Below, in pieces: positions 1 through 44,709 of a stretch of DNA of 44,709 bases. Location of the stretch: NCBI RefSeq assembly GCF_007692705.1, contig NZ_REBN01000139.1, forward strand, positions 1 through 44,709. The letters run 5' to 3'. Every line of letters starts with the position of its first letter. Position 1 is the first letter of the stretch. This DNA is from Mongoliibacter sp. Its GTDB lineage: Bacteria; Bacteroidota; Bacteroidia; Cytophagales; Cyclobacteriaceae. The notes under the pieces were generated by a model. It searched no databases. It was not told the origin of the DNA and saw only the letters and a program-made list of their open reading frames with translations. A program made the position numbers and the translations under genes.

Positions 1-189
1 TAAAATTTTGATTTTAATAAAATTAACAAATTAAATTTGGTTGAATAGTTTTTTTATACTACATTAGGTTGAAAAGTATCTTTAAAGTTAGTTTGAATAA
101 TTTTGGGAAATGGTTTTTTGGTAACATTTTAAAAATTGTTGGATATGGTTATGACTTTGAAATAAAGCCAATCATCTAAAAATTGTTTT

Positions 190-840
190 ATGTGTATTAA
201 AGTTGCCATTGTTGATGACCACGAATTGTTTCTATTGGGAATAGGCTATTTGATTGAAAAATCCCTAGGAATTCAAGTATCAAAAAGATTTTACGATGGG
301 CAGGAAGTTTTGGACTACCTAAAATTGGGAAATACTATCGACCTTTTGATCTCTGATCTGGACATGCCTGAAATAGATGGTTTTAAATTACTTTCCCATT
401 TGAAAAGAGATTACCCCAATACCAAGGTGATGATCATGAGTGCTATCAATGATAAAGAAACGATTGCACTCTGTAAAAATCTGGGAGCCAATGGGTTTAT
501 AAGAAAGGACAGTTTCAAAAAAGAACTTATTGTTGCAATTGATAGAATAATGCTGGGCTTAGAATATTTTTCAAAAGGGGCTGAATCCTCAATGTTATTC
601 ACTCATTCTTCTGTATATGGTATTTTATCTGAAAAATACAATTTAACCAAAAGAGAAATCGAAATTTTGCAATTGATTTTGAATGAATTTATGAGTTCTG
701 AAATAGCAGATAAACTTCATTGCAGCATTTTCACCATCAAAACTCATAGAAGAAATCTTTTTAAAAAACTTGGGATACGAAATCTTGCCGGATTAATCAA
801 TTTGATCAATGAATTGCAGGCAAGGTATATTGAGAAGTAA
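190..840 (+). CDS. LuxR/FixJ-type DNA-binding response regulator
   Basis: A 216-residue two-component response regulator. The N-terminal receiver domain (about residues 3-120) has the acidic pair D9/D10, the likely phospho-acceptor D56 in the SDLDMP motif, and a conserved Lys in the FIRKDS segment. The C-terminal LuxR-type helix-turn-helix (about 148-212) begins LTKREIEILQLI and contains the SEIADKLHCSIFTIKTHRRN recognition region. The family acts in the cytoplasm, binding DNA as a dimer after phosphorylation by a histidine kinase. No kinase is next to it, so it looks like an orphan within the window. The next gene on the same strand encodes an exported subtilase-fold lipoprotein, and a perfect 10-bp palindrome lies between them. 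The family assignment is secure; target and stimulus are unknown. Confidence 0.93.
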   Translation: MCIKVAIVDDHELFLLGIGYLIEKSLGIQVSKRFYDGQEVLDYLKLGNTIDLLISDLDMPEIDGFKLLSHLKRDYPNTKVMIMSAINDKETIALCKNLGANGFIRKDSFKKELIVAIDRIMLGLEYFSKGAESSMLFTHSSVYGILSEKYNLTKREIEILQLILNEFMSSEIADKLHCSIFTIKTHRRNLFKKLGIRNLAGLINLINELQARYIEK

Positions 841-967
841 GAAATATTATTTTGAAAATTTTTTCCAGTGGTTAACAATAATTTTAAAACCAGTCAATTC
901 AAAAATCAAATAGTGGTGAAAACTTGTAACCAAACCCAATTTGGAGCTGATATTTATCTAAAAATAG

Positions 968-977
968 TACCTAGGTA
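968..977. promoter_or_regulatory. TACCTAGGTA palindrome, candidate operator
   Basis: A perfect 10-bp palindrome, TACCTAGGTA, sits about 205 bp upstream of the subtilase-fold lipoprotein gene and downstream of the response regulator gene. NarL/FixJ-type regulators commonly bind short inverted repeats, so it could be a binding site for the neighbouring regulator. That link is inference from position only. The rest of the 341-bp gap (841-1181) shows only AT-rich sequence and a G-run near 1035. Confidence 0.3.
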
Positions 978-1181
978 GTATTTTTTAACTCTCTGAAAAT
1001 CAGCAATTTTATTTTCTGTTTTATACCCTAGAAGGGGGGGATCATGTTTCCGTGAAAAGGCTCTTTTTAAATACAACTATAAAGTGTAGCAGTCTAAAGA
1101 TGGATAGGTAACAATTTCAAACACTAAGTGATCTCTAAGTACTATGAATTTTCAATATTAAACTTTAAACAAATTTCAACC

Positions 1182-2861
1182 ATGAAAAATTTAAAACTTA
1201 ACAATAGACCACCTTTTTGGGGATTACTTATGTTATTTATAGTCTTTTCCTGTCAGGATATTAATCTGGAAGAACAACAATCGGAGGCTTTCGTCGATAT
1301 AGATCAAGCATTATCTAATGCAGTCGCGGGAAGCTATATTGTAACGCTCAATGCCAGCGAAGTCAGTTTTCGTAAATCTGAAAAGTACGAGGACGTGCAG
1401 GAAAAAATGAGGAATATAGCCAATGAGGTCCTATTGAGAAGCGGTATTTTTGATAAAAAAATAAAGGCTGTATTTGGTCACGTACTAACTGGTTTTGTTG
1501 TCGAACTAAGTAATGAAGAAGTACATGCATTAAAAAATAGTCGTGGAGTTAAATCTATTTCATCAGATAAATTTACTTCAAGTAATCAGATCCTCCGAAA
1601 TAATAATCCAAATAGAGGGGGAGGTGGAGGAGGATCAGACCCTGATCCAACTACTGATCCAGAGCCTACTCCAGACCCAGAACCGGAAATAATTGATACA
1701 AAATGGTATTTAGATAGAATTGATCAAAGGAAATTACCGCTTGACAACAAGTTTAATACTCCTACAACAGGTATTGGGGTAACGGTTTATTTGCTTGATG
1801 TGGAATTAGATCCAAGTCTTGACGAATTTGGTAACAGAGCTTCTAACGAAAATATTGGTCTGGGATCCGGAGGAAATCCTTACAGGATTTATTTAGGAAA
1901 TATTAAAGGTGCTGTTGTTGCCGGTAAAACCTTAGGTGTTGCTAAAGACGCCAATTTGATTGCAGTAAAATTATTGTATGAAGTTGATGAAGGCGAGAGA
2001 GAGTATGATGTGCGTTTGAGCTCTTACATTCAAGCCATAGATTGGGTTTTAAGCGATGCCAAAAGTAAAAATGGGCCAGCAGTAGTTTTATCTGGACCAA
2101 TTTCATATGTCATTGAACCGATGTTAGAACTGGCTATGAACGAACTATATAATTCGAATATTAGTATTTTTACAAGTGTAACTAATGCTGATAGCAATAT
2201 ACCGACATGTACAACATCACCTTCTGGTTTTTCAAATGTTTTTACAGTAGGACCTACCACAAAATATGATAAATTAGGATTTAATGGTTGGCAATACGGT
2301 GACTGTATTAATCTTTTTGCTCCAGGAACTGATATTCTTATAAACGGATTTCCAGGAGCAGAAACTACAGATTCAGGAATTCCTCATTTTGATATCTCGT
2401 ATGGGAATTCGGCTGCATTGGCAGCTGGAGTGGCGGCACTTTACTTAGAATCCAACCCAAAAGCTAGTGCGCAGCAGGTATATGATTTCCTTTTTGAAAC
2501 TTCCACCAAGGACATAGTCAAGTTCTCCAAATCTATCAATAACCACATGTTGTTTTCCGGACTGAATAGTGATGGAGCAGGAGAGATTGATCCTAATCGA
2601 CCCAATTATGCCTTTGATTTAGAGGCAAGCTCTCAAAAGGCCAGAGGAAATAGTTACAATGTGTTTTTCCATTGGAATAATATAGAAAGTGCTTCCGGTA
2701 TGCTGAATGTCTATCAGGATGGAGATGCAGTTGGTAGCGTACCAAATAGTGAATCCTTTATGATAGGTGTGAGTGGAAAAAACTTACCTCCAAGAACCTA
2801 CAAGTTTTGTGTTCCTGGTACCAACAAGTGTTCAAATGAGGTGGTGGTGACCTTTAACTGA
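1182..2861 (+). CDS. Subtilase-fold (S8) lipoprotein lacking the catalytic histidine
   Basis: Start chosen at ATG 1182 (559 aa) because the signal sequence begins there; the upstream in-frame GTG at 1128 adds an implausible extension. A lipoprotein signal (residues 1-24, VFSC with C24) targets it to the cell envelope. An inhibitor-I9-like propeptide (about 45-135) and a Gly6 plus Asp/Pro-rich linker (about 146-169) precede an S8 domain (about 175-450), then a C-terminal beta-rich domain. The Asp is present (D206 in YLLDVELD), as are the oxyanion Asn (N335) and Ser (S410 in GNSAALAAGVAALYL). The His motif HGTHVAG is replaced by KGAVVAG, placing Val245 at the catalytic His. It is probably a pseudoprotease with a binding or structural role, though weak or unusual activity is not excluded. 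Confidence 0.85.
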   Translation: MKNLKLNNRPPFWGLLMLFIVFSCQDINLEEQQSEAFVDIDQALSNAVAGSYIVTLNASEVSFRKSEKYEDVQEKMRNIANEVLLRSGIFDKKIKAVFGHVLTGFVVELSNEEVHALKNSRGVKSISSDKFTSSNQILRNNNPNRGGGGGGSDPDPTTDPEPTPDPEPEIIDTKWYLDRIDQRKLPLDNKFNTPTTGIGVTVYLLDVELDPSLDEFGNRASNENIGLGSGGNPYRIYLGNIKGAVVAGKTLGVAKDANLIAVKLLYEVDEGEREYDVRLSSYIQAIDWVLSDAKSKNGPAVVLSGPISYVIEPMLELAMNELYNSNISIFTSVTNADSNIPTCTTSPSGFSNVFTVGPTTKYDKLGFNGWQYGDCINLFAPGTDILINGFPGAETTDSGIPHFDISYGNSAALAAGVAALYLESNPKASAQQVYDFLFETSTKDIVKFSKSINNHMLFSGLNSDGAGEIDPNRPNYAFDLEASSQKARGNSYNVFFHWNNIESASGMLNVYQDGDAVGSVPNSESFMIGVSGKNLPPRTYKFCVPGTNKCSNEVVVTFN

Positions 2862-2949
2862 TTTTAATGAATCTCTTAATTTTTTAACTTGTAAATGGTT
2901 CATAAAGCTTTGAAATTCTTTAAAATATAACCTTCAACCGCAACAAAAA

Positions 2950-2980
2950 GACCGCCGAGGTTATGAAAATCTCAGCGGTC
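2950..2980. terminator. Bidirectional hairpin between convergent genes
   Basis: GACCGC (2950-2955) pairs with GCGGTC (2975-2980), and the stem continues with GAG/CTC across one mismatch. It lies between the end of the subtilase-like gene and the end of the converging acyl-CoA dehydrogenase gene, where a shared terminator is expected. A-rich sequence precedes it, giving a U-tract for the minus-strand transcript. Confidence 0.65.
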
Positions 2981-3002
2981 ATTGCTTGGTACGTAGTATA
3001 AT

Positions 3003-3046
3003 TGTCAAGTCTTGGTTCTTGTGTCTTAAGTCTAAAATCTCGTTTC
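3003..3046. repeat. Interspersed TCTCGYTTCT-type intergenic repeat, copy 1
   Basis: This stretch has the words TCTTGTGTCT, AAGTCTAAAATCTCG and TTTCTTACTT. Similar words recur, in either orientation, at about 15507-15556 and 26440-26545, always next to a gene end. It is a short degenerate repeat of unknown function. Confidence 0.45.
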
Positions 3047-4255
3047 TTACTTAAAAGCCGCTATCCCCGTAATCTCATGTCCCAAAATCAACAAATGAAT
3101 ATCATGGGTTCCTTCATAGGTAACTACAGATTCCAGGTTCATCATGTGGCGCATGATTGGATATTCTCCCGTGATTCCCATTCCTCCATGGATTTGTCTG
3201 GCTTCTCTAGCGATATCCAATGCCATAGCCACATTATTCCGTTTGGCCAAAGAGATATGGGCTGTGGTAGCCTTGCCTTCGTTCATCATCATCCCAAGTT
3301 TCCAGTTGAGCAATTGTGCTTTCGTGATTTCAGAAAGCATTTCTGCCAGTTTCTTTTGTATAAGCTGAAATGACGCAATAGGCTTGTCAAACTGTATCCT
3401 CTCCATCGCATATCGCCTCGCCGAATCATAACAGTCCATAGCAGCACCAACCGCACCCCAGGCAATCCCATATCTCGCAGAGTCCAGACACATCAAAGGT
3501 GCTCCAAGACCGGATTTATTGGGAAGCAGGTTTTCTTTTGGCACTTTGACATTATCAAAAACCAATTCTCCAGTACAAGAAGCCCTCAAAGACCATTTGT
3601 TGTGGGTTTCAGGTGTAGAGAATCCCTCCATTCCTCTTTCTACTATCAAACCGTGAATCCTACCTTCCTCATTTTTTGCCCAAACCACAGCAATATCAGC
3701 TTTGGGAGAATTGGAAATCCACATCTTTGCTCCATTCAGAAGATAATGGTCTCCCATATCCTTAAAATTGGTTTTCATTCCACTTGGGTTTGAACCGTGG
3801 TCAGGCTCAGTCAGTCCAAAGCAGCCTAGCATTTCACCTGAGGCTAATTTGGGCAAAAACTTCTTTTTCTGTTCTTCAGAACCGAATTTGTAAATAGGAT
3901 ACATCACCAAGGAACCTTGAACCGATGCTGTAGAGCGCATACCGGAATCACCTCTTTCTATTTCCTGCATAATCAGTCCATAGGAAATATAATCCATTCC
4001 TCCGCCTCCATACTCCTCAGGGATTTGTGGACCAAAAGCACCCACATCACCAAATTTTTTTACTATATCGTAAGGAAAGTAAGCGTCTTGTGCCCACTCT
4101 TCTATATATGGGCTAATCTCTTTTTTCACAAAATCTCTGATGGAGGAACGGACTAATTTGTGCTCCTCATTTAAAAGGTCATCAATAAGATAAAAGTCCA
4201 CCCCTTCAAATAAATCCTGCTTGCTTGCTTTCTGCTTTGTGGAAGTATGCTCCAT
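3047..4255 (-). CDS. gcdH: Glutaryl-CoA dehydrogenase (acyl-CoA dehydrogenase family)
   Basis: A 402-residue FAD enzyme that oxidatively decarboxylates glutaryl-CoA to crotonyl-CoA in lysine and tryptophan catabolism. N-terminal helical domain to about residue 130, the FAD/substrate loop around GCFGLTEPDHGSNPSGM, the beta domain (WISNSPKADIAVVWAK), then the C-terminal helical domain. The catalytic base is E381 in TYEGTHDIH, followed by LLILGHEITGIAAF, a C-terminal pattern typical of glutaryl-CoA rather than general acyl-CoA dehydrogenases. Length is normal for the family. It diverges from the tryptophan 2,3-dioxygenase gene across a 118-bp gap, consistent with a shared tryptophan-degradation role. 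Another short-chain acyl-CoA dehydrogenase is the only realistic alternative. Confidence 0.9.
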   Translation of the reverse strand: MEHTSTKQKASKQDLFEGVDFYLIDDLLNEEHKLVRSSIRDFVKKEISPYIEEWAQDAYFPYDIVKKFGDVGAFGPQIPEEYGGGGMDYISYGLIMQEIERGDSGMRSTASVQGSLVMYPIYKFGSEEQKKKFLPKLASGEMLGCFGLTEPDHGSNPSGMKTNFKDMGDHYLLNGAKMWISNSPKADIAVVWAKNEEGRIHGLIVERGMEGFSTPETHNKWSLRASCTGELVFDNVKVPKENLLPNKSGLGAPLMCLDSARYGIAWGAVGAAMDCYDSARRYAMERIQFDKPIASFQLIQKKLAEMLSEITKAQLLNWKLGMMMNEGKATTAHISLAKRNNVAMALDIAREARQIHGGMGITGEYPIMRHMMNLESVVTYEGTHDIHLLILGHEITGIAAFK

Positions 4256-4349
4256 AAGTATTTTGGTTAATTGCTAATTATAATGGATTTTTACAGCCAA
4301 AATGCTGCTTTCCTGCCTTGAAATAAATAAGAAGCAGGTGAAAAAGCTA

Positions 4350-4357
4350 TCTATTTG
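4350..4357 (+). promoter_or_regulatory. Candidate -7 box (TCTATTTG) for tryptophan dioxygenase
   Basis: TCTATTTG matches the Bacteroidota -7 consensus TAnnTTTG at 7 of 8 positions and lies 17 nt before the ATG at 4374. This would give a very short leader. No convincing -33 TTTG is visible. Confidence 0.35.
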
Positions 4358-4373
4358 CACAAAATTTTAATTC

Positions 4374-5339
4374 ATGAGCCCAGCCCAATACCCAAAAGAC
4401 GTTTTAGAGAAAATAGAGCTACTTCAGGAAAAATTTAAGGCCTCCGGTCAAGACCTTTCTTCTTACCTTGAAGGATTGCTTTATGCAGATTATATGACTT
4501 ATTGGGATTATATCAATTTGGATATCCTGCTTTCCTTACAACAACCTAGAACCTCCTTCAAAGACGAAAAAATCTTTATCATTTACCATCAGATTACTGA
4601 GCTATATTTCAAGCTGATCATTTGGGAAATGGAACAGATTGCTGAAAAGGAGCCCATAAATGCTGAGTTTTTCAAGCAAAGGCTTGAAAGGATTATCATG
4701 TATTTCGACCACCTGATCAGTTCTTTTGCCGTGATGTGGAAAGGTATGGAAAAAGAGCAATTTCTTAAATTCCGTATGTCGCTACTTCCTTCAAGCGGAT
4801 TTCAAAGTGCACAGTATCGAGTGATTGAGATTTTGGCAACTGACGCCAATAAGCTGATCCATATTGAAAAAAGGGAACTACTCGACAAAACCAGAGATAC
4901 TGAGCAAATATTCGATAATCTGTATTGGCAACAAGGAGCTGTAGAATTGGCAACCGGTGAAAAGACCCTGACCCTGAAAACCTTTGAAAAAAAGTATGGA
5001 AAGCAATTAAAGGATCTGATTAAGAATTACAAAACTTCTAATATTTGGCAAAAATATACTTCCTGTCAAGATCAGGATGATGAGTTGAAGGAATTGATGA
5101 AGTCACTTGACCTGAAAGCCAATGTTTTCTGGCCTTTGGCTCATTACAAATCTGCAGTCAGGTACCTTCAAAAAGACCCTGTAGATATTGCTGCTACGGG
5201 CGGTACCAATTGGCAGAAATACTTACCGCCGAGATTTCAAAAAGTCATTTTCTACCCAGAACTCTGGTCTGAAGAAGAAATGAACGAATGGGGAAAAGGC
5301 TGGGTTGTGAAGGAGGTTTTTGGGAAAGAAAATGAATGA
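4374..5339 (+). CDS. kynA: Tryptophan 2,3-dioxygenase family protein
   Basis: A 321-residue heme dioxygenase of the tryptophan/indoleamine 2,3-dioxygenase superfamily, which opens the indole ring of L-tryptophan to N-formylkynurenine as the first step of the kynurenine pathway. Family segments visible: YWDYINLDILLSLQQPR, the active-site helix IIYHQITELYFKLIIWE, FRMSLLPSSGFQSAQYR, and C-terminally AHYKSAVRYL (H257 is the likely heme ligand) with ATGGTNWQKYLPPR. It is slightly longer and more divergent than proteobacterial enzymes, as in other Bacteroidota. It is divergent from glutaryl-CoA dehydrogenase, which acts near the end of the same pathway. The intervening kyn genes are not in the window. 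Confidence 0.88.
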   Translation: MSPAQYPKDVLEKIELLQEKFKASGQDLSSYLEGLLYADYMTYWDYINLDILLSLQQPRTSFKDEKIFIIYHQITELYFKLIIWEMEQIAEKEPINAEFFKQRLERIIMYFDHLISSFAVMWKGMEKEQFLKFRMSLLPSSGFQSAQYRVIEILATDANKLIHIEKRELLDKTRDTEQIFDNLYWQQGAVELATGEKTLTLKTFEKKYGKQLKDLIKNYKTSNIWQKYTSCQDQDDELKELMKSLDLKANVFWPLAHYKSAVRYLQKDPVDIAATGGTNWQKYLPPRFQKVIFYPELWSEEEMNEWGKGWVVKEVFGKENE

Positions 5340-5420
5340 TTTACGATTGACGAATTACGATTTACGGCGCTATTACCTGTATTTATTGCAACAATTCATT
5401 AGTTCATCAAATTGTTAATA

Positions 5421-5472
5421 GTTAAAAGTTAAATAGTCCGTACACCTTAACCCTTAACCTTTAACTTTTAAC
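5421..5472. repeat. 13-bp inverted repeat in an AT-rich spacer
   Basis: GTTAAAAGTTAAA (5421-5433) is exactly complementary to TTTAACTTTTAAC (5460-5472), with a 26-nt loop. It sits in the 223-bp spacer 5340-5562, which also holds low-complexity direct repeats of the words ATTACGA/GATTTACG (5341-5365) and CATCAATTACAC (5479-5540). It may act as a terminator after the dioxygenase gene, but there is no U-tract; a repeat-derived hairpin is equally likely. Confidence 0.5.
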
Positions 5473-5562
5473 AAAACCATCAATTACACAATTAAACGAT
5501 TCATCAATTCCTCAGTTCATCAATTACACGATTACACCATTTAAGGATAAATACCTTACACA

Positions 5563-7149
5563 ATGAAAAAAGAAATCAACTTACAGCTTTCCCCTGAGGA
5601 AGCTTATAATGAGGAGTTATTCAGGCCCATTGCGCTCAGAAAAGCAGGGATTGGACCTGATCAGCCCATGACATACGTCAGGCAAACCCGAAGGTCTATA
5701 GATGCTAGGGGAAGAAATGTTAAGGTAAATGTTGCCGCAGAAGTTTTTGTCAATGAGGCACCCCAGCCCATGCTGGATTTTCATCATGATTACCCCAATG
5801 TCCAAAATGCTGATCAGATTATTATCGTAGGAGCTGGACCGGCTGGACTTTTTGCAGCTTTACGTGCTATTGAGCTTGGAGTGAAACCAATTGTAATTGA
5901 GCGAGGCAAAGATGTCAGGGCCCGCAGGCGAGACCTTGCAGCCATCAACAAATCTCATATTGTCAATCCTGAATCCAATTATTGTTTTGGAGAGGGCGGT
6001 GCCGGAACTTATTCTGACGGAAAGTTATATACACGTTCTAAAAAACGAGGGGATATCAGAAGAATCATGGAGATTTTGGTCGCCCATGGTGCTACTGAAG
6101 AAATACTCGTAGAGGCACATCCCCATATCGGAACCAACAAATTGCCAAAATTGGTGGCTGAATTGAGAGAATCTATTTTACAGGCAGGAGGGGAGGTGTT
6201 GTTTGATTCTAAGGTAGTTGATTTTTTATTGAAGGGAAATGAAATCCAGGGAGTTACGCTTCAAAATGGTGAAAAAATTATGGGCAAAGGAGTTATCCTA
6301 GCCACAGGACATTCTGCAAGAGATATTTTTCACCTGCTTCATGCCAAAAACATCCTGATAGCCGCTAAACCATTCGCATTGGGAGTCAGGATTGAACACA
6401 GCCAAAATTTGATTGACAAGATCCAATACAATTGTGCTGTGGATAGAGGACCCTATTTGCCTGCTGCTTCTTATTCTTTGGTCAGTCAATCCATGTATCA
6501 AGGAAAACAGCGCGGAGTATTTTCTTTTTGTATGTGTCCTGGTGGTTTTATCGTTCCTGCAGCCACAACTCCAGGAGAAATTGTAGTCAATGGCATGAGT
6601 CCAAGCAGAAGAGACAGTAAATATGCCAATTCGGGAATGGTGGTGGCAGTGGAACTGGAAGATTTACAGGAATATCAAAAATACGGCCCATTGGCAGCCA
6701 TGATGTTTCAAGCTGATGTGGAAAAAAGGGCCTGGGAACTTGGAGGAAAGACACAGGTTGCTCCGGCTCAAAGGATGGTGGATTTTACACAAAGTAAAGT
6801 AAGCAGTTCCTTATTGGATACATCTTATCAGCCAGGTTTACTTTCTGTGGATATGAGGGAAGTGCTTCCGGATTTTATTTCAGAAAGGCTAAGACAGGGG
6901 CTGATCGCATTCGGCAATAAAATGAGAGGTTACCTAACCAATGAGGCCCAGATTATTGGAGTAGAAAGCCGTACATCATCTCCAGTTCGCATCCCTCGAG
7001 ACAAGGAAACTTTTGAACACCCTATAGTTAAAGGACTATATCCCTGTGGGGAAGGTGCCGGATATGCAGGAGGTATTGTCTCCGCTGCCATGGATGGGGA
7101 AAGATGTGCAGAAATGCTTATTGGAAAATATGTAAGAATCAATAATTGA
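5563..7149 (+). CDS. FAD-dependent dehydrogenase of the COG2509 family
   Basis: A 528-residue flavoprotein. The dinucleotide-binding motif GAGPAG is at residues 90-95, after an N-terminal ~85-residue alpha/beta domain typical of COG2509. It is followed by ERGKDVRARRRD, NYCFGEGGAGTYSDGKLYTR and a C-terminal second FAD motif PCGEGAGYAGGIVSAAMDG. The family is widespread and annotated only as an uncharacterised FAD-dependent dehydrogenase; substrate and acceptor are unknown. No signal peptide, so cytoplasmic. It converges with the next gene with a 1-nt gap, leaving no room for a dedicated terminator. The family call is strong and the function is open. Confidence 0.88.
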   Translation: MKKEINLQLSPEEAYNEELFRPIALRKAGIGPDQPMTYVRQTRRSIDARGRNVKVNVAAEVFVNEAPQPMLDFHHDYPNVQNADQIIIVGAGPAGLFAALRAIELGVKPIVIERGKDVRARRRDLAAINKSHIVNPESNYCFGEGGAGTYSDGKLYTRSKKRGDIRRIMEILVAHGATEEILVEAHPHIGTNKLPKLVAELRESILQAGGEVLFDSKVVDFLLKGNEIQGVTLQNGEKIMGKGVILATGHSARDIFHLLHAKNILIAAKPFALGVRIEHSQNLIDKIQYNCAVDRGPYLPAASYSLVSQSMYQGKQRGVFSFCMCPGGFIVPAATTPGEIVVNGMSPSRRDSKYANSGMVVAVELEDLQEYQKYGPLAAMMFQADVEKRAWELGGKTQVAPAQRMVDFTQSKVSSSLLDTSYQPGLLSVDMREVLPDFISERLRQGLIAFGNKMRGYLTNEAQIIGVESRTSSPVRIPRDKETFEHPIVKGLYPCGEGAGYAGGIVSAAMDGERCAEMLIGKYVRINN

Positions 7150-7150
7150 T

Positions 7151-8356
7151 TCAACTCAAATTATATTCATCTTTCCAACTCATTGTGCTTCCCTCATAAA
7201 GAGATTGATTGGCCAAGGCTACCGTAATGGCGGTCTTGCCGGCATTGACAACATTGGCATAAGGCAAGGCTGATTGTGTTAAACATCTGTGGTAATCTTC
7301 AAGGGCATAATAGGATCCATCCCTTGTGGGTTCATCCAGTATCTTGACTCCTTTTTTGTCAGATGACCAAGTCAATTTGGTAGCACCGGAGACACCATCT
7401 ACTTCTTGTAATTCTGCTTTGACGTCCGGTTCTGGATAGAAAATCCCCTCATTCATCAGCAAGGAAACCATACCCTTGGTACCTTTGATTTTGAAGGCAT
7501 ATCCTTCATGCTGATTGGCGCAGGTTGCTCCGAAATTCCCTATCATTCCCTCATTATACCTTAGCATAACCTGCACGTTATCAAATGTTTCTCTACCATC
7601 ATTGAAATAATCTATTCCACCCATACCATGTATTTGGCCGGGTTGTGTTTCGAAGGCCCAGTTGATAAAGTCTATTTGGTGAGAAAGTAATTCTGCTACC
7701 AATCCTCCTGAATATTCCTTGTACATCCTCCAGTTGATTTGTCTTTCCAGATCAGAACTGGGAACAGGTCTTCTCCAATTGTGGTTGCGGTCCCACCTTG
7801 CATCGATTTGGGTGACTTTTCCGAGCCATCCATTTTGAATCATTTCTTTGACTTTAAAATAAAGTGGGGAGTATCTGTATTGGTGTCCTATTTGCACAAT
7901 TTGATTTGGGTGAGCTTTTACCAAATTGTTTAAAGCCAGAACCTCATCCACATTAAAGACCATGGTTTTTTCCAAAAATAGATGCTTACCTGACTCCAAT
8001 ACAGCTTTCGCATGCTCAAAATGTAGGTAAAGAGGAGTGGACACCAACACCACATCAATCTCCTTATTTTCCAAAAGGGCATTATGATGATCATAAAAGC
8101 TGATTCCGGTAGGGTAGGTTTGTTTGGCATTTTCAATCCTGAAAGGAAGGTTGTCACAGATAGCGACCACCTCAAATTTTTCAGGCATGGAATTCATCAC
8201 GGAATGCATACCGGATCCTCGATCCCCATATCCGATGATGCCTACTTTAAAGGGACCTTCTTGGGCTGAGGCAAAAAGTTTTGAACTGCCAATAATAGGA
8301 ATCGTACTTCCTGCTGCCAGCAAGGTACTAAGTTTTACAAATTCTCTTCTATTCAA
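7151..8356 (-). CDS. Gfo/Idh/MocA family oxidoreductase with Tat-like signal
   Basis: A 401-residue NAD(P)-dependent oxidoreductase. The N-terminus (NRREFVKLSTLLAAG, residues 2-16) resembles a twin-arginine export signal. The Rossmann motif VGIIGYGDRG is at 38-47, and the sugar-oxidoreductase signature is LFLEKT at 127-131, where the usual EKP has Thr instead of Pro. The C-terminal substrate domain includes GHQYRYSPLYFKVKEMI and GGLVAELLSHQIDFINW, with the active-site His region. Exported members act on sugars or as GH109-like NAD-dependent glycosidases, but the substrate cannot be read from sequence. It converges with the COG2509 gene. Confidence 0.88.
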   Translation of the reverse strand: MNRREFVKLSTLLAAGSTIPIIGSSKLFASAQEGPFKVGIIGYGDRGSGMHSVMNSMPEKFEVVAICDNLPFRIENAKQTYPTGISFYDHHNALLENKEIDVVLVSTPLYLHFEHAKAVLESGKHLFLEKTMVFNVDEVLALNNLVKAHPNQIVQIGHQYRYSPLYFKVKEMIQNGWLGKVTQIDARWDRNHNWRRPVPSSDLERQINWRMYKEYSGGLVAELLSHQIDFINWAFETQPGQIHGMGGIDYFNDGRETFDNVQVMLRYNEGMIGNFGATCANQHEGYAFKIKGTKGMVSLLMNEGIFYPEPDVKAELQEVDGVSGATKLTWSSDKKGVKILDEPTRDGSYYALEDYHRCLTQSALPYANVVNAGKTAITVALANQSLYEGSTMSWKDEYNLS

Positions 8357-8540
8357 TTTTTTAGGTCTTTTAGGTTTTGGATCAACAATATAAAAAAGAA
8401 TTCAAAGCAAAACAGAACCTTTTGAACTTATGGCAAATGAACGGGTTTGATGGAATATAAATCAAATCAGGACAATGAATGTCTTTCATTTTTTTTAGAG
8501 GTAAAAAATTCAAAACTTGCTCAGCATAAAGAATACTAGG

Positions 8541-9905
8541 ATGGAGTTTGTGATCGTGGACATTGAGACAACAGGTGGAAACCCCAGTAATGGTGGTATT
8601 ACAGAAATAGCAGCCTTGATCTATAAAGATGGGATAGTGATTGATCAATATCATTCACTGATAAATCCCGAAAGGTATATTCCCGGCTATATCACGGGGC
8701 TTACTGGAATAGATCAAGGTATGGTGGAAAACTCCCCAACTTTCGCTGAGGTTTCTGATGAATTATTAGACTTTCTCAAAGGAAGAGTTTTTGTAGCCCA
8801 CAATGTCAATTTCGATTATACTTTTATTAGGGAATCCTTCAGACAGGTTGGTATCTCTTATGATTCAGCCAAGCTTTGTACAGTGAGGTTAAGTAGAAAA
8901 GTTTTTCCCGGGCTTGGATCCTACAGTTTGGGCCGCATATGCGAGCAATTGCAAATCAAAATTGAAAACCGACACCGGGCGTTCGGAGATGCAGAAGCAA
9001 CAGCTATTTTATTTGACAAAATTTACTCCAAAGATGGCCAAACCGTGCTTTCAAGCTTAAAAAGGAATGCAGGAGAAACCTTTTTACCTCCTAATATTTC
9101 AAAAGAAAAATATATGGAAATCCCTGAAGCTACGGGAATTTATTTTTTCCACGACAAAAATGGTCAGGTTATTTATGTAGGTAAGGCTACGAATATCAGG
9201 TCCAGGTTTAAAGGTCATTTCTCCGGAAATTCCAAAGAAAAAATCAATCTCAAATCCGAAATACACGATGTAAGCTGGCAGTTGACAGGAAGTGAGTTTT
9301 TGGCTTTTCTTCTTGAACTTTTGGAGATCAAGAATTTATGGCCCAAATACAATAAAGCTTTAAAATACAAGTCAAGTAACTGGGCTCTTTACTCCTATGA
9401 AGATAATGCCGGTTATTTGAGGTTTCAGGTATCGAAAAATACAAATCCACAACAAGCATTGACTGAATTTGACTCACATTCAGAAGCCTGGAAATTCATC
9501 ATGGATAAAGTGAAAGAATTTGACCTTTGTCCGAAATTGGCAGGAATACAAAAGTCAGTAAGTGACTGTTTTGACTACAAAATCAAAAAATGTAAAGGAG
9601 CATGCTGTGGACAAGAATCAGCCCAAGATTACAATACAAGGGTCAACAATTTTCTAGATGAGCTGCAAGACCAAAAAGGTGAATTGCTGATCAAAGAAGA
9701 AGGGATTTACCCAGATGAAGAGACAGCCTTGTATTTTGTAAACGGGGTATTTGCGGGTTATGCATTTTTGAACGGACAGAGTATGATAAATACAAGTGAA
9801 GATGTTTTGAATATGATTCAAAAAGTAAAGCATTTACCTGAAACAAGGTATATTCTCAGGTCATTTATCCCTAAAATCAAAAGCACAAAGATTCAGGTGC
9901 TTTAA
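8541..9905 (+). CDS. DEDDh exonuclease - GIY-YIG nuclease fusion
   Basis: Start chosen at ATG 8541 (454 aa), because the exonuclease motif begins immediately (VIVDIETTG, D7/E9); an upstream in-frame TTG at 8517 is less likely. Residues 1-165 form a DnaQ/PolC-type 3'-5' exonuclease: motif II HNVNFDYTFIRE, motif III HRAFGDAEAT. Residues about 195-275 form a UvrC-type GIY-YIG endonuclease domain: GIYFFHDKNGQVIYVGKA and then the R-containing helix. A Cys-containing region (CKGACCGQ) follows, as in UvrC. Fusions of this kind occur in several bacterial phyla (Cho-like) and are thought to act in DNA repair. No uvr genes lie nearby. Confidence 0.88.
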   Translation: MEFVIVDIETTGGNPSNGGITEIAALIYKDGIVIDQYHSLINPERYIPGYITGLTGIDQGMVENSPTFAEVSDELLDFLKGRVFVAHNVNFDYTFIRESFRQVGISYDSAKLCTVRLSRKVFPGLGSYSLGRICEQLQIKIENRHRAFGDAEATAILFDKIYSKDGQTVLSSLKRNAGETFLPPNISKEKYMEIPEATGIYFFHDKNGQVIYVGKATNIRSRFKGHFSGNSKEKINLKSEIHDVSWQLTGSEFLAFLLELLEIKNLWPKYNKALKYKSSNWALYSYEDNAGYLRFQVSKNTNPQQALTEFDSHSEAWKFIMDKVKEFDLCPKLAGIQKSVSDCFDYKIKKCKGACCGQESAQDYNTRVNNFLDELQDQKGELLIKEEGIYPDEETALYFVNGVFAGYAFLNGQSMINTSEDVLNMIQKVKHLPETRYILRSFIPKIKSTKIQVL

Positions 9906-9909
9906 TCTT

Positions 9910-11310
9910 TTAAAGGTCAAGAATAAGGGTTGCTACTGCACCGGGACCTAAAGTTAGATTGCCTTCATATGCTTGCCATCCAATTGTAAATTCTTTTTCT
10001 TCATTGCCTTCATTCAGTACCAAGAGGACAATTTTGCCATCTGGCCTTAAGAATGCCACATTTGGCAAATTATCTGCCATATTAGAATCTATTCTTACAG
10101 AACCAGGATCAACAAACTTACTGGCATGGGCTAAGATATAATATGCAGGGTTTCTGGTAACATCATTTCCATCAATAGTGACTCCCCCCAAGCATCTGTC
10201 ACAGCCACCTCGATCAGTGAAAGGAGTTAAATCCGGATTAGAACTGAGGTTCCATTCCAAAACTGCTTTGGCCCAATTTCTGGATGCTCCAATTGTAAGG
10301 TTCTTCGTATGCCAAATCAAATCTTCAGGTAGATTTCCAGGAGCCCCTATCCACTGTTCGGTAAAATATATATGTTTGTCTGGGTGTGCTTGATGTACTT
10401 CTGAGAGTGCATCTATGGTACCCCCATAAAGGTGAAATGCCGATCCGTGAACGTACCTTTTGGCTTCAGGATCGTCCAAGATACTAATCGGGTAATCCGG
10501 TCGGTCGGCATTGTGGTCATATAAAATGATTTTTGTTTTCAGACCTTTTTCTTCAAATAAAGGACCCAAGTGGTTTTTTACAAAATCTCTCTGTTCTTCG
10601 GCAAGCATAAGTAGACTGGGATTGTTTCCAGGGTGTAGGGGCTCATTTTGCACTGTGACAGCATCAATGTGAATTCCTTCTTCGTCCATTTGCTCGAGAT
10701 AACGGACAAAATATAAAGCATAAGCAGGATAATTTTCAGGCAAAAGTTGGCCTCCTCTGGTATCCTGATTGTCTTTCATCCATGCAGGAGGAGACCAAGG
10801 CGAACCCATAAGGGTAATGTCGGGATTGATTTCCAGAATTTCTTTCAGAATGGGGATTACATCTTCTCTGTCGGGACCAAGGTCAAACTTGCTAAGTTGA
10901 GGATCATTCTGACCATCTTCAACATCATGGTATGAAAATACAGTTTCATTGAGATCTGAGGCAGCGATGGATAGCCTCAAATAAGCAATACGGATATCTT
11001 CTTTTCCATCACCGAAAAGCTCTTGCAGCAATGCTTTCCTTTTTTCTTTATCCATTCCTAAAAGATGCTTGGCTGAGCCTTGAGACAAGGTAAACCCAAA
11101 TCCTTCCATTTCCTGGTATTGCATCTCATGATCAATCAGGATATTGGGTGTCAACTCCCGATTTTGTTTGAAAATAGCATTATCCTGTTTTTGAAATAGT
11201 ATATCCTTTGAGGGATCGGTTAACCAGAATTCTGCTTCTTTTTCATTGACGGTATTACAGGATGCGATTAATACTGTAGTTAGAATGAGTAAAGATAGGG
11301 CGTATTTCAT
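9910..11310 (-). CDS. Glycoside hydrolase family 30 lipoprotein
   Basis: A 466-residue exported glycosidase. A lipoprotein signal with lipobox ending at C18 (LIASCNT) implies envelope anchoring. The (beta/alpha)8 domain begins near MEGFGFTLSQGSA; SPWSPPAWMKDN is a GH30 signature. The acid/base is E223 in VQNEPLHPG and the nucleophile E318 in YFTEQWIG. A C-terminal beta domain (about 400-466, HASKFVDPGSVRI onward) is the side domain typical of GH30. Family members cleave beta-1,6-glucans or glucosylceramide; the subfamily cannot be set by eye. It converges with the nuclease fusion gene with a 4-nt gap. Confidence 0.9.
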   Translation of the reverse strand: MKYALSLLILTTVLIASCNTVNEKEAEFWLTDPSKDILFQKQDNAIFKQNRELTPNILIDHEMQYQEMEGFGFTLSQGSAKHLLGMDKEKRKALLQELFGDGKEDIRIAYLRLSIAASDLNETVFSYHDVEDGQNDPQLSKFDLGPDREDVIPILKEILEINPDITLMGSPWSPPAWMKDNQDTRGGQLLPENYPAYALYFVRYLEQMDEEGIHIDAVTVQNEPLHPGNNPSLLMLAEEQRDFVKNHLGPLFEEKGLKTKIILYDHNADRPDYPISILDDPEAKRYVHGSAFHLYGGTIDALSEVHQAHPDKHIYFTEQWIGAPGNLPEDLIWHTKNLTIGASRNWAKAVLEWNLSSNPDLTPFTDRGGCDRCLGGVTIDGNDVTRNPAYYILAHASKFVDPGSVRIDSNMADNLPNVAFLRPDGKIVLLVLNEGNEEKEFTIGWQAYEGNLTLGPGAVATLILDL

Positions 11311-11383
11311 AGGTGGGGAAATTAAACAGAAGCCATGAATTTAGGAATAAATCCATGGCTTAAATTAAATGTTTGTCGGTAAT

Positions 11384-11785
11384 TTATAAAAAGGCCAGAG
11401 CTGCAGGCCCTAATTGTCTTTGCAGGGGCTTTAGCAGGCTCCCAATACTATTGTTATAATTGCCTAAAAGTTGTTTCCCCAAAAGATTTAAGAGAAAATT
11501 CTGTCTGGTTTTTTTTAGGTCTAAAAATTGGGATTTTTTGGCATCCTCTCCCAAAGAACTGTTGAGTACTTTGAAAACATCATCAGTGAAGCTTTTATTA
11601 TTTGTTTTGAGTTTGCTTTCCTGGTCTGCACTTAGACCAAGGCCATCTGTTTTATTCAGAATATTGAGTACCTGTGTAGGGAGGTCTGCACTTCCTGCAG
11701 AGGGGACATTCAACCTTTGCGCTGTGACATTCATAGCTGATAAGGTTGTGAAAATAAATGTGAAAATGACAAATAATTTTTTCAT
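11384..11785 (-). CDS. Small exported protein of unknown function
   Basis: Start taken at ATG 11785 (133 aa), giving a clean signal peptide (MKKLFVIFTFIFTTLSAMNVTAQ); an ATG 7 codons upstream only adds basic residues. The mature part is mainly helical with an LNKTDGLGLSADQESKLK segment and a C-terminal FLLNLLGKQLLGNYNNSIGS. The helical pattern resembles short periplasmic sensor/adaptor proteins, but no family is recognised. It lies upstream of the GH30 gene on the same strand with a 73-bp gap. Confidence 0.65.
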   Translation of the reverse strand: MKKLFVIFTFIFTTLSAMNVTAQRLNVPSAGSADLPTQVLNILNKTDGLGLSADQESKLKTNNKSFTDDVFKVLNSSLGEDAKKSQFLDLKKTRQNFLLNLLGKQLLGNYNNSIGSLLKPLQRQLGPAALAFL

Positions 11786-11964
11786 GATTAGGTTTTTTCG
11801 TTTCAAGTAAATTAATAAAAATCAAATAAATTATAAGTTAAATATGGTTTTTATTGAGCAGGGTAAGGCTATTTTATTTTTGAAAAGACAATAATACTAA
11901 GTAATGAAATCTGATTTTCTGCTCAATCATTTGAGCTTGCAAACAATTATTTCCAATTTCGGGC

Positions 11965-12564
11965 ATGAATATGAGATTAATAATAATTGCTGTTTTTATA
12001 CTGATTTTAAATGCTACAGGGATGTCGCATGGCCAAGTAGTACAAAAATATGATGTTTCTATTGCAGGTATTTCTATTGGAGAAATGACTGCTAAAAAGT
12101 TTGATAGGGGAGAGGAAGTTGTTTATGAATTGAGCAGTAATGTGAGCTTTTGGTTTTTTGGACGGATCAATTTGGATTACTTCACCAAAACCACTTACAA
12201 AGATGGGTTGCTCAGAACAGTAAGGTTAACTTCAAATACCAACCGGGGAAATTTCAAATCGGATATAGCTTGGAAAGAAGACCATTACAAAGTTCAAACG
12301 ACCAACTACAAATACGAATTGGACACCACTATTCACAAACCTCTACATTTCAGCGCCGCCGTTTTTTACTTTCAAGAGCCAAGGGGAGTTAAGGAGTTTA
12401 TGGCGGAAGCTTATGGTTTGGTATCTCCGATTGTGAAAAAGGGAGAATATTACGAGGTAGATGTCAATGGTAACCGGAACCGGTTTTACTATAAAAATGG
12501 TGAACTGGAAAAGGCAGTAATGCAGTTCCCCGTCAAAAATTATGTAATTACGAGAAAGGATTGA
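11965..12564 (+). CDS. Exported protein, DUF6134-like
   Basis: A 199-residue protein with an N-terminal signal peptide (MNMRLIIIAVFILILNATG, cleavage near SHGQ). The mature part is beta-rich: KYDVSIAGISIGEMTAKK at the start, then WFFGRINLDYFTKTTYKDG and a C-terminal ENG-rich strand pattern. This matches the general layout of DUF6134/DUF3108-like periplasmic proteins common in Bacteroidota. The first assignment is from memory of the pattern and is moderate; no function is known. It stands alone, followed by a hairpin at 12583-12605. Confidence 0.7.
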   Translation: MNMRLIIIAVFILILNATGMSHGQVVQKYDVSIAGISIGEMTAKKFDRGEEVVYELSSNVSFWFFGRINLDYFTKTTYKDGLLRTVRLTSNTNRGNFKSDIAWKEDHYKVQTTNYKYELDTTIHKPLHFSAAVFYFQEPRGVKEFMAEAYGLVSPIVKKGEYYEVDVNGNRNRFYYKNGELEKAVMQFPVKNYVITRKD

Positions 12565-12582
12565 TATCTCAATAAGAAAAGG

Positions 12583-12605
12583 AACCGGCAAAACCGATTC
12601 CTTTA
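12583..12605 (+). terminator. Hairpin terminator after the DUF6134-like gene
   Basis: AGGAACCGG is followed by a short A-rich loop and CCGATTCCTTT, giving an imperfect 8-9 bp stem ending in a short T-run, about 20 nt after the stop codon. It fits an intrinsic terminator. Confidence 0.5.
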
Positions 12606-12707
12606 AAATATCATCGATACCTATGAAGAAAATTTTCTATTGCAAAGGTATGCCTACGGAAATTAATCACGGTTAAGTCATTGTGAAGTAATCTTTAATT
12701 TCACACT

Positions 12708-13070
12708 TGAAATATGCTTTCAGCGAAATAGGATGGAAATATACTTCGTGAAATATTGTAGAAATATGCTTCGCGATATAAATTGAAATATGCTTCGCGA
12801 AATATTGTAGAAATATGCCTTCGGCGATATAATTTCCTATCTTCAAAACTGAATTCCAAATTATAGCAGTAGAGCGAGGAATTTATTTCAACCTTATTTC
12901 AATCGTATTTCCACCTTATTTCTATAATATCTCTACTTTATTCCGAATCACTTCGTTCTCGGGATCTTCGCTTCAATTTCAAGTATATATCTAAAATATT
13001 TCAACTTATTTCCACCCTATTTCTATTCTATTTCAACTGTATTTCCACTGTATTTCCATCAAATTAAAGT
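12708..13070. repeat. GAAATATGCTTCGCG / TATTTC repeat island, copy 1
   Basis: This fills most of the 549-bp gap between two converging genes. The left half (12708-12835) repeats GAAATATGCTTCGCGA and GAAATATGCCTTCGGCGATAT, each with a small self-complementary core around CTTCG. The right half (12878-13060) repeats TATTTCAACnTTATTTC, roughly every 10-12 nt, largely complementary to the left half, so the whole island could fold back on itself. The words GAAATATGCCTTCGGCGATA and GGAATTTATTTCAACCTTAT recur exactly at 25267 and 25384. No coding potential. Confidence 0.75.
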
Positions 13071-13113
13071 ATCTATCAATATCCACAAATATCTAATAAT
13101 ATCCATTTAAAAA

Positions 13114-14451
13114 TTACTTTTTCATTATCTCCATATTCCTCAAAATATCCATTGCAAAAAGACTCATGGCCTTTATTCCTGTTTTGATGGTTGGCTCAGG
13201 TAAGGGAGCGAATTGAGGGGAATGCAATCCTGGAATTTCTAAACCCTCTGCTTTGGCTTTTTTAAGGAATTCGGGGTCAGAGGCTCCTAGATAGAACATG
13301 CTGATAGGGATATTCCTTTCCTGCAATCCAAATCTGCTGAAATCTTCTCCTATCATCTGAGCTTCAACTTCTTTGACATTGTCTTCCCCTAAATTGGTTT
13401 TAAACACGTTGACCATACGCTCTGTAAGCTCCGCATCATTGATGGTAGCAGGTGTATGTGGCTCTCTGATCCAATACGTTGGCATTTTAGACTCAGGAAG
13501 GCCTGCTGCTTTCGCATAATTTTCACTGATTCTTTTGACACTGCTGATCATTTCTTCCCTTACCTCTGGCGAATATGACCTTAATGTCAATTGCATGGTC
13601 ACTTCATCAGGGATGATGTTGTGGACAGAACCTCCATGGATTGATCCAACGGTTACCACCGCGGGGTCAGTTGGTGCAATTCTCCTGCTGACAATTGTCT
13701 GATATGCCTGGATCATTTGCGCACTTAATACTATCGGGTCAATTCCGGTATGTGGGGCAGCACCATGCGCACCTTCTCCATATACTGTCACGTTCATCAT
13801 GTCAACCCCAGCCATCAAAGGCCCTGCTTTGTAGCCAACCTGACCGGCAGGTAAAAACGGATCATCATGTAAAGCAATGGCATAATCAGGGTGAGGGAAT
13901 CTTTCATAAAGGCCATCATTCATCATATTCCAAGCTCCCATTCCATTTTCTTCGGAAGGTTGACCCACCATCAGTAAAGTTCCTCTCCAGCTTTCCTTAA
14001 ATTCCTGCATGATCCGAGCCGTACCTACAAAAACGGTCATATGGATATCATGCCCACAGCTGTGGGCAATGTAGGTTTCTTTACCGTCATTGCTGACTCC
14101 CTTCTTGGTTGAAGCATAGGGTAAGCCTGTTTTTTCCTCCATTGGAAGCGCATCCATATCTGCACGGATAAGCAATACAGGCCCAGGCCCGTTTCTCAAA
14201 ACACCTACTACTCCGTATCCACCAATTCCTTCGGTAACTTCATATCCCAAATCCCGTAATTCCTGGGCTATTCGCGCTGAAGTTTCCTTTTCCTGCAAGG
14301 AAAGTTCAGGGTTTTGGTGAAGATGTTTATAGAGTTTATCTAGCTCTGGGTATATTTTATCGATAACTGTATCCACTTGCTGAGCCTGGATAGTGGTGAT
14401 AAAACCAATAAAAAGAAGTGGTAAGAGGAAAATAAAATTCAATTTTTTCAT
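13114..14451 (-). CDS. Exported M20-family amidohydrolase/aminoacylase
   Basis: A 445-residue metallohydrolase with a signal peptide (residues 1-24, ending TTIQAQ). Metal-binding motifs of the M20D branch: LIRADMDALPMEEKTG, AHSCGHDIHMTVFVGTA and GQPSEENGMGAW. The dimerisation lid domain is inserted after GVDMMNVTVYGEGAHGAAPHTG, and the final metal ligand region is GLHSPQFAPLP. Members hydrolyse N-acyl amino acids, hippurate or indole-acetyl amino acids; the substrate is not set here. Periplasmic location is inferred from the signal. It is monocistronic, diverging from the YheT-type hydrolase gene. Confidence 0.88.
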   Translation of the reverse strand: MKKLNFIFLLPLLFIGFITTIQAQQVDTVIDKIYPELDKLYKHLHQNPELSLQEKETSARIAQELRDLGYEVTEGIGGYGVVGVLRNGPGPVLLIRADMDALPMEEKTGLPYASTKKGVSNDGKETYIAHSCGHDIHMTVFVGTARIMQEFKESWRGTLLMVGQPSEENGMGAWNMMNDGLYERFPHPDYAIALHDDPFLPAGQVGYKAGPLMAGVDMMNVTVYGEGAHGAAPHTGIDPIVLSAQMIQAYQTIVSRRIAPTDPAVVTVGSIHGGSVHNIIPDEVTMQLTLRSYSPEVREEMISSVKRISENYAKAAGLPESKMPTYWIREPHTPATINDAELTERMVNVFKTNLGEDNVKEVEAQMIGEDFSRFGLQERNIPISMFYLGASDPEFLKKAKAEGLEIPGLHSPQFAPLPEPTIKTGIKAMSLFAMDILRNMEIMKK

Positions 14452-14543
14452 AAACTGTTATGCGTTAAATTTTTCAAATAAAACAAATTATTCCCTCTTT
14501 TGGGGTAGAGATTCCAAATCATAGTTTATTCATAGCCATTTTT

Positions 14544-15509
14544 ATGCCCTTAATTGAAAAATCAACCTATATCGCTCCACCAAAGCTTCTTTTTAACGGA
14601 CATTTAGAAACTATTATTCCGAGTATTTTCAGGACGATAGATGGAGTGAATTATTCAAGAGAAAGAATTGATACCCCTGATGATGATTTTCTGGATTTGG
14701 ATTGGTCCAAAGTGGGATCTGAAAAACTCCTTATCATTTCCCATGGCCTGGAAGGGAGTTCGGATAGGCATTACGTCAAAGGCTTGGTAAAGCTCTTTAA
14801 TCAGAATGGATTTGATGTCTTGGCTTGGAATAACCGCTCTTGCAGTGGGGAAATGAACCGGGCTAAAATTCTTTACCATCATGGAGCTTCATATGATTTA
14901 GAAACAGTTATCAATCATGTAGAAAATGAGTATGATTATAAAGCCTATTACCTCAGTGGAATTTCTATGGGGGGAGCGCAGACTTTGAAATATTTGGGAG
15001 AAAACGGTGGTAGCTTAAATCCGAAGATAAAAAGTGCCACAGTGTATTCTACGCCCTGCAATTTGGAGGATTCTGCAGCCACACTAAAGGAGAGAAGGAA
15101 TGCATTTTATAAAAAGCGTTTCCTTGGTAAACTTAAAGCCAAATTGTTTTTGAAAGAAAAGCAACATCCCGGTTTGGTAGATGTTGAATTATTGAAGACA
15201 GTGAATGATTTTGATACTTTTGACACCCATTTTACAGCTAAGCTTTATGGGTTTAAAAATGCTAAGGATTTTTATCATGCTGTCAGTGCTGACAATTGGA
15301 TCAAGGATATAGAAATCCCAACCTTAATCATCAATGCGATCAATGATCCTTTGCTGAAGGACAGGTGTTATCCAGTTAAGTTGGCTGAGAAGCATCCAAA
15401 CATCTTTCTGGAAATGCCGAAAAGGGGAGGGCATACTGGATTTTTACTGAAGGGACAAGAATTTTCTTGGGCGGAAATGAGGTTTTTGGAGTTTTTGAAT
15501 AAGACATAA
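14544..15509 (+). CDS. Alpha/beta hydrolase, YheT/COG0429 family
   Basis: A 321-residue alpha/beta hydrolase. N-terminal family segment APPKLLFNGHLETIIPSIFR, oxyanion region ISHGLEGSSDRHYVKGL, WNNRSCSGEMNR, nucleophile S141 in GISMGGAQTLKYLG, acid D268 in INAINDPLL, and His H297 in RGGHTGFL, so the triad is complete. No signal peptide. COG0429 proteins are carboxylesterase-like with unclear natural substrates. It diverges from the M20 amidohydrolase gene. Confidence 0.9.
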   Translation: MPLIEKSTYIAPPKLLFNGHLETIIPSIFRTIDGVNYSRERIDTPDDDFLDLDWSKVGSEKLLIISHGLEGSSDRHYVKGLVKLFNQNGFDVLAWNNRSCSGEMNRAKILYHHGASYDLETVINHVENEYDYKAYYLSGISMGGAQTLKYLGENGGSLNPKIKSATVYSTPCNLEDSAATLKERRNAFYKKRFLGKLKAKLFLKEKQHPGLVDVELLKTVNDFDTFDTHFTAKLYGFKNAKDFYHAVSADNWIKDIEIPTLIINAINDPLLKDRCYPVKLAEKHPNIFLEMPKRGGHTGFLLKGQEFSWAEMRFLEFLNKT

Positions 15510-15556
15510 GATATTAGACACAAGATGCAAGAAACGAGAAGCGAGAGATCCAAGAT
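15507..15556. repeat. Interspersed TCTCGYTTCT-type intergenic repeat, copy 2
   Basis: Just after the YheT-type gene, the words TTAGACACAAGATGCAAGAA and ACGAGAAGCGAGAGA form the reverse complement of the words at 3003-3046 and 26500-26540. Degenerate, non-coding. Confidence 0.5.
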
Positions 15557-15640
15557 TGAAGGCTTAAAGCTAGTCCTAGCGAAAGGCATAGTAAGTTGGT
15601 TCGAAAATGTGTTTATAAAAAGTGAAATGTTATCAAAATA

Positions 15641-15673
15641 AAAAAACGACAGCCCAGAAGGCTGTCGTTTTTT
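15641..15673. terminator. Strong bidirectional hairpin with A/U tracts
   Basis: AAAAAACGACAGCC (15641-15654) pairs perfectly with GGCTGTCGTTTTTT (15660-15673) around the 5-nt loop CAGAA. This is a classic intrinsic terminator usable in both directions, 130 nt after the hydrolase gene. Confidence 0.9.
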
Positions 15674-15689
15674 GATAATTATTACCCAA

Positions 15690-16041
15690 TCAATTTTTGT
15701 TTAAAAATTGAAGTCTTAAATATTTTTTATGAATTTGATCAATTGCTAATCATTGATGCAAGCTGTAATGTAAGAGCCAATAAAAATTAAGCACCTATAA
15801 TTAACAACCCAGATTCAGGAATCAATGTTTCATTTTTAGGTTTAAAAGTCTCAAATGCTGGTAAAAGCATATTCAGTTGATTTACAAATGAAATTAAAAG
15901 ATGAGTTTTTGGCCAATTGGTAAATGATACTTCTATTTATTTCTAATGATTTTTATAGAAACAACAAAGAAAAATCCCCTTAACATATTTGGATATCAAG
16001 GGGATAGAACCTTTTCGCAAAAAGGCGGGGACCTTTAAGTT
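15690..16041. other. AT-rich gap with hairpins, no gene
   Basis: No coding pattern is visible. It holds a 9-bp hairpin (TCAATTTTT 15690-15698 with AAAAATTGA 15703-15711) and, next to the minus-strand oxidase gene end, ATCCCCTT (from about 15974) with AAGGGGAT (about 15998), plus CCTTTT/AAAAGG at about 16011-16024. The last two probably terminate the minus-strand gene. Confidence 0.45.
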
Positions 16042-18306
16042 TTACATCCTTAACATTACATTATCCAGTTCTTTACCAAATGGTTGTGTGTAGAACCTTT
16101 TCCCGGTTGCCTGATAAAGAGCATTGGATACAGCTGCAAAAACAGGAGGGAACAAGGGCTCTCCCAACCCTGTAGGTGCATGTTCATTTTTAACAAAATG
16201 CACCTCAATTTTTTTGGGAGCTTCAGACATACGGATCATTTTATAATCATTGAAATTGTTTTTTTGTGGTACTCCATCTTTGAAAGGCAATTCCCCGAAG
16301 AAAGCATTTCCAATGCCATCCACAATAGCACCTTCTCCCATATTGGAAGCAGCATCAGGATTGATGACAATTCCGCAATCTACTGCGGCAACTACATTTT
16401 CAACCACCGGTTTGTTGCCCTCTAATCTTAAATCGAGTACTTCTGCAACGTAGGAATTATGGCAGAAATAAGCCGAAACACCCCGGTGAACTCCTTCTTT
16501 TGGGGAGTCCCAATTGGCTTTTTCCCTGACTAATTTCAATACACCCGCATAGCGTTCGGGGTCATAGTCGTTATTGGTTCCTACAGGATTTTTAGTGGCT
16601 CTGTCTAACAGTTCCAATCGGAAATCAATTGGATCTTTACCCAACTCTTCTGCCAATTCATCTAAAAAGGATTGCTCGGCACTTGCTATAAAATTTGATC
16701 TCGGTGCCCTGAAAGCACCAATGGTAATATTGGAGGGGATATCCCATCCCTCTGCTAAATAATTTTCTACAGCTCCGGCAGGAAACCTGTTGGGAGCAAT
16801 AGGAGTTTCTGGAATTCCGCCTGCCTTTACATGAATAGCCGTTAGTTTTCCGTTTTCATCAATAGCGGCTCTGTAGGTAGCGGTGTAGGTAGGACGATAA
16901 ATCCCATAAGTCATGTCATCCTCCCGGGTGTACATCATTTTAACTGGGGCCCCGACTTTTTGGGAAATTACGGCTGCTTCCACCATATGATGGGAATAAG
17001 CCCTTTGCCCAAAACCACCGCCCATCCTGGCCAAATTTATTTGGATTTTATCTTTTGGAAGTCCCAATCTTTCTGAAAGTGTATTTATAATAAATTCAGG
17101 TGCCTGTGTAGGACCGTAAATTTCAGCTTTGTCCGCAGTTACGTGGGCATAACAGTTGACAGGCTCCATACAGTTGTGGGCGAGATAAGGGGCTGTGTAG
17201 GTTTTTTCCAATACTTTGGCAGCTTTCTGAAATGCCTCTTCCGGATTTCCATCCTTTCGAAGCACGTTGGCTGGTTTTTTGGAATATTCTTCCATTCTTG
17301 CCAAGTGTCCGTCAGTATTTTCAAGCCCTGAAGGTATTTTTACTTTAGATTGATTTCCACCCCATCCTGATACGGTAATTTCTTTGTCAGGTGCTTTCTC
17401 CCATTCAACTTGAAGTGCTTTTTTAGCCTGTAGGACTTCCCAGGTGCTGTTTCCTACAATGGCTACCATTTCCTGATGGGTAGTGGTGTCAAAAGCATTT
17501 TGAACATAACCATCACTGTGGACATGAAAACTGAAAACATCTTTGATACCGGACATAGATTTGATTGACTCTCCATCAAATGTTTTCAGCTGCATGCCAA
17601 ATGCTGGAGGATGCACAATGGCCGAAACCAACGTCCCCTCTTGTTTATAATCCATGGCAAACATAGGTTTGCCGGTAATGATTTTTTCTATATCTACATT
17701 TTTCTTGGATGTGCCTATGATATTGAAGTCTTTGATATCCTTCAACTTGACTTCTACCGGAACTTCAATGGTTGCAGCCATAGAAGCCATTTCTCCATAA
17801 TGAGCTTTCTTGCCACTTCCTTTGTGTTCAATGATTCCCTTTGAAGTTTTTATTTCATCTGCTGATACCTCCCAGGTCTGCGCTGCTGCGGCTACCAACA
17901 AATATCTTGCTGCTGCTCCAGCTGCCCTTAATGGATTCCATCCCTGCCGAATACCTTGGCTACCTCCTGTAAATTGCCTTTCATAGCGTTCGGGGTAAAA
18001 ATCTGCCTGCTCCACAATCACATTACTCCAATCCACATCCAATTCATCTGCCAAGATCATGGGCATTGAGGTTTTGACATTGGATCCAAATTCAGGATTA
18101 GGAGAAAAAAGTGTTACACGTCCATTGTCACCGATTTTGATATAACTGTTCAGCTCAAACCATTCATCAGGTAAGCCAAGGGCTTCCTGTTCCGCTGTAG
18201 GTTTACATCCAGTCAGCCAACTGAAACTGAGTATCATCCCTCCGCCTGCCAAGGCAGATGCTTTTAAAAAGGATCTTCTATTGAGTTTGGTTTTAATGAT
18301 TGTCAT
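16042..18306 (-). CDS. Molybdopterin-binding oxidase subunit (IorB-like), paralogue 1
   Basis: Start placed at ATG 18306 (754 aa), which gives a Tat signal LNRRSFLKASALAGGG and lies 17 nt after the 2Fe-2S gene; the longer reading runs into that gene. It belongs to the xanthine dehydrogenase/isoquinoline 1-oxidoreductase large-subunit family, which hydroxylates N-heterocycles or aldehydes at a Mo centre. Seen: WNPLRAAGAAARYLLVAAA, MGGGFGQRAYSHHMVEAA (cofactor binding), APRSNFIASAEQSFLDEL, and the catalytic Glu E716 in PTGLGEP. Probably exported through Tat already loaded with cofactor. It partners the 2Fe-2S subunit just upstream and is closely similar to the gene at 18884-21124. The substrate is unknown. 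Confidence 0.9.
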   Translation of the reverse strand: MTIIKTKLNRRSFLKASALAGGGMILSFSWLTGCKPTAEQEALGLPDEWFELNSYIKIGDNGRVTLFSPNPEFGSNVKTSMPMILADELDVDWSNVIVEQADFYPERYERQFTGGSQGIRQGWNPLRAAGAAARYLLVAAAAQTWEVSADEIKTSKGIIEHKGSGKKAHYGEMASMAATIEVPVEVKLKDIKDFNIIGTSKKNVDIEKIITGKPMFAMDYKQEGTLVSAIVHPPAFGMQLKTFDGESIKSMSGIKDVFSFHVHSDGYVQNAFDTTTHQEMVAIVGNSTWEVLQAKKALQVEWEKAPDKEITVSGWGGNQSKVKIPSGLENTDGHLARMEEYSKKPANVLRKDGNPEEAFQKAAKVLEKTYTAPYLAHNCMEPVNCYAHVTADKAEIYGPTQAPEFIINTLSERLGLPKDKIQINLARMGGGFGQRAYSHHMVEAAVISQKVGAPVKMMYTREDDMTYGIYRPTYTATYRAAIDENGKLTAIHVKAGGIPETPIAPNRFPAGAVENYLAEGWDIPSNITIGAFRAPRSNFIASAEQSFLDELAEELGKDPIDFRLELLDRATKNPVGTNNDYDPERYAGVLKLVREKANWDSPKEGVHRGVSAYFCHNSYVAEVLDLRLEGNKPVVENVVAAVDCGIVINPDAASNMGEGAIVDGIGNAFFGELPFKDGVPQKNNFNDYKMIRMSEAPKKIEVHFVKNEHAPTGLGEPLFPPVFAAVSNALYQATGKRFYTQPFGKELDNVMLRM

Positions 18307-18323
18307 GGTCAGGTGATTTTGGA

Positions 18324-18779
18324 TTATGAATTGGCGGCAGTTTTGATGGCCTTTTTGATACGCACATAGGTTCCGCACCGGCATATATTGCCGTTCATGG
18401 CATTGTCAATGTCTTCGTCGGTAGGATTTGGATTATTTTCCAACAAAGCCACAGCACTCATAATCTGACCAGCCTGGCAATAGCCGCATTGTGGCACATC
18501 ATGTTCCATCCATGCTTTTTGAACAGGATGATCAACTTTCTCAGAAAGTCCCTCAATCGTTGTGATTTTAGTACCTTCAGCTGCGGATACAGGAATAGAG
18601 CAGGAACGTACCGCATTCCCGTCCATTATGATAGTACAGGCGCCACATTGTGCTATACCACATCCGTATTTGGTTCCTACCAAATCCAAATGGTCTCTCA
18701 ATACCCATAAGATGGGTGTAGCTGGATCTATATCCACTGATTGGGTTTTACCGTTGATGTTGAGGTTGAATGTTGCCAT
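18324..18779 (-). CDS. 2Fe-2S subunit of a molybdenum hydroxylase (IorA-like)
   Basis: A 151-residue electron-transfer subunit with two 2Fe-2S clusters. The N-terminal plant-ferredoxin-like domain has C40, C45, C48 and C60; the C-terminal helical domain has C98, C101, C133 and C135 (QCGYCQAGQ and ICRCGTY). Full complement of eight cysteines. No signal peptide, so it is presumably exported as a complex with a Tat-bearing large subunit. It lies between two large-subunit genes on the same strand, 104 nt after one and 17 nt before the other. No FAD subunit or cytochrome is nearby; family members usually pass electrons to a cytochrome. Confidence 0.94.
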
Positions 18780-18883
18780 ATATCTTCGCTTTTAAATCTT
18801 AAAGTCGATGGGAGGTTCTTTTTAATTTAAACCCCCATAAATTTTGATTGATGTTAGTAATTTATTGTTAGTGGAATTGATAT

Positions 18884-21124
18884 TTATGTTAACTGGGGTG
18901 CAAAGGGTTGTTGATAGAGACGCTTACCATTTGCCTGATAAAGTGCATTTGCCAATGCAGCAAATACCGAAGGATAACCCGGTTCCCCTAAGCCTGTTGG
19001 GTCAACCTGACTTTCCACAAAATAGGTGTCGATCGCTTTTGGCGCTTCACCCATCCGAATCATGCGGTATCGGTCAAAATTATTTTTGTCCGGGACTCCC
19101 TGATTGAACTTCAATTCTCCGAACATGGCTGTTCCGATAGCATCCACAACAGCCCCTTCACAAAGATTTTTGGCCGCATCCGGATTGATGAGTAGCCCGC
19201 AATCCAGTGCCTGGGTTACCTTTTCAACCTTGACCTGACCATTTTCAATCCTTAGATCCAGCACTTGTGCAGCGTAGCTGTTGTGACAGAAATAAGCGGA
19301 AACGCCCCGTGAAATCCCGGCTTGGTTTTGCCCCCATTTGGATTTGGCTTTTACCAGCTCCAATACCCCGGCATAGCGCTCAGGATCGTAATCATTGTTT
19401 TCGCCAACAGGATTTTCCTTTGCTCTTTTCAATAATTCCAATCGAAAATCAATAGGGTCTTTCCCGATTTCCTCTGCAATTTCATCCAAAAAGGACTGCT
19501 CAGCCGCTGCGATAAAATTGGACCTTGGGGCCCTGAAAGACCCTACTGTAATGTTGGAAGATACAGTCCATTCCTCTACCCAATAATTTTCAACTGCACC
19601 AGCAGGAAACCTGTCCGGGTATATTGGGGGTTCCACCAATCCACCTGCATTGACATGGAATCCGATCAGGTTGTTGTCCTTGTCTAAAGCAGCACGATAG
19701 GTAGCCTGGTACATAGGTCGGTAAATTCCCCCGGTCATATCATCTTCACGGGAATACATCAACTTGATTGGGGCATTTACTTTTTGTGAAATCACAGCAG
19801 CCTCTATTAACCAATGCGCGTAAGATCGTCGACCATAGCCACCCCCCAAACGGGTCATTTCGATTTCAATATTTTCTATGGGAATTCCCAGACGTGTAGA
19901 AAGCGCCTGTTCGGTAAGTTCCGGCTTTTGGAGTGGTCCGGCACAATGCACCTGATTGCCATTGATATGGGCAAAGAAATTCATGGGCTCCATGCAGTTG
20001 TGCGCTAAGAAAGGCCCATTATATGTGCGTTCGATTACCTTGGAGGCATTTCGAAAGGCCATCTCAGGATTTCCGTCTTTGCGTACGGTCTTCGCCTTGC
20101 TGGCTACGTCGTTCATTTTAGCCAATTGTTCTGGCTCACTTTCCAGACCGCCCGGGATCGTCCTCATCTCCTTTCTCCCGTTCCAGTCCCTTTTTTCCTG
20201 ATAGGTACCAAAATTTTCCCATTCCACACTTACGGCTTTTTTGGCATTCAGTACTTCCCAGGTCGAATTGCCAACGATGGCTACAAGATCAGTAAAACTG
20301 GTAGTATCAAAAAAAGTGCGTTCATAACCGTCCTCATGAGATTTGATGGGGAAAATTTCTCTGATGCCCGGAAGGTTTCTGGCCTTTGAATCATCGAATG
20401 ATTTCAATCTCATCCCATGAGCCGGTGGATGAATGATCATGGCAATCAACATTCCCTCTTTTTTGTAATCTATACCAAAAAGCGGTTTTCCGGTGACTAT
20501 ATTTTTAGCATCTACATTTTTTCGGGAAGTACCGATAATGGTATAGGCTTTCTGTTCTTTCAATTGGACATTTTCCGGCAATGGGAGCGTGGCTGCCAAA
20601 GAAGCCATTTCACCATAATGGGCTTTTTTACCACTTCCCTGATGATAGATCATCCCCATTTTTGTCGTGATTTCACTAGCAGGCACATTCCAGGTTTGAG
20701 CAGCGGCATTTACCAAAAGTTGTCTTGCCGTAGCTCCCGCATTCCGAAGAACATTCCATCCCATTCTGATGGCCTGAGATCCACCAATAAATTGACGGGT
20801 AAAATTGTCGGTGTCTAAAGGTGCCTGTTCCACCAAGACTTTGGGCCAGTCAGCATCCAATTCTTCGGCAACAATCATCGGCATGCCTGTTTTGACATTC
20901 TGTCCTCCTTCAGGATTGGGAGACATGATGGTAATCAGTCCATTATCACCTATTCGAATAAACCCATTGATCCTGATCCACTCTTCCGGCATTCCAAGAA
21001 GGTCTTCTTTGGAATCCGGTTTACATCCTGCCAACCAACCCACACTCAAAAATAACCCACCTCCTGCGAGAGCGGATACTTTGAGAAAGGACCGGCGGTT
21101 GAGTTTTTCGGAAGTAGGATTCAT
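18884..21124 (-). CDS. Molybdopterin-binding oxidase subunit (IorB-like), paralogue 2
   Basis: A 746-residue large subunit of the same family as the gene at 16042-18306, with extensive similarity along the whole length: Tat signal LNRRSFLKVSALAGGG, WNVLRNAGATARQLLVNAAA, LGGGYGRRSYAHWLIEAAV, APRSNFIAAAEQSFLDE and the catalytic Glu E714 in PTGLGEP. It is first in the minus-strand group, so it appears to share the single 2Fe-2S subunit with paralogue 1. A candidate regulatory element lies 18 nt upstream of its start. Whether both paralogues act on the same substrate is unknown. Confidence 0.9.
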   Translation of the reverse strand: MNPTSEKLNRRSFLKVSALAGGGLFLSVGWLAGCKPDSKEDLLGMPEEWIRINGFIRIGDNGLITIMSPNPEGGQNVKTGMPMIVAEELDADWPKVLVEQAPLDTDNFTRQFIGGSQAIRMGWNVLRNAGATARQLLVNAAAQTWNVPASEITTKMGMIYHQGSGKKAHYGEMASLAATLPLPENVQLKEQKAYTIIGTSRKNVDAKNIVTGKPLFGIDYKKEGMLIAMIIHPPAHGMRLKSFDDSKARNLPGIREIFPIKSHEDGYERTFFDTTSFTDLVAIVGNSTWEVLNAKKAVSVEWENFGTYQEKRDWNGRKEMRTIPGGLESEPEQLAKMNDVASKAKTVRKDGNPEMAFRNASKVIERTYNGPFLAHNCMEPMNFFAHINGNQVHCAGPLQKPELTEQALSTRLGIPIENIEIEMTRLGGGYGRRSYAHWLIEAAVISQKVNAPIKLMYSREDDMTGGIYRPMYQATYRAALDKDNNLIGFHVNAGGLVEPPIYPDRFPAGAVENYWVEEWTVSSNITVGSFRAPRSNFIAAAEQSFLDEIAEEIGKDPIDFRLELLKRAKENPVGENNDYDPERYAGVLELVKAKSKWGQNQAGISRGVSAYFCHNSYAAQVLDLRIENGQVKVEKVTQALDCGLLINPDAAKNLCEGAVVDAIGTAMFGELKFNQGVPDKNNFDRYRMIRMGEAPKAIDTYFVESQVDPTGLGEPGYPSVFAALANALYQANGKRLYQQPFAPQLT

Positions 21125-21141
21125 TTTTTCGATTTATTCAA

Positions 21142-21180
21142 GGATAATGGAGACAAAGACAATTTACGAATTCAAAAGAT
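21142..21180 (-). promoter_or_regulatory. Conserved upstream element, copy C (oxidase operon)
   Basis: ATAATGG, then ACAAAGACAATTTACGAATT and CAAAAGAT, aligns with the elements at 21731-21770 and 24235-24273, with a 2-3 nt gap. It lies 18-56 nt upstream of the molybdopterin-subunit start. It is the weakest of the three copies. A shared operator for the AraC regulator at 24293-25189 is inferred. Confidence 0.45.
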
Positions 21181-21209
21181 GGATTGCTATTGTTATCAGT
21201 TTTCATTCA

Positions 21210-21680
21210 TTATTTCTCAATCTCATGCGTATCCCGGACACTACTGAAAGTCAATGCCAGCATTTTCCAAACTGAGTCCTCTTTTTGGTATACTTCAGTT
21301 ACTGTAAATTCTGTTGAAACCTCATTTTCGCGGACTACTGCATGTAGCGTGATTCGGTTCCAAACAATAGCAGTATTTCCTACCAACTCGACAGCTGAAT
21401 CATGAATATCCGCTTACTTATACCAAATGCTTCCAGTTTCTATGATTTCAAGCTCTCTTGGCGTAGTTCAGGTACCGCTCATGTGGACAAATTTGGCTTG
21501 TGGATGGAATAGGGGAGTGAGTTTTTCAATGTCTTTATCCGCCATCCACTGCCACTTGTCCATGGAAAGTTGGATGATTTCTTGTTCTTTAGAAGATTGC
21601 GCATTAACGTAGTTTGCGCTTATTAGAAATAGGGTAAATATGAAGATGTACTTTTTCATTGGTATTTCGGCTTGTTTCAA
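21210..21680 (-). pseudogene. NTF2/SnoaL-like exported protein, two in-frame stops
   Basis: One reading frame of 157 codons runs from ATG 21680 to TAA 21210-21212. It has a signal peptide (KKYIFIFTLFLISANYVNAQ), then the SnoaL-like core (MDKWQWMADKDIEKLTPLFH, AKFVHMSGT) and the second half (VELVGNTAIVWNRITLHAVV, FTVTEVYQKEDSVWKMLALT). It is interrupted by TGA at 21468-21470 and TAA at 21414-21416, with no frameshift. Residues on both sides fit the family, so the stops are probably recent nonsense mutations; the TGA follows MSGT where Trp is plausible. An upstream element lies at 21731-21770. The shortened 70-residue product is unlikely to fold. Confidence 0.85.
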
Positions 21681-21730
21681 CTTGTAACTTATTTATGATG
21701 GATCAAATGTAGATTGATCCAATTTCTTAA

Positions 21731-21770
21731 AATAATGACAAGCAAACAAAGAATTACGAAAATCAAACAA
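21731..21770 (-). promoter_or_regulatory. Conserved upstream element, copy B (NTF2-like pseudogene)
   Basis: AATAATGACAAGCAAACAAA followed by GAATTACGAAAATCAAACAA matches the element at 24235-24273 at most positions; AATTACGAAAATCAAACA is identical. It starts 51 nt upstream of the pseudogene ATG, the same spacing as copy A. It is probably a promoter or operator of the regulon. Confidence 0.6.
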
Positions 21771-21811
21771 GCTTTTGTGAAGGAGGATCAAGACACCTCT
21801 TTGATAGCATA

Positions 21812-22016
21812 TTATTTTGGATTAATAAAGAAATCCGAAACCCTTGGAAATTTCACATGAGGGGAAAGTCCCTTTCGGGTCATCAGTTCGGACCTGTTGA
21901 GTCCAAAAGCTCTTACTTGGACCAAAACCTCATCCTTGTTCGGTATCGGAATTGATCTCTCTTCCAAAAATGAAATTATCAGCTTGCCCGGGACTGTTTA
22001 AAATGGCTGCCTTCAT
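21812..22016 (-). pseudogene. Alcohol dehydrogenase/quinone reductase (MDR family) stub
   Basis: From ATG 22016 the minus strand encodes MKAAILNSPGQADNFIF. A +1 shift near 21966 then leads into EERSIPIPNKDEVLVQVRAF and GLNRSELMTRKGLSPHVKFP. This is the N-terminal GroES-like part of an MDR alcohol dehydrogenase (normally about 320-340 aa). Similarity stops at about 21839 and a stop codon follows at 21812-21814. The rest of the gene is missing. The start overlaps the 3' end of the ConA-like gene by 38 nt. Frameshift plus truncation makes this a clear pseudogene. Confidence 0.8.
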
Positions 22017-22728
22017 AAGATTGAGTTAATTCAATCACCTTTAAATCCTTAAAAAATCCTTCTGTTCCTATATCCACCCAAAGCCCGATTGAACCTGATG
22101 AAGTTGATCCTAACATTTCCTGTACGATAAGGGCCGGGGATTTTTGATCATTGAGAAATAGTTTGGCTGATTTGTCCCTAAATTCTATTCGGACCGTAAT
22201 CCACTCGTCCAATCCGATATCGGCATAGGTTTCATATTCCCCATTGGATTCAGCTCTTAGCCTGTCAAATTTAAAGTCAGGATAAGCATAGTATTGCACG
22301 GTATGGTTTCTTCGAAACTGATCGTCCGTTCTTCCGTTTGTAGGACGGATATAGATAGACTCATAGGCAGTATTGTCCTCATCAATCCTATAGGCAAGTC
22401 CGATAAACCCACGGGTAAAAGGAGGGGCTGTCGGTAACAATCGACTCAAAACTTTTACTTCCACGGTGCCATTTTCCAGATTCACTCCTTTCAATTTGAG
22501 AAAGGTAGGCTCATCTACAGTCTCACCCATTCTTTCGAAATCAAATGGCAAGGATTCCAAATCCCTTTCCACTCTGAGCACTTCTTCCCCATTTAACCGG
22601 ACGACAGATGTCATCACATGGGAAATCTCAAATTCCTTTCCTTCAAAATGGATAGTTTGGGCTTGGGCGCCAAAAGTCATGGTGAACAAGCTCAAAAGGC
22701 CCCAAATCAATTTTTTAATTTGTTTCAT
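21979..22728 (-). CDS. Exported ConA-like/DUF1080-like protein
   Basis: Start chosen at ATG 22728 (249 aa) for its signal peptide (MKQIKKLIWGLLSLFTMTFG, cleavage near AQAQ); the reading frame extends upstream without a better start. The mature part is a beta-sandwich of the laminin-G/ConA or DUF1080 type: GFIGLAYRIDEDNTAYESIY, DEWITVRIEFRDKSAKLFLN and the closing motif GLWVDIGTEGFFKDLKV. Members bind or act on sugars, but no catalytic residues can be assigned. The last ~13 codons overlap the alcohol-dehydrogenase stub in another frame, so the natural C-terminus may have been altered. Confidence 0.72.
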   Translation of the reverse strand: MKQIKKLIWGLLSLFTMTFGAQAQTIHFEGKEFEISHVMTSVVRLNGEEVLRVERDLESLPFDFERMGETVDEPTFLKLKGVNLENGTVEVKVLSRLLPTAPPFTRGFIGLAYRIDEDNTAYESIYIRPTNGRTDDQFRRNHTVQYYAYPDFKFDRLRAESNGEYETYADIGLDEWITVRIEFRDKSAKLFLNDQKSPALIVQEMLGSTSSGSIGLWVDIGTEGFFKDLKVIELTQSYEGSHFKQSRAS

Positions 22729-22888
22729 TCTTATAGGAATCATTTTCTCAAAATAACCGATCAAGGTTTGATAGAAGTCTGCTTTTTGATTGTGATTCAT
22801 ACTGAAAGTTAAAATAAGGATCCTTCTTTTCAAATAAAAACAGGGTTTGGATTCCCTGGATAGGATTTAAACTACAATATTGGCTTCT

Positions 22889-23023
22889 TCAATGGTAAAT
22901 GAAACCAATACAAAATACTTGATTTTGATTCAATCCGGAAATGATGTTTAAGCCCATGGGATCAGGTTTCTGATAGTCCAACCCTCCCGTACCGATATCG
23001 ATCAGGAGTCCGAACTTTTTACT
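22889..23023 (-). pseudogene. Possible remnant of a second ConA-like gene
   Basis: In one minus-strand frame the gap upstream of the ConA-like gene encodes SKKFGLLIDIGTGGLDYQKP and then a stop. The GLxxDIGTxG pattern and the surrounding bases resemble the closing motif of the neighbouring gene (GLWVDIGTEGFF, around 22082). About 21 of 31 bases match by eye around the motif. No start or complete domain remains. Chance similarity is possible. Confidence 0.35.
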
Positions 23024-23035
23024 ATAAAGATTAGA

Positions 23036-24184
23036 TCAATTCGCTACCCGCTCTTGCTCAACCGGAGTATATCGATCCCCATAAATGGTAATTTTGGATA
23101 CCGCATCATCAATTTCACGGATTTCCTCAGAGGAAAATTGAATATCAGCAACAGCCATGTTTTCCTGTAGATGCGATATTTTAGTTGTCCCAGGGATCGG
23201 CACAATCCAAGGCTTTTGATGCATCAACCAAGCCAAGGCCACCTGGGTAGGAGTGAGGCCTCTTTGATGACCAAAGTTGGATATGAATTCCACAATAGGC
23301 CAATTGGCAATCATGGCTTCTCTTTGAAACCTAGGTAAACCCGCCCGGTTATCATTGGCGGCATAAAAATTAGTCTGCCCATTGAGCATGCCGGTAAGGT
23401 AGCCTCTGTTCATGGGGCTATAAGGAACAAAACCGATCCCAAGCTCTTCACAAACAGCTAAAACTCCCTCTTCCGGTTTTTTCCACATCAGATGATATTC
23501 ACTTTGAATGGCTGTTAAAGGTTGGATAGCATGCGCTTTTCTTATCGTCTCAACACTGACTTCGCTCAAGCCAAAATTCTTTACTTTACCTTCCTGGATC
23601 AGATCTTTTACTGTACCTGCCACATCTTCAACAGGTACCTTTGGATCCTGCCTGTGTTGATAGAAAAGGTCAATCACATCGATTTTTAACCTTTTCAAGG
23701 ACTCTTCTGCTACTTTTCGGATTTGTTCAGGACGGCTGTTGAGACCTGCCATATTTCCTTTTTCGATGTTGAATCCGAACTTGGTTGTAATGGAAATGTC
23801 ATTTTTAAATTGGGAGATAGCCTCACCGACCAAGATTTCATTGGTATAAGCTCCATACACTTCCGCAGTGTCAAATAAAGTTACTCCCATATCCACGGCT
23901 TTACGCATCAGGGCTATGCTGGCTTCTTTGTTGGGGATCAGACCTCTATGGTAACTCATACCCATACATCCTAGACCCAAAGCAGTCACTTCCAGGCTAT
24001 GTTTCCCTGAACCGAGCGTACGCATTTTAGTGATGTTGCCCTTTATGGAATTATTCATTCTGGATTTTTCACCAAAGGCATTTGCTAGTGTAGAAGCGCC
24101 TAATAAAGCTGCACTAAACGTAGCACCGACTTTTAAAAAGCTTCTCCTGTCTGTCTGAGGGGGGCTGATATTTGATTGTGTCAT
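23036..24184 (-). CDS. Aldo/keto reductase with Tat-like signal
   Basis: Start placed at ATG 24184 (382 aa), just before a Tat-like signal (TDRRSFLKVGATFSAALLG); the longer reading lacks a signal. The NADPH-dependent (beta/alpha)8 reductase core begins LGCMGMSYHRG. The catalytic tetrad is D105 and Y110 (FDTAEVYG), K135 (TTKFGF) and H177 (FYQHRQD). The C-terminal cofactor region includes GTTKISHLQEN. Family members reduce aldehydes and ketones; the Tat signal suggests export, which is unusual but recurs in Bacteroidota. It lies downstream of the AraC regulator with a 108-bp gap that contains element copy A. Confidence 0.9.
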   Translation of the reverse strand: MTQSNISPPQTDRRSFLKVGATFSAALLGASTLANAFGEKSRMNNSIKGNITKMRTLGSGKHSLEVTALGLGCMGMSYHRGLIPNKEASIALMRKAVDMGVTLFDTAEVYGAYTNEILVGEAISQFKNDISITTKFGFNIEKGNMAGLNSRPEQIRKVAEESLKRLKIDVIDLFYQHRQDPKVPVEDVAGTVKDLIQEGKVKNFGLSEVSVETIRKAHAIQPLTAIQSEYHLMWKKPEEGVLAVCEELGIGFVPYSPMNRGYLTGMLNGQTNFYAANDNRAGLPRFQREAMIANWPIVEFISNFGHQRGLTPTQVALAWLMHQKPWIVPIPGTTKISHLQENMAVADIQFSSEEIREIDDAVSKITIYGDRYTPVEQERVAN

Positions 24185-24234
24185 GGTGTAAGTTGTTTTA
24201 GATGTATGAAATTTAAGGTTATCTGTATCAACAA

Positions 24235-24273
24235 AATAATGGCAAACAAACAATCAATTACGAAAATCAAACA
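24235..24273 (-). promoter_or_regulatory. Conserved upstream element, copy A (aldo/keto reductase)
   Basis: AATAATGGCAAACAAACAAT followed by CAATTACGAAAATCAAACA is nearly identical to the copy at 21731-21770 and similar to that at 21142-21180. It starts 51 nt upstream of the reductase ATG, between it and the AraC regulator gene. Confidence 0.6.
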
Positions 24274-24292
24274 GAATAGAAAAGGTTACTTT

Positions 24293-25189
24293 TCACCCCT
24301 CCCTAAACTTCAAAGGACTGGTATCCACATGTTTCTTGAAAAAATTATTGAAATGCGTTACTTCTGTAAAGCCAAGGGCATAGGCAATTTCTCCCACATT
24401 CCATTGGCTGTGCTTGAGTAAGACTTTGGCTTCCTGTACCAACCTTTCTGCGATTACTTGAGAAGTGGTTTTTCCGGTATTTTCTTTTACAGCACGGTTG
24501 AGGTGGTTGACATGCACATTGATATGCTCGGCATAATCTGATGCAGAGCGCAATCCGATTTTAGGATGGTTTTCTTCAATAGGAAACTGACGCTCCAACA
24601 ATTCCATAAACATGGCTGAAATCCTTTGGGAGGCATTGAATGGTTGTCGGTCTGTCAGGGTATTGGGCTGTAGTTTGAGTCCATAATGGATCAATTCAAA
24701 AATCAGGTTACGGATGCTGTCGTATTTGTATTTGTATTCCGATTTGAATTCTTTTTCCATCCTTTGGAAGATGGATTCGATTTCAGCCATCTGTTCGTCA
24801 TTCAGCTCAAAAATATGGTTTCCGGTAGGTTGGAACAGCTCATACTGCATGATTTTTCCAAACTGACTCATAAAGTGCTGATTGAAAATGCAGTATTGAC
24901 CTTTGAGTTGCTCATGATGCTCCCATTTGTAGGGGATCAGGGGATTGGAAAAAGAGAGTGCCTGTTTTTTGACTTCAATGACCTGATCGGCATAGTACAC
25001 AGAGCTATTGCCTTTGACTAACATGATTTTATAAAAATCACGACGACGATAGGGAATAGTGCTTTGCTTTCCGTGGGAGTAGGGCTCCAAACTGAACATA
25101 TTGAAATGTCCGATGTCATTTCGGATATTCTCAGGTAGCCAACTGAATTTCCTTTTGTAAAATTCTTCAAGTGATTCAGGTTTGTTCAT
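24293..25189 (-). CDS. AraC-family transcriptional regulator
   Basis: A 298-residue regulator. The N-terminal ~170 residues form a cupin-like ligand-sensing domain (YRRRDFYKIMLVKGNSSVYY, PLIPYKWEHHEQ). The C-terminal double helix-turn-helix (about 195-297) contains YAEHINVHVNHLNRAVKENTGK, WNVGEIAYALGFTEVTHFNN and FFKKHVDTSPLKFR. It sits directly upstream of the aldo/keto reductase on the same strand and is the likely local regulator. The effector is unknown. Confidence 0.93.
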   Translation of the reverse strand: MNKPESLEEFYKRKFSWLPENIRNDIGHFNMFSLEPYSHGKQSTIPYRRRDFYKIMLVKGNSSVYYADQVIEVKKQALSFSNPLIPYKWEHHEQLKGQYCIFNQHFMSQFGKIMQYELFQPTGNHIFELNDEQMAEIESIFQRMEKEFKSEYKYKYDSIRNLIFELIHYGLKLQPNTLTDRQPFNASQRISAMFMELLERQFPIEENHPKIGLRSASDYAEHINVHVNHLNRAVKENTGKTTSQVIAERLVQEAKVLLKHSQWNVGEIAYALGFTEVTHFNNFFKKHVDTSPLKFREG

Positions 25190-25235
25190 AATTCTATTTT
25201 CAAATGAAGGTTATGAATTTTAACTTCTCTCATTG

Positions 25236-25443
25236 CTTAATGGATATTTGCTTTGCGAAATAAATAGAAATATGCCTTCGGCGATATTTAAATGATATAC
25301 GCTTCGCGAAATAGATGGATATATGCCTTCGGCGATATAAGTTCCCATATCAGCAAAGCTATTTAAGATTCTGGGCTGGCCCTGGAATTTATTTCAACCT
25401 TATTTCTATAATATTTCAACTGTATTTCTAACTTATTTCAAAA
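25236..25443. repeat. GAAATATGCTTCGCG / TATTTC repeat island, copy 2
   Basis: It fills the gap upstream of the AraC gene. The left part has GAAATATGCCTTCGGCGATA (from 25267), ATACGCTTCGCGAAATAG and a third CTTCGGCGATAT copy near 25327. The right part has GGAATTTATTTCAACCTTAT (from 25384) and further TATTTC repeats. Several words are identical to the island at 12708-13070, in the same order and orientation. The unmatched centre between the halves differs. Confidence 0.72.
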
Positions 25444-25467
25444 TCCGCTTAAATCACATGCATAAAT

Positions 25468-26310
25468 TTAAAGTATCGGATTTGATCTCTTCACAAACTC
25501 ATTATTAAATGAATAGACCAAGCTCACGTTCCAAATCCAATTGTCTACGTCTATTTCAGAAACGATTATTTTACTGATAATAGATCCTATGGAAATGGGA
25601 AAGTCCTTTTTTCCGATCAGAAATGAACCACTCGCGAAATATCCGTCTTTCTCATTCATCTTGAGGTAAAAGAGTTGTGGTTTGGCATTTAGAAAGAATT
25701 TCTCTGAAAGTCTTAGATTGGTGTGGGAAGTACCCAACGCTATAAACTGATTAATATCTGTAGGACTTTTGCCCAAGCTTCTTCCTTGTAGATATAGGAA
25801 TGTAATTTTATTGTTTTCGTTGAAACTGTAACTGGGAGATATCTCTCCCGCAAAAAAACGGTTGACTTTCATGGACTCAACCATATTCCCGTTTTCATCT
25901 TCTACCATTGCATGTTCAAAAATATAAGCAGGGTGAGCACCCACATGAAGGTTGAATTTTTTACTTTTCACAAGCTTATATCTCCACCAAAGAATGAAGG
26001 ACCAGGGTTCACCATCCAGTGCAAAACGCATTTCCGGGTCAAAGCTCAGGCGTTCTCCTCCAAGTGACAATTCAAATATTGCGGCAGGCCTGTTCAAAGA
26101 AAATGCAGGAATCAGTGAAAGGCCATTGTTGGTAACACTGATATTGCCCCTGAAATGAGTCAAATTTGTGGGTGTTTCTGTTTGACTTCTTCCTTTACCA
26201 ATAAAAATAAAAAGAAGAACGATTGTAAGGCCAGTAAATTTCAAGCAAAATTTTGACTTTGATGAATGGGATTTAGGCAGGTTGAAATAGATGATTAATT
26301 TTTTGTACAT
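25468..26310 (-). CDS. Putative outer-membrane or exported beta protein, unknown
   Basis: Start probably ATG 26310 (280 aa); an upstream ATG at 26358 would add 16 residues before it. A hydrophobic stretch (CLKFTGLTIVLLFIFIG) ending near GRSQ looks like a signal. The mature part alternates polar and aromatic residues in strand-like blocks (FDPEMRFALDGEPWSFILWW, KFNLHVGAHPAYIF) and ends NWIWNVSLVYSFNNEF, which suggests a beta-barrel. No family recognised. It stands alone between repeat DNA and lhgO. Confidence 0.65.
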   Translation of the reverse strand: MYKKLIIYFNLPKSHSSKSKFCLKFTGLTIVLLFIFIGKGRSQTETPTNLTHFRGNISVTNNGLSLIPAFSLNRPAAIFELSLGGERLSFDPEMRFALDGEPWSFILWWRYKLVKSKKFNLHVGAHPAYIFEHAMVEDENGNMVESMKVNRFFAGEISPSYSFNENNKITFLYLQGRSLGKSPTDINQFIALGTSHTNLRLSEKFFLNAKPQLFYLKMNEKDGYFASGSFLIGKKDFPISIGSIISKIIVSEIDVDNWIWNVSLVYSFNNEFVKRSNPIL

Positions 26311-26434
26311 GGGTAAGGTGGTGAGAGTAAGCATAAGAAACATAGTTTCTTTGTGCAAAACTATAAGATTTACACTTCAGATATTAATTTTATTCAAATC
26401 AATTCTTATGTAAATCAAATAATTGAGTAGAGCA

Positions 26435-26542
26435 GAGAATCAAGACTAGAGCGAGAAGTTGAAACATTTCCCAAATCTGAAATCCAATTCCAGTTATCAA
26501 TGTTAAAGTCTAATATCTCGCTTCTAGGCTCTTGCTTCTATT
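26435..26542. repeat. Interspersed TCTCGYTTCT-type intergenic repeat, copy 3
   Basis: ATCAAGACTAGAGCGAGAAG (from about 26440) and GTCTAATATCTCGCTTCTAG (from about 26508), then CTCTTGCTTCTATTTC, form an imperfect inverted pair. The words match those at 3003-3046 and 15507-15556. Non-coding, between two minus-strand genes. Confidence 0.5.
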
Positions 26543-27742
26543 TCAAAATCTCTTCAAAGCCAATTCCGAGACAGTATCACCAATAGAAAGTGAGCTCGTT
26601 GCAGCAGGAGAGGGGGCATTTAGTACATTAATAGAAAATTCATTTTCCTTGATGCTAAAATCATCCAAAAGCCCGCCAGTCTTGTCACATGCTTGGGCAC
26701 GTACACCTGCACCGCCAACCACGAGATCAGACTCCTGAATATCGGGAATCAATTCTTTTAAGGCATTAGTGAAAGCAGTTTTTGAAAATGAGCGGTAAAG
26801 CTCTCCAAAACCGGTTTTCCAGTATTTGGCAGCTACTTTTTGAAAGCCAGGCCAAGCCAGTGTTTCGGATAATTCGCCTAAATTCACCTGTGACCTTTTA
26901 TACCCCTCCCTTTTGAAAGCCAAAACAGCGTTTGGCCCTGCTTCCACGCCTCCCTTCATCATGCGGGTAAAGTGTACTCCTAAAAACGGGAAATTAGGAT
27001 CCGGAACCGGGTAAATCAGGTTTTTGACCAAGTATTCCCTTTCTTTTTTGAGTTTGTAATATTCTCCGCGGAAAGGAATGATTTTGACATCCAAAGATTC
27101 TTTCTGACTCATTTGAGCCACCTTGTCAGAATAAAGACCGGCACAATTGATGGTCAAGTCAGTTTGAAAATCCCCTTGGGAAGTTTGGATAATGGAAGTC
27201 TTCCCAGCTTGTTTGATAGCGTCTACCTTGTGATTTAGAAAAATTTCACCACCCAATTCCTGAAATTTCATTGCGTATTTTTCTGCGACCAATTTATAAT
27301 CAACTATTCCGGTCTGAGGTACATGTATGGCAGCCACTCCGGCACAATAGGGCTCAAATTGTTTAAGTTCATCCAAGGTGATGGATCGTGTTCCTTCTAA
27401 TCCATTTTCAATACCCCGCTTAAGGAGACTATTTAGAATTGGAACCTGTTCTTTGCGGGTGGCTACGACTACCTTCCCTGTCAATTCGAAAGGAATATGC
27501 TCCTCTTGACAGAACTTAATTAGTTCATGGTAACCTTTGATACAGTTTATTGCCTTAAGAGAACCGGGTTTATAATACAGTCCCGAATGGATTACGCCAC
27601 TGTTATTGCCAGTCTGATGCTTTGCAACTTCAGTTTCCTTTTCAATAATGGCAATTTTCAGCCTTGGGTTTTTTTGAAGGAGTTTAAGCCCTGTAGCCAA
27701 GCCTACAATTCCACCGCCAATTATAATTATCTGGAAAGTCAT
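26543..27742 (-). CDS. lhgO: L-2-hydroxyglutarate oxidase
   Basis: A 399-residue FAD enzyme that oxidises L-2-hydroxyglutarate to 2-oxoglutarate, using quinone or oxygen as acceptor. It starts with the FAD motif IIIIGGGIVGLATGLKLL, then KHQTGNNSGVIHSGLYYKPG, both typical of LhgO/L2HGDH, followed by CIKGYHELIKFCQEEHIPFE, INCAGLYSDKVAQMSQ and VGGAGVRAQACDKTGGLLDD. Length is normal. The family recycles L-2-hydroxyglutarate formed by promiscuous dehydrogenases or from glutarate hydroxylation. It diverges from thrS. Confidence 0.92.
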   Translation of the reverse strand: MTFQIIIIGGGIVGLATGLKLLQKNPRLKIAIIEKETEVAKHQTGNNSGVIHSGLYYKPGSLKAINCIKGYHELIKFCQEEHIPFELTGKVVVATRKEQVPILNSLLKRGIENGLEGTRSITLDELKQFEPYCAGVAAIHVPQTGIVDYKLVAEKYAMKFQELGGEIFLNHKVDAIKQAGKTSIIQTSQGDFQTDLTINCAGLYSDKVAQMSQKESLDVKIIPFRGEYYKLKKEREYLVKNLIYPVPDPNFPFLGVHFTRMMKGGVEAGPNAVLAFKREGYKRSQVNLGELSETLAWPGFQKVAAKYWKTGFGELYRSFSKTAFTNALKELIPDIQESDLVVGGAGVRAQACDKTGGLLDDFSIKENEFSINVLNAPSPAATSSLSIGDTVSELALKRF

Positions 27743-27837
27743 ATTTTGTCTGATTGAGTTGGCAAATATATATAGACGCTCATGAAAAATAAACCAAGCT
27801 TATTTCTATAAGTTTTCGTAAACCCATAATCAATTTG

Positions 27838-27845
27838 CATATTTG
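27838..27845 (+). promoter_or_regulatory. Candidate -7 box for thrS (CATATTTG)
   Basis: CATATTTG matches TAnnTTTG at 7 of 8 positions, 59 nt before the thrS ATG. The extended word ATATTTGCAGG is repeated exactly upstream of infC (29903-29913). Confidence 0.45.
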
Positions 27846-27903
27846 CAGGTCTAAAAAGCATCTGTTTGTAAAGATGCCATGTTTCATTTATCAAATTCTT
27901 TAA

Positions 27904-29856
27904 ATGTCTAACCAACAAATTAAAATTACCCTGCCGGATGGATCGGTAAGGGAGTATGAAAAAGGAGTTTCCGGGCTACAGATTGCACTTAGTATCAGCG
28001 AGGGTCTAGCCAGAAATGTACTTGCAGCAAAAGTAAACGGAGAAGTTTGGGATTCTAACCGGGGTATAGAAAAAGATTCTGAAGTTCAATTATTGACTTG
28101 GAATGATCCTGAAGGGAAAAACACATTTTGGCATTCCTCTGCCCACTTAATGGCAGAAGCATTGGAAGCGCTTTATCCTGGTGTAAAGCTAGGTATAGGG
28201 CCCCCAATTGAAAGTGGATTTTATTATGACGTGGACTTTGGAGATAAATCTCTTGATGGTTCCGAACTGGAGAAAATCGAAGCCAAGATGCTTGAGCTTG
28301 CCCGTCAAAAGAATGAATATATTCGAAAAGAAATAAGCAAAGAAGATGCTGTCGCCTATTTTACTGAAAAAGGTGATGAGTATAAACTAGATTTATTGGA
28401 AGGTTTAGAAGACGGTACAATCACTTTTTATGAGCAGGGAAATTTTGTAGACCTTTGCAGAGGTCCCCATATTCCTAATACCGGTTTCATCAAAGCTACT
28501 AAACTCTTGAATATTGCAGGAGCTTACTGGAGAGGAGATGAGAAAAACAAAATGCTGACCAGAATTTATGGGATCACTTTTCCAAAGGCCAAAGAATTGC
28601 AAGAGTACCTACATATGCTCGAGGAGGCCAAGAAACGTGACCATAGGAAGCTAGGTAGAGAACTTGAGTTGTTTACTTTCTCTGAAAAAGTGGGGATGGG
28701 TCTTCCTTTATGGTTGCCTAAGGGAACCTTACTTCGTGAGCGCCTGATCAATTTCATGAAAAAAGCCCAAGACAAGTCGGGCTATCAGCAGGTCGTGACC
28801 CCACATATAGGTCATAAAGCTCTCTATGAAACTTCAGGTCATTACGAGAAGTATGGTAAGGATTCTTTTCAGCCTATCGCAACACCGAATGAAGGGGAGG
28901 AGTTTCTCCTGAAACCTATGAACTGCCCACATCACTGTGAAATTTATAAACATAAACCAAGATCTTATAAAGATCTACCGGTAAGATATGCTGAATTTGG
29001 CACTGTTTATCGATACGAGCAAAGTGGAGAGCTTCACGGCTTGACTAGGGTAAGAGGGTTTACACAGGATGATGCGCATATATTCTGCCGTCCAGATCAG
29101 GTAAAAGAAGAGTTCATTAAAGTAATTGATTTGGTATTATATGTCTTTCAAGCCTTAGGTTTCGAAGATTTTACCGCACAGATTTCACTCAGAGACCCGG
29201 ATAATAGAAGTAAATATATAGGCTCGGATGAAGCTTGGGAAAAAGCCGAATCTGCCATTATAGAGGCTTCTGCCGAAAGAGGAATGAAGACGGTCACGGA
29301 ACTTGGTGAGGCTGCTTTTTACGGTCCCAAGTTGGACTTTATGGTAAAAGATGCGTTAGGTAGAAAATGGCAATTAGGAACCATACAGGTTGATTATAAC
29401 CTTCCGGAGAGATTTCAGTTGGAATATATAGGTTCTGATAATCAAAAACACAGACCTGTCATGATTCATAGGGCACCTTTTGGATCATTGGAAAGGTTTG
29501 TAGCTGTTTTGATCGAACATTGTGCAGGAAACTTCCCGCTTTGGTTATCTCCTGAACAGATTTCAATTTTACCAATATCTGAAAAGTATATTTCCTATGC
29601 GGAGGATTTAAAAGCCAAGCTTGATGAAATGGATATAGTAGGAGTCATCGATAATCGAGACGAAAAAATTGGTAGAAAAATCAGGGATGCAGAGGTTAAG
29701 AAGATTCCTTTCATGTTGATTGTAGGAGAAAAAGAACAGGCGGAAGGAAAGATTTCAATCAGAAAACATGGAGAAGGAGACATTGGAAGTCTTTCCGTGG
29801 AGGAGTTTGCTGATTATTTCAAAGGAATCATAAAAGAATCCCTGGAACATAAATAA
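27904..29856 (+). CDS. thrS: Threonyl-tRNA synthetase
   Basis: A 650-residue class II aminoacyl-tRNA synthetase. N-terminal TGS domain (residues 4-62), editing domain with [12 protein letters not shown] (HxxxH) and the C-x3-H site at LCRGPH, then the catalytic core: [12 protein letters not shown], motif 2 [16 protein letters not shown], and motif 3 [14 protein letters not shown]. The C-terminal anticodon-binding domain is about residues 545-645. Normal length. First gene of the conserved thrS-infC-rpmI-rplT group; a tRNA-Thr gene occurs at 44314. Confidence 0.97.
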
Positions 29857-29873
29857 TAGTACATTATAAGAAT

Positions 29874-29890
29874 GAGATTTTTTAAATCTC
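29874..29890 (+). other. Small hairpin between thrS and infC
   Basis: GAGATTT (29874-29880) pairs with AAATCTC (29884-29890) around a 3-nt loop, just after the thrS stop. There is no U-tract, so it is a weak terminator or processing site at best. Confidence 0.35.
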
Positions 29891-29901
29891 GAAATAATTA
29901 A

Positions 29902-29909
29902 GATATTTG
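29902..29909 (+). promoter_or_regulatory. Candidate -7 box for infC (GATATTTG)
   Basis: GATATTTG fits TAnnTTTG at 7 of 8 positions, about 32 nt before the infC start. The longer word ATATTTGCAGG is shared with the thrS upstream region, suggesting a second promoter inside the cluster. Confidence 0.4.
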
Positions 29910-29940
29910 CAGGCAATTTCATTAAAACAACCAAAAAATT

Positions 29941-30492
29941 TTGAGAGGAAGAACACCGTTCAGACAGAGACAAGAAGAACCTTACAAGGTCAATGAGAAA
30001 ATAAGAGCTAGGGAAGTGAGGGTAGTAGGCGACTTCGTAGATGGAGGAAATGCCGTATTGCCGACCGCTCAAGCAATCAAAATAGCTCAGGAAAACGATC
30101 TTGATCTCGTAGAAATTTCCCCCAATGCTAGTCCACCTGTATGTAAGGTGATAGATTATGCTAAGTTTAAATACGAACAGAAAAAGAAGCAAAAGGAAAT
30201 TAAAGCCAATGCCTCTAAGACTGTTTTGAAGGAAATCAGGTTTGGTCCTAATACAGATGACCACGATTTTAATTTTAAATTAAAGCATGCGATTGGATTT
30301 CTGAAAGAAGGAGCTAAGGTAAAGGCCTATGTGCATTTCGTAGGAAGGTCTATTGTCTTCAAAGAAAGGGGTGAAATGTTATTGTTGAGATTTGCGCAGG
30401 AACTCGAAGAGTACGCTCAGGTAGAGCAATTGCCAAAACTTGAAGGGAAAAGGATGTTCCTTTTTCTCTCTCCAAAAGCCAGTAAAAAATAA
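29941..30492 (+). CDS. infC: Translation initiation factor IF-3
   Basis: A 183-residue IF-3, which binds the 30S subunit and checks start-codon and initiator pairing. The N-terminal domain contains [19 protein letters not shown], followed by the linker and the C-terminal domain ([38 protein letters not shown]). No ATG is available near the expected N-terminus: the frame has TTG at 29941 and ATT directly before it at 29938. Either may be the start; E. coli infC uses AUU for autoregulation. Second gene of thrS-infC-rpmI-rplT. Confidence 0.95.
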
Positions 30493-30512
30493 ATCAACAA
30501 ATAAATACAGCT

Positions 30513-30713
30513 ATGCCTAAAGTAAAAACCAAATCAGGTGCAAAAAAACGGTTCAAGCTTTCAGCAACCGGGAAAATCAGAAGAAAACATGCTTATAAAA
30601 GCCATATTCTGACAAAGAAATCTACGAAGAGGAAGAGAAATCTTACCAAAATGGGAGAAGTTCATGAGACAGATGAAGGAAGAGTAAAAGCAATGTTGAG
30701 AATTGGTAAATAA
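30513..30713 (+). CDS. rpmI: Ribosomal protein L35
   Basis: A 66-residue, highly basic protein of the large ribosomal subunit. The family signature [20 protein letters not shown] is at the N-terminus, followed by [20 protein letters not shown]. It starts 20 nt after infC and is followed by rplT after a 100-nt gap that may fold. In other bacteria this gene is co-regulated by L20. Confidence 0.97.
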
Positions 30714-30766
30714 TTCTCAGATTCTTCAAAAATTAAATTAAAGGTTATATTATTCACCAGACGCTG

Positions 30767-30797
30767 AGGTAAAAAAGACCGAAAGGCACCTAGGGTC
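30767..30797 (+). promoter_or_regulatory. Possible structured leader of rplT
   Basis: In the 100-nt rpmI-rplT gap, AGGT (30767-30770) can pair with ACCT (30788-30791) around a CC-GAAA-GG hairpin (30779-30786) with a GNRA loop. L20 is known to autoregulate its operon by binding leader RNA in other phyla, so a regulatory structure here is plausible. The fold is by eye only. Confidence 0.3.
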
Positions 30798-30813
30798 AAA
30801 AAATTAAATCATT

Positions 30814-31158
30814 ATGCCAAGATCAGTAAATGCAGTTGCTTCAAGAGCAAGAAGAAAAAAGGTACTCAAAGCAACTAAAGGCTACTTCGGAAGAGGTAAA
30901 AATGTTTGGACTGTAGCCAAAAACAAATATGAAAAAGGTCTTCAGTACGCCTACAGGGATAGAAGAGTTAAGAAAAGAGAATTCAGAGCTCTATGGATCA
31001 TGCGTATCAATGCCGGAGCCAGAGAGTATGGTATTTCTTATTCACAATTTATGGGAATGGTAAAAAAAGCTGGTATTGAATTGAACAGAAAAGTTCTTGC
31101 AGACCTTGCTATGAATCATCCAGAAGCATTCAAAGCTGTTGTTGATAAAGTTAAGTAA
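30814..31158 (+). CDS. rplT: Ribosomal protein L20
   Basis: A 114-residue basic large-subunit protein required early in 50S assembly. Family segments: [36 protein letters not shown] and [20 protein letters not shown], with the C-terminal globular part binding 23S rRNA. Normal length. Last gene of the cluster, followed by a strong terminator. Confidence 0.97.
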
Positions 31159-31184
31159 GAGCGCACTCAATTACTTGATAATTT

Positions 31185-31210
31185 AAGCCCCGAAATTCGG
31201 GGCTTTTTTT
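31185..31210 (+). terminator. Intrinsic terminator of thrS-rplT cluster
   Basis: AAGCCCCG (31185-31192) pairs with CGGGGCTT (31198-31205) around AAATT, followed by seven T. It is 27 nt after the rplT stop. Confidence 0.92.
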
Positions 31211-31387
31211 ATGCCATATATTTTGAGTTTTCGAAGCTGTTTGGTGAAATTTTATTATATTACAATTGTACAGAAACTCGAGAAGCCAATACCTTGTCAT
31301 CAGATTTTGCATGATTTTGGGATTGGTTTTTTGCTAGAGAGATATTCAATTTACACATAGCGTAGTTGAAAAATCTAAAAAATTTAT
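31211..31387. other. AT-rich gap, no gene seen
   Basis: Nothing codes here. It separates the L20 terminator from the degenerate tRNA/GIY-YIG unit. Confidence 0.5.
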
Positions 31388-31478
31388 TTGAAAGAATATA
31401 AAACGTAAACACAGTACATTGTGTAAAACAGCTGGTATAAAAAAAAGCCCCAAAAGTGGGGCTTAAGTAGCGAGGAGC
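31388..31478. repeat. 91-bp direct repeat, left copy
   Basis: Matches 31777-31866 almost exactly (about 90 bp, offset 389 bp). On the minus strand it contains the 3' end of a tRNA-Met, its terminator hairpin and the first 11 codons of a GIY-YIG gene (MYCVYVLYSFK from an ATG at about 31419), after which similarity stops. Differences are one A in an A-run and one base near 31422. Confidence 0.9.
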
Positions 31479-31557
31479 TCCCGATAGCTATCGGGACGAA
31501 CTGCCGTCCGCCGCGGCGCCTGCCTACTGTCAGGCAGGGATATAAATCCTGCGCTAG
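31465..31557 (-). pseudogene. Degenerate tRNA-Met remnant with palindromic insertions
   Basis: Compared with the intact tRNA-Met at 31856-31929, the minus strand keeps AGCGCAGGATT, GGCAGTTCG and GCTCCTCGCTA. The 5' acceptor and D-arm are missing, the anticodon CAT is changed to TAT-like sequence, and palindromic segments interrupt the rest: CCTGCCTACTGTCAGGCAGG (31519-31538), CGCCGCGGCG (31509-31518), and TCCCGATAGCTATCGGGA (31479-31496), which replaces part of the T-loop. Its 5' edge coincides with the stop codon of the GIY-YIG gene. Confidence 0.8.
31479..31496. repeat. 18-bp perfect palindrome in tRNA remnant
   Basis: TCCCGATAGCTATCGGGA is fully self-complementary. It shares the TCCCGA...TCGGGA arms with the palindrome inside both tRNA-Asp-like units at 44431 and 44559, and loosely with TTCCGA...TCGGGA at 12941-12964. 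Confidence 0.9.
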
Positions 31558-31808
31558 ATGTATTTAGGAAGTATTTGGTCTTTTATCCAATCCCTTCCTT
31601 TCCCGGTCTTGGGTTCTTTTTCTCTTCTAAGAGCTTGGGATTTCGAATTAAAAAATTCAAAGTGTATACAATACCAAGGTCTGTATCAGATTGTATGCCC
31701 TTTAGTCGAGAATTCATTGTGGAATTTGAACCTTGTGATAAGATCAGAAGTCATTCCAGTGTATGATCTATGATACTTGAAAGAATATAAAACGTAAACA
31801 CAGTACAT
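31554..31808 (-). pseudogene. Small GIY-YIG endonuclease gene with one in-frame stop
   Basis: From ATG 31808 to TAG 31554-31556 there are 84 sense positions in one frame: MYCVYVLYSFKYHRSYTGMT, then SDLITRFKFHNEFSTKGHTI, a TGA (31686-31688, codon 41), YRPWYCIHFEFFNSKSQALR and REKEPKTGKGRDWIKDQILP. This is the full length of the small standalone GIY-YIG nucleases common in Bacteroidota: a VYVL...YTG core, the catalytic Arg helix (TRF) and the E-containing ALRREKE helix. The TGA replaces an expected Arg (CGA to TGA). The gene follows the tRNA-Met terminator and ends in a tRNA remnant. Confidence 0.85.
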
Positions 31809-31866
31809 TGTATAAAACAGCTGGTATAAAAAAAGCCCCAAAAGTGGGGCTTAAGTAGCGAGGAGC
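31777..31866. repeat. 90-bp direct repeat, right copy
   Basis: Partner of 31388-31478. It spans the 3' end of the intact tRNA-Met, its terminator and the first 11 codons of the GIY-YIG gene, so the repeat defines a tandem tRNA + GIY-YIG unit of 389 bp. Confidence 0.9.
31829..31853 (-). terminator. Terminator of tRNA-Met
   Basis: Reading the minus strand, AAGCCCC pairs with GGGGCTT around ACTTTT and is followed by a T-run, directly after the tRNA 3' end. The same hairpin is duplicated at about 31440-31464. Confidence 0.85.
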
Positions 31867-31929
31867 AGAATCGAACTGCCGACCTCAGGGTTATGAATCC
31901 TGCGCTCTAACCATCTGAGCTACCTCGCC
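31856..31929 (-). tRNA. tRNA-Met (anticodon CAT)
   Basis: A 74-nt cloverleaf on the minus strand: acceptor GGCGAGG with CCTCGCT, D-arm GCTC...GAGC, anticodon loop TTCATAA, T-arm GGCAG-TTCGATT-CTGCT, discriminator A. One A-C mismatch at the base of the anticodon loop. An elongator Met tRNA is most likely; Ile2 with modified CAT cannot be excluded by eye. No encoded CCA. Confidence 0.92.
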
Positions 31930-32021
31930 AAATGGGAATGCAAATATGAGGTCTTGACTTCTGAATTGCAAACTTATCTACGCAAAAAAACTGTTTTTTT
32001 GTCATCTAAAATTTAAAGAAA

Positions 32022-32417
32022 ATGGTAAAGAATAAATTTGTCGCTGATTATCAAATCAATACTTCAAGGAAAATATTATTTCCTTATTTAAGTTCTGCAA
32101 GCGGATTGTCGGAATGGTATGCTGATGATGTATCTATAAATGAAGATAAAACTTATAAGTTTGATTACGATGGGGAAGATCATTATGCGAAGATCGTCGC
32201 TATGAGAACTAACTTTCATGTGAAATTTGAGTTTTTTGATCCCAATAATTTAGAGGAGACTGATAATGCTTACATTGAGTTCAAACTAGAAGAAAATGAA
32301 CTTACACAAACGCTCTTCCTTAAAGTAATTGACTATAGCGATACTTATGAAGATGATGAACTTGAGTCCATTTGGGAAAATTTAGTTGCCAATCTCAAGG
32401 AGATCATAGGAGGATAA
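32022..32417 (+). CDS. START-like domain protein (SRPBCC superfamily)
   Basis: A 131-residue soluble protein with the AHSA1/START-like fold: VADYQINTSRKILFPYLSSA, GLSEWYADDVSINEDKTYKF and the C-terminal helix ESIWENLVANLKEIIG. It is the short START-like protein frequent in Bacteroidota. No ligand is known. It lies 75 nt before the LptF/G permease gene on the same strand, a pairing that may be conserved. Confidence 0.85.
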   Translation: MVKNKFVADYQINTSRKILFPYLSSASGLSEWYADDVSINEDKTYKFDYDGEDHYAKIVAMRTNFHVKFEFFDPNNLEETDNAYIEFKLEENELTQTLFLKVIDYSDTYEDDELESIWENLVANLKEIIGG

Positions 32418-32450
32418 ATTCAAATTTTAATGATTTTTGAATATTATTGC

Positions 32451-32458
32451 CAACTTTG
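32451..32458 (+). promoter_or_regulatory. Candidate -7 box for the LptF/G gene (CAACTTTG)
   Basis: Seven of eight bases fit TAnnTTTG; it lies 34 nt before the ATG at 32493. No clear -33 element. Confidence 0.35.
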
Positions 32459-32492
32459 CCGTTGAACGAATGCAAGTGGCGATAATTATTGA

Positions 32493-34319
32493 ATGAAAAA
32501 ACTTGATAAGCTTATTCTAGGGTCTTTTATTGGGCCATTCTTTTTAACATTTATTGTAGTAGATTTTATTCTGCTTACAGTAAACATGCTTAAGTATTTT
32601 GATGAGATTTTTGGCAAGGGGCTGGATTTTATTATTTACGTCGAACTGATTTCCTATTTTGTTATCAGTATTTCACCAATGGCACTTCCTCTGGCAGTTT
32701 TATTGTCTTCCCTGATGACATTTGGGAACCTAGGAGAGCACTTTGAACTGACAGCTATAAAGAGTAGTGGTATTTCACTTTTAAGGGCCTTAAGACCCAT
32801 TGGTATATTTGTAATTGTATTGACGATTTTCGCATATTTATCCAATAATTATCTGGTACCGAAGGTTAATCTGAAGACATTTAGCCTACTTTATGACATT
32901 CGAATGAAATCTCCGGCTTTAGATATCAAAGAAGGTGTTTTTTATGCAGGTATACCAAATTACAGTATCAAGGTAAATAAAAAGGTAGATGATGTTCGGC
33001 TTAAGGATATCATCATTTATGACCATTCACAGGGACAAGGGAATATAAATGTCATTCTTGCAGATTCGGGAAGAATGGAGTCATTTTTTAATGATAGATA
33101 CATGAGATTGACGTTGTATAATGGTATTAGCTATAAAGAATCCAGGGCTCAAAGAGGAATTACCGAAAAACCGGTAGATTTCAGCAGAACTAATTTTTCT
33201 GAAAATCAAATGGTTTTTAATCTTGAATCTTTTCAGATGAACCGTACTCCAGAAGATCTTTGGTCCACAAATAGATCTATTAAAAATATAGCACAGCTAA
33301 GGGATGGACTTGATTCAATGGCCAGTGAAATTAACCAAATCATTTATTATAATTATTTGACCACCGAATCGTCATACTCTTATTTCACCAGAAATAGAAA
33401 GATAAATCCTCCCAAGGATATAGTGAAAGGGAAGGCTGTTTATGATTCACTAAGGGAAGTAAGGGTTAAACTTAGGAAAGATAAAAAAGAAGACAGCTTG
33501 CTAAGTGTGGGGGTGGAAGCTGCAAAAATTGATTCAAGTCTCATGGCCATAGACTCTGTAGCTAGGGAAGAGATGAGGATGTTAGAGGATTCACTTGGAG
33601 TTGTTAATTTGCCTAATAATTTGGACACACTTCCAAAAGCTGTTGAGGGTAGTATTGAAAAAAGAGATACAACTTCAAACTTTAGACAAAAGCTTCAAAA
33701 ACTCCCGGATGGAGATTTTCAGAGACCATCTATTCGAATAGACAGCTTGGAGGAAGGTAAAACACCTGACTCTACGGTGGCTAGTAAAGGCAAAGGCGTT
33801 TCTGAGTTTACTTCTGAACAAAAGTTAAAGTTGGATTCGATCATAGAGGCTGGTAATTACAAGCCTAGAGCTGCTACAGTAGCTTTGAATAATGCACGTA
33901 CGGTAAAGAATAATTTCAACACAAAAATCACTCAAATAGATAACCTTGAAAGGGAATACAGAAGATTTCAGATTGCTTGGTATCAGAAGTACACCACTGC
34001 GTTTGCATGTATAGTGATGTTTATGATAGGAGCTCCTCTTGGCGCTATCATAAAAAAAGGAGGCTTGGGGATGCCTGTTTTGCTTTCAATTATATTCTTT
34101 ATCGTTTATTACATGCTGACCATTACAGGTGAAAAGTGGGCTAAAGAAGCAATAACTGACCCTATTTTTGGCACTTGGTTTTCAAATCTAGTGTTGTTGC
34201 CCTTTGGACTGTTTTTCTTAAAACAAGCAAGAAAAGATGCAAGGTTATTTGAAGCAGATATTTATGTGGAATTCTTTAAAAAGATCACGAATCCGATCAA
34301 ACGAATGTTTTCTAAATGA
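32493..34319 (+). CDS. LptF/LptG family lipopolysaccharide export permease
   Basis: A 608-residue inner-membrane permease of the YjgP/YjgQ family, which with LptB extracts lipopolysaccharide from the inner membrane. Three N-terminal membrane segments (about 9-35, 50-75, 100-125) and three C-terminal ones (about 500-520, 530-550, 570-590) frame a periplasmic domain. Between them, about residues 265-480 form a charged, Ser/Asp/Lys-rich insertion that makes it roughly 250 residues longer than proteobacterial LptF/LptG. Long versions are usual in Bacteroidota. LptF versus LptG cannot be decided. Confidence 0.88.
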   Translation: MKKLDKLILGSFIGPFFLTFIVVDFILLTVNMLKYFDEIFGKGLDFIIYVELISYFVISISPMALPLAVLLSSLMTFGNLGEHFELTAIKSSGISLLRALRPIGIFVIVLTIFAYLSNNYLVPKVNLKTFSLLYDIRMKSPALDIKEGVFYAGIPNYSIKVNKKVDDVRLKDIIIYDHSQGQGNINVILADSGRMESFFNDRYMRLTLYNGISYKESRAQRGITEKPVDFSRTNFSENQMVFNLESFQMNRTPEDLWSTNRSIKNIAQLRDGLDSMASEINQIIYYNYLTTESSYSYFTRNRKINPPKDIVKGKAVYDSLREVRVKLRKDKKEDSLLSVGVEAAKIDSSLMAIDSVAREEMRMLEDSLGVVNLPNNLDTLPKAVEGSIEKRDTTSNFRQKLQKLPDGDFQRPSIRIDSLEEGKTPDSTVASKGKGVSEFTSEQKLKLDSIIEAGNYKPRAATVALNNARTVKNNFNTKITQIDNLEREYRRFQIAWYQKYTTAFACIVMFMIGAPLGAIIKKGGLGMPVLLSIIFFIVYYMLTITGEKWAKEAITDPIFGTWFSNLVLLPFGLFFLKQARKDARLFEADIYVEFFKKITNPIKRMFSK

Positions 34320-34352
34320 TTATACGCATTTTTAAATTTGGAATAATAGTTT

Positions 34353-34360
34353 TACCTTTG
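34353..34360 (+). promoter_or_regulatory. -7 box for rpsO (TACCTTTG)
   Basis: An exact TAnnTTTG match 32 nt before the rpsO start. A TTTG at 34337-34340 is closer than the usual spacing. Confidence 0.55.
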
Positions 34361-34392
34361 TGGCTGTTTAAAAATCTAAAATTTAGCTAGAC

Positions 34393-34668
34393 ATGTATTT
34401 ATCCGCAGAGAAAAAAGCAGATCTTTTCAAAAATCATGGCAGGTTAAAGTCTGAAACTGACACAGGATCACCGGAATCACAGATTGCGTTGTTTACTTAC
34501 AGAATTCAGCACCTGACAGAGCATTTGAAAATTAACAAAAAGGATCATTCCTCAAGATTGAGTCTTTTAAAATTAGTTGGTAAGAGAAGAAGCTTACTTA
34601 ACTATTTGATCAAAAACGATATCGAAAGATATAGAGCAATTATTGCTGAACTTGGAATTAGAAAATAA
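34393..34668 (+). CDS. rpsO: Ribosomal protein S15
   Basis: A 91-residue small-subunit protein that binds helices 20-22 of 16S rRNA. Signature: [40 protein letters not shown] and [13 protein letters not shown]. The usual rpsO-pnp order is present, with a terminator-like hairpin between them. Confidence 0.97.
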
Positions 34669-34681
34669 TACCAGATTGAAT

Positions 34682-34714
34682 GTAAGGTTCTCATGATGAG
34701 GACCTTACTTTTTT
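34682..34714 (+). terminator. Terminator or attenuator between rpsO and pnp
   Basis: GTAAGGT (34682-34688) pairs with ACCTTAC (34702-34708), and the inner CTCA/TGAG extends the stem, followed by six T. It should stop most rpsO transcripts, so pnp probably depends on partial read-through or its own promoter. Confidence 0.85.
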
Positions 34715-34775
34715 ACCTCCCCACGATATTAAACCTTACTTTTAAATCTTAGCTTAATTATTTTAACAAAACTGT

Positions 34776-36917
34776 ATGTTACCTAACGTAATTTCTAAAA
34801 CTATCACCTTACAGGATGGTAGAGAAATCATTATTGAAACAGGGGCATTGGCCAAGCAGGCTGATGGTGCTGTTGTAGTAAAAATGGGAAATGCGATGCT
34901 TTTAGCAACCGCTATGTCCAAAAAAGAGGCTGGAGAAGGAGTAGATTTCCTTCCGATGTCAGTAGATTATCAAGAAAAATTTGCTGCTTCAGGAAAGATT
35001 CCTGGAGGATTTTTAAAACGTGAAGGCAGACTTTCAGATTATGAAATTCTGATTAGTAGAATCGTGGATAGGGCTATACGACCTATTTTTCCAAGTGATT
35101 ACCATGCTGATACCCAGATAGCCATAACTCTTATGTCTGCAGATGCTGACGTATTACCTGATTGTCTCGCAGGCTTGGCTGCATCTGCTGCTCTTGCTGT
35201 TTCTGATATTCCTTTCAACGGACCTATCTCAGAAGTTCGTATTGCGAAAATCGATGGTAAACTCATACTCAATCCATCACCTACACAACTGGAAAAAGCT
35301 TCTCTGGAATTTATAGTCGCAGGTTCCGAGGAATATATATTGATGGTTGAAGGTGAAGCGGATGAGATTTCTGAAGATGAAATGGTGGAAGCCATGCAGC
35401 TTGCGCATGAAGAAATCAAAAGACACTGTCAGGTTCAGAAAGAATTGACCATTGCCGTAGGTAAAGAAGTAAAGCGTGAATATAGTCACGAAAAATCTGA
35501 TCCGGCACTTTATGAGAAAATGCACGCTGAGTTATATCAGCCTTGTTATGATGTAGTTAGCAAACAAATTGCAAATAAATCAGAAAGATCTGAGTTAATC
35601 AAGGCCATAAAAGAAGGTTTTATCGAAAGTCTTGGAGAGGAACATGAATATGAAGCATCCTTGATTGGGCCATACTTCAGCAAAATTCATAAAGAGGCTG
35701 CAAGAAACCTTACGCTGAATGAGAAAAAAAGACTTGACGGAAGAAAGTTGGATGAGGTTAGGCCTATTTGGTCTGTCGTTGATTATTTACCTTCTGCCCA
35801 TGGGTCAGCTGTATTTACCAGAGGAGAAACACAATCGATTACCACTTGTACTTTAGGTACAAAAATGGATGAACAGATGGTAGACGGCGCTATGATTTCC
35901 GGATACAATAAGTTCTTTTTGCATTATAATTTCCCTGGTTTTTCAACTGGAGAGGTTAAAATTAACAGAGGGCCAGGTAGAAGAGAGGTAGGCCACGGAA
36001 ACTTGGCCATGAGGGCACTGAAAAAGGTTTTGCCTAAAGATGATGAAAATCCATATACAATAAGAATTGTTTCTGATATATTGGAATCCAATGGCTCATC
36101 TTCTATGGCAACAGTATGTGCTGGATCCCTTGCCCTGATGGATGCAGGTATACAGATCAAATCACCTGTAACTGGAATTGCAATGGGAATGATCTCTGAT
36201 GCCAAAACAGGGAATTATTCTATATTATCTGATATTCTTGGGGATGAGGATCATCTTGGAGATATGGACTTTAAAGTGACAGGTACAGCAAAAGGAATTA
36301 CTGCTTGTCAGATGGATCTTAAAGTAGAAGGCTTGGATTATAATGTATTGAAAGAGGCATTGTATCAGGCCAAAAAAGGCAGACTTCATATTTTGGATGA
36401 GATAAATAAAACTTTGTCAGCACCAAAAGCTGAGCTCAAGCCACATACACCTAGATCTTTCATAATGACAATTCCAAAAGAACTTATTGGAGCTGTTATT
36501 GGCCCAGGTGGTAAAGTAATCCAGGAGATTCAAAAAGATACTGGTGCTACAATTGTAATTGAAGAAAAAGATAATGCAGGGAAAATCAATATTTTCTCTA
36601 ATAATCAGGACTCAATGGATGCAGCAGTTTCAAGGATCAAAGCTATAGTTGCTCAACCTGAAATAGGTGAAACATATACTGGTAAAGTAAAAAATATCAT
36701 GCCATTCGGTGCATTTGTGGAATTCATGCCTGGCAAAGATGGGCTTCTTCATATTTCCGAGATTAAGTGGGAAAGGATTGAAAATATGGAAGGAGTTTTA
36801 GAACCAGGCGAGGAAATAGTTGTTAAACTTATTGATGTTGATAAAAAAACAGGAAAGTTTAAACTATCCAGAAAAGTATTGTTACCAAAACCAGAAAAAT
36901 CTGATAAAAAAGATTAA
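34776..36917 (+). CDS. pnp: Polyribonucleotide nucleotidyltransferase
   Basis: A 713-residue phosphorolytic 3'-5' exoribonuclease. Two RNase PH-like domains (about 10-230 and 325-555, with the active site around [20 protein letters not shown] and [18 protein letters not shown]), a KH domain (about 565-625, [12 protein letters not shown]) and an S1 domain (about 630-700, [20 protein letters not shown]). Normal length. Located after rpsO, as in most bacteria. Confidence 0.97.
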
Positions 36918-37003
36918 GTTCAATGTTGTATTTTATTACTTTGAACTTTAATTAGAACTATTTCTGTTATACTATTCGTTCTTAACCGCAAAAATATTCT
37001 TGA

Positions 37004-37867
37004 ATGAGGCAGCTAAAAATTAGCAAACAGATTACCAACAGAGAATCCCAGTCCCTTGATAAATACCTTCAGGAGATAGGAAAGGTTGATCTATTGACAG
37101 CAGATGAAGAGGTGGTGCTTGCAAAACGCATCAGAGAAGGGGATCAATTGGCATTGGAGAAATTGACCAAGGCAAACTTAAGATTCGTGGTTTCTGTAGC
37201 CAAGCAATATCAAAACCAAGGTCTTTCTCTTGGAGATCTTATCAATGAAGGAAATCTTGGCCTTATCAAGGCTGCGCAAAGATTTGATGAGACTAGAGGT
37301 TTCAAATTCATCTCTTATGCTGTTTGGTGGATAAGACAATCCATTCTTCAAGCACTTGCCGAGCAATCCAGAATTGTAAGATTACCCTTAAATAGGGTAG
37401 GATCACTCAACAAGATCAGTAAAACTTTCTCTGAATTGGAACAAAAATTCGAAAGAGAGCCTTCTCCTGAAGAGTTAGCAGAGGTGTTGGAAGTTACTGC
37501 AGGTGAGGTTGTTGATACCATGAAGATTTCAGGTAGACATGTATCTATGGATGCTCCATTCGTTCAAGGTGAAGAAAATAGCCTTTTGGATGTTTTGGAA
37601 AATGATGGTGATGAAAAGCCAGATGATGGTTTGATGACAGATTCTCTTAGAAAAGAGGTTCAAAGAGCACTTTCAACACTCACATCAAGAGAAGCCGATG
37701 TCATTACGCTTTACTTTGGATTGAATGGAGAGCATGCAATGACTCTTGAAGAGATAGGAGAGAAGTTCAACCTTACTAGAGAGAGAGTGAGGCAGATTAA
37801 AGAAAAGGCCATAAGAAGATTAAGGCATACCTCCAGAAGTAAAACACTAAAACCTTACTTAGGATAG
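37004..37867 (+). CDS. rpoD: Primary sigma factor (RpoD/SigA), short Bacteroidota form
   Basis: A 287-residue sigma-70. It begins almost directly with region 1.2 ([20 protein letters not shown]) and lacks region 1.1, as is usual in this phylum. Region 2 contains [20 protein letters not shown] and [17 protein letters not shown]; region 3 [20 protein letters not shown]; region 4.2 [20 protein letters not shown]. It directs RNA polymerase to TTTG/TAnnTTTG promoters such as those noted here. Monocistronic, with a strong terminator. Confidence 0.96.
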
Positions 37868-37896
37868 TCGTTTCGATATAAAAATAAATACAAAAT

Positions 37897-37918
37897 AAGG
37901 GGGAAACCCCTTTTTTTG
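37897..37918 (+). terminator. Terminator of rpoD
   Basis: AAGGGG (37897-37902), loop GAAA, CCCCTT (37907-37912), then a T-run. About 30 nt after the stop codon. Confidence 0.88.
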
Positions 37919-37994
37919 TTTCTATATAGCTCAAAAAGTTCTCAGTGAATAAAGTTTTTATTATAACTTTCTGATCACCACATATTCATCAAAG

Positions 37995-38024
37995 TTTCGG
38001 GAATTTTAACAGGTATTAACTTTG
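37995..38024 (+). promoter_or_regulatory. Promoter of trxB (TTTC-N18-TAACTTTG)
   Basis: TAACTTTG (38017-38024) is an exact TAnnTTTG box; TTTC at 37995-37998 could be a weak -33 element with 18-nt spacing. The ATG at 38074 is about 50 nt further. Confidence 0.5.
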
Positions 38025-38073
38025 TTGTGTAGGGTATTTTATTAAAATTTGCTAACCCAAAAAATTAAATCTA

Positions 38074-39012
38074 ATGTCTTCTGAAATAGAAAAAGTAAAG
38101 GCCCTAATTGTCGGGTCTGGTCCAGCCGGTTATACAGCAGCCATCTATGCTTCAAGAGCAGGATTAAATCCTTTGTTGTATACAGGGGGTCAGCCTGGAG
38201 GCCAATTAACAATTACTACAGATGTAGAAAATTATCCTGGATACCCAAATGGAATAATGGGGCCAGAAATGATGGAAGACTTCAGAAAACAAGCTGAAAG
38301 GTTTGGAACTCAAGTTCGATATGGAATGGTAACCAAAGTTGATTTTTCTTCATATCCACATAAAGTGATCGTTGATGATCAAAAGGAAATTCATGCTGAT
38401 ACTGTGATTATTTCAACAGGAGCTTCAGCCAAGTGGCTGGGTATTGAAAGTGAAGAAAGGTTAAATGGTAAGGGAGTTTCAGCGTGTGCGGTCTGTGATG
38501 GATTCTTCTTCAAGGGTCAAGATGTAGCTATAGTAGGTGCTGGAGATACGGCCTGTGAGGAAGCTTCATATTTAGCAAATATTTGTAATAAGGTATATAT
38601 GCTTGTCCGAAGAGATGAAATGAGAGCTTCTCAAATCATGCAAAATCGAGTACTTAAAAATCCTAAAATTGAAGTTTTATGGAATACTGAAACTGAAGAG
38701 ATTTTGGGACAAGACGAAGTTGAAGGCGTTAGGATTTTTAACAATAAGTTGGGAGAAAAGAGGGAAATTAAAATTTCTGGCTTTTTTGTTGCTATAGGGC
38801 ATGAACCCAATACATCCATTTTCAAGGATTATCTAGAAATGGATGAAAATGGTTACATTTTGACCAAATCAGGTAGTACAAAAACAAATATTGAAGGAGT
38901 TTTTGCTTGTGGAGATGCTCAAGACCATATTTATCGACAAGCGGTTACTGCTGCAGGTACAGGATGTATGGCTGCGCTTGATGCTGAAAGGTATCTCGCT
39001 GCTCAAGAATAG
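38074..39012 (+). CDS. trxB: Thioredoxin reductase
   Basis: A 312-residue NADPH-dependent flavoprotein that keeps thioredoxin reduced. FAD motif IVGSGPAGYTAAIYASRAG near the N-terminus, redox-active C138/C141 in SACAVCDGFFF, NADPH motif VGAGDTACEEASYLA and C-terminal FAD motif GVFACGDAQDHIYRQAVTA. Normal length. The M23 peptidase gene follows 15 nt later, so they are probably co-transcribed. Confidence 0.96.
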   Translation: MSSEIEKVKALIVGSGPAGYTAAIYASRAGLNPLLYTGGQPGGQLTITTDVENYPGYPNGIMGPEMMEDFRKQAERFGTQVRYGMVTKVDFSSYPHKVIVDDQKEIHADTVIISTGASAKWLGIESEERLNGKGVSACAVCDGFFFKGQDVAIVGAGDTACEEASYLANICNKVYMLVRRDEMRASQIMQNRVLKNPKIEVLWNTETEEILGQDEVEGVRIFNNKLGEKREIKISGFFVAIGHEPNTSIFKDYLEMDENGYILTKSGSTKTNIEGVFACGDAQDHIYRQAVTAAGTGCMAALDAERYLAAQE

Positions 39013-39027
39013 TTTGAATCCTATCAA

Positions 39028-40068
39028 ATGACAATTAAGAAGTACTTATTAGTATCTATATTATTATTGTGCATGGGCCTTTTTGAGGTTCATGCACAAA
39101 CTTTTCCCAAGATTATAAAGAAACCTAAGTCTGAGACTCCAGCACCTCCCTTGAATCCAGTTCAGAGAGATCTCAGGCTTTTTGATTCTAAAAACTATCT
39201 TCAAAATCTCACGAAGGAAACAGATTCTTTGCTTTTCAAAGACTTTGTAAACCTGAAAAGAAGGTTAAGCATTGTAGCAGAAGATACACTATCTCTTATC
39301 TGGGCACCTACAAATCAATTGGTTCAAGTGTCAGAAAAAATACTAATTGATAGTATTTGGGTGACGGCATTTGAATACTATTCCTCATGGGACAGCCGAA
39401 AAATTAATATTTACGATTTCAATCCAAAGGAGTTTAAGGATACAGTTTATGTTAAACTTTATGATCCATTTTTTGGGACTGACTATAAAATGCCACTTGA
39501 TGAAACACATATTACATCGGAGTTTGGTTTTAGAAGGTTTAGATGGCACCATGGTACAGATTTAAGGTTAAGAATTGGAGATCCTATATACTCAGTATTT
39601 GATGGAATAGTTAGGGTCAGATCTTTTGATCGAAATGGATATGGTTATTATATTGTAGTGAGACATAAAAATGGACTCGAAACCCTTTATGGTCATATGT
39701 CAAAATTAATAGCAGATGTAGGCCAAGAAGTAAAGGCAGGTGATTTATTGGGTCTTGGAGGTAGTACTGGTAGAAGTACAGGGCCTCATTTGCATTTTGA
39801 AGTCCGGTATCAGGGATTATCCATAAACCCTACAGAAATGTTTGATTTTAGTTCTGGAAGATTGCGGTCAGACACCTACAGAATTACTGCTTCAAGTTTT
39901 GATCATGTTATTCAAACCCAAGAAGCTATTTATCATAGGGTGAGAAGTGGTGAAAACCTCAGCTCAATAGCTAGGCGTTATGGAGTCAGAGTGAGTACAT
40001 TGACCCGGTTAAATAATATCTCTACAAATAGTATCTTAAGGGTTGGACAGCGCTTAAGAGTTCGCTGA
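39028..40068 (+). CDS. Exported M23 peptidase with LysM domain
   Basis: A 346-residue peptidoglycan hydrolase. Signal peptide (about 1-24, MTIKKYLLVSILLLCMGLFE, cleavage near HAQ). The LytM/M23 metallopeptidase domain lies at about 155-275, with zinc ligands in FRWHHGTDLRL and GPHLHFEVR. A C-terminal LysM domain (about 302-346, YHRVRSGENLSSIARRYGV) binds peptidoglycan. The motifs are intact, so it is likely active on cell-wall cross-bridges. It sits between trxB (15 nt) and bshB1 (16 nt), suggesting one transcript. Confidence 0.93.
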   Translation: MTIKKYLLVSILLLCMGLFEVHAQTFPKIIKKPKSETPAPPLNPVQRDLRLFDSKNYLQNLTKETDSLLFKDFVNLKRRLSIVAEDTLSLIWAPTNQLVQVSEKILIDSIWVTAFEYYSSWDSRKINIYDFNPKEFKDTVYVKLYDPFFGTDYKMPLDETHITSEFGFRRFRWHHGTDLRLRIGDPIYSVFDGIVRVRSFDRNGYGYYIVVRHKNGLETLYGHMSKLIADVGQEVKAGDLLGLGGSTGRSTGPHLHFEVRYQGLSINPTEMFDFSSGRLRSDTYRITASSFDHVIQTQEAIYHRVRSGENLSSIARRYGVRVSTLTRLNNISTNSILRVGQRLRVR

Positions 40069-40084
40069 TAAAAAACTATAAACC

Positions 40085-40801
40085 ATGAATCTTGATATAC
40101 TTGTAATAGCAGCACACCCTGATGACTCTGAATTGGCTTGTTCTGGAACAATAGCTTCTCATATTCAAAAAGGATATAAAGTAGGTGTTCTTGACCTGAC
40201 TAGAGGTGAGATGGGCACACGAGGTACTCCTGAAATCAGAATGGAAGAATCCACTGAAGCTGCAAGAATTCTTGGGTTATCAATGAGGGAAAATCTCGGA
40301 TTTGAAGATGTTTTTTTTGAGGACGACTTTCAGCACCAACTACAAATTATAAGATATATTAGAAAGCTTAGGCCTCAAATAATTTTGGCCAATGCAATTT
40401 CAGATAGGCATCCAGATCATGGGAAAGGTGGCAGTGTTGCTTCGAAAGCTTGTTTCATGAGCGGTCTGCGCAAAATTGAGACTGATTGGGATGGACAATC
40501 TCAGGAAGCCTGGCGACCTAAGTATATTTACCATTATATTCAAAATAATTACATCAAACCGGATTTTGTAGTTGATGTTACAGAGTTTTGGGATAAAAAA
40601 ATGGAGAGTATTAAAGCTTTTAAATCTCAATTTTACGATCCCAATAGCAATGAGCCTGAAAGTTTTATTTCCTCATCAGGTTTTCTGGATTTTATTGATG
40701 CCCGCGGAAAGGAATTCGGGCATAGTATAAATGCTAGATATGGTGAAGGTTTTACTGTTGAGCGTATGGTTGGAATTGATGATCTTTTTAATCTCAAATG
40801 A
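40085..40801 (+). CDS. bshB1: Bacillithiol biosynthesis deacetylase BshB1
   Basis: A 238-residue zinc-dependent LmbE/PIG-L deacetylase that removes acetyl from GlcNAc-malate in bacillithiol synthesis. Zinc motif AHPDDSE (H11, D13, D14), DRHPDHGKG (H109-H112), and BshB1-type segments LDLTRGEMGTRGTPEIRMEE and FYDPNSNEPESFISSSGFLD. Bacillithiol is the low-molecular-weight thiol in many Bacteroidota, and trxB two genes upstream makes a thiol-redox context. bshA and bshC are outside the window. Confidence 0.94.
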   Translation: MNLDILVIAAHPDDSELACSGTIASHIQKGYKVGVLDLTRGEMGTRGTPEIRMEESTEAARILGLSMRENLGFEDVFFEDDFQHQLQIIRYIRKLRPQIILANAISDRHPDHGKGGSVASKACFMSGLRKIETDWDGQSQEAWRPKYIYHYIQNNYIKPDFVVDVTEFWDKKMESIKAFKSQFYDPNSNEPESFISSSGFLDFIDARGKEFGHSINARYGEGFTVERMVGIDDLFNLK

Positions 40802-40806
40802 ATAAT

Positions 40807-41442
40807 TTAAGGAGCTAATCTATTGATTGTCCATTTGTCATCATTAGTTTTGTTATAGACAATTCTATCATGAAGACGACTTGGCCTTCCTTGCCAAAAC
40901 TCTATTTCTAAAGGAGATATTCGATAACCTCCCCAGTGCTTAGGCCTTATAATTGTGTCAGGAGTAAATTTTGATTGGAGATCTTTTTCATTGTGTTCTA
41001 AAAAATCTCTTGATTCAATCCTTGAACTCTGTGGTGATACCCAAGCGCCAACTTGACTTGCATATGGTCTTGAGAAAAAATATTCATCTGATTCTTTTTC
41101 CGACACCTTATCTACTTTTCCAATAATTCTCACTTGTCTTTCCAACTCTGCCCAATGAAAGGTAACTGAAACATAGGGATTTGAATCCATTTCTTTTCCC
41201 TTGGTACTTTTGTAATTTGTATAAAAAACAAATCCAGAATCAACGCCTTTTAGCAATACAATTCTGGAATTCGGCCTTCCATTTTGATTAATTGTAGCAA
41301 GATTCATAGCATTAGCTTCCAGCACTTTTGAATTTAAAGCTTCTTCAAACCACAACTTAAACTGTTCAATTGGACAAGGATTAACTTCTGAAATATCTAG
41401 GGTTTTAAGGGAATATTCCCTTCTTATATCTGCAATTTCCAT
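40807..41442 (-). CDS. pdxH: Pyridoxamine 5'-phosphate oxidase
   Basis: A 211-residue FMN enzyme that makes pyridoxal 5'-phosphate. Seen: IRREY near the N-terminus, MNLATINQNGRPNSRIVLLK, FYTNYKSTKGKEMDSNPYVS, RQVRIIGKVDKVSEKESDEY, WVSPQSSRI and the C-terminal EFWQGRPSRLHDRIVY. Normal length. It converges with bshB1 with a 5-nt gap and diverges from yqgE. Confidence 0.96.
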   Translation of the reverse strand: MEIADIRREYSLKTLDISEVNPCPIEQFKLWFEEALNSKVLEANAMNLATINQNGRPNSRIVLLKGVDSGFVFYTNYKSTKGKEMDSNPYVSVTFHWAELERQVRIIGKVDKVSEKESDEYFFSRPYASQVGAWVSPQSSRIESRDFLEHNEKDLQSKFTPDTIIRPKHWGGYRISPLEIEFWQGRPSRLHDRIVYNKTNDDKWTINRLAP

Positions 41443-41530
41443 AACAATAAAGTTTTGATTATAAAATTATCATACTTATTGCATTTAAAAAATTTAGCCA
41501 TAAATTACCTCAGAAACTTTTAACAACTTC

Positions 41531-42100
41531 ATGAGCGGAAAGAAGAAAAATAAACCAGAATCCGGAAACTTGTTGATTTCAGAGCCATTCCTTCAAGATG
41601 AGAATTTTGTAAGGTCTGTGGTGTTGATATGTGAACATAATGAAAATGGATCTTTCGGTTTGGTTTTGAATAAACTGTCTATTTTGAAACTAAATGAATT
41701 AATAGAAGATGTTTCTATTACAGAATGTGAAGTTTATGTAGGAGGCCCAGTAGAACAAAATACACTACACTTTATCTATTTTGGCGAAAAGCAGACCGAA
41801 AATAGCATTGAGCTTGCTAAAGGTTTGTGGTGGGGTGGAAACTTTGAAGAAATTCTCGAGAAGATTAGTCTTGGTATTTTAAAAAGAGATCTTATTCGTT
41901 TTTTTATTGGCTATTCAGGGTGGGCGATCGGACAACTTGATGCTGAAATTGAAGAAAAGACCTGGATCATCAGTGATAATATTGATTCAGAAAATATTTT
42001 TACTGCCTCTCCTGAGGAATTATGGAAAATTATTCTGAAAAGTATGGGTGGGGAATACCAGATGATGGCAAATTATCCAATAGACCCAAGATTAAATTAA
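41531..42100 (+). CDS. yqgE: YqgE/AlgH family protein
   Basis: A 189-residue protein of the UPF0301/AlgH family. N-terminal GNLLISEPFLQDENFVRSVV, then GSFGLVLNKL, VYVGGPVEQNTLHFIYF and the C-terminal RFFIGYSGWAIGQLDAEIEE. The function is poorly defined; it has been linked to regulation in pseudomonads. The downstream DUF349 gene follows after about 54 nt when its second ATG is used. Confidence 0.93.
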   Translation: MSGKKKNKPESGNLLISEPFLQDENFVRSVVLICEHNENGSFGLVLNKLSILKLNELIEDVSITECEVYVGGPVEQNTLHFIYFGEKQTENSIELAKGLWWGGNFEEILEKISLGILKRDLIRFFIGYSGWAIGQLDAEIEEKTWIISDNIDSENIFTASPEELWKIILKSMGGEYQMMANYPIDPRLN

Positions 42101-42153
42101 ATCATTTTACTACTTTTGCTAATTACGGATATCAATTAAGTACCGATTATATT

Positions 42154-44187
42154 ATGGATAATGACAAGGAAATGTCTGAAAATGACAAGGGGACCAAAGC
42201 CAATTTACAAAAAGGGGCTGATGGTAAGTTAGAACAAAAGAATGAGAAACCTTCTGATGAATCCCAAAAAAACATCGAAGAAACACAAGATGAAACTGCT
42301 GTTAGTCAAAAGGAGGAGACAAAAACTCCAGATGATTCTGTGAAGTCAGAAGCGAAAGACGTTAAAAAGGATAGCGAAACAGAGAGCACAGTCAAGAGCA
42401 ATGTAGAGTCTCAAGAATCTGATGAAAACCATTCAGAGGAAAATGCTGATGCCGAAGAAAATGAAGAAGAGGAGATTGAAGAAGTAGACTATTCAGGAAG
42501 TTCAAAGAATGAGCTTTTAGAAGCCCTCAAAGCCTTGGTTGCAACGGAGAAATACTTGAAAATTGATTCTGTAATTAATGAAATAAAAGGATACTTTGAT
42601 GCTATATATAATAAAGAGAAAGAGGCTGCATTAAAAGATTTTTTAGAAAATGGAGGAACTGAAGATGATTTTCAATATAGATCCGAGGATGAGGACAAAT
42701 TATTTTTTGCTGCTTACCACGATTTCAGAGAAAAAAAATCAAGTTTCATTAAGGATCAGGAAAGAAAAAAAGAACATAACCTAATTGCTAAAAACGAAAT
42801 ACTGGACAAGCTTCGGGAACTTGTAGATGGCGAAGAAACGACTCATAGTATTGGGACTATTAAAAATATTCAAGAAGAATGGAAAAAAATAGGCCCTGTT
42901 CCCAGTGCTCAAAATAGAAGTCTTTGGGCTTCATATAATGCTTTAATGGATAGATTCTATGACAATAGAAGTATTTATTTTGAACTTAAAGAATTAGATA
43001 GGAAGAAGAATCTAGAGCAAAAATTAGAAATATGTGAAAAAGCAGAGGCTTTAGTAAAAGTAGAGGATTTAAAAGATGCTATTAAAGCCTTGAATGATCT
43101 TCACGAGGAGTTTAAGCACATAGGACCTGTTCCAAGAGACGAACAAGAACCTTTGTGGCAAAGATTTAAAACTGCTTCTGACGCAGTTTATGAAAGAAGA
43201 AAGGAATTTTACGATAGTCAAAAAGAAGTATTTAAAGAAAACCTTGTCAAAAAAGAGGAGCTGATAGAAAAGCTTTCTGCCTTTAAAGATTTTACTGCGA
43301 CTAAGATTAAGGAATGGAATGTGAAAACCAAAGATGTTTTGGCAATTCAAAAAGAATGGGAGGCTACAGGTCCTGTTCCAAGAGAATCAGGCAAAGAAAT
43401 CAACAAGAAGTTTTGGGGATTATTCAAACAGTTTTTTCATAATAAGAATCAATTCTTCAAGGAACTCGACGAAATAAGATTGAAGAATAAAGAGAAGGCT
43501 GAGGAATTAATAGAAAAAGCCACAATATTGATGGAGAGTACTGATTGGCAGGAAACTTCATCTAAACTAATTGGATTGCAACAGGAGTGGAAAAAAATAG
43601 GTCCTACACCTGAAAAGGTAAGGGATGAACTCTACAGGAAGTTTAAACTTGCTTGTGATACATTCTTTGAAAATAGGAGAAATGCAAATAAGCAGGTTAA
43701 TAAAGAGTTTGAAGAAAACCTGAAGCTTAAAGAAGATTTAATTCAAAAAATTAGCGATGCTGCTGAAGGAGAAGACTTGTCAGAGCAAGTTTTGGAAAAA
43801 TACATAGGAGAATTCAATGCAATTGGATTTGTTCCTAGAAAAAACATGAAGGAAATAGTTTCCAAATTTAATGAGGTTGTAGATGTTTATGTAAATAAAC
43901 TTGGAGTAGAAGGAGGAAGTAAGGAGGAATTTTTATTTAGGCTTAACCTAAACAAACTTCAGGCTGATCCAAATGCAAATAGAGTCTTGAATAAGAAAGA
44001 ACACGGGATTCGTAAACAAATTGCTGACCTTGAAAATAATATTACGCTATGGAAAAATAATCTTGAATTCTTCACTTCTTCAAAAACAGCTGATAAGTTA
44101 AAAGATCAATTTGACGAAAAAATCATTAAGGCTGAAAATGAAATTGAAAAGCTTAAGAAAAAACTTTCGATAATTCGAGAATTTTAA
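42154..44187 (+). CDS. DUF349 repeat protein, highly charged
   Basis: Start chosen at ATG 42154 (677 aa); a longer reading from 42022 would run through the end of yqgE with a non-matching composition, and ATG 42172 is another option. The N-terminal ~110 residues are acidic and low-complexity (Glu, Asp, Lys, Ser). They are followed by five or six DUF349 helical repeats of about 70 residues, each with an EWKKIGPVP-like motif: KNIQEEWKKIGPVPSAQNRS, HEEFKHIGPVPRDEQEPLWQ, AIQKEWEATGPVPRESGKEI, GLQQEWKKIGPTPEKVRDEL and GEFNAIGFVPRKNMKEIVSK. The C-terminus is a coiled coil. The function of DUF349 is unknown. Confidence 0.92.
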   Translation: MDNDKEMSENDKGTKANLQKGADGKLEQKNEKPSDESQKNIEETQDETAVSQKEETKTPDDSVKSEAKDVKKDSETESTVKSNVESQESDENHSEENADAEENEEEEIEEVDYSGSSKNELLEALKALVATEKYLKIDSVINEIKGYFDAIYNKEKEAALKDFLENGGTEDDFQYRSEDEDKLFFAAYHDFREKKSSFIKDQERKKEHNLIAKNEILDKLRELVDGEETTHSIGTIKNIQEEWKKIGPVPSAQNRSLWASYNALMDRFYDNRSIYFELKELDRKKNLEQKLEICEKAEALVKVEDLKDAIKALNDLHEEFKHIGPVPRDEQEPLWQRFKTASDAVYERRKEFYDSQKEVFKENLVKKEELIEKLSAFKDFTATKIKEWNVKTKDVLAIQKEWEATGPVPRESGKEINKKFWGLFKQFFHNKNQFFKELDEIRLKNKEKAEELIEKATILMESTDWQETSSKLIGLQQEWKKIGPTPEKVRDELYRKFKLACDTFFENRRNANKQVNKEFEENLKLKEDLIQKISDAAEGEDLSEQVLEKYIGEFNAIGFVPRKNMKEIVSKFNEVVDVYVNKLGVEGGSKEEFLFRLNLNKLQADPNANRVLNKKEHGIRKQIADLENNITLWKNNLEFFTSSKTADKLKDQFDEKIIKAENEIEKLKKKLSIIREF

Positions 44188-44197
44188 TTGTCTCATA

Positions 44198-44232
44198 AAT
44201 AAGGGGATGCAGTTTTTCCCCTTATTTTTTTT
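44198..44232 (+). terminator. Terminator of the DUF349 gene
   Basis: AATAAGGGGA (44198-44207) pairs with TCCCCTTATT (44217-44226), followed by T-rich sequence to 44232. A strong intrinsic terminator just after the stop codon. Confidence 0.92.
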
Positions 44233-44241
44233 CAAAATACC

Positions 44242-44272
44242 TTTGCACCATTGATCTATCCCTCTATATTTG
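44242..44272 (+). promoter_or_regulatory. Consensus promoter of tRNA-Thr (TTTG-N19-TATATTTG)
   Basis: TTTG (44242-44245), 19-nt spacer, TATATTTG (44265-44272). Both boxes match the Bacteroidota consensus exactly, and the tRNA begins at 44314. The upstream TACCTTTG (44238-44245) could be a second -7 box. Confidence 0.75.
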
Positions 44273-44313
44273 CACCACGAATTCAGTCAAAGGGCTGGAT
44301 GAAAAAATAAAAA

Positions 44314-44386
<73 letters not shown>

Positions 44387-44399
44387 CTTTTTATATTTT

Positions 44400-44527
44400 G
44401 GAGTGGTAGTTCAGCTGGTTAGAATGCCTGTCCCGAGTACTCGGGAAGGTCTCTGGTTCGAGTCCACTTCGCTATGTATAAAATCATCAGAAGAGATGAT
44501 TGAAAATTTATTTATTATATCAATTAT
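44400..44527 (+). repeat. 128-bp tandem unit 1 with tRNA-Asp-like sequence
   Basis: The first 31 nt (GGAGTGGTAGTTCAGCTGGT and on to TGCCTG) are identical to the tRNA-Asp start at 44656. The anticodon loop and 3' anticodon stem are replaced by the palindrome TCCCGAGTACTCGGGA (44431-44446). The T-arm region (GGTTCGAGTCCACTTCGC) no longer pairs well, and a 7-bp hairpin AATCATC/GATGATT (44482-44501) follows. It is identical over 128 bp to unit 2. Probably not a functional tRNA. Confidence 0.85.
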
Positions 44528-44655
44528 GGAGTGGTAGTTCAGCTGGTTAGAATGCCTGTCCCGAGTACTCGGGAAGGTCTCTGGTTCGAGTCCACTTCGC
44601 TATGTATAAAATCATCAGAAGAGATGATTGAAAATTTATTTATTATATCAATTAT
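44528..44655 (+). repeat. 128-bp tandem unit 2 with tRNA-Asp-like sequence
   Basis: An exact copy of 44400-44527, with the palindrome at 44559-44574. Perfect identity suggests a recent duplication or gene conversion. Confidence 0.9.
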
Positions 44656-44709
44656 GGAGTGGTAGTTCAGCTGGTTAGAATGCCTGCCTGTCACGCAGGA
44701 GGTCGCGGG
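44656..44709 (+). tRNA. tRNA-Asp (anticodon GTC), cut by window end
   Basis: GGAGTGG acceptor, D-arm AGTTCAGCTGGTTAGAAT, anticodon arm CCTGC-CTGTCAC-GCAGG, then the start of the variable and T region (AGGTCGCGGG). The 3' part is beyond the window. It is the likely parent of the two altered units upstream. Confidence 0.9.

Follow-up and report, generated by a model that had tools for sequence, protein, structure and literature searches.

The tRNA-Met locus on the minus strand of the window, by which we mean the whole analysed stretch of 44,709 nucleotides from Mongoliibacter sp. (genome G000), is a decayed member of a widespread, tRNA-adjacent and apparently undescribed family of bacterial nucleases. 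Judging from the sequences, it is probably a decayed copy of a homing-type selfish element that is specialised on tRNA genes. If this is true, single-copy essential tRNA genes across a bacterial superphylum have repeatedly been occupied by a minimal selfish element of ~350-440 bp, and the host survives since the element always leaves one working tRNA. The reading would also account for two things near tRNAs that annotation leaves unexplained: sequences resembling tRNAs, and small genes labelled 'UvrC-like' or 'GIY-YIG family'. It would open three matters to test: the selfish life of a nuclease in an essential RNA gene, the constancy of isotype, and what a conserved hairpin does in a tRNA copy that no longer works.

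The minus strand of 31387-31929 holds every element of the tandem tRNA-Met and GIY-YIG layout that had been described from the letters alone, including the TGA at codon 41 of the nuclease gene. Read 5' to 3', the order is tRNA-Met, terminator, GIY-YIG gene, tRNA remnant (tRNA*), terminator and a GIY-YIG 5' fragment, and the parts lie as follows:

31855..31929, minus strand: intact tRNA-Met(CAT) of the elongator type (ARAGORN; Rfam 64.8 bits)
31828..31850, minus strand: intrinsic terminator copy 1, hairpin GCCCCACTTTTGGGGC plus T run, between the tRNA and the nuclease gene
31554..31808, minus strand: GIY-YIG nuclease gene of 84 codons (PF01541), a pseudogene with one in-frame TGA at codon 41
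31467..31556, minus strand: tRNA*, a tRNA-Met copy that lacks its 5' end and is inactivated by inserted hairpins/palindromes (seen when aligned with the intact tRNA)
31519..31538, minus strand: palindrome CCTGCCTGACAGTAGGCAGG, nested in the Met-lineage hairpin of tRNA*
31506..31517, minus strand: GCCGCGGCGGAC, the 3' arm of the Met-lineage hairpin that replaces the anticodon-stem 3' strand in tRNA* (equivalent hairpin in relatives)
31479..31496, minus strand: palindrome TCCCGATAGCTATCGGGA in the T-loop of tRNA* (core CCCGATAGCTATCGGG, 10 times in the genome)
31440..31462, minus strand: terminator copy 2, 3' of tRNA*
31387..31419, minus strand: second GIY-YIG copy, a 5' fragment of 11 codons, where the direct repeat ends

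The elongator anticodon-arm sequence CAGGATTCATAACCCTGAGG has a single exact match in the window genome, namely this tRNA-Met. With the TGA read through, the nuclease ORF matches PF01541 at E 1.9e-12, and it is 79% identical to the intact gene at the equivalent locus of a relative (G002). The direct repeat described as including the tRNA 3' end and the GIY-YIG start was recovered, with the terminator between them, as 91 bp at 97.8% identity; its E value of 4e-42 rules out a chance origin. The nuclease stop codon is fused into the tRNA remnant, as had been described: its TAG falls inside tRNA*. The remnant itself had been called degenerate: it is a tRNA copy, but not a simply degenerated one, being a near-perfect tRNA sequence broken by two palindromes. 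An Rfam search of the window returned tRNAs only, with tRNA-Met uninterrupted and no group I intron, and the GIY-YIG gene is the sole ORF within the unit, which has no integrase. Elsewhere in the window, at 44656-44709, the contig end truncates a tRNA (36 bits) that lies 270 bp past tRNA-Thr.

A PF01541 search of 59 relatives, together with fetched loci, gave 97 small GIY-YIG proteins, which fall in two clades of a tree (support 100/96), A with 37 rows and B with 60. The window gene is a member of clade B, which comprises single-domain nucleases of 80-130 aa from Bacteroidota, Balneolota, Cloacimonadota and KSB1. A same-strand tRNA lies within 160 bp of 39/60 clade-B genes, against 0/37 in sister clade A, whose members are of similar size (Fisher p 7e-12; 59 genomes); for 11 further clade-B genes, a tRNA is found within 900 bp or the gene is an additional copy in an array that is itself linked to a tRNA. 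In an independent scan, one Met-type protein was searched against 84,980 species and loci were chosen by protein sequence alone. A tRNA occurred within 200 bp in 61 of the 79 loci, on the same strand in 61/61 and upstream of the nuclease in 60 of these 61. The linked tRNAs included 56 tRNA-Met, mostly of the initiator type and the remainder elongator, and three tRNA-Asn, all from Cloacimonadota, while several of the unlinked loci lie at contig ends or have a tRNA slightly beyond 200 bp. The bias towards tRNA genes that the original prediction had proposed to look for in this subfamily is thus present both in the tree (39/60 against 0/37) and in the scan (61/79), and the arrangement was seen in dozens of genomes, many genera and about a dozen tRNA isotypes.

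The window genome has one other small GIY-YIG locus of clade B, at the end of contig C276. Assembled by joining this end to the start of C202, which carries the tRNA, it reads tRNA-Ile2(CAT), terminator, intact GIY-YIG gene, a tRNA copy bearing hairpins in the anticodon and T loops, terminator, and a 41-codon GIY fragment that lies within a 171-bp exact repeat.

The nucleases are faithful to their isotypes. We compared the isotypes of 41 tRNA-linked clade-B proteins with those of their nearest neighbours in other genomes, and they agreed in 31 of the 36 testable cases; shuffling the isotype labels 10,000 times gave a mean of 3.6 and a maximum of 14, so nuclease lineages keep to Met, Asp, Pro, Ser, Leu/Arg or Val even where they span several genera and families. 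The source of this fidelity may be the specificity of the protein or homology-limited recombination. Three Cloacimonadota loci (L155, L165, L196) have Met-lineage nucleases beside tRNA-Asn with TCCGGC..GCCGGA hairpins, which suggests horizontal transfer between phyla together with retargeting.

In the protein, Y5, Y16, G18, R26, H30, E63 and K67 are invariant in 21 sequences, and the GIY-YIG catalytic Tyr, Arg and Glu are conserved in clade B. The median dN/dS is 0.10, and 34/34 comparable pairs fall below 0.5; judged by these ratios, the nuclease is under strong purifying selection. Clade-B proteins, at 80-130 aa, contain the GIY-YIG domain only, with no separate DNA-binding region of the kind found in I-TevI. 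Matches to UPF0213 / COG2827 and SLX1-type structures (PDB 1zg2, 1ywl, 7cq2) span nearly the whole protein (E 3e-17, 3e-8), whereas PHROG homing-endonuclease matches are weak (E 1e-4); among solved structures, UPF0213 and SLX1, a structure-specific nuclease, stand closer to the family than any homing enzyme with sequence specificity. A phage source of the family was also sought, and phage records gave no close copy and zero matches, the only viral hit being one weak contig.

At most tRNA-linked loci of the survey there is a second, inactive tRNA copy, again termed tRNA*, with hairpins in the D, anticodon, variable or T regions. It follows the nuclease at Met, Asp, Asn, Val, Ala, Thr and some Pro loci; the mirror-image order (tRNA*, nuclease, intact tRNA) is found at Leu, Arg, Ser and some Pro loci. 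Leu/Arg copies have a D-loop hairpin, of the 20-nt CCTGCCTG..CAGGCAGG type in six genomes, Ser copies have hairpins in the D and anticodon loops, and the other isotypes have one in the anticodon/variable region and often one in the T-loop too.

For the Met lineage, 33 copies were picked through flanking anchors alone, unselected for the hairpin. In 31 of them, a TCCGnn-loop-nnCGGA hairpin replaces the 3' side of the anticodon stem, tRNA* reading CAT-ATCCGCC-loop-GGCGGAC where the normal tRNA has CAT-AACCCGAAGGTC. The stem, at its fixed place, has 6 bp in 30/33 copies and 5 bp in one more (6 bp is reached by 3.8% of shuffles). Of 19 distinct hairpins, 6 have one stem pair changed on both sides from C-G to U-A, and 3 have the like change in a second pair; 0/500 shuffles equalled these 9 compensated cells. 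The density of TCC-hairpins is 3.5/kb just downstream, compared with 0.13-0.19/kb farther off. Conserved position and covariation make the hairpin an inherited, constrained part of the element, and they rule out random decay of a tRNA remnant. Furthermore, the hairpin type tracks the nuclease lineage and not the host, with G045, G028 and G033 each carrying different hairpins at different isotypes; for the anticodon and D-loop hairpins, this also disposes of palindromes as general genomic noise, an explanation that was rejected in part. The 3' end of tRNA* matches the tRNA of its own host at 0.90 and matches between loci at 0.76, which fits a tRNA* whose hairpin side would come from the element and whose 3' side would come from the host.

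The window genome carries the core of the T-loop palindrome, CCCGATAGCTATCGGG, as a dispersed host element in 10 copies. Some of these copies interrupt a cobalamin riboswitch and an RNase P RNA that is full-length apart from the insert (L107 1251-1673, L103 1438-1665), and others lie within long open reading frames or at their margins (L105, L106), in a manner reminiscent of the protein-coding palindromes of Rickettsia.

Occupied and empty tRNA-Met loci, which the original prediction had suggested comparing, can be set side by side at a locus next to a START-domain gene that is orthologous across the order. Tandem, single, nuclease-less and apparently empty states all occur there. Some relatives have only the tRNA, some have it with nuclease and tRNA*, and some have arrays in which the nuclease is present two to four times; about eight tRNA* form one tandem array, and other loci keep nuclease fragments, or a tRNA* that has no nuclease. 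Nuclease sequence is present in at least 18 of the 55 relatives, and others have tRNA* alone. The 'empty' calls are upper bounds, as three genomes that first seemed empty or nearly so (G062, G087, G194) each contain a decayed tRNA*. Within one genus and between the same flanks, G172 and G215 have two nuclease copies, whereas G087 and G194 have decayed tRNA* only. The elongator anticodon arm has one exact match per genome in G000, G001, G002, G059 and G142, so the working tRNA must always be retained; in G059 and G142, tRNA* occupies the native position, and the array contains the working tRNA farther downstream. One locus of G019 (L119 1880-3010) has about eight head-to-tail 103-bp copies of the hairpin-bearing tRNA-Met copy before the nuclease gene, and the assembly of this genome, which has a gap in the array, contains no exact match to the normal anticodon arm. 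A series of gain, decay and loss with pseudogenes is what is expected of established homing-endonuclease life cycles, and the series at the START locus, together with the window pseudogene, may be read as such a cycle.

Sister clade A has other company. None of its genes (0/37) lies within 160 bp of a tRNA, and its loci lie amid REP-like intergenic repeats of the forms GTCATTCC...GGAATGAC and GTCATCTC...GAGATGAC (for example L012, L015, L023, L033, L043, L065 and L079). At least four repeat motifs occur within 600 bp at 12/35 clade-A loci, compared with 0/129 for clade B (p 2e-9). Clade A and its REP-like repeats are a second nuclease-repeat partnership.

The idea that a selfish element spreading with or into tRNA genes gave rise to the window layout is supported by the tRNA linkage, the recurrence and the several occupancy states, with cleavage and homing as its putative steps. 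Taking these together with the anatomy, isotype fidelity, hairpin conservation, purifying selection, arrays and decay visible in the sequences, we infer the following course. The mobile unit would consist of a single-domain GIY-YIG gene and, tagged by a hairpin, an inactive copy of one tRNA; it would be inserted, in the same orientation, into the transcription unit that serves a functional tRNA of that isotype. The nuclease, weakly expressed by read-through from the tRNA promoter, would break tRNA genes of its own isotype, and repair from the element-bearing copy, using tRNA homology on both sides, would install the nuclease and tRNA* while leaving one working tRNA. The hairpin would mark the copy that has lost its tRNA function and perhaps escapes further cutting. 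Unequal recombination between tRNA and tRNA* would generate head-to-tail arrays and 3'-truncated end copies; the nuclease genes would decay, as in the window, and then be lost, leaving nuclease-less tRNA*.

The main gap of this homing reading is self-immunity. The intact tRNA beside the nuclease is of the same sequence types, including the T-arm, as in apparently element-free genomes, and it is tRNA* that is altered, so no resistant allele accounts for the uncut host gene. A recoded, cleavage-resistant rescue tRNA was considered as well; the T-arms of tRNA and tRNA* differ in G002 and G059, but they usually match, and the idea is not general. Besides the lack of a resistant allele, the absence of a DNA-binding domain, the relatedness to UPF0213/SLX1 and the want of a close phage copy count against homing. 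Because of the self-immunity gap and the UPF0213/SLX1 similarity, real weight stays with a rival that we consider unlikely on the whole, in which a structure-specific nuclease cuts the cruciform or hairpin of the tRNA* palindrome and the ends recombine with other tRNA copies, spreading nuclease and tRNA* without cutting intact tRNA genes. Toleration of the intact tRNA would thereby be explained, and this rival agrees with UPF0213 and SLX1 as nearest solved relatives, with a hairpin that is the most conserved non-protein part and has compensatory changes, and with the tie of clade A to hairpin-type repeats. However, it does not by itself explain invasion of new element-free genomes or isotypes, and type-D loci, with the nuclease before the intact tRNA, have different hairpins at a different tRNA position.

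A wider reading, which we regard as decidedly doubtful, would make the small GIY-YIG nucleases a class of mobile systems of the Bacteroidota group in which every clade has a particular hairpin, DNA or RNA, for a partner (tRNA* for B, GTCATTCC/GGAATGAC-type intergenic repeats for A). The nuclease would act via this partner, where tRNA* RNA might serve as the guide or cofactor that directs it to the tRNA gene, and a natural destroy-and-rescue element would thus capture single-copy essential tRNA genes. It is very unlikely that nuclease and tRNA* instead benefit the host by regulating or processing the neighbouring tRNA at the RNA level, the linkage reflecting co-expression. Same-strand linkage, strong purifying selection and the amount of tRNA sequence retained in tRNA* would suit such a role, but occupancy is patchy, with loss at an orthologous single-copy tRNA locus, several copies are pseudogenes, array length varies, and species and elements do not form fixed pairs. 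Practically no credence can be given to a one-off tandem duplication, in the window lineage, of a tRNA and an unrelated adjacent GIY-YIG gene. The simple two-unit repeat of the window would allow it, but such an event was looked for as the explanation and not found: the layout, with lineage-specific hairpins, is common to dozens of genomes and about a dozen isotypes, and this recurrence across many genera and isotypes refutes it.

A selfish element on tRNA genes, which remains our preferred reading, has partial parallels among known systems. A 2006 survey of GIY-YIG nucleases mentions tRNA for a methyltransferase fusion only (PMC1564403), and no earlier description of the family in bacteria was found in the open-licence literature. 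SegB, one of the free-standing GIY-YIG homing endonucleases of T-even phages, adjoins tRNA genes (PMC13096335; PMC2988022) and, according to the relevant passages, drives tandem repeats of tRNA plus 3'-truncated segB (PMC13096335); at its loci, the 5' end of the tRNA shares microhomology with the 3' end of segB, and SegB is reportedly frequent near phage tRNAs (PMC13096335; PMC2988022). SegB is the nearest described behaviour; clade B likewise has a GIY-YIG gene at tRNAs and tandem copies of tRNA plus truncated nuclease. Unlike SegB, clade B is found in bacterial chromosomes, has a single domain of 80-130 aa and keeps to one isotype per lineage; the hairpin-tagged spare tRNA is a clade-B feature that the same passages do not mention for SegB loci.

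UPF0213 / COG2827 and SLX1 resemble clade B in sequence over nearly the whole protein, although SLX1 is larger by one domain and acts in repair, and no tie to tRNA genes is known for nucleases of these types. In fungal mitochondrial mobile ORFs such as that of Allomyces atp6, a nuclease ORF in an essential gene carries a replacement 3' gene end; as in clade B, the duplicated gene end keeps a working copy and displaces the old end. These ORFs, a possible parallel, differ in that they concern mitochondrial protein genes and are without a hairpin-tagged copy. Genomic islands and prophages that integrate through tyrosine integrases likewise make use of the 3' ends of tRNAs, and the tRNA fragment that they displace remains as a direct repeat, whereas the clade-B unit is without an integrase, is only about 350-440 bp long and has a displaced copy with conserved hairpins. 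Finally, REP/RAYT systems also combine a small nuclease gene with hairpin repeats, but clade B uses a GIY-YIG nuclease instead of a Y1 transposase, and its hairpins lie within tRNA copies.

Follow-up and report, generated by a model that had tools for sequence, protein, structure and literature searches.

An intact tRNA-Met(cat) gene was identified by ARAGORN at positions 31855-31929 on the minus strand of the window, the whole 44,709-bp stretch of Mongoliibacter sp. DNA analyzed in this study (contig NZ_REBN01000139.1). It is followed at its 3' end by a terminator-like GC hairpin with a T run (31833-31852, minus strand) and by a decayed gene for a GIY-YIG nuclease, about 84 codons in length (MYCVYVLYSFKYHRSYTGMTSDL...GKGRDWIKDQILPKYI*; 31554-31808, minus strand), which was recognized from its translation and its PF01541 match (46.9 bits, E = 1.3e-11) and whose reading frame is broken by one internal TGA. 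This gene, overlooked in the initial annotation, lies between two tRNA-Met copies, and its stop codon falls within a few bases of the start of a displaced 3' part of the tRNA. The displaced part was placed at approximately 31467-31557 (minus strand) by alignment to the intact tRNA and carries the palindromes. The terminator is duplicated at 31445-31464, within a direct repeat (D2) that is 100% identical over 39 nt. A second copy at 31385-31478 (minus strand) comprises the tRNA end, the terminator and the first GIY-YIG codons (MYCVYVLYSFK*), as indicated by direct repeats D1 and D2 and by translation; it represents what remains of another unit or of the repeat arm. The repeat of about 90 bp, made up of tRNA end, terminator and downstream DNA, occurs at a spacing of 388-389 bp. 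The remnant is not merely a decayed tRNA, as it had been described, since the tRNA end, the terminator and about 60 bp of downstream DNA are duplicated around the broken nuclease gene.

Palindromes of the tRNA-Met locus

The three palindromes reported in the initial annotation were confirmed at 31479-31538 within the partial tRNA-Met copy, and they exceed chance expectation. The 18-bp TCCCGATAGCTATCGGGA (31479-31496, unstranded) does lie in the T-loop but takes the place of ATTCT, so it is not a pure insertion. It found zero matches in shuffled sequence, even with 3 mismatches allowed, and the source genome has 11 occurrences of its 14-bp core (CCGATAGCTATCGG). CGCCGCGGCG (31509-31518) is part of a leftover of an ancestral plug, TCCGCCGCGGCGGA, at 31507-31518 (unstranded) in the anticodon 3' stem/variable region, the same site that is plugged in other tRNA-Met units. 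The third palindrome, the 20-bp CCTGCCTACTGTCAGGCAGG (31519-31538, unstranded), has two further copies in the source genome, and 0.05 occurrences of its pattern were expected by chance. A search of the remnant for known RNA families, intron families included, found no match.

The locus was compared with two other genomes. The same-genus genome G001 retains the tRNA-Met, the terminator, the spacer and rplT (L027) without a nuclease or a tRNA copy and thus represents an empty site. In the related genome G002 (L022) the unit is present with an intact nuclease ORF (1617-1871), to which the decayed gene of the window is 79% identical, and with a displaced copy that keeps the complete 14-bp palindrome TCCGCCGCGGCGGA as its single hairpin. 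Occupied sites in G002 and the window and an empty site in G001, next to a conserved rplT, are the pattern expected of a homing gene. No phage match to the G002 GIY-YIG protein was found, and a phage origin of the units was set aside on that account.

Because the G002 unit has only TCCGCCGCGGCGGA and lacks the T-loop palindrome, the other two palindromes of the window are later additions, and the three are of at least two ages. The second and third were initially taken as independent insertions into tRNA sequence; the comparison instead identifies CCTGCCTACTGTCAGGCAGG as a clean 20-bp insertion into a TCCGCCGCGGCGGA-type hairpin. The two younger palindromes belong to families dispersed through the genome and are probably explained by independently mobile palindromes.

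Genome-wide pattern searches returned 38 occurrences of TCCCGA-N2-9-TCGGGA in the source genome and 2 of the reversed control. Among the 37 sites examined, drawn from this set and the CCGATAGCTATCGG set, seven lie in displaced tRNA copies (31479, 44431, 44559, three in L344 and one in L009), a further two belong to functional structured RNAs (RNase P RNA and a cobalamin riboswitch), and most of the remainder lie in ordinary DNA that is not derived from tRNA. The count, which had been proposed as a check on a tRNA bias, favors such a bias: these palindromes form a family that is scattered generally and is strongly overrepresented in displaced tRNA copies. The two tRNA-Asp-derived copies near the window end are plus-strand units of 128 bp with 99% identity. 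In unit 1 (44395-44522) the anticodon arm is replaced by TCCCGAGTACTCGGGA (44431-44446), and unit 2 (44523-44650) has its palindrome at 44559-44574. They stand upstream of an apparently intact tRNA-Asp(gtc), with no nuclease gene; only the start of this tRNA (44656-44709, plus strand) precedes the window end, and its isotype was inferred from the anticodon GTC. In L344 (C146:73200-74000) a tRNA-Ala(ggc) has palindrome-bearing partial copies on both sides, and the L009 palindrome accompanies a second tRNA with the anticodon CAT, and the unit of this tRNA includes a GIY-YIG gene of its own. TCCCGATAGCTATCGGGA or a near copy also forms the tip of a variable RNase P RNA helix in three related genomes, including G001 and G002 (L005, L179, L180). 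One Y1 transposase gene of the source genome (L176, on C45) is flanked by REP-like arrays of GTCCGACGGTTGCGCCGTCGGAC. The window palindromes differ in sequence from these arrays, are not among the palindromes listed for the four Y1 loci of the genome, and are probably not the REPs of the resident Y1 transposases.

GIY-YIG and tRNA units across Bacteroidota

A protein profile built from seven such nucleases matched 161 of 392 Bacteroidota genomes, and the neighborhoods of the best-scoring matches (126 loci) were analyzed. The recurring unit consists of a small GIY-YIG gene (~84 aa) and a partial tRNA copy, and it adjoins an intact, identically oriented tRNA gene of matching type. An intact tRNA was present in 114 of the 126 loci, and 107 of 108 GIY-YIG genes were co-oriented with the nearest one at a median distance of 47 nt. 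Two mirror architectures accounted for 73 and 34 loci, respectively, and a hairpin precedes the nuclease gene in about a third of loci. The units are often in tandem, with the hairpin of the displaced copy at a set site. Three unit nucleases scored 60.6, 68.9 and 41.2 bits against PF01541, above the curated cut-off of 22.6. In the nuclease alignment (A1), Y5, Y16, G18, R26 and E63 are invariant, in agreement with the conserved Tyr, Y-x-G, Arg and Glu; we take these residues to fill the GIY-YIG catalytic roles.

Partial tRNA copies were recovered in about 90 loci at an alignment score of at least 36, the highest shuffled score being 26. Loci were ordered by profile score and copies resembling intact tRNAs were masked, and a palindrome was counted if it was GC-rich and perfect with arms of at least 6 and a loop of at most 7. 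Such palindromes occurred in 66 of 87 partial copies, a proportion that through masking and score ranking applies to partial copies only, compared with 145 of 3182 equally wide windows from the same loci (4.6%). The odds ratio is 66 with a p-value of 2e-64, which overstates the evidence since the units are related and not independent. Many of the remaining copies were seen on inspection to have imperfect or longer hairpins, and 10 of 87 intact tRNAs had a GC-rich palindrome. Simple sequence decay is ruled out as the source of the palindromes by this density control.

A DNA pattern for the tRNA-Met hairpin, applied without regard to the nuclease, gave at least 111 matches among 84,980 species, and 102 of the 111 matches listed were in Bacteroidota. 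Among the 45 tRNA-like matches listed away from stretch ends, 33 had a GIY-YIG gene on the same strand within 900 bp and 38 a tRNA-Met on the same strand within 1200 bp. Nuclease-free tRNA-Met units occurred as tandem arrays (L038, L042) and as solo copies (L264, L242, L211). About eight tandem tRNA-Met-like copies of 103 bp were observed in L046 (G019), all of them, including the full-length one, with TCCGCCTAGGCGGA.

Hairpin sites and nuclease lineages

In aligned units the place of the hairpin is fixed for each tRNA type. It extends from the anticodon 3' stem to the variable loop in tRNA-Met and lies in the D-loop after GGATA in tRNA-Arg, in the T-loop between TTC and GAA in tRNA-Ser(gga), and in the anticodon loop in tRNA-Ser(gct). 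In tRNA-Cys it is found between anticodon and T arm or in the D-loop, and in tRNA-Asn in the T-loop or the anticodon arm. Across 20 tRNA-Met units the arms were complementary in all, with compensatory changes in 3 of 20, and the loops were highly varied. Inner pairs, from a sample anchored on the outer bases only, comprised 57 Watson-Crick, 0 G-U and 0 mismatched pairs, as opposed to 28, 14 and 112, respectively, in a control stretch of intact tRNA-Met subjected to the same count. The plugs of tRNA-Arg keep the outer stem over whole inserts of 19 to 61 nt. In five loci (L148, L149, L111, L119, L126) the T-loop or anticodon inserts consist of two adjoining mini-hairpins, the loops of which are sometimes complementary (GAA/TTC, GGA/TCC).

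Mapped onto a 104-nuclease tree, the amino acid of the target tRNA required 21 changes (minimum 13), compared with a mean of 68 after shuffling (0 of 200 shuffles), and host family required 51. Nuclease lineages track the target tRNA far better than the host family, and target-specific lineages cross the host phylogeny as homing genes do. With 81 columns and most forks unresolved, the tree demonstrates this clustering rather than a detailed history. The three tRNA-Met hairpin sites (AC3', T and AC5') fall in three separate parts of the tree with 2 changes (0 of 1000 shuffles), for site labels that were set by hand from aligned sequences and for one of four tRNA types tested; automatic assignment split a single tRNA-Met site into three classes and gave no tree signal for Met. 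The shuffle test found no significant association between hairpin site and nuclease tree in the case of Cys, Ser or Leu.

Possible mechanism and relation to known systems

Co-orientation, the palindrome excess in displaced copies, the fixed site, the nuclease tree, the empty site, the intact G002 ORF, the tandem arrays, the nuclease-free units and the nuclease-blind pattern search together point towards a homing-type reading. We lean somewhat towards regarding the palindromes as parts of a selfish unit of homing type that is specific to its tRNA and leaves a hairpin-plugged displaced copy. The nuclease would cut its own tRNA gene at or near the hairpin site, and recombination with a donor would copy the unit into the cut gene. 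The incoming unit would supply enough tRNA sequence for one intact tRNA, the other part being displaced. The hairpin may then plug the displaced copy where recognition or cutting would occur, leaving only uninterrupted tRNA genes as targets; in this way the plug would probably protect the displaced copy from being cut again. If the intact copy were cut repeatedly and repaired out of register, tandem arrays would result, and units that had lost their nuclease would persist as arrays of plugged tRNA copies; in the source genome, tRNA-Asp and tRNA-Ala provide examples. In the window itself, the nuclease is dead, a second palindrome has broken the ancestral plug and a third has entered the T-loop.

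Several points speak against the homing-type reading. Chief among them, the intact tRNA beside the unit still has the presumed target, so that a donor would have to escape cutting by its own nuclease. In addition, the hairpin sites of Cys, Ser and Leu do not significantly follow the nuclease tree, and the nearest solved relatives are UPF0213 and SLX1 rather than classical homing enzymes. Any mutation would suffice if plugging were the only purpose, and the complementary arms suggest a further structural role. A fuller proposal, to which we give slightly less than an even chance, is that these are phylum-wide tRNA-targeting nuclease units in which the DNA hairpin at the split site is functional, as an immunity plug or a recombination site, its structure being conserved in preference to its sequence, and in which hairpins were acquired separately in different tRNA types.

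The initial annotation regarded the palindromes as mobile modules targeting tRNA stems or as repair products of nuclease cuts. An excess in tRNA-derived copies is upheld, but the targeting of tRNA stems in general is not, since most intact tRNAs lack palindromes, the site is fixed per type and most genomic copies are in ordinary DNA. Involvement of a nuclease fits because a GIY-YIG gene adjoins nearly all cases. Direct scars of cut repair are unproven: identical palindromes turn up at other places in the genome, and scars of hairpin opening, which would be inverted copies of the adjoining tRNA, were rejected because the flanks do not match. It is rather unlikely that the palindromes are short REP-like repeats with a mobility of their own, perhaps moved by Y1/RAYT transposases, that land in unconstrained DNA or RNA hairpin tips and find tolerant targets in displaced tRNA copies. 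The excess of TCCCGA-N-TCGGGA sites over the reversed control, the copies at the RNase P RNA helix tip and within the cobalamin riboswitch, the clean 20-bp insertion at 31519-31538, apparently repeated in L012/L014, and the resident Y1 transposases, one of which is flanked by REP arrays, are in its favor. However, it predicts neither a fixed site per tRNA type common to different host families nor palindromes in about three quarters of displaced copies over a 4.6% background, and the observed REP arrays differ in sequence.

That the hairpin-tRNA copy is a recombination site, comparable to integron attC or tRNA att, through which a recombinase moves cassettes with GIY-YIG only as the commonest cargo, is improbable. 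The co-oriented tandem cassettes, the cargo-less units and the conservation of structure with variable sequence would agree with it, as would L201 of a Chitinophaga MAG, where segments of ~1.6 kb with unrelated genes each end in an identical 70-nt hairpin plus tRNA-Met 3' sequence, an arrangement that looks like a cassette array. The hairpin place varies between tRNA types, though, and the match of nuclease lineage to target tRNA is not expected of neutral cargo. Just as doubtful is a role in RNA, in which the hairpins would block folding, processing or charging of the displaced tRNA part, or stabilize or bind the nuclease transcript. Arms that stay complementary under varying loops, with the compensatory changes, and the location of all unit parts on one strand are compatible with such a role, but the lack of any G-U among the inner pairs is closer to what DNA palindromes show, a half-tRNA would not require such a block, and about one third of loci have the hairpin on the upstream side of the gene.

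The unit family looks like an apparently undescribed group of tRNA-specific selfish genes of which the window is one case; no description of hairpin-plugged tRNA copies was found in open-access PMC papers. If correct, this would account for a frequent and apparently undescribed origin of three features of Bacteroidota genomes, namely broken copies of tRNAs, small genes for GIY-YIG nucleases and GC-rich palindromes. It would also provide many natural tRNA-specific nucleases with targets predictable from neighboring genes, and connect short palindromes with the target sites of nucleases in a way that can be tested.

By sequence, the closest solved structures to the unit nucleases are UPF0213 and SLX1, which share the compact domain. 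SLX1 is a structure-specific endonuclease subunit, and neither protein is known from tRNA-flanked repeat units. REP/RAYT systems likewise involve short dispersed palindromes and no target duplication, but the present hairpins have a fixed place in tRNA copies and a tie to GIY-YIG, and no REP tetranucleotide foot was identified. As with integrative elements at tRNA 3' ends, insertion would restore the tRNA, with a displaced part remaining; unlike them, the units of ~100-450 bp leave no room for an integrase gene next to that of the nuclease and have 5' and 3' displaced parts as well as hairpins. Group I introns in tRNA genes have a core of ~200 nt or more, whereas the unit inserts measure ~14-61 nt and sit in displaced copies. 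The nearest described case is SegB of phages T4/T6, a free-standing GIY-YIG homing endonuclease encoded next to tRNA genes; in phage T6 its activity leads to nuclease-dependent tandem amplification of segments with tRNA and nuclease genes (PMC13096335). In contrast to SegB, the Bacteroidota units are chromosomal and spread through the phylum, with lineages bound to one tRNA type and a hairpin-plugged partial tRNA copy.
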